From a virus: a stretch of DNA of 21,239 nt. The stretch lies in IMG/VR virus record IMGVR_UViG_3300028156_000007, positions 1 to 21,239 of that record; one strand, given 5' to 3'. Positions 1 through 21,239 of the stretch are shown piece by piece (the first letter of the stretch is position 1; every line of letters begins with the position of its first letter). The notes beneath the pieces were generated by a model. It had not been told where the DNA came from. It made no database searches and saw nothing but the letters and a program-made list of their open reading frames with translations. Made by a program: the position numbers and the translations under genes.

Positions 1-23
1 CCCCACCAGGCGTGCCACTTCCA

Positions 24-99
24 GGGCGATTAGCTCAGCGGTTAGAGCACCTGTCTTACACACAGGGGGTCACTGGTTCAAATCCAGTATCGCCCACCA
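24..99 (+). tRNA. tRNA-Val (anticodon UAC)
   Basis: The cloverleaf can be drawn by eye. The acceptor stem GGGCGAT pairs with ATCGCCC, the D arm is GCTC/GAGC, and the anticodon stem CCTGT/ACAGG closes the loop CTTACAC, giving anticodon TAC. The T arm is ACTGG TTCAAAT CCAGT. Discriminator A96 is followed by an encoded CCA at 97-99. The 3' end points into the integrase gene 70 bases away, the usual layout for an element integrated in a tRNA gene that keeps the tRNA intact. Bases 1-8 (CCCCACCA) could be the 3' tip of a preceding tRNA, but this is too short to call. Confidence 0.95.
71..99 (+). other. Candidate attL core (tRNA-Val 3' end)
   Basis: Tyrosine integrases commonly use the T arm and acceptor 3' end of a tRNA gene as the crossover region. 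The integrase stop codon lies 70 bases from this tRNA end, so the 3' part of tRNA-Val is the obvious attachment core. This is inferred from position. I could not find a second copy of this sequence anywhere in the rest of the window, so the core length is unknown. Confidence 0.45.
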
Positions 100-156
100 C
101 TTATCGTAGCTAAATTCCCCCAAATGGCACTTTTCATAAATCTCATTTTTCAAAAA

Positions 157-178
157 AGCTAATGGATAGCTAATGGAT
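157..178 (+). repeat. Tandem 11-bp repeat next to attL
   Basis: AGCTAATGGAT occurs twice in perfect tandem, at 157-167 and 168-178, overlapping the integrase stop codon. A related TAGCTAAAT lies at about 107-115. Short direct repeats between an integrase gene and its attachment site are typical of arm-type integrase or excisionase binding sites. That role is an inference. Confidence 0.5.
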
Positions 179-1348
179 TTTATTGCTGCGCTCATTATCT
201 GGCGCGGTTTGGAAAACCTCGTCGAAGCGGGCGGCGGCCGCTTCCTGGAGGCCAGGCGCAACATGGCTGTACGTGTCGAGCGTTATCTGGATACTGGCAT
301 GCCCCAGTCTCTCCTGGACGATCTTGGGATGCACCCCCTGCTTCAGCATCAGCGAGGCATGAGTATGCCTGGCATCGTGCAATCGGATGTACTTCAGCCC
401 GGTCCGCTTGACCAGCTTGCCCCACGCATGGGTTATGCTGTTCGGCAGTAACGGTTTTCCATCGAGGTGGCTGAATACAAGGTCGTCCTCCCTCGTCATC
501 TTACCCACAAATGCACTGTCCAATGCCTGTTTTTCACGGTGCTCTTTAAGAACCAGCGCGGTTGAAGGGGGAAGCGCTATCGCCCGGCGTCCCCTGGATG
601 TTTTTGGCTGTTTGAAAGTGAATGTGCCGTCGGCCAGGTGCTGCAAGCTGCGGGTCACATAGGCCTGGCAGAGCGTCAGGTCTACGTCGCACCATCGCAA
701 GGCCAATACCTCGGACCGCCTCATCCCGCTGGCAAACAGCAGGTGAAACAACGCATAGTATTGCGTCTCTTTGGCGGCTTCAAGGAATCTCCCGAGTTCC
801 TCCGCGCTCCATATTTGCATCTGATGGCGCTGGCTGCGGGGCGGGCTTACCGAGTCGGCAGGGTTGCGCGTCAGCAGCCCCCACTTTATAGCAGTCTCCA
901 GGGCGTAATGTATGGCCACATGGCAATGCCTCACCGTCTGCGGGCTCAAAGCACCTTTGCCGTCGCACCGTCCGGCCGCCAGTTTTTCCCCGTAATACCG
1001 CTGCAAGTTTTCAGGCTTGAGCTGCGTCAGCGGGATATTCCCGAGGGCGGGAACGATATGGGAGTGAACGATGTACGCGTACCATTCGGCTGTGTTGGGG
1101 GCCAGGTTGGGCCGGACGTAATCCTTCAGCCATCTCTCCAGGAATTCCGCTACCGTGACCTTGTCCGGCCTGATAAATGTCCCAGTATCCAGTTGATGCA
1201 GCAGCTCCGCCAGCTTTTTCTCAGCTTCCTTTTTTGTCCCCTTGACGCTGTACCACTGCTGTTTGTACTTGCCCGTGGCCGAATCCATACCCATGTTGAT
1301 GACGACGGTGTAACTGCCCTTGTACCTCTTGATGATATGCCCTCTCAT
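170..1348 (-). CDS. int: Phage-type tyrosine integrase
   Basis: A 392-residue tyrosine site-specific recombinase, expected to integrate and excise the element at the adjacent tRNA-Val gene. The N-terminus (about 1-60) resembles an arm-type DNA-binding domain. Residues about 63-160 form the SAM-like core-binding domain. The catalytic domain carries the Arg in GMRRSEVLALRW (R210), a Lys in KQPKTSRGRR (K249), HDARHT (H324, R327), the LGH motif (H350) and the nucleophile in LDTYSHV (Y360). All expected catalytic positions are present, so the enzyme looks intact. The ATG at 1348 is preceded by a G-rich Shine-Dalgarno stretch. A candidate promoter with TTGATT and TATAAT at 17-base spacing lies at 1510-1482 on this strand. 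Confidence 0.95.
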   Translation of the reverse strand: MRGHIIKRYKGSYTVVINMGMDSATGKYKQQWYSVKGTKKEAEKKLAELLHQLDTGTFIRPDKVTVAEFLERWLKDYVRPNLAPNTAEWYAYIVHSHIVPALGNIPLTQLKPENLQRYYGEKLAAGRCDGKGALSPQTVRHCHVAIHYALETAIKWGLLTRNPADSVSPPRSQRHQMQIWSAEELGRFLEAAKETQYYALFHLLFASGMRRSEVLALRWCDVDLTLCQAYVTRSLQHLADGTFTFKQPKTSRGRRAIALPPSTALVLKEHREKQALDSAFVGKMTREDDLVFSHLDGKPLLPNSITHAWGKLVKRTGLKYIRLHDARHTHASLMLKQGVHPKIVQERLGHASIQITLDTYSHVAPGLQEAAAARFDEVFQTAPDNERSNKIH

Positions 1349-1458
1349 TTCATGCCCCCCCTTACTTAATATGAAACCCGGCCGCCGCAGCCGTATTTAA
1401 CCCGTAGCCGCACCATAAAATACTGATGCGAATATAACAACGGCCTGACAAATCCCCA

Positions 1459-1510
1459 TAGACAAGTAGCACATATGTACTATTATAATATACGGGCCAA
1501 TGGAAATCAA
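1459..1510. promoter_or_regulatory. Divergent int/xis promoter with palindromic operator
   Basis: On the minus strand, TTGATT (1510-1505) and TATAAT (1487-1482) are 17 bases apart and face the integrase. On the plus strand, TAGACA (1459-1464) and TATTAT (1481-1486) are 16 bases apart and face the excisionase; TATAAT at 1484-1489 is an alternative -10. Both overlap the near-palindrome GCACATATGTAC at 1469-1480. The block 1469-1490 recurs with 19 of 22 identical bases at 6052-6073, ahead of the late genes. Overlapping divergent promoters on one operator suggest a regulatory switch. The binding protein is not identified. Confidence 0.55.
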
Positions 1511-1527
1511 TACGTATAGGAGTGAAA

Positions 1528-1725
1528 ATGAACGAGGAAAAATTGACCATGACCATTGACGAAGCAAGCGTTCTGCTCGGCATAGGCCGCAGCCTGGGCT
1601 ACCAGATGGCCCATAACGGCCAGCTGCCCGTCATTCGCCTGGGCAAGCGTCTCCTGGTATCCCGCAAGGCCTTCGAGGCCATGCTTGATGTGAAGCCAGC
1701 CGGGAATAAACCACAGGCATCATGA
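1528..1725 (+). CDS. Excisionase-like helix-turn-helix protein
   Basis: A 65-residue DNA-binding protein of the excisionase/MerR-like short winged-helix family. The core TIDEASVLLGIGRSLGYQMA is the usual helix-turn-helix, followed by the wing LPVIRLGKRLLVSRKAFEAML. Its probable role is to direct excision with the integrase, and it may also regulate the divergent promoter just upstream. I chose the ATG at 1528 because AGGAG at 1518-1522 sits 5 bases before it. A GTG two codons upstream is also in frame but overlaps that ribosome binding site. The next gene begins 13 bases after the stop, so the two are probably co-transcribed. Confidence 0.8.
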   Translation: MNEEKLTMTIDEASVLLGIGRSLGYQMAHNGQLPVIRLGKRLLVSRKAFEAMLDVKPAGNKPQAS

Positions 1726-1738
1726 TTACGAGCACTCA

Positions 1739-3049
1739 ATGCCGAAAATACAGAAAGAGCAGTCAACCGGGGATAAATCTGATTCCAAGAAGCTGCCGCA
1801 AGTGCCTGTCCCCGGCTTCATTTGCGGCACTACCATCGGCGAGCTTATCGTCCGCAAAGATGGCTCCAGTTGCTTTATTATCAAGCGCAAGGGTGCCATA
1901 TCCACCACCCGCGAGCACCGCACCCCCCATTTCGTCCACGTCCCGCCCGCTGATTCTCTTGCCGGCAATATAGTCCACTTTGCCCGTGACTTTGCCCGCT
2001 ACTGCGATTTGCAGGAGCTGTTTAAGCAGATCAAAGCCTATATCAATAAGTACCTTGAGCTTCCCCGGTATTATGACGATATCTCCGCCTTGTATGTCCT
2101 CCTATCCTGGGTGTACGAGTTTGCCCCCTCCCTTCCCTATCTGCGCGTGCTTGGCGACTGGGGTTCCGGCAAGACCCGCTTCCTGCAGGTTGTCGGCTCT
2201 ATCTGTTTCCGCCCCATCTTCGCTTCCGGCGCCGCCACTCCTTCCCCCATCTTCCGTATCCTCGACCAGTACCGCGGCACCCTTGTGCTGGACGAAGCGG
2301 ACTTCAAAGACTCCTCACATTGGACGGATATGGTCAAGATCCTCAATAATGGCTACCGCCCGGGCTTCCCCGTCCTGCGGTCCGACAAAACCAACGGCAA
2401 ATGGCGTCCCCGCGGCTACCAGGTCTTCGGTCCCAAGCTCATCGCCACCCGCTTCCGATTTGCCGATGAAGCGCTCGAAAGCCGCTGCCTGACCGCTTCC
2501 ATGCTCACCCTCACCCGCCGCGATATCCCCCGCGTGCTTCCCGCCTCCTTCCAGGACGAAATCGATGGCCTCCGCTCTAAATTGCTGACCTTCCGTCTGC
2601 ATAACCTGTTTAAGCTCAAAGGCGGCGACTTCTCCAATGATATGCTTGAGCCTGACCTCCAGCCCCGCCTCCAGGAGATACTTATCCCGCTCAAAGTCCT
2701 GGCGGGCAGTGATCAGTACCTATCAGATACATTGTCCACCTTCATCAAGAGCCAGCAGGAGTCTCTTTACTGCCGTCGCCGTGAAAGCAACGACGGCCGG
2801 GTACTTGCCGCCATCATCCAGTTGCACGAAGAGGGTGTTGTATTAACCGGCTCCGCTGTCTCCCAGCGTGTTAAAGAGCTGGACGATGATGTGGAAATGA
2901 CCGCTATTAAAGCGGGATTGATCGCTAAACGGCTCGGTTTCATAAAGAACCGCATACCTAAGGACGGCCGCCATTTCGTTGTTTGGGACCAGGGGATTGC
3001 GATCCGTTTAGCTTCACAATTTGGTATCCCTTTACACGTCACCGGGTAG
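1739..3049 (+). CDS. P-loop ATPase, helicase-like replication protein
   Basis: A 436-residue protein with a clear ATPase core. Walker A is GDWGSGKTR (139-147) and Walker B is TLVLDEAD (181-188). The segment FGPKLIATRFRFADEALESR (about 230-249) looks like the sensor and arginine-finger region of AAA+/superfamily 3-like proteins. The C-terminal third (about 330-436) looks helical and may be a winged helix, compatible with DNA binding. Such proteins sit in the replication slot of prophages and integrative elements and resemble DUF3631/primase-helicase partners. No primase motif is visible. It follows the excisionase by 13 bases without a clear Shine-Dalgarno sequence, so translational coupling is likely. 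The replication role is inferred. Confidence 0.7.
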   Translation: MPKIQKEQSTGDKSDSKKLPQVPVPGFICGTTIGELIVRKDGSSCFIIKRKGAISTTREHRTPHFVHVPPADSLAGNIVHFARDFARYCDLQELFKQIKAYINKYLELPRYYDDISALYVLLSWVYEFAPSLPYLRVLGDWGSGKTRFLQVVGSICFRPIFASGAATPSPIFRILDQYRGTLVLDEADFKDSSHWTDMVKILNNGYRPGFPVLRSDKTNGKWRPRGYQVFGPKLIATRFRFADEALESRCLTASMLTLTRRDIPRVLPASFQDEIDGLRSKLLTFRLHNLFKLKGGDFSNDMLEPDLQPRLQEILIPLKVLAGSDQYLSDTLSTFIKSQQESLYCRRRESNDGRVLAAIIQLHEEGVVLTGSAVSQRVKELDDDVEMTAIKAGLIAKRLGFIKNRIPKDGRHFVVWDQGIAIRLASQFGIPLHVTG

Positions 3050-3140
3050 TGTATCATTTTGATTTTCACTTAAGCGATATCCATATACAGGCATTTCTGT
3101 GATAAAATGGGTTGTTTTTATAATGGTGGGGAGGAATGAA

Positions 3141-3971
3141 ATGTCTGAAATGTCGGTTTACTTTTGCAAAATTGTGTATAAGCCGCAGACTACTATTTAT
3201 CAGCGGGGTTATGAACAAGATATACGAGAAGTATTGAATCCAGATAGAACTATATCCCGGTATGGCAGAACATGGCGGATTTCCAAACCAATAGAATATA
3301 AAGAGAATTATTATGTTGGTAAACTTGGATTCATGTCGTTAGCATCAGAGAAGAAAACATACTACGACGAAAAACAAAAGGATTTTATCGAGCAAGCAAT
3401 TAATTCAAAACAAGGGCATTATGTTCATTGGGTAATAGATTTATCAACACACCTAATAGCTTTCGATACAAAACCCCCAGACATTAGATATTATTCTTTT
3501 ATAGGTGCTTTTAAAGATTTATTAGATTTGTATCCTGATTACAATCTGACTGTGGAGAAAATTCTAGAATCATCAAAATTTTATGAATGGGCTAAAACGG
3601 TTGATAGAATTACTGAATTCACGGCTAATTTACGTGCTCCTAATCCGAATTTTGAAAGTCGACCCAAAATTATCATTGATTTATTAAAAGATACTAATGC
3701 TGACTTTGCTAAAATACGGATTAGTAAAGAAAAGGGGTCTGGGGAATCACTAAATACCGAAAATACCATAAAAGATTTAGTGAAATATGGTGAGGATGGA
3801 TATTCTACAATAGTTGCACGTGGAATGTTAAAAACAGGCAAATCAAAAGAATATGATTCAAAAAGAGAAGTGCCTACTGATAGAGTTGACATCCCAAGTG
3901 ATGCGACTAAAGAAAAGGTATGGGATTATATTATTGAAACGCTAAAGAGGTTCGAAAATGAGCGGCAATAA
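3141..3971 (+). CDS. Uncharacterised AT-rich cassette protein, 276 aa
   Basis: I do not recognise this family with confidence. It is a soluble-looking, Lys/Tyr-rich protein with no signal peptide or membrane segment. Conserved-looking blocks include RYGRTWRISKPIEY, GKLGF, HYVHWVIDLSTHLIAFDTKP, FTANLRAPNPNFESRP, DTNADFAKIRISKEKGS and VKYGEDGYSTIVARG. I chose the ATG at 3141 because GGGGAGG at 3128-3134 lies 6 bases upstream; an upstream ATG at 3099 has no ribosome binding site. The 3' end overlaps the next gene by 14 bases, and that gene encodes a four-helix membrane protein. A cytosolic sensor plus membrane partner of about these sizes is how the lambda RexA/RexB exclusion pair is built, but I see no sequence evidence for that homology. 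Base composition is clearly more AT-rich than that of the flanking phage genes, suggesting a separately acquired cargo gene. Confidence 0.75.
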   Translation: MSEMSVYFCKIVYKPQTTIYQRGYEQDIREVLNPDRTISRYGRTWRISKPIEYKENYYVGKLGFMSLASEKKTYYDEKQKDFIEQAINSKQGHYVHWVIDLSTHLIAFDTKPPDIRYYSFIGAFKDLLDLYPDYNLTVEKILESSKFYEWAKTVDRITEFTANLRAPNPNFESRPKIIIDLLKDTNADFAKIRISKEKGSGESLNTENTIKDLVKYGEDGYSTIVARGMLKTGKSKEYDSKREVPTDRVDIPSDATKEKVWDYIIETLKRFENERQ

Positions 3972-4458
3972 TAAAATAATGGCCGGCTGGTTTGGCAAGA
4001 CGATAAAAGACTGGGCGATCTGGATAACCTGCATAATTTCATTGGCTATAGCCTTGTTCGGAGACGAAGGAGTATTACGTTGTGTAAAAGGCGATGTTGG
4101 GTTAGCACAAATACAAATTGGCACGGCCTTGCTGGGCATTGTATTAGCCGGACTAGCCATATTAGTTATATTTCTTGATGAAAAATATATAGCGATATTG
4201 GAAAAAGTTCCGCCTGGGTTTGATGCAGATTTGTGGCCGTTCAAATATACTGCACTTATAGCTATTTTTTGTGCTGTTTTTGGCATGGCACTTATTATTA
4301 TTGGTTATCCTCCCACTTGGTTATTGCGGTTGACTTATTGGCTGTCGTTATGGAGTTTCTCTTATCTGTTATGGGTTCTTTTCGATCTGATCAAGTTCGT
4401 TGCGGGACACGCTAAAGCACGCGTGACTATGATCCGGAAGAATAAGGACCCTAAATAA
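3958..4458 (+). CDS. Four-helix membrane protein, partner of preceding gene
   Basis: A 166-residue integral membrane protein with four predicted helices at about 18-35, 54-73, 96-116 and 122-146. It ends in a basic tail (residues about 150-166). A hydrophilic stretch KYIAILEKVPPGFDADLWPF separates helices 2 and 3. Its ATG lies inside the last codons of the preceding gene (14-base overlap), so the two are almost certainly translated as a pair. Neither belongs to the structural operon. The arrangement suits a cargo function such as superinfection exclusion or abortive infection, with this protein as the membrane effector. That is an inference from architecture only; the family is not recognised. 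Confidence 0.75.
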   Translation: MSGNNKIMAGWFGKTIKDWAIWITCIISLAIALFGDEGVLRCVKGDVGLAQIQIGTALLGIVLAGLAILVIFLDEKYIAILEKVPPGFDADLWPFKYTALIAIFCAVFGMALIIIGYPPTWLLRLTYWLSLWSFSYLLWVLFDLIKFVAGHAKARVTMIRKNKDPK

Positions 4459-4519
4459 CCAGCTTTACTATTTCTTCAGCGTTCCAAATATGATCTGTGA
4501 TTCCCGATGCCTTAGCGGT

Positions 4520-4618
4520 GTTCATAAGACTTTAGGCTGCACTCTGGCGATGGCTACTGGCGCTGCTGATCATGTTTGGGACTTGGAAGAAATTACCGGT
4601 TTACTTACTTCAAATTGA
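4520..4618 (+). pseudogene. Remnant of IS1-like transposase C-terminus
   Basis: The reading frame 4520-4618 encodes VHKTL followed by CTLAMATGAADHVWDLEEI and ends TGLLTSN-stop. This resembles the C-terminal end of IS1-type transposases (pattern HxTLRxTPAMxAGxxDHVWxxEE). Nothing upstream in this frame looks like the rest of a transposase and no terminal inverted repeat is visible, so only the 3' end survives. It marks a past insertion or recombination between the AT-rich cassette and the repeat array that follows. Confidence 0.6.
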
Positions 4619-4634
4619 CCCACTACACGGTTAC

Positions 4635-4776
4635 TTATCCCTGGATAACTTGTCACACCTGTCACCCTTGTCACCCGTAGCTTCATAATTGGGGTGACAG
4701 GTTGTTCCGGCTTCTTAACTTGTCACCTGACTCGTCACCCCTTATTTCGTATCTGGGGGTGACGGGTGTGACAAGT
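4635..4776. repeat. Ordered TGTCAC repeat array, origin or partition-site candidate
   Basis: A perfect palindrome TTATCCCTGGATAA (4635-4648) is followed by three direct TGTCACMC-like units starting at 4651, 4660 and 4669, exactly 9 bases apart. Further units follow at 4692-4701 (inverted), 4721 and 4733 (direct), and 4756-4773 (two inverted). The left block ACTTGTCACACCTGTCACCC (4649-4668) matches the reverse complement of 4757-4776 at 19 of 20 positions, so the whole array is also a nested inverted repeat. Iteron-like spacing, a DnaA-box-like TTATCC palindrome and neighbouring ATPase and ParA genes fit a replication origin, a parS-like site or a multi-site operator. No gene overlaps it. Confidence 0.65.
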
Positions 4777-4800
4777 GTGATGACTTTGCGAGGATATATG

Positions 4801-4820
4801 AAAAGGGTGTTAAACCCTCG
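4801..4820 (-). terminator. Weak terminator candidate after the ParA-like gene
   Basis: On the minus strand AGGGT TTAAC ACCCT followed by TTTTC forms a 5-bp stem with a short T run, about 17-35 bases past the ParA-like stop codon. The stem is short, so this is only a candidate. Confidence 0.35.
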
Positions 4821-4836
4821 GCATAAACTGCGGTTT

Positions 4837-5895
4837 TTATATACTAGAAGCTAATGACCTCAGCTCATGTTGATATCTAGTAAGTGAGTCGTTTACTTGC
4901 AGCCTTTGCCCCTCAATCGTATGGAATTGCCCTACCTCCAATTTTGCCAAAGGTATTCGTTTGGTGCCGCTTATTCGACCTGCAGAGTGAAAATCGTCAA
5001 GTATATGTATTGCATCTAATGGATCATCAGAAGAAAACAGGCCTTTGTTTTCGTTAGCTATATCCAGTACTTGAGTAAGATAAGCCTGGGTCGAACGGTC
5101 TGGAGTAAGGGCCGTTCCGCGGCTCCAGCCACAATGGGTCATCACGAGCGCATGTACTTTTGGTACTCTGGTAATCCCTGCCTGCTTGTTTAGCCGTAAG
5201 AAATCCATTTCGGGATTTTTTAGCATAGATAATGTTAGCCTAAGAGCTTCTATCGAATGTTGGTCAACACGCACAGGGATTATCAATGCGTCTGCTGCAA
5301 CCCATGCTAAGTGTGTAGCACCACCAAAGAATGGGCTAGTGTCAATTAATGTTCTCTCCGTTTTTAAATGGAGTCGCAGCGTTGCTTCTATTTGTTTAAT
5401 AGATTCCAGAATATTCTTTGTTGTTCCTTTACTTCGTGACCCCAACTGAGCCGCAGCACTAAGTTGTGTGTAAAGTAAACTCGGGAACAGAAATAGTTCC
5501 TTCGATCCAGGTAGTAGATAAACTCCTGCCCCGTTCTGGAAACTCGTGCAGGCAGGCGGCACACTTGCGACCAGATCATCTGATGACACAGAACGCGTAC
5601 CCGGCATTACATAAGGGAGAAGTGCATCATAAATAGAATTAGAACACAACCCAATATCGTCACCCAAAAGCGACTGGCTGAAGTTGCATTGCGGGCAGCC
5701 GTCAATTAATAGGGTTTTCTTTATCCTCGATATTTCCCATGCCAAATTGAATGCCAGAGTACTTTTGCCAATGCCACCGCGAAAATTAGATATTGCATAA
5801 CATGTGAAATTTGGCTTCGGACGCGGGACTTCTTTCCCCTCCATAACGTTCTTGAATCTACCTAATAGATCTTCCAGTTGTTCTGCTTTTACCAT
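4837..5895 (-). CDS. ParA-like ATPase
   Basis: A 352-residue protein of the ParA/MinD deviant Walker A family. The Walker A region is NFRGGIGKST (37-46), Walker A' is LLIDGCPQCN (62-71) and Walker B is TLIDTSP (182-188). The signature lysine of the usual KGGxGK[ST] motif is Arg (R39), and the catalytic DxD-like Asp is D65. ParA proteins use ATP-driven DNA binding to segregate plasmids or to regulate genes. No ParB gene lies next to it, though the TGTCAC array just downstream could be its centromere. The start is supported by GGAGGG five bases before the ATG. The gene reads against both neighbouring operons and has its own near-consensus promoter. Confidence 0.85.
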   Translation of the reverse strand: MVKAEQLEDLLGRFKNVMEGKEVPRPKPNFTCYAISNFRGGIGKSTLAFNLAWEISRIKKTLLIDGCPQCNFSQSLLGDDIGLCSNSIYDALLPYVMPGTRSVSSDDLVASVPPACTSFQNGAGVYLLPGSKELFLFPSLLYTQLSAAAQLGSRSKGTTKNILESIKQIEATLRLHLKTERTLIDTSPFFGGATHLAWVAADALIIPVRVDQHSIEALRLTLSMLKNPEMDFLRLNKQAGITRVPKVHALVMTHCGWSRGTALTPDRSTQAYLTQVLDIANENKGLFSSDDPLDAIHILDDFHSAGRISGTKRIPLAKLEVGQFHTIEGQRLQVNDSLTRYQHELRSLASSI

Positions 5896-5942
5896 CAGTA
5901 CCCTCCGTTTAATAATTTGCAGTTGACCTGCATTACCTGCTT

Positions 5943-5984
5943 ATTATAAACCATGCAGGGCATGCATGTCAAGCAGGGCATGCA
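5943..5984 (-). promoter_or_regulatory. Near-consensus promoter of the ParA-like gene with operator repeats
   Basis: On the minus strand TTGACA (5972-5967) and TATAAT (5948-5943) both match the sigma-70 consensus perfectly, with an 18-base spacer. The 12-base sequence GCAGGGCATGCA (plus-strand reading) occurs at 5955-5966 in the spacer and again at 5973-5984 just upstream of the -35 box, offset by 18 bases. Two shorter CCTGC motifs lie downstream at 5927-5940. Direct repeats bracketing a very strong promoter indicate tight repression, probably autoregulation by the ParA-like protein or a partner. Confidence 0.75.
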
Positions 5985-6051
5985 GCCCAACCAAAATGAT
6001 AAGCATATACCTTACAATGGTCGACCCTGACAAAACCCCCTTTTTTAATGT

Positions 6052-6073
6052 GCACAAATGTACTATTATGGTA
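6052..6073 (+). promoter_or_regulatory. Candidate late promoter sharing the int/xis operator
   Basis: GCACAAATGTACTATTAT begins at 6052, and the 22-base block matches 1469-1490 at 19 positions. TATTAT at 6064-6069 could be a -10 box, and the first late ORF starts 15 bases later at 6084. No good -35 box is seen, so the promoter may need an activator. The shared element links early and late control. Confidence 0.5.
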
Positions 6074-6083
6074 GTCAACGGCC

Positions 6084-6248
6084 ATGTCTTTACTTGAAAA
6101 AGCACTCAGGGAAGGTAACTACGAGCTGGCAGCTCTGACCATCGTCTACGGCATGCTCAGAGTGTTACATGATAGAAAAGAAGCAGAAAGGGGCCCCCAG
6201 GGGAAACCAGAACGCCCGGAAGCACGGGTTCTACAGCCGGGTTCTTGA
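6084..6248 (+). CDS. Small phage protein preceding the terminase
   Basis: A 54-residue protein beginning MSLLEKALREGNYELAALTI, with a helical N-terminal half and a basic, Pro-rich tail. Its last 80 bases overlap the terminase small-subunit frame. I recall similar short LLEKALREGNYELAA-type proteins placed just before phage terminases, so I regard it as real. Its function is unknown. The Shine-Dalgarno signal is weak, and the ORF probably helps couple translation to the next gene. Confidence 0.55.
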   Translation: MSLLEKALREGNYELAALTIVYGMLRVLHDRKEAERGPQGKPERPEARVLQPGS

Positions 6249-6516
6249 TGAAGCCCAGAAGCTTCAGCTTGACGAAGCCCGCGAAGTTGAAGGTATAGAT
6301 GAGGAAATCGCTCTTCTGCGCGTTAAACTTCTCACGCTCATGGACGAGCATCCAGAGCGCATTGACCTTCAGATGCTCGCCGCCGCTACCATCACCCGCA
6401 TGGTCCGCACCAAGTTCCATATCAGCGCAGGGGGAAACAGGTCGCTCAAGGATGCCATAGGCAAGGTGCTGACGGATATCGCCGTCCCACTGGGAATAAA
6501 GGCAATTATTCAGTAG
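6169..6516 (+). CDS. terS: Probable terminase small subunit
   Basis: A 115-residue protein. The N-terminus (KGAPRGNQNARKHGFYSR) is basic and of the type often found in phage small terminase subunits, followed by a helical region with an acidic stretch (REVEGIDEEIALLRVKLLTL) suited to oligomerisation. The small subunit recognises the packaging site and recruits the large subunit. Its position directly before the large terminase gene (three-base gap) supports the call more strongly than the sequence does. No good ribosome binding site precedes the ATG, consistent with coupling to the upstream small ORF. A different DNA-binding role is possible. Confidence 0.6.
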   Translation: MIEKKQKGAPRGNQNARKHGFYSRVLDEAQKLQLDEAREVEGIDEEIALLRVKLLTLMDEHPERIDLQMLAAATITRMVRTKFHISAGGNRSLKDAIGKVLTDIAVPLGIKAIIQ

Positions 6517-6519
6517 CAG

Positions 6520-7878
6520 ATGGAATTACGCCCGTACCAGCAGGAAGTAGCCAGGGCCATTTTCGACAGCATCTTGCAGGGGAAAGGCCTCACGTTTTCG
6601 GTTGAGATTGCCCGGCAGGGCGGAAAGAACGAGCTTTCGGCGCATATAGAGGTGCTTTTGTTGACGATGTTTATAGCTAAAGGCGGCACTTCCATCAAAT
6701 GCTCCCCCACCTTCAAGCCGCAGACCCTTATCAGCATGAATAGGCTGAAGGACCGCCTCGATGATTTCGGCTATGACGGCATCTGGCAGGCCGAGTATGG
6801 CTATATTATGCGGCTGGGAGCCGCCCGCCAGGTGTTCCTGTCCGCGGATGAAAGCTCCAATGTCGTCGGCCACACTTCCGACCTTCTGCTGGAAGTTGAC
6901 GAATCTCAGGATATCAACCAGGACAAGTATTCCAAGGAGTTCCGCCCCATGGCCAGCTCCACCAATGCCACCACGGTCCATTATGGCACTACCTGGGACG
7001 ACGGGACCCTGCTCGAACAGACCAAGAATCTCAACCTTGAGCTTGAGAAAGAGGACGGCGTCAGGCGCCATTTCCGCTTCCCCTGGGAGGTGGTCGCCGC
7101 CTGCAACCCCGGCTATGCCACCTTCGTCGAGTCCGAGCGCCACCGCCTGGGCGAGGATCACCCGCTCTTCCGCACCCAGTACCGCCTCCTGCCCCTTCCC
7201 GCCAGCGGACGCCTGTTTAACCGCGTCCAGCTCTCGCAGTTGACCGGCACCCACGCCCGCCAGCGTTCGCGCGTTAACGGGACGATCTACGTCGCCGGCA
7301 TCGATTACGCCGGCCAGGACGAGCAGCTCGACAACCTCGTGCTCACCCGCCCGCAGCGCGACGCCACCGTGATCACCATCGGCGCCGTGAACTTTAACGG
7401 GGGCAGGGAGCCAACGGTCAAAATCGTCGAGCATTACGCCTGGATAGGCACCCCGCACCATGAGCTTCACCCCCAGATTGTGGAGCTGGTCCGCAACAAG
7501 TGGAACTGCAGCCGCGTCCTCTGCGATGCCACCGGCATTGGCGAGCCGCTGGTTTCGTTCCTGCAGAAGTCCTGTGGTTCCCGCGTGATACCGTTCAAGT
7601 TCACCCAGTTCAGCAAGTCGCAGCTCGGCTTTGACCTCATCGCCTTCGTAAATTCAGGCCGTGTGCAGTGCTATGCCGGTGACGGCAGCCGGGAATTCGC
7701 CGAGTTTATGCTTGAAATGGAAAAGGCCAGGAGCCACTACCGACCCAACCAGACCATTAACTTTTACGTTGATCCCCTTGAAGGCCACGACGATTACCTG
7801 ATGAGCCTGGCCCTGATGCTCAAGGCCAGCGAGAACAGCAGGCCGCGCGTGGCCACCGGAGGCGTCCGTGCCGACTGA
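6520..7878 (+). CDS. terL: Terminase large subunit
   Basis: A 452-residue packaging motor. The ATPase domain has a Walker A-like EIARQGGKNE (29-38), Walker B LLLEVDE (122-128) and a coupling motif YGTTW (155-159). The RNase H-like nuclease domain carries the acidic residues in GIDYAGQD (D262), LCDATGIGEP (D336) and EGHDDYLMSLAL (D424/D425). The order and length fit phage large terminases, which cut concatemeric DNA and pump it through the portal. The protein looks complete. It overlaps the portal gene by 11 bases, so the two are translationally linked. Confidence 0.93.
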   Translation: MELRPYQQEVARAIFDSILQGKGLTFSVEIARQGGKNELSAHIEVLLLTMFIAKGGTSIKCSPTFKPQTLISMNRLKDRLDDFGYDGIWQAEYGYIMRLGAARQVFLSADESSNVVGHTSDLLLEVDESQDINQDKYSKEFRPMASSTNATTVHYGTTWDDGTLLEQTKNLNLELEKEDGVRRHFRFPWEVVAACNPGYATFVESERHRLGEDHPLFRTQYRLLPLPASGRLFNRVQLSQLTGTHARQRSRVNGTIYVAGIDYAGQDEQLDNLVLTRPQRDATVITIGAVNFNGGREPTVKIVEHYAWIGTPHHELHPQIVELVRNKWNCSRVLCDATGIGEPLVSFLQKSCGSRVIPFKFTQFSKSQLGFDLIAFVNSGRVQCYAGDGSREFAEFMLEMEKARSHYRPNQTINFYVDPLEGHDDYLMSLALMLKASENSRPRVATGGVRAD

Positions 7879-9241
7879 ATTCAAGGTGCAGGACCTGGCT
7901 CAGCTCGACCGCGAGCGCTTCAGCGCCTACAAGGCTGCCCTGGACTTCTACAACGGCACCCAGTGGGAGCGCACCAGCAAAAACCGCCAGCTCGTCTTCA
8001 ATTATTCAAAGATCGCTGTCGATAAGATAACCAGTTATCTTATGAATGAGCTTAATTTCTCTTTTGAATCTTTGCCCGGCGGCAATCCCGAAGTGGCAAA
8101 GCAGGCCGAGGATTTAATTTACCTGATACTTGATCAGAACAACGTCGCCGAGCTGGACTACACCACCGAGATCGACACCGCCATCCTGGGCGACGGCTGC
8201 TATAAGGTCACGTGGGACGCCGTTGGCAAACGCGTCCGTATCACGGCGCCGGACGTCAACGGCCTCTACGCCTGGTGGACCGGCGACGACCTCAACCAGA
8301 CCTACAAGGTCGTAAGCCGCTACCAGCTCAGCGCCGAGGAGATACTGTCCCTCTACAAGAAAACTTCTCAGAAAAAGACCGCCTTCATCACCGAGCTATG
8401 GACGGATAAGGATTTTGTACTTTACCTTGAAAACGCGGTCATTGATAAGAAGCCGAACCCCTACGGTTTTATCCCGTTTATTATCTTCCCCAACCTGCGC
8501 AAGCCCAAGCAGTTCTGGGGTGTTTCCGATATCCCCTCGCTGATCGAACCGCAGAAGGAATTGAACCGTGCCCTATCTCAGCTCAGCCGCATCCTGGAGG
8601 TTTCCGGTAATCCCATCGCCGTGCTTGAAGGCGTCGAAGCTTCCGAGGATATCCAGGTCAGGCCCGGCGCCGTGTGGAACCTTCCCGCCGACACCAAGGC
8701 CTACTTGCTCGACCTGCTGCAGGGTGGCGGAATCCGCCTCCATATCGACTACATCGACCTCGTCTACCGCACCATGCACGATATCTCAGAATCCCCCAGG
8801 GCGGCCTACGGCGGCATCCAGCACGAGCTTTCCGGCGTAGCCCTTGAGGTGGAGCTGCAATCCCTGCTTCAGAAAGTGAAGCGAAAGCGGCTGATCCGCA
8901 CCAATATCTACAAGCGCCGCAATGAAATGATATTGAAACTGTGGGCCAAATTCATGCGTCAGGACTTTACCCAGGTGTCCCAGCGCGTCTGCTGGGGGCA
9001 GGTCCTTCCGCAGGACAGGACACGCGAGGCGCAGAACGAGCAGCTATGTGTTCAGTCAGGCGTTCACAGCCGGCGCACCGCCATGGACAACCTCGGAGTC
9101 CGTGACCCCGAGCTGGAGTTTGATAAATGGCTGGATGAACGCCGCCGCATACTCGAAATGAACGTTGAATTTAAAGCGCAATCCACCCAGGGCGGAGCGA
9201 GAGAGCGCAAAGTCGCCCCGGAGCTGGAGCCGGTGCTTTAG
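7868..9241 (+). CDS. Phage portal protein
   Basis: A 457-residue portal protein, the dodecameric ring through which DNA enters the head. Supporting features are the N-terminal LDFYNGTQWER and FNYSKIAVDKITSYLMNE region, the central FGVS/FWGVSDIPSLIEPQKELNRALS segment and the helical C-terminal part, all like SPP1 gp6-type portals. Its position straight after the terminase and ahead of scaffold and capsid is canonical. The start is a GTG at 7868, chosen because GGAGG at 7858-7862 lies five bases before it, inside the end of the terminase gene. Confidence 0.88.
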   Translation: MPTEFKVQDLAQLDRERFSAYKAALDFYNGTQWERTSKNRQLVFNYSKIAVDKITSYLMNELNFSFESLPGGNPEVAKQAEDLIYLILDQNNVAELDYTTEIDTAILGDGCYKVTWDAVGKRVRITAPDVNGLYAWWTGDDLNQTYKVVSRYQLSAEEILSLYKKTSQKKTAFITELWTDKDFVLYLENAVIDKKPNPYGFIPFIIFPNLRKPKQFWGVSDIPSLIEPQKELNRALSQLSRILEVSGNPIAVLEGVEASEDIQVRPGAVWNLPADTKAYLLDLLQGGGIRLHIDYIDLVYRTMHDISESPRAAYGGIQHELSGVALEVELQSLLQKVKRKRLIRTNIYKRRNEMILKLWAKFMRQDFTQVSQRVCWGQVLPQDRTREAQNEQLCVQSGVHSRRTAMDNLGVRDPELEFDKWLDERRRILEMNVEFKAQSTQGGARERKVAPELEPVL

Positions 9242-9259
9242 AGATAGGAGGTACAGATC

Positions 9260-9730
9260 ATGGAGAATGAGACTAAAACCGCAGAGGTCGCCAATGTTGA
9301 GGCCGCACCCCCTCCGCCCCCCGCAACACCGGCCACGCCGGAGCTTCCGGAGCGCATCGCTTCGCTCGAAGCTTCGCTTGCGCAGCGTGATACTTCCCTG
9401 GCCGAAGCCGCACATGTGATCGACTCCCTTAAAAAGGATTTCGCCACCGCCGACACAGCATACAAGGAAGCGGTCACTGAGTACCGGAAGCTGGCTGTCA
9501 TCTCCAACCCCATATTTAACCCCGAAATGCTGGCCGGTAACTCTATCTCTGAGATCAATGCGGCCATGACACGCGTTACAGACCTCGCGGCCAAAGTTCG
9601 TTCCAAGATCGAGGCCGATATCAAGGCTATCTCCGTACCCGCCGGTGCACCCGAAAGGTCGGGACCGGATACCTCCGGCATGTCTGCCAGGGAGAAAATC
9701 AAGCATGCTGTCGAAGCGAATAACAAATAA
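9260..9730 (+). CDS. Probable capsid scaffolding protein
   Basis: A 156-residue acidic protein. It has a Pro/Ala-rich N-terminus (about 10-30), a helical, coiled-coil-like segment (about 32-80), a conserved-looking block ISNPIFNPEMLAGNSISEIN (about 80-100) and a C-terminal helix (MSAREKIKHAVE). Composition, size and position between portal and major capsid genes fit a scaffold that templates prohead assembly. There is no sequence signature that proves this. The ATG follows AGGAGG by eight bases. Confidence 0.65.
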   Translation: MENETKTAEVANVEAAPPPPPATPATPELPERIASLEASLAQRDTSLAEAAHVIDSLKKDFATADTAYKEAVTEYRKLAVISNPIFNPEMLAGNSISEINAAMTRVTDLAAKVRSKIEADIKAISVPAGAPERSGPDTSGMSAREKIKHAVEANNK

Positions 9731-9749
9731 CCTTTAAGGAGTTAATAAT

Positions 9750-10673
9750 TTGGCTACTTTACTATCTGAAGCCGCCAAGCTTTCCAATGATGTCATGAAG
9801 CAGGGCGTCATTGAAACCATCATGAAGGACGATCCTCTGTTATCTATTTTGCCGTGGGTGGAAATCAACGGCAACGCACTCACCTACAACAGGGAATTGA
9901 CCCTTCCTAATGCCGAATGGCACGCCGTCAATGATGATTGGACGACCAGCCCGGCCGTCACTTTCGCACAGAAAACGGCCACCCTCGCCATCCTCGGCCA
10001 GAATGCAGACGTAGACAACTACGTCAAGCAGACCCGCTCCAATATCAATGATGTTGAGAGCGCCATCATCGAGCTCACCGCAAAGGCCATCAAGAATGAG
10101 TTGTCGGACAAGCTGCTCTACGGCAACAACACCACCAATCCCAATCAGTTTGACGGCCTCATCGCTCAGATCGTCACCGGTACCGCCTCCGCCCAGCTCA
10201 TTGCTGCCGGCGCTTCGGGCGGCGCCGCCATTACCCTGGATATGGTGGATCAGCTTATCGATGCCGTCATGGGCGGTAAGCCCCATTTGCTCCTGATGAG
10301 CCGCAGGTCCCGCAGAAAGATCAGCGCACTGGCTCGGGCTGCCGGCAACAACCTCGAACATGACAATGCTCAGTTCGGTTTCATGGTCGAGTATTACGGC
10401 GGCATACCCATCGCCGTGAGCGATTTCGTCAAGGATACTCACGTGGTCAGCGGCTCGGTCGAAACCGCTTTTACGGGCGGCGCCAGCTCCACCATCTATG
10501 CCTTCCAGCTCGGCGAGGATGCTCTCTGTGGCTTGACTGGCACGGGCGGCCTGCAGATCATCAAGATCGGCGAGATGGAAACCAAGGACGCTTCCCGTAC
10601 CCGCATCAAGTGGTATGTCTCATCCGCCCTGTTCAGCAACATCAAGGCTGCTGCCTTGATAGGTTGCGCATAA
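9750..10673 (+). CDS. Major capsid protein
   Basis: A 307-residue protein assigned as the HK97-fold major capsid protein. It has an N-terminal helical arm (SEAAKLSNDVMKQGVIETI), then WVEINGNALTYNRELTLPNA, a long helical segment VESAIIELTAKAIKNELSDKLLYGN, and a C-terminal β-rich part ending RIKWYVSSALFSNIKAAAL. These follow the pattern of phage capsid proteins of about 300 residues. No protease gene precedes it, so processing may not occur or may involve another protein. The start is a TTG preceded by AAGGAG eight to nine bases upstream. Highly regular codon use suggests strong expression. Confidence 0.85.
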   Translation: MATLLSEAAKLSNDVMKQGVIETIMKDDPLLSILPWVEINGNALTYNRELTLPNAEWHAVNDDWTTSPAVTFAQKTATLAILGQNADVDNYVKQTRSNINDVESAIIELTAKAIKNELSDKLLYGNNTTNPNQFDGLIAQIVTGTASAQLIAAGASGGAAITLDMVDQLIDAVMGGKPHLLLMSRRSRRKISALARAAGNNLEHDNAQFGFMVEYYGGIPIAVSDFVKDTHVVSGSVETAFTGGASSTIYAFQLGEDALCGLTGTGGLQIIKIGEMETKDASRTRIKWYVSSALFSNIKAAALIGCA

Positions 10674-10708
10674 CGAAATTAGCCTCGAATGAGGTAAGGA
10701 GTAATTAA

Positions 10709-11113
10709 ATGGCATTTGCAGATCCTCAGAAAGGTAGGTCGGTTGTATGCGGACCCGGCCCCGCGGCCGCCACCGTTACTCTGGCCGGCACTTGTGTCGA
10801 GGGTGATATCCTCGGCTATTCCACCGGCTGGAAACGTTCGCTGGCTACTGTTAGCAGCGTTATCAATCCCCAGGTGGTCGCTCTTAAAGGCGGCGTCAGC
10901 GGTGACGTTATACCTGTTGCCCCGGTTTGCGTAGTTACTGGTTATTCTGGTGGTACCCCTGGCGGCCTCATTTACCTTGCTGAAGGCACGTCCTCCGGCA
11001 TGGTCACCGATACGGTCCCCAGCACAACCGGTGACGTGAAAACCGTTATTGGTGTGTTGCTGGATGCAACCACAATCTCCTTTAACCTGTCTAATTTACA
11101 GGTTCTTGCTTAG
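10709..11113 (+). CDS. Capsid decoration/stabilisation-like protein
   Basis: A 134-residue, Gly/Val/Thr-rich, β-strand protein (SVVCGPGPAAATVTLAGTCVEGDILG and repeated short strands). The size, the composition and the position right after the major capsid gene match DUF2190-like capsid decoration proteins. Its likely role is to stabilise the head on the outer surface. AAGGAG precedes the ATG by seven bases. The call is by analogy, not by a defining motif. Confidence 0.6.
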   Translation: MAFADPQKGRSVVCGPGPAAATVTLAGTCVEGDILGYSTGWKRSLATVSSVINPQVVALKGGVSGDVIPVAPVCVVTGYSGGTPGGLIYLAEGTSSGMVTDTVPSTTGDVKTVIGVLLDATTISFNLSNLQVLA

Positions 11114-11188
11114 GCTTAAAGGAGTGACTGCCCTTTAAGTAGCCTCCTCTAAATAATGGGCGGGGCCGGCCCGGCACCGGCCCCGCCC
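11113..11188 (+). terminator. Double hairpin after the head genes
   Basis: Two stem-loops follow the stop codon. GGCTTAAAGG (11113-11122) pairs with CCTTTAAGTAGCC (11132-11144). GGGCGGGGCCGG (11158-11169) pairs perfectly over 12 bases with CCGGCCCCGCCC (11177-11188) around a 7-base loop. There is no T run after the second stem, so classical rho-independent termination is doubtful. It may attenuate transcription or protect the abundant capsid mRNA from 3' decay. Confidence 0.5.
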
Positions 11189-11220
11189 GGATACTCGAAT
11201 GATAGGCAGGTGATTAGGAA

Positions 11221-11826
11221 ATGACTACTTTAACGACAATGCGGACCAGCGTCCGCCGCGATCTCAAGGATGAGGATACGTCTAATTATCGCTGGACGAA
11301 TGACGAAATCGACCGGGCCATCGAAAAAGCTGTACTTGTCTATTCTGAGTATTGTCCGCTCATGCAGCTCGATGCCACCATTCACACCGTTGACCAGGGC
11401 AATACGGTTGATATTTCCACACTCACAGACCGCATCGATATTCTGAAAGTCGAGCATCCTCTCACGACTGAACCTTACCCGTCCCGCCGCTTCAAGGTGT
11501 GGGGCGATTTGCTCACGTTCCAGGATGGCTATGTCGGCGACGCCGGGCATTGCAATGTCTACTGGCTGAAAAAGCACACAATCAGCACCGCATCGACCGT
11601 ACCCACTGCTCATGATCATATCATCGCCCAGGGCGCAGTTGCCTTCGCCGTCAGCTCGCAGGCACAGTACCAGGTCAATCTCGCCAATACTGGAGGGCAA
11701 AAGGTCAATAAGGATTATAACTATTGGGCGAAGCAAGCATTTGAAGTTTTCTACGATCAACTTCAACATGTGAAAAATTACAACCCCAAGAAATTGATCA
11801 CCAGCGCATTAGTCGCAGAGGAGTAA
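11221..11826 (+). CDS. Head-tail adaptor/connector-like protein
   Basis: A 201-residue protein. The N-terminal region TTMRTSVRRDLKDEDTSNYR followed by WTNDEIDRAIEKAVLVYSEY is typical of phage adaptor proteins that dock under the portal. The rest is mixed α/β and ends in a helical YWAKQAFEVFYDQLQHV segment. Such adaptors close the head and connect the tail. AGGTGATTAGGAA precedes the ATG, and the next gene starts five bases after its end. The assignment rests on N-terminal pattern and location. Confidence 0.65.
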   Translation: MTTLTTMRTSVRRDLKDEDTSNYRWTNDEIDRAIEKAVLVYSEYCPLMQLDATIHTVDQGNTVDISTLTDRIDILKVEHPLTTEPYPSRRFKVWGDLLTFQDGYVGDAGHCNVYWLKKHTISTASTVPTAHDHIIAQGAVAFAVSSQAQYQVNLANTGGQKVNKDYNYWAKQAFEVFYDQLQHVKNYNPKKLITSALVAEE

Positions 11827-11830
11827 ATTT

Positions 11831-12205
11831 ATGGTCCGTAAAAAAACGTTGCCGGTATCGTGCACCCCGAAAACTGTAAAACCGAAGCTAAAATCCCTCG
11901 AGGGACGAGGGAAACTACTTAAAGATGGCCTATCTATTGATGCTTACGCCATCCGGGCGGACGAGTTCGATACTGCAACATGGCAACTCCCCCATCACAC
12001 GCGGGATCTCGGCCGCAAGCCGATAGAACAGACCGTCGATTTCGTGTTACTCGACCATGCCACCCTTTTACTCAGCCGCTGGGGTGACCAGGGCGTCCGT
12101 TGTCACGCAGATCCCGAGCTTATCATTTTGGCCGCCCGCCACTTAGCCGGTCATTACCGTGCAGCAGGCAGAACAATTCCTGTCGCCCTGTGCGTACTTA
12201 TATAA
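11831..12205 (+). CDS. Small phage protein of unknown function
   Basis: A 124-residue protein with a basic N-terminus (KKTLPVSCTPKTVKPKLKS). The core reads TATWQLPHHTRD, then DHATLLLSRWGDQGVRCHAD and IILAARHLAGHYRAAGRTIP. The W-x-LP-x-H opening followed by an AARHLAxHY helix looks like small modules that accompany phage structural proteins, but I cannot assign a role. GAGGAG at the end of the preceding gene serves as its ribosome binding site, so it belongs to the structural operon. Confidence 0.6.
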   Translation: MVRKKTLPVSCTPKTVKPKLKSLEGRGKLLKDGLSIDAYAIRADEFDTATWQLPHHTRDLGRKPIEQTVDFVLLDHATLLLSRWGDQGVRCHADPELIILAARHLAGHYRAAGRTIPVALCVLI

Positions 12206-12217
12206 ATAAATTGGCGT

Positions 12218-12237
12218 GGCGTACCTTCAGGTGCGCC
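12218..12237 (+). repeat. Palindromic element, copy 1, before a ribosome binding site
   Basis: GGCGTACCTTCAGGTGCGCC folds into a stem of up to nine pairs (one wobble) directly in front of GAGGAG and the ATG at 12253. A second copy with two base changes lies at 15730-15749, again just before a ribosome binding site. The first nine bases also occur at 20955-20963. Confidence 0.55.
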
Positions 12238-12252
12238 CGAGGAGAAAAGAAA

Positions 12253-13074
12253 ATGGAAACCACACCCCTGGACGGTTACAAGAAAATTATCGTCACCCTG
12301 CTAACTCTTATCGCCGGGTCCCTCGGCCTGTTCATCACCGACCCGGCCAAAGCCCAGACCGTCGGCCAGTTCCTTATCGATGTTATCGGCCCGTGCGCAG
12401 TCGTCCTAGTCGGCATCATCTATACCATCGTGCAGGGCAATATCGACAAGGAGAAAGTCAAGGCCGCCCCTAAGATAGCTTCTATAGCTGCGCAATCTGC
12501 GCCGGCGCCATCCCCAAAAGTTGAGAGCGCACCAGCTCAGCAGCCGGCCGTTGCGCCTATCCTGCCGGCTGCACCGGTGGATAACTATAACCCGTTCGAT
12601 ATCGACGCCGCGGTCGGGGCTGCCGAGGAATCCTGCCGAAAGGACGGACAGGAGGTAACCCCCATCAGCCGGGCCTTTTACTACTATCCCATCATAACCA
12701 GCTTCGACCTCCGGGAGGTGCCGAAAGCGAAGCGAATCGAGGAAGCCAAACGCCTGGTTGATAAGGCTGTCGAGCTTTTCAGCGAGGCCTTCAAGTATCA
12801 AACGAAACTTCCCAAGCCCCCCACCCTGGCCGAGGCCAACAATTACCACGCCTATCTGCTCAAACTGAAAAAGGACTATGAGAAGGCCAACAATTTGACC
12901 TGCAGCGACAAGACCTTCGACGAGTTGCGCAACCTCATATCCTATTTCAATGAGCTCTACAACGCCCAGGATGGCCTGGCCCAGCTCAGCGGCAAGACCG
13001 TGGATTGGAGCATCTACAGCGGCAAATCCTATAGCCCCACCCAGGTCGGCTGGGATTACGTCAAACTTTTATAA
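12253..13074 (+). CDS. Holin-like membrane protein with C-terminal domain
   Basis: A 273-residue protein. Two hydrophobic helices lie at about 11-28 and 41-60, joined by a short loop, as in small phage holins. A Pro/Ala-rich linker (about 71-109) leads to a soluble helical domain (about 110-273) with RAFYYYPIITSFDLREVPKA and VDKAVELFSEAFKYQTKLP. Holins permeabilise the membrane to end the infection, but they are usually only 70-150 residues long. The long extension is unusual, and it shows no lysozyme or amidase motif that I can see. The ATG at 12253 follows GAGGAG by about eight bases. A structural membrane-bound role is an alternative. Confidence 0.55.
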   Translation: METTPLDGYKKIIVTLLTLIAGSLGLFITDPAKAQTVGQFLIDVIGPCAVVLVGIIYTIVQGNIDKEKVKAAPKIASIAAQSAPAPSPKVESAPAQQPAVAPILPAAPVDNYNPFDIDAAVGAAEESCRKDGQEVTPISRAFYYYPIITSFDLREVPKAKRIEEAKRLVDKAVELFSEAFKYQTKLPKPPTLAEANNYHAYLLKLKKDYEKANNLTCSDKTFDELRNLISYFNELYNAQDGLAQLSGKTVDWSIYSGKSYSPTQVGWDYVKLL

Positions 13075-13080
13075 ATGATC

Positions 13081-13110
13081 GTGGCGACGTCAGGATCCTG
13101 GCGTCGCCAC
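13081..13110 (+). other. Strong intercistronic hairpin
   Basis: GTGGCGACG (13081-13089) pairs perfectly with CGTCGCCAC (13102-13110). The stem extends through a wobble and CAG/CTG to a four-base loop GATC, about 13 pairs in all. It lies between the stop of the holin-like gene and AGGAGG at 13119, with no following T run. It is probably an mRNA-processing, stability or translation-control element rather than a terminator. Confidence 0.6.
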
Positions 13111-13130
13111 CACGAAAAGGAGGCGGGATC

Positions 13131-13439
13131 ATGCGCAAAGCTAATGACCCATTGGTCGTAGTCCACCGGGACCGTGGCTGTAACCTGTCCCCGGCGTGCC
13201 TTGAGTGCCATTTGCCCCGCTGTCCGGAAGACAGGCCCTACGGCAAGGCGGATATGCGTATGTTTTCCCGGGCGGTCGAGATGTTCAAGCTGCGCAAACA
13301 GGGCTGGTTGATACGGGAAATCGCGGCGCATTTTAATATATGCGACCGCACAGTTTACCGCTCGCTGAGCTTATTTAAGCCCGCTGATGCGAGCAGTGGC
13401 ACGGCCTCTGCCGTGAAAAGGGGACGTCATGCCCGCTGA
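13131..13439 (+). CDS. Cys-cluster plus helix-turn-helix protein
   Basis: A 102-residue protein. Residues 16-31 form a Cys-rich knuckle (C17, C23, C26, C31, in GCNLSPACLECHLPRC) that probably binds a metal. Residues about 45-80 form a helix-turn-helix (KLRKQGWLIREIAAHFNICD then RTVYRSLSLF) of the resolvase/Hin type. Such a protein could regulate late transcription, although its place inside the structural operon is unusual for a regulator. AGGAGG about six bases before the ATG supports the start. It overlaps the next gene by 11 bases. Confidence 0.7.
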   Translation: MRKANDPLVVVHRDRGCNLSPACLECHLPRCPEDRPYGKADMRMFSRAVEMFKLRKQGWLIREIAAHFNICDRTVYRSLSLFKPADASSGTASAVKRGRHAR

Positions 13440-13623
13440 TTTCAACCTGCTCCGCTTCCAGTGCAGTCAATGCGCTTCCGCCTTGAATCTGGTCGCGGTC
13501 GACCGCACCCGTGACCGGGTTATCAATATCGAGTTCCTTTGCTATCAATGCCTGATTGACTCCGGCCTCGTCGCCCCCAGCGAGGCGGTGTTCAAGGACG
13601 CGGTAGGAGTTAAATCTTCTTGA
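13429..13623 (+). CDS. Small zinc-ribbon protein
   Basis: A 64-residue protein with two CxxC knuckles, CSQC (12-15) and CYQC (38-41), separated by 22 residues: a minimal zinc ribbon. It overlaps the preceding helix-turn-helix gene by 11 bases and its stop overlaps the TTG start of the next gene. The three genes are therefore translationally linked. The function is unknown; a role in nucleic acid or protein binding is likely from the fold. Confidence 0.65.
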   Translation: MPADFNLLRFQCSQCASALNLVAVDRTRDRVINIEFLCYQCLIDSGLVAPSEAVFKDAVGVKSS

Positions 13624-15383
13624 GGACTTTATCATCGGACTTGACCACCGCCATGCGGGCGGCCAGCCGTATGCCCCTGGTCAAGGTCGAGATCGCATCC
13701 TACGGCCATCCGGCCGCCGTGGCCTCGGCCACTCTTCAGTGGTCGGATTACAACTGGGAGCGGCTCACATTGGCCACCGATTCTACGGCCGTGGGCAAGC
13801 ACGCCGTGGCTATCCCAGCGGACGGCTCTGTCTGCCGGGTCCGGGCGGGCACTACCATGTATTACCAGCGTATTACTTCCCCAGGTGGTGGTTCCACCTG
13901 GACGACATGGTCCTCATGGGGCGGCGGCACCGGCTCACCGATCGGCCTTGTCGCCTCAGGAACTGAGGTTATCGCCTTTTGCGATGATGGCGTTTACCTC
14001 TATTACAAGAAAAGCATGGATAGCGGTGCCACGTACGGCGCATGGACGGCCATGATGAATACCCGCCCGTGTGAACGCGGCTGCGCAGCAGCCTTCAAGC
14101 CCAACGGAGATCTCGCCGTCGTGCATGCCTCCGATTTCAACGACCCTACATCGCTTTACATTCAGCGACGTACGGCAGGTACCTGGTCAACTGGCCTCGG
14201 GCAGATCAGCGGCGATCACGCAATATCTGCCCTCGCCCTTTATTACAATGGTGACTGGAATATACTCGCCCTCCTACTGGATGGCTCGTATATCCGGCTG
14301 GCCAGGGGCATCTACGGCGACGGTGGATCGTATTCTGCAGGCACATGGTCCGGATGGGAGTATATCAATTCTTATAAGGCCCGCGTGGATTTCAGCGCAG
14401 CTATGCACCTGCGCATGTTCCAAACCGGCCGGGCCGGGCGCAGCGTGCCGACCTATTATGAGCAGGTCAGCTCCGTCATGCAGCAGCAGGCCGCTGATAA
14501 TCTCGGCGTCGACGACCCCTATGTCGTTTATCATGCTTCACTCGGAGTGGTTTTCAGCTTCGCTAAGGATAATAAGCCGTGGTTCTACCGTCTCCGCCCA
14601 GGGACATTATTTAAAGATAGCGACTGGTCCCGTGCATGGCCGCTGGACGTCACCGCGACCTATGGCCTTGCCCTGGCCTGTGATGGAACCTATCTATATG
14701 CCGCAGCTCCAAACCAGGTCTGGCGCTCCGCCCTGCCCGGATCCTGGGCCCCGCCCACCGCGGGCGCCGGCGCCGGCACGGATTACGCTGTCACCGCGGC
14801 GCATATCATCGCCGTCAAGGAAACCGTCAAGCCCATGGCAGCATCGAGCTTAGAGGTTACCTTGGACAATTCCCGATGCACATATAACAGCATCGGCGGT
14901 GGTGCGGCGTCAGCCGTGGGGAAATTGAAGCGAGGCGCACAGGTCACGCTCTCCATAGGCTACCGCACCACCTCCGATCGGTACTCCGTGGCCGGCAAAT
15001 ATTACGTCGAGCGGATATCTTACGCCAGGTCACCCGGGTCCACTCACCTGATCATTGGCTGCACGGACGCTTGGGGCCTGCTGCAGCGCTATTCTTTCAA
15101 CCGGCCGGTATTTTGGAATGAGGCCAGCGACGTCACCACCCTGTATGCCATCATCGAAAAGGTCGTGCAGGCCGTGGGCGGCATCCTGTCCTATGTATCC
15201 CGCAGCGCCGATATCATGGGCACCTATCCCCGCTTCGAAGTGCACACCGGCGAGAACGCCGCCGTAGTTCTCCGCCAGCTTCTCGCCCTGGTGCCCGATG
15301 TTATTTACTTTATCGGCCTTAACGGCTATATCGTCTACCCCCAGGCATCCGATACCGATACCTACTATTTCAAGTTTCCATGA
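13620..15383 (+). CDS. Tail protein: β-propeller plus baseplate-hub-like domain, C-terminus apparently missing
   Basis: A 587-residue protein. The N-terminus (LSSDLTTAMRAASRMPLVKV) is the usual opening of a tail-tip protein family I associate with Dehalococcoidia prophages. Residues about 40-380 form repeated β-strands with Trp, Gly and Tyr-rich turns (WTTWSSW, YYKKSMDSGATYGAWTAM, GTWSGWEYI), probably a sialidase/BNR-like propeller that could bind glycans. Residues about 387-587 look like a baseplate hub (LEVTLDNSRCTYNS, LKRGAQVTLSIGYRT, GCTDAWGLLQRY). The protein stops at YYFKFP, where relatives as I know them continue for another 100-150 residues. A matching C-terminal piece is found at the end of the fibre gene at 17720-18127. 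The start is a TTG at 13620 preceded by AGGAG ten bases upstream. Confidence 0.7.
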   Translation: MRTLSSDLTTAMRAASRMPLVKVEIASYGHPAAVASATLQWSDYNWERLTLATDSTAVGKHAVAIPADGSVCRVRAGTTMYYQRITSPGGGSTWTTWSSWGGGTGSPIGLVASGTEVIAFCDDGVYLYYKKSMDSGATYGAWTAMMNTRPCERGCAAAFKPNGDLAVVHASDFNDPTSLYIQRRTAGTWSTGLGQISGDHAISALALYYNGDWNILALLLDGSYIRLARGIYGDGGSYSAGTWSGWEYINSYKARVDFSAAMHLRMFQTGRAGRSVPTYYEQVSSVMQQQAADNLGVDDPYVVYHASLGVVFSFAKDNKPWFYRLRPGTLFKDSDWSRAWPLDVTATYGLALACDGTYLYAAAPNQVWRSALPGSWAPPTAGAGAGTDYAVTAAHIIAVKETVKPMAASSLEVTLDNSRCTYNSIGGGAASAVGKLKRGAQVTLSIGYRTTSDRYSVAGKYYVERISYARSPGSTHLIIGCTDAWGLLQRYSFNRPVFWNEASDVTTLYAIIEKVVQAVGGILSYVSRSADIMGTYPRFEVHTGENAAVVLRQLLALVPDVIYFIGLNGYIVYPQASDTDTYYFKFP

Positions 15384-15393
15384 TGCTTAAGCC

Positions 15394-15421
15394 TGTCATT
15401 GTGAGCGAAGCGAAGCAATCT
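15394..15421 (+). repeat. Interspersed repeat, copy 1
   Basis: TGTCATTGTGAGCGAAGCGA continuing to AGCAATCT. Repeats of this CATTGnGAGCGAAGC...GCAATC type are scattered through many environmental bacterial genomes, including Chloroflexota, usually between genes. It lies ten bases past the stop of the truncated-looking hub gene. A second copy with a few changes is at 15938-15965, and the two bracket a pair of small genes. Confidence 0.7.
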
Positions 15422-15438
15422 AACTGTAAGGAATAAAG

Positions 15439-15771
15439 ATGAAAAGTAGATACGCGCCGCCGTTTGTCGAGAACCTCACCACTCCTCGCCTCCCTTCCCC
15501 ATTCACCCGCTGCCCGGTATGCGGCGGCACCACTTCCATGGGCGATTTCTATGAGCACGGCATCAGGCGTATTTGCTCTGTATGCTTTTCCTGTGATACC
15601 CGTTGGGATCTCCAAGGCAATTGTATCCATCACGGCGCTGTTGTGCGCCTGCCCTTCGTCCAAAACCTCATCCTGCCAGAGGATGACGCCGATTATAACC
15701 CCGCTACTAAATCCGTCCGCGAACGTAAGGGCGTACCTTCAGGCGCGCCTGCAAAGGAGAAAGTGATATGA
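15439..15771 (+). CDS. Zinc-ribbon protein
   Basis: A 110-residue protein with CPVCGG (C25, C28) and ICSVCFSC (C46, C49, C52) knuckles, a probable zinc ribbon. The N-terminus (PPFVENLTTPRLPSPFTR) and the middle (HHGAVVRLPFVQNLILPEDD) share a PFVxNL motif. Residues after about 95 (RKGVPSGAPAKEKVI) are encoded largely by a palindromic repeat element, so the C-terminal tail may be a late addition. AAGGA lies six to seven bases before the ATG. The stop overlaps the ATG of the next gene (ATGA). The function is unknown. Confidence 0.65.
   Translation: MKSRYAPPFVENLTTPRLPSPFTRCPVCGGTTSMGDFYEHGIRRICSVCFSCDTRWDLQGNCIHHGAVVRLPFVQNLILPEDDADYNPATKSVRERKGVPSGAPAKEKVI
15730..15749 (+). repeat. Palindromic element, copy 2
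   Basis: GGCGTACCTTCAGGCGCGCC matches copy 1 at 12218-12237 in 18 or 19 of 20 positions depending on how the loop is aligned. Here it lies inside the end of the zinc-ribbon gene and just before AAAGGAG, the ribosome binding site of the gene at 15768. The palindrome is slightly degraded on its right arm. Confidence 0.5.
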
Positions 15772-15932
15772 AAGATTTATTTATCTGGTTCTGCGTAGTC
15801 TTTATCGCCGTCTGCGGCTGCGTCTTAAGCTACCGCTACGGTTTCGTCGGTGGGCAGTCGAACTGCCCGGTTAAGTATGCAGTCTGCGAGAACGGCACCT
15901 GTGTGCTTTCAGACGCGCCCCCGGATTACTAA
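15768..15932 (+). CDS. Small membrane protein
   Basis: A 54-residue protein with one N-terminal hydrophobic helix (about 4-22) followed by a short tail with cysteines at 33, 40 and 45 (CPVKYAVCENGTC). The FIAVCGC stretch could be a poor lipobox, so a small lipoprotein is possible. It starts in the ATGA overlap with the zinc-ribbon gene and has a good AAAGGAG. Its membrane location and late position allow a role in lysis or host-surface modification, but this is speculation. Confidence 0.6.
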   Translation: MKDLFIWFCVVFIAVCGCVLSYRYGFVGGQSNCPVKYAVCENGTCVLSDAPPDY

Positions 15933-15937
15933 ATAAT

Positions 15938-15965
15938 CGTCATTGTGAGCGGAGCGAATCAATCT
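15938..15965 (+). repeat. Interspersed repeat, copy 2
   Basis: CGTCATTGTGAGCGGAGCGA continuing to ATCAATCT, the same type as 15394-15421 with a few substitutions and in the same orientation. It begins five bases after the stop of the small membrane protein gene and precedes the ribosome binding site of the next gene. Confidence 0.65.
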
Positions 15966-15992
15966 TTCCCCTCGCAATAAGGAGAAAACAAT

Positions 15993-16400
15993 ATGGCATC
16001 AGCGCTCTTCGCAAAAGCTAAAAAGGCTTTCCTCGACAAAGATATCGACCTGTTGGATGACAATATCAAGGTCGTCCTGGTGGACTCAGCCGACTATACC
16101 CTCGACCTGGCCGCCCATGATTTTCTCGATGATATCCCGGCCGGTGCCCGCGTCGGCACTTCTGGCAACCTCGCCAATAAGTCCACCACGGGTGGCGTGT
16201 TCGATGCGGACGATATCACCATCACCAGCGTTACCGGTGATCAGTTCGAGTATATCATCATCTACCGCGATACTGGCACAGCCAGCACTTCCCAGCTCAT
16301 AGCCTGTATTGATACCGCGACCGGCCTTCCCTGTACTCCCAACGGTGGCGATATCACCATCACGTGGGACAGCGGCGCAAATAAAATATTTGCCTTGTAG
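15993..16400 (+). CDS. Phage structural protein of unknown role
   Basis: A 135-residue protein (FAKAKKAFLDKDIDLLDDNI then KVVLVDSADYTLDLAAHDFL, later FDADDITITSVTGDQFEYII and a C-terminal GGDITITWDSGANKIFAL). I recognise the pattern as a widespread small phage protein found near tail-fibre genes, in which IKVALVD, a DIPAGARV turn and ITITWDSG are conserved. No experimental function is known to me. GGAG eight bases before the ATG supports the start. It is probably a tail or fibre accessory protein. Confidence 0.7.
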   Translation: MASALFAKAKKAFLDKDIDLLDDNIKVVLVDSADYTLDLAAHDFLDDIPAGARVGTSGNLANKSTTGGVFDADDITITSVTGDQFEYIIIYRDTGTASTSQLIACIDTATGLPCTPNGGDITITWDSGANKIFAL

Positions 16401-16420
16401 GCATTAAGGTAATAGTTTGG

Positions 16421-18127
16421 ATGGCCTGGCTGACTGGCTGGACTTATAGAAAAGCTATTGTAATCGCTCATACCGATGACGGGGCTCAGACCAATTATCA
16501 ACTTAAATTGTTGGTAGGTGAGAGTTCTGGTGCAAGCGGTGAGCAGGTCGATTGTGGGGGTCATGTCGTCTCTGATTTTGACGACCTGCGCTTTACCACT
16601 TCGGACGGCTCTACGCTCTGCGATTATTGGATTGAGAGTATTACAGGTTCATCCCCCAACCAATTGGCCACTGTCTGGATAGAGGTGCCCTCCATTGCAG
16701 CGCATCCCAATGATACCACGATCTATATGTACTACGGTGGCACAGAGACTGCAGTAAGCAACGGGGCAAATACCTTCCCATTTTTTGACGATTTCAATAG
16801 GGCAGATAGTTCCGATGTTGGTAATGGGTGGACTGAATATACAAATATATTTTCCATTTCTTCTAATACGTTGCAGGGAACTGCGTCGTCTGATGCTCCA
16901 GCATATCCTGGTAATTCTGTTTATAAAGGGTATACATGGTCCGGCAAGAAAATGTTAGAGGCAAGGTATAAATCATCGAGTGTCGTGTCTTACTATGTTA
17001 TGTTTGATGGTCAAGTTACTGCTACGACAATACTTGCGTGGTCATTAGGTACGTCCTCTAAGGCTTGGTATCTTGGTCCTTCCGGGTGGAACCAATCAGA
17101 CTCAATAAGTGGTTCGACGTATTACATTCTGGGCATAATGTGGGACGATAGTGCCGGCACTGGAAATTATTACATCAACCGGGCGGCAAAAGCTACGGGT
17201 ATTTCTCCGCTTTCAATTAGTGCTTCGGAAAGGGTGGCGTTCCGGGTTTATAATACCGGTCCAACTGTAAATGCAGACTGGGTGTTAATAAGGGAATACA
17301 CAGCAAATGAGCCTACCTGGAGCAGTTTCGGGAGCGAAGAGTTTCCTGGTGTCTCCCCCTCTGGCATCGCATCTACATTAGCGGTCGGCACTCCTAAAAT
17401 AACGCTGTATCTTAAATCCTCCTATATAGCCGGTACTGCTGCGTTTGGTACTCTAAAATTCACGCTTTACCTCAAGCCCTCCGGCATCGCTTCGATGTTG
17501 GATTTTGGCAATCCGGCTGTTATGCAGGGGAGCAATATCGCACCTCCAGGCATGGCTCCAACTTTGACCTTGGGTACGCCAACTTTAATTTATAACCAGG
17601 TCATAACCACCGCCCCCCGCGTCCCCGCCTCCACCTTCGGCACGCCGTCAGTCTATCAGGGAAACATCGCCGCAATAGGCGTTGCTTCCATCGCGGCCGT
17701 GGGAACGCCGACCGTTAGCCGCTTTGTCTTTCATATCATCCTTTCAGCCACTTACTCAGTGGAGGCTCCGGATGTCAACCGCACCTATGTCGTTGGCTCG
17801 GATGCTGCCGGTGCCCAGGTTTCCGGGTCCGCCATCACCCAAGCCGACGTTGATCTGGTCGGCGAGCGCATGGAGGCCCACCACAATCCCGCCATCCCCA
17901 CTGCCACCGTGGCCGCCGCGGTGGCCACCGCCCAGCTCGCGAAGGCCCGCCTGGACGGCACGCGGGCGCAGATCACCGTCGCCCCGCACTGCGGTGTAGA
18001 ATTGTGGGATGTGGTAAACGTTACGGACGACATCGCCAATCAGGCATCAAGCTACCGCGTAAGCGGTTATGTCTTGGACTTCCGGGCCGGTGTTTACCGA
18101 CACATCCTTGAGCTTTGCGCTCTCTGA
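16421..18127 (+). CDS. DUF2341 fibre protein fused to a hub-like C-terminus
   Basis: A 568-residue chimera-like protein. Residues 1-110 form a DUF2341 domain (WTYRKAIVI, TNYQ, YWIES, TIYMYYGG). Residues about 120-305 resemble a LamG-like β-sandwich (FFDDFNRADSSDVGNGW). Residues about 313-433 hold about five imperfect repeats around GIASxxAVGTPxV, known from phage fibres. Residues about 445-568 (VNRTYVVGSD, DLVGERMEAHHNPAIPTATV, PHCGVELWDVVNVTDD, YRVSGYVLDF) look like the C-terminal part of the baseplate-hub protein that appears to be missing from the gene at 13620. The last 500 bases are clearly more GC-rich than the first part. It probably mediates surface or polysaccharide binding at the tail tip. 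Confidence 0.7.
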   Translation: MAWLTGWTYRKAIVIAHTDDGAQTNYQLKLLVGESSGASGEQVDCGGHVVSDFDDLRFTTSDGSTLCDYWIESITGSSPNQLATVWIEVPSIAAHPNDTTIYMYYGGTETAVSNGANTFPFFDDFNRADSSDVGNGWTEYTNIFSISSNTLQGTASSDAPAYPGNSVYKGYTWSGKKMLEARYKSSSVVSYYVMFDGQVTATTILAWSLGTSSKAWYLGPSGWNQSDSISGSTYYILGIMWDDSAGTGNYYINRAAKATGISPLSISASERVAFRVYNTGPTVNADWVLIREYTANEPTWSSFGSEEFPGVSPSGIASTLAVGTPKITLYLKSSYIAGTAAFGTLKFTLYLKPSGIASMLDFGNPAVMQGSNIAPPGMAPTLTLGTPTLIYNQVITTAPRVPASTFGTPSVYQGNIAAIGVASIAAVGTPTVSRFVFHIILSATYSVEAPDVNRTYVVGSDAAGAQVSGSAITQADVDLVGERMEAHHNPAIPTATVAAAVATAQLAKARLDGTRAQITVAPHCGVELWDVVNVTDDIANQASSYRVSGYVLDFRAGVYRHILELCAL

Positions 18128-18138
18128 TTGGTTATAAT

Positions 18139-18306
18139 ATGGCTGCTATGAATAAGAAAACGCTTTCTGCCCTTCAAATAGCAGGCATCGTTCTACAAGT
18201 TGTAACCCTCATATTGGTTCTGGTCCTGTTCTTTATCATGAGCGACCGCTTGATAGCCGTTGAGCAAAAGCAGGCTGAACTTGGATATCGTGTGCTTTGT
18301 CCTTGA
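18139..18306 (+). CDS. Small single-helix membrane protein
   Basis: A 55-residue protein with one strong transmembrane helix (about 12-34) and a short tail containing EQKQAELGYRVLCP. It begins 11 bases after the fibre gene. No clear Shine-Dalgarno sequence is seen before either candidate ATG (18139 or 18148), so the start is uncertain. As the last gene of the late operon it could act in lysis as a holin or spanin-like protein, which is a guess from size and topology. Confidence 0.5.
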   Translation: MAAMNKKTLSALQIAGIVLQVVTLILVLVLFFIMSDRLIAVEQKQAELGYRVLCP

Positions 18307-18338
18307 ATAAAAGCCTTACTAGTAGCAGCAGATTAATC

Positions 18339-18950
18339 CTATGCGGCATGTACTAGTGCAAATTTGGTGCCATCATAAATCACGTTAACATCTTGACCTC
18401 GAGCAAAACCACAATCGTGAACTGGATCGGTAAGTTTGAGTTCTTTTACGTTTAGTTTTATTGGTGCGCATATATACGCATGCCTATCTTGATCACCATA
18501 AAAACGAAAATTCGCATCATAAAGCACGCCACAAATTTCTAATTTAATATCAATCAATCCACGTTTTTTAAATTTCCGTAATTCATCAAACAGCGGAATT
18601 TTATCTGCCTCAGATGTATTTATACGTATTTCTGTTCTTGGTTTAATAGGACCGCCATTATAAACGTAACCAATTTTATTATTCGGATAAACAATAGTTA
18701 CCGGTATTTGGATTGGGGAATATATTGTCTGCGAAAGCGGATTGGTATCACTATTTGAATCTTTGTTTTGCATGTTATCGCTTTGAATGGGGGATGAAAT
18801 GCTATCCGAATATACTTCTGATAAGCATCTCTCAATATATTGTGAAGCAATATTGCTTGGATCTGCACCAAGTGAACCTGCTATTTTTTTTAGCTGTTGA
18901 AATTGCTTGGCAGGAAGCGAAATGGTTATCGCAACTTCATTTTTTGTCAT
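18339..18950 (-). CDS. Possible internal product: ribbon-helix-helix plus C-terminal domain, 203 aa
   Basis: Within the gene above, AAAGGAGA (18965-18958) lies seven bases before an ATG at 18950-18948 that begins MTKNEVAITISLPAK, exactly at the start of the ribbon-helix-helix module. This signal is far better than the one before the full-length start. It would give a separate 203-residue DNA-binding protein in the same frame. Whether both products are made cannot be told from sequence. The site may also be a relic of two genes that later fused. Confidence 0.4.
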   Translation of the reverse strand: MTKNEVAITISLPAKQFQQLKKIAGSLGADPSNIASQYIERCLSEVYSDSISSPIQSDNMQNKDSNSDTNPLSQTIYSPIQIPVTIVYPNNKIGYVYNGGPIKPRTEIRINTSEADKIPLFDELRKFKKRGLIDIKLEICGVLYDANFRFYGDQDRHAYICAPIKLNVKELKLTDPVHDCGFARGQDVNVIYDGTKFALVHAA

Positions 18951-19760
18951 AATATTATCTCCTTTAGCCAATAACATTTCTTTGCTGGGTGATCTTGTAG
19001 TGACACTTAAATCATTATCACGTTTATTAAATAGAAAGCATTCAATGCTATCCGGTTCGCAATTTAATGCATTCGCCCAATCATGCATTGCATATATGTA
19101 ATGCATGTAACCCTCTGGATATTCCTTGAGACTCGCTTTTAACTTCCTTTTGCCCTGATATATAACCGCATCTGCGAAAGTGGCAACCAAATTAGTATTC
19201 TCCAATGTATCTATGACATGAAAACATTTGATAACATTCGTGTCCAAAATAACAGGCTGCGTCTTTAAATGGACGGCACGCCCTATGAAATAAAATAGCT
19301 TGGTAAAATAGGCTGATCTGCACCCGGGCAAGTTAAATGTTTCATATGCTTTAAATATTTCATTCTTTGAAACTAAGTCTACGGTATCATCTAATATTGC
19401 CTTAAATTTACTATACCCATACCCTTTTTTTACATATTCACAACCTCTAAGTTGGTTAAAACTCCATCCCCACATCATGACTGCTAAATAGAATATTCTG
19501 ACATCAGGCCATGTACCTGTTGCTGCCTTTGATGCTAAATTTGTTAGATTGGAACGCGTAAGTTGCGCGATATTAGTATCATTAGGATCCGTATAGCAAT
19601 TTAAAATGGACGTCAGGTCCGCCGAAATATCAGTTGAGTCTGCAGAAGAATCGAGCCATTTCTGAATATCAATATATGCCGGTTTTTCAATATGAAGTGA
19701 AGTTAAAATCGCGTTGCTATTTTGCAGCAAATATTTTGGCAGTGGAATCCTATCGCTCAT
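18339..19760 (-). CDS. OGG-fold glycosylase-like domain fused to a ribbon-helix-helix module
   Basis: A 473-residue protein of unusual make-up. Residues about 84-240 resemble the 8-oxoguanine DNA glycosylase (OGG) fold family: MMWGWSFNQLRGCEYVKKGY then YSKFKAILDD, a helix-hairpin-helix-like LPGCRSAYFTKLFYFIG and an acidic QPVILDTNVIKCF. Residues about 273-318 are a CopG-like ribbon-helix-helix (VAITISLPAKQFQQLKKIAG...IERCLSEV). Residues about 345-473 form an unrecognised β-rich domain. The gene is AT-rich, reads against the late operon and lies at the element's edge, the usual place for cargo or defence genes. A strong internal ribosome binding site precedes Met271. The ATG at 19760 has no good Shine-Dalgarno sequence. 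The domain calls are from memory of family patterns and need a profile search. Confidence 0.6.
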   Translation of the reverse strand: MSDRIPLPKYLLQNSNAILTSLHIEKPAYIDIQKWLDSSADSTDISADLTSILNCYTDPNDTNIAQLTRSNLTNLASKAATGTWPDVRIFYLAVMMWGWSFNQLRGCEYVKKGYGYSKFKAILDDTVDLVSKNEIFKAYETFNLPGCRSAYFTKLFYFIGRAVHLKTQPVILDTNVIKCFHVIDTLENTNLVATFADAVIYQGKRKLKASLKEYPEGYMHYIYAMHDWANALNCEPDSIECFLFNKRDNDLSVTTRSPSKEMLLAKGDNIMTKNEVAITISLPAKQFQQLKKIAGSLGADPSNIASQYIERCLSEVYSDSISSPIQSDNMQNKDSNSDTNPLSQTIYSPIQIPVTIVYPNNKIGYVYNGGPIKPRTEIRINTSEADKIPLFDELRKFKKRGLIDIKLEICGVLYDANFRFYGDQDRHAYICAPIKLNVKELKLTDPVHDCGFARGQDVNVIYDGTKFALVHAA

Positions 19761-19803
19761 AGTATTAAAAAGCTGGAATATCAGTGATCATATTGACCTT
19801 CCC

Positions 19804-19953
19804 CTATATGCGTACCACTTTTTGAGTCAGTCCAACATGAATAGACGCCGTCGCATATGGTTGATAGTCGATGGCAATATGTGGTTGTTGTCGGGTATAT
19901 TCTTTCCTCCAACCTTCAATCAATATTCTGGCTTCAGCGACTTCGTTTCCAGA
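19804..19953 (-). pseudogene. Remnant of IS3-like transposase C-terminus
   Basis: The minus-strand frame from 19953 to the TAG at 19804 encodes SGNEVA, then EARILIEGWRKEYTRQQPH, then IAIDYQPYATASIHVGLT. This matches the end of IS3/IS481-type transposases (EARxLIExWRxxYNxxRPHxALGYxPPA). The upstream part of the transposase is absent: the MarR gene ends only three bases away. Only about 50 residues remain. Confidence 0.6.
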
Positions 19954-19955
19954 CT

Positions 19956-20429
19956 TTAAGGCCAGGGGAGCGCCTTGGGGCTGAGGCGGAGCTGTTTCAT
20001 GCCCGCCTCTTTGAGTGCCGTCAGCGTTGCCTTGAGCTCTCTCTGCTGCACCGAGGTCAGCCTCGAAAGGACGTGCGTTGTGCCTTCCAGTTTCATCGCT
20101 TTCTTTAGAGCAATTTCGCCCTTGGCGGTCAGGGTTATACGTATGTAGTTCTTGCGGTCCATGTTCTTGGTCCTCTTGATCAGACCGCGTGCTTCCATGC
20201 GCATGAGGATGCCGGATACGGAATGAGGTTCACGCAACATCATCCTGGTGATTTTGGCAGGTGTGACGCCCTCGCCCATGGCGTCCACCAGGAAGAGGAT
20301 CTCCGCGGCGGTGGCCGACAGGTTCTGGGGCATGAGTTCCCTCTCCCTCACCTTAACGAATATGTCCGCGACCTGCATGATCTGCGCGATAAGGGTATAT
20401 TCCCTATCCGCCTTTATTTGCTGTGCCAA
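19956..20429 (-). CDS. MarR-family transcriptional regulator
   Basis: A 157-residue winged helix-turn-helix regulator. The dimerisation helix is at the N-terminus (REYTLIAQIMQVADIFVKVR). The DNA-binding region spans about 35-105, with recognition helix REPHSVSGILMRMEARG and wing KRTKNMDRKNYIRITLT. The C-terminal helices complete the dimer interface. The DRKNYIRITLTAKG segment is the conserved MarR wing. The start is a TTG at 20429, chosen for GGAGG six bases upstream. A palindromic operator candidate lies 28 bases before it, so autoregulation is likely. The last residues (LSPKALPWP) may be altered by the IS remnant that abuts the stop codon. The ligand and targets are unknown. Confidence 0.85.
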   Translation of the reverse strand: MAQQIKADREYTLIAQIMQVADIFVKVRERELMPQNLSATAAEILFLVDAMGEGVTPAKITRMMLREPHSVSGILMRMEARGLIKRTKNMDRKNYIRITLTAKGEIALKKAMKLEGTTHVLSRLTSVQQRELKATLTALKEAGMKQLRLSPKALPWP

Positions 20430-20456
20430 AATTCACCTCCACACGCCTTTGTTTTT

Positions 20457-20482
20457 GATATTAACGACTATCGTTTGATATC
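20457..20482. promoter_or_regulatory. Palindromic operator candidate upstream of marR
   Basis: GATATTAACGA, three bases, then TCGTTTGATATC. The two arms are inverted copies with a one-base gap. Size, symmetry and distance from the MarR start fit a MarR-dimer binding site. Confidence 0.5.
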
Positions 20483-20526
20483 GTCTACGTCTAAAAGGTT
20501 ATAGGTTATCCGCACGGCTGTCAATG

Positions 20527-20766
20527 CTAAGCTGAAATAGCCAGGTTCTTGATGCTTTTGATGCAGCCAGCCGGGATAGTCATCCGGCCCAGCACCTGGG
20601 TGTCGGTGACCGCAAGCGCTATCGTTTTGTAGTCGCTGTTGTCCTCGATTATGAACCCGGCTGCATGGCATATACCGGGCAGTATTGGCTCCATCTCGTC
20701 GAGGTATTCCCACCTCTCCGTGCCTATACTGTCGAGCCATTCTATTAAAACCAATTCTTTTTTCAT
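20527..20766 (-). CDS. Small hypothetical protein, 79 aa
   Basis: A 79-residue protein (MKKELVLIEWLDSIGTERWE, then YLDEMEPILPGICHAAGFII and a C-terminal GRMTIPAGCIKSIKNLAI). There is no membrane segment or known motif. The acidic N-terminal part followed by short β-strands resembles small phage or plasmid accessory proteins, but I cannot name a family. The ATG at 20766 is preceded by GAGG nine bases upstream, which I prefer to an in-frame upstream start at 20787. It lies downstream of a 31-codon ORF on the same strand and upstream of marR, so the three may share a transcript. Confidence 0.6.
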   Translation of the reverse strand: MKKELVLIEWLDSIGTERWEYLDEMEPILPGICHAAGFIIEDNSDYKTIALAVTDTQVLGRMTIPAGCIKSIKNLAISA

Positions 20767-20783
20767 AATTATTCGCCTCGCCG

Positions 20784-20879
20784 TCATTCTATCCCCGCGT
20801 TATCCAGCGGTTCTATCGGTTTATGTCGCATCTTCACGATGACATACGGTTGTCCGGTGATTGCCTGTTTACTCGCCAT
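20784..20879 (-). CDS. Short ORF, 31 aa
   Basis: ATG at 20879 to TGA at 20784, encoding MASKQAITGQPYVIVKMRHK and a short tail. AAGGGCAGGGGGG directly precedes the ATG and the next gene begins 17 bases after the stop. An AT-rich stretch upstream (20890-20925) could hold the promoter. It may be a real short gene or a leader; the evidence is ribosome-binding signal and spacing only. Confidence 0.4.
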   Translation of the reverse strand: MASKQAITGQPYVIVKMRHKPIEPLDNAGIE

Positions 20880-21239
20880 CCCCCCTGCCCTTATACATAC
20901 ATAATATGAATAATGATATAACTGATGCTAAAAGGTTCGTGGGGGGTCAAGATAGGCGTACCTGAAGCGTGCAAGTCTACAATCGTCGCAATCCAACAAA
21001 CACAGCAAAGTAAAAAGCGCACCTTTGCGTGCCTGACTATATCGTCCCGTCTTGCTAAGCTGAATGCCGCAGCACGCCGAACCGCGAAGCGTACAACCCC
21101 TCGCCCCCGCCCGTCCCCCCGTCCGCCGCCGCGCGTACCTGCCCCCGGACCTCGGAGCGCGGCGAAGTATCCGTGCCCCGCGCTCAGCGGAGCGGTGCGA
21201 CGTCCACCCCCGCGGAGCTGTGCGGGTCCGCCCGGCTCG
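20880..21239. other. Intergenic region ending in very GC-rich sequence
   Basis: No gene is supported here. Bases 20888-20935 are AT-rich and may contain a promoter for the minus-strand genes. From about 21050 to the window end the sequence becomes extremely C/G-rich (runs such as CCCCCGCCCGTCCCCCCGTC). A frame open from an ATG at 21064 to the end has no ribosome binding site, and its Arg/Pro-rich translation looks like an artefact of composition. The GGCGTACCT motif at 20955-20963 echoes the two palindromic elements in the late operon. Confidence 0.5.

What the first reader, a model, noticed from the sequence alone, without database searches (positions are those of the whole stretch)
18339..19760. 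OGG-fold glycosylase-like module fused to a ribbon-helix-helix protein, with a ribosome binding site at the joint
The AT-rich edge gene encodes a probable DNA-glycosylase-fold domain followed by a CopG-like DNA-binding module and an unknown C-terminal domain. AAAGGAGA sits seven bases before Met271, where the ribbon-helix-helix begins. The gene could make a long enzyme-like protein and a short DNA-binding protein from one frame, a compact version of a toxin/antitoxin or effector/repressor pair. OGG-fold proteins of this family are known to me mainly as stand-alone proteins, often uncharacterised.
Basis: partly seen in the sequence, partly recalled or inferred. Interest (0 to 1): 0.72.

Follow-up and report, generated by a model that had tools for sequence, protein, structure and literature searches.

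The report
Phage-borne base-removing enzyme with extra tail
A dormant bacterial virus carries a gene whose first half resembles enzymes that cut damaged or modified bases out of DNA and whose second half is a one-off attachment with a possible DNA-binding start; relatives of the first half lie beside known anti-virus genes, so it is probably defence cargo, but the idea that the gene makes two proteins is unproven.

Summary
The 473-aa ORF is real but lies on the MINUS strand (19760→18339) of a prophage in IMG/VR. Residues 51-244 match Pfam PF21790 'OGG' (84 bits, cut-off 27). AAAGGAGA seven bases before Met271 is also real. The ribbon-helix-helix (RHH) call is only weakly supported: no Pfam RHH_1 match, and a low-confidence model. 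Nothing else found encodes the C-terminal 200 residues except an identical copy. The internal ribosome site is strong, but about 10% of comparable ORFs hold one, and the only other fused relatives checked lack one. The two-protein idea is therefore open, not supported. New here: PF21790 genes recur beside defence genes (inside hsdS/hsdR operons, and next to AbaSI/PvuRts1I-like, Cas4-like, GIY-YIG and TIR/AbiEii genes). Close relatives in Vibrio and Moritella share 80% of residues 1-270, then carry unrelated C-termini. In sibling prophages the same slot holds other genes. Best reading: defence-type OGG-fold glycosylase cargo with an appended, probably DNA-binding, module. New variant of a known, uncharacterised family.

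The parts
18339..19760 (-). 473-aa fused ORF (start ATG 19760-19758, stop ends at 18339); no Shine-Dalgarno before Met1
19011..19760 (-). OGG-like (PF21790) glycosylase-fold domain, residues ~1-250; PF21790 match 51-244; family-invariant R69, W97, T153, K154, I171, D173, E240
18951..19010 (-). linker, residues 251-270, low model confidence
18958..18965 (-). AAAGGAGA, strong Shine-Dalgarno-like site 7 nt before Met271 codon
18948..18950 (-). Met271 codon, possible internal start; forms an ATGA overlap with a stop in another frame
18801..18950 (-). ribbon-helix-helix-like segment, residues 271-320 (weak evidence)
18342..18800 (-). C-terminal part of unknown fold, residues 321-473, no relatives found
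16421..18127 (+). last conserved tail gene of the prophage; the OGG gene lies in the variable slot just behind it
19956..20429 (-). MarR-family regulator upstream on the same strand; a 78% identical copy sits beside other phage packaging genes (L100)

Best explanation
The gene is prophage cargo: a member of the OGG-like family PF21790 (helix-hairpin-helix glycosylase-type fold) with an extra C-terminal module that probably contacts DNA or makes the protein dimerise. Proposed action: the domain flips a modified or damaged base out of invading DNA and breaks its glycosidic bond using the invariant Asp173 and Lys154, leaving abasic sites or nicks that block a competing phage or plasmid; the appended module adds DNA binding, multimerisation or self-regulation. 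The gene mainly makes the long protein. The ribosome site at Met271 is most likely a relic of two coupled genes that became fused, or an optional second start. Shown: family membership, fold resemblance, invariant K/D, defence genes beside many relatives, exchange of C-terminal modules, variable cargo slot. Inferred: enzyme activity, substrate, defence role here, function of the C-terminus, origin of the ribosome site.
For: PF21790 at 84 bits. AlphaFold model of residues 1-250, with nearly all of the 197 residues at pLDDT >= 90. Structural alignment to mouse, human and Clostridium OGG1: Z 5.0-5.5, 145-158 residues, rmsd 4.2-4.8, model 6-250 on the OGG1 catalytic domain. K154 and D173 invariant in 25 family members, 19 residues apart; OGG1 K249-D268 (from memory) has the same spacing. 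Relatives lie between hsdS and hsdR (L074), in hsdS-OGG-TmtA-HsdR (L075), beside AbaSI/PvuRts1I-like (L008, L088), Cas4-like (L014), GIY-YIG (L015), DUF2779 (L089) and TIR plus AbiEii (L073) genes. Vibrio and Moritella homologues: 80% identical over 1-270, then unrelated C-termini. Sibling prophages carry other genes in the slot, and one sibling has a Z1/DnaJ cargo.
Against: Foldseek gives no significant PDB match, and VIA-align Z about 5 is low; its top row is the queuosine-salvage enzyme DUF2419, also Z 5.5. A comparison of the family profile with E. coli Nth is not significant. With the LPG hairpin aligned without a gap, K154 falls four residues after the OGG1 lysine, so its catalytic role is uncertain. 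The neighbourhood survey had no matched control. Not all relatives are beside defence genes (e.g. L016, L017, L087). No activity has been measured.
Confidence: 0.45

Rival explanations
1. One frame, two products: ribosomes start at Met1 (long glycosylase) and at Met271 (about 200-residue DNA-binding protein). The short form pairs with or represses the long form, like an effector/repressor or toxin/antitoxin pair, or like Cas11 made from inside cas8.
For: Strong ribosome site (-8.8 kcal/mol) at Met271 against none at Met1 (+1.2); position at the module boundary; internal starts for Cas11 are described in type I-B, I-C and I-D systems (PMC13199841).
Against: About 10% of AT-rich ORFs have such a site by chance; synonymous shuffle 13%. 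The Vibrio and Photobacterium fused relatives have none at their joint. RHH not confirmed. The paper cited reports that such a site in T. maritima cas8b1 did not work in E. coli.
Confidence: 0.22
2. Recent fusion: a stand-alone OGG gene and a translationally coupled downstream gene with its own start at Met271 were joined when the OGG stop was lost; the ribosome site is a relic and now does little.
For: Most relatives end within 30 residues of the domain. In another frame a TGA overlaps the Met271 ATG (ATGA), with an open stretch of about 20 codons before it. The gene has an IS3-like transposase remnant directly upstream and low GC, as recently acquired DNA.
Against: ATGA arises by chance whenever codon 272 starts with A. 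No unfused pair was found. Vibrio and Photobacterium show that a C-terminal module can be a lasting part of a protein of this family.
Confidence: 0.35
3. Not defence: a lesion-repair, nucleoside-processing or non-catalytic DNA-binding protein of the HhH class that merely travels in mobile regions.
For: The structural row tied with OGG1 is a queuosine-salvage enzyme, DUF2419. Some relatives lie among housekeeping-like genes (L016, L017, L087). Actinomycete tandem copies have lost the lysine in the second copy.
Against: Patchy distribution (2/400 Chloroflexota, 1/369 Gammaproteobacteria, 6/345 Bacteroidia, 20/148 Actinomycetes) and repeated placement inside restriction operons.
Confidence: 0.25

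Closest known systems
Pfam PF21790 OGG (putative 8-oxoguanine DNA glycosylase OGG-like protein)
   Same: Residues 51-244 match well over the cut-off; same invariant R, W, TK, I-D and E positions
   Different: Here ~220 further residues follow the domain; most members are stand-alone
OGG1 / HhH-GPD superfamily 8-oxoguanine glycosylases (human, mouse, Clostridium; AGOG)
   Same: Moderate structural alignment over the catalytic domain (Z ~5, 145-158 residues); invariant Lys and Asp 19 apart
   Different: About 10% identity, no sequence-level match, lysine offset by one helical turn in the hairpin, no N-terminal OGG1 domain
Brig1 / Brig3 anti-phage DNA glycosylases (PMC11078745, PMC13160076)
   Same: Works-like comparison: DNA glycosylase genes, Brig1 homologues in defence islands, that remove modified bases of phage DNA
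   Different: Neither paper mentions an OGG-like family in the passages read; no homology was tested; substrate unknown here
DUF2419 queuosine-salvage enzyme (PDB 7uk3)
   Same: Top structural row, Z 5.5 over 190 residues
   Different: rmsd 6.6, 10% identity; cell metabolism rather than DNA
Internal in-frame start of Cas11 within cas8
   Same: A ribosome site and Met inside a long gene at a domain boundary
   Different: Expression of a short product is not shown here and no homologue keeps the site

Membership tests
PF21790 OGG-like | Profile score above the curated cut-off | tested here: met
   84.3 bits against 27, residues 51-244
PF21790 OGG-like | Invariant motif residues (R69, W97, T153-K154, I171-x-D173, E240) | tested here: met
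   Invariant in 25 of 25 aligned members including this one
HhH-GPD / OGG1 superfamily | Glycosylase fold of the catalytic domain | tested here: inconclusive
   OGG1 entries fill the top of the structural list at Z 5.0-5.5, but Foldseek finds nothing significant and DUF2419 ties
HhH-GPD / OGG1 superfamily | Catalytic Asp and, for bifunctional enzymes, Lys in the hairpin | tested here: inconclusive
   Lys and Asp invariant with 19 spacing, but Lys lies four residues later than in OGG1 when the hairpin is aligned ungapped (OGG1 numbering from memory)
HhH-GPD / OGG1 superfamily | Base excision activity | not testable with these tools
   needs an assay
Ribbon-helix-helix (CopG/MetJ/Arc) | Profile match to RHH_1 PF01402 | tested here: not met
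   no match at E<=10 in the window, 14 of 14 control genomes match
Ribbon-helix-helix (CopG/MetJ/Arc) | Strand-helix-helix fold, swapped dimer | tested here: inconclusive
   helices 284-297 and 301-319 at pLDDT ~60; AvtR (4hv0), an RHH protein by recall, Z 4.6 over 79 residues; single-sequence model pLDDT 34
Type II toxin-antitoxin | Two adjacent co-expressed products, one toxic and one neutralising | not testable with these tools
   one ORF; second product only hypothetical
Known anti-phage systems (PADLOC 2.0.0) | Match to a catalogued defence protein | tested here: not met
   no PADLOC match for the ORF or its halves

The most novel reading that the evidence does not exclude
A single phage gene encodes, in one frame, both a defence glycosylase and a separately started DNA-binding regulator that controls or neutralises it: a one-gene effector/repressor module of a kind not, to my knowledge, described for DNA glycosylases.
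Probability: 0.15. Interest if true: 0.72.

Novelty: new variant of a known kind. Interest (0 to 1): 0.42.

Why it matters
PF21790 has no paper in the full-text library searched, yet its genes sit inside restriction operons and beside modification-dependent nucleases. If these are base-removing defence enzymes, they could add another fold class to the recently found anti-phage glycosylases. The swappable C-terminal modules might show how such enzymes are re-targeted. The phage-borne fusion is one test case.

Tried and rejected
Fusion in L017 (match reported to residue 341): rejected, the extension runs past a stop codon and is chance. Unfused pair or other carriers of the C-terminal module: none in plasmids, phages, viral contigs or 393 class-level genomes; the class search had no positive control, so absence is weak. 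Attachment-site repeat of the tRNA-Val end in the window: none found, so the right prophage end is probably not in the window. Promoter directly before Met1: only chance-level sites. PHROGs and NCBIfam: no useful match. Profile search of solved sequences with the 25-member alignment: no HhH match. Profile comparison with E. coli Nth: aligns the hairpin but not significantly. Lower start-site RNA structure at Met271: not unusual. Foldseek against viral models: nothing significant. C-terminal module folded alone: uninformative. Brig1 papers checked for an OGG link: no 'OGG' in one, only a mention of human OGG1 in the other.

Full report
WHAT IS THERE. The finding's coordinates hold a 473-codon ORF on the minus strand, 19760 down to 18339. 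The window is a whole IMG/VR record of 21,239 bases. It starts with tRNA-Val (24-99) and a tyrosine integrase (170-1348, minus), then a D5-like helicase, cargo genes, terminase, portal, capsid and tail genes, ending with the tail gene 16421-18127 (structural labels partly from reading the sequences). The ORF follows that tail gene, on the other strand, in a stretch of 35-39% GC inside a ~55% GC element. Upstream on the same strand lie a MarR gene and, between them, a remnant resembling the end of an IS3-type transposase (rve_3, 22.3 bits, below the 26.5 cut-off).

THE FIRST PART. Residues 51-244 match Pfam PF21790 at 84 bits against a cut-off of 27. Distant relatives from plasmids (Mycolicibacterium, Gordonia, Vibrio, Rhodococcus) score on the same family. 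A genome scan gave 17 more, the closest a Dehalococcoidia MAG at 33% identity. Across 25 members R69, W97, T153, K154, I171, D173 and E240 never vary. The AlphaFold model made with 18 sequences has 197 residues at pLDDT >= 90, nearly all in 1-250. Foldseek finds nothing significant, but the structural realignment puts mouse, human and Clostridium OGG1 and archaeal AGOG at the top (Z 4.9-5.5, model 6-250 on OGG1 115-325), tied with the DUF2419 queuosine-salvage enzyme. Catalysis is inferred: the K-D spacing of 19 equals OGG1's (OGG1 positions from memory), but the lysine is one helical turn later in an ungapped hairpin alignment.

THE SECOND PART. Residues 271-473 match nothing in Pfam, PHROGs, PADLOC or NCBIfam, nothing in plasmids or phages, nothing in 393 genomes of the class, and only the identical copy in viral contigs. 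The RHH idea rests on a strand-helix-helix pattern: helices 284-297 and 301-319 at pLDDT about 60, AvtR (an RHH protein by recall) at Z 4.6, and a home-made profile scoring 7.4 bits against at most 4.3 in 1000 shuffles, though ranking only third of 290 proteins. Pfam RHH_1 does not match even at E 10. I call it plausible, not shown.

THE JOINT. AAAGGAGA-TAATATT-ATG is exact. Pairing energy at Met271 is -8.8 kcal/mol, within the range of true starts in this phage; Met1 has no site. In other window genes 2 of 73 internal ATGs are as strong; in AT-rich background ORFs 9 of 462, touching 8 of 81 ORFs; synonymous shuffling gives 13%. The site is therefore not rare, though its place at the boundary is suggestive. 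In another frame a TGA overlaps the ATG (ATGA), as in coupled genes. This fits a fusion of two neighbours but is also likely by chance. The fused Vibrio and Photobacterium relatives have no such site at their joint.

THE FAMILY IS MODULAR. Of 51 family ORFs with a full domain (some near-duplicates), six have 100 or more residues after it, all different from this one as far as read. The Vibrio and Moritella proteins are 80% identical over residues 1-270 and unrelated after that; Vibrio and Photobacterium are 77% identical throughout. C-terminal modules are thus exchanged.

CONTEXT. Extended neighbourhoods and family scans show PF21790 genes between hsdS and hsdR (L074), in hsdS-OGG-TmtA-HsdR order (L075), beside an AbaSI/PvuRts1I-like modification-dependent nuclease and a WYL regulator (L008, L088), a Cas4-like PD-(D/E)XK nuclease (L014), GIY-YIG (L015), DUF2779 (L089), TIR plus AbiEii (L073). 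Some are not obviously in defence loci (L016, L017, L087), and I had no matched control, so this is strong suggestion rather than proof. Prevalence is patchy: 2/400 Chloroflexota, 1/369 Gammaproteobacteria, 6/345 Bacteroidia, 20/148 Actinomycetes over the cut-off (each sample includes the genome the search was centred on, which was known to match).

THE SLOT. Sibling prophages share the tail end, but where sequence continues they carry other genes behind it: a sigma-70 region-4 protein in L011/L098, a zinc-ribbon-like protein in L095, a probable methyltransferase in L097 (labels for L095 and L097 from reading). A sibling with a 95% identical integrase (L005) carries a Z1 ATPase and a DnaJ protein between helicase and terminase. 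The MarR gene recurs in a different phage-like contig (L100). The OGG gene is therefore most likely inside the prophage, as one-off cargo. The identical copy in another IMG/VR record spans 13,164 bases at 100% and may be the same population.

JUDGEMENT. An OGG-fold, probably defence-type glycosylase with an appended module: new variant of a known, uncharacterised kind. Two products from one frame cannot be excluded but are not supported beyond the ribosome site.

Noticed in passing
window 19807-19980 (minus): Remnant resembling the C-terminus of an IS3-type transposase (rve_3, 22.3 bits, under cut-off) between the MarR gene and the OGG gene; possible vehicle of the insertion.
   Followed up: partly
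L008 4719-5915, L027 5722-6906, L026 5629-6825: Vibrio and Moritella OGG proteins are ~80% identical over residues 1-270 and then have unrelated C-terminal modules: module swapping within a conserved gene cluster (WYL, unknown, AbaSI-like, OGG).
   Followed up: yes
L075 4634-12499: hsdS - OGG - TmtA - HsdR gene order in a Bacteroidia genome; OGG embedded in a type I restriction-type operon.
   Followed up: partly
L056, L060, L059, L062: Actinomycete tandem OGG pairs in which the second copy has lost the invariant lysine (SR or SC in place of SK): possible active/inactive partner pairs.
   Followed up: no
L005 2275-6949: Sibling prophage cargo: Z1-domain ATPase, small unknown gene and DnaJ-domain protein between helicase and terminase, a probable conflict system.
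   Followed up: partly
window 3099-4458: Two AT-rich cargo genes (290 aa unknown; 166 aa membrane protein) overlapping by a few bases, unmatched in Pfam, PADLOC and NCBIfam where scanned; candidate two-gene system.
   Followed up: no
L095 4430-5050 (minus): Repeated zinc-ribbon-like units (EWHPxKNxxLTPxxV...WWxCxKGHxW) in the same cargo slot of a sibling prophage.
   Followed up: no
L100 3992-4474: A 78% identical MarR gene next to an unrelated terminase and portal: a phage-borne MarR regulator shared across different phages.
   Followed up: partly
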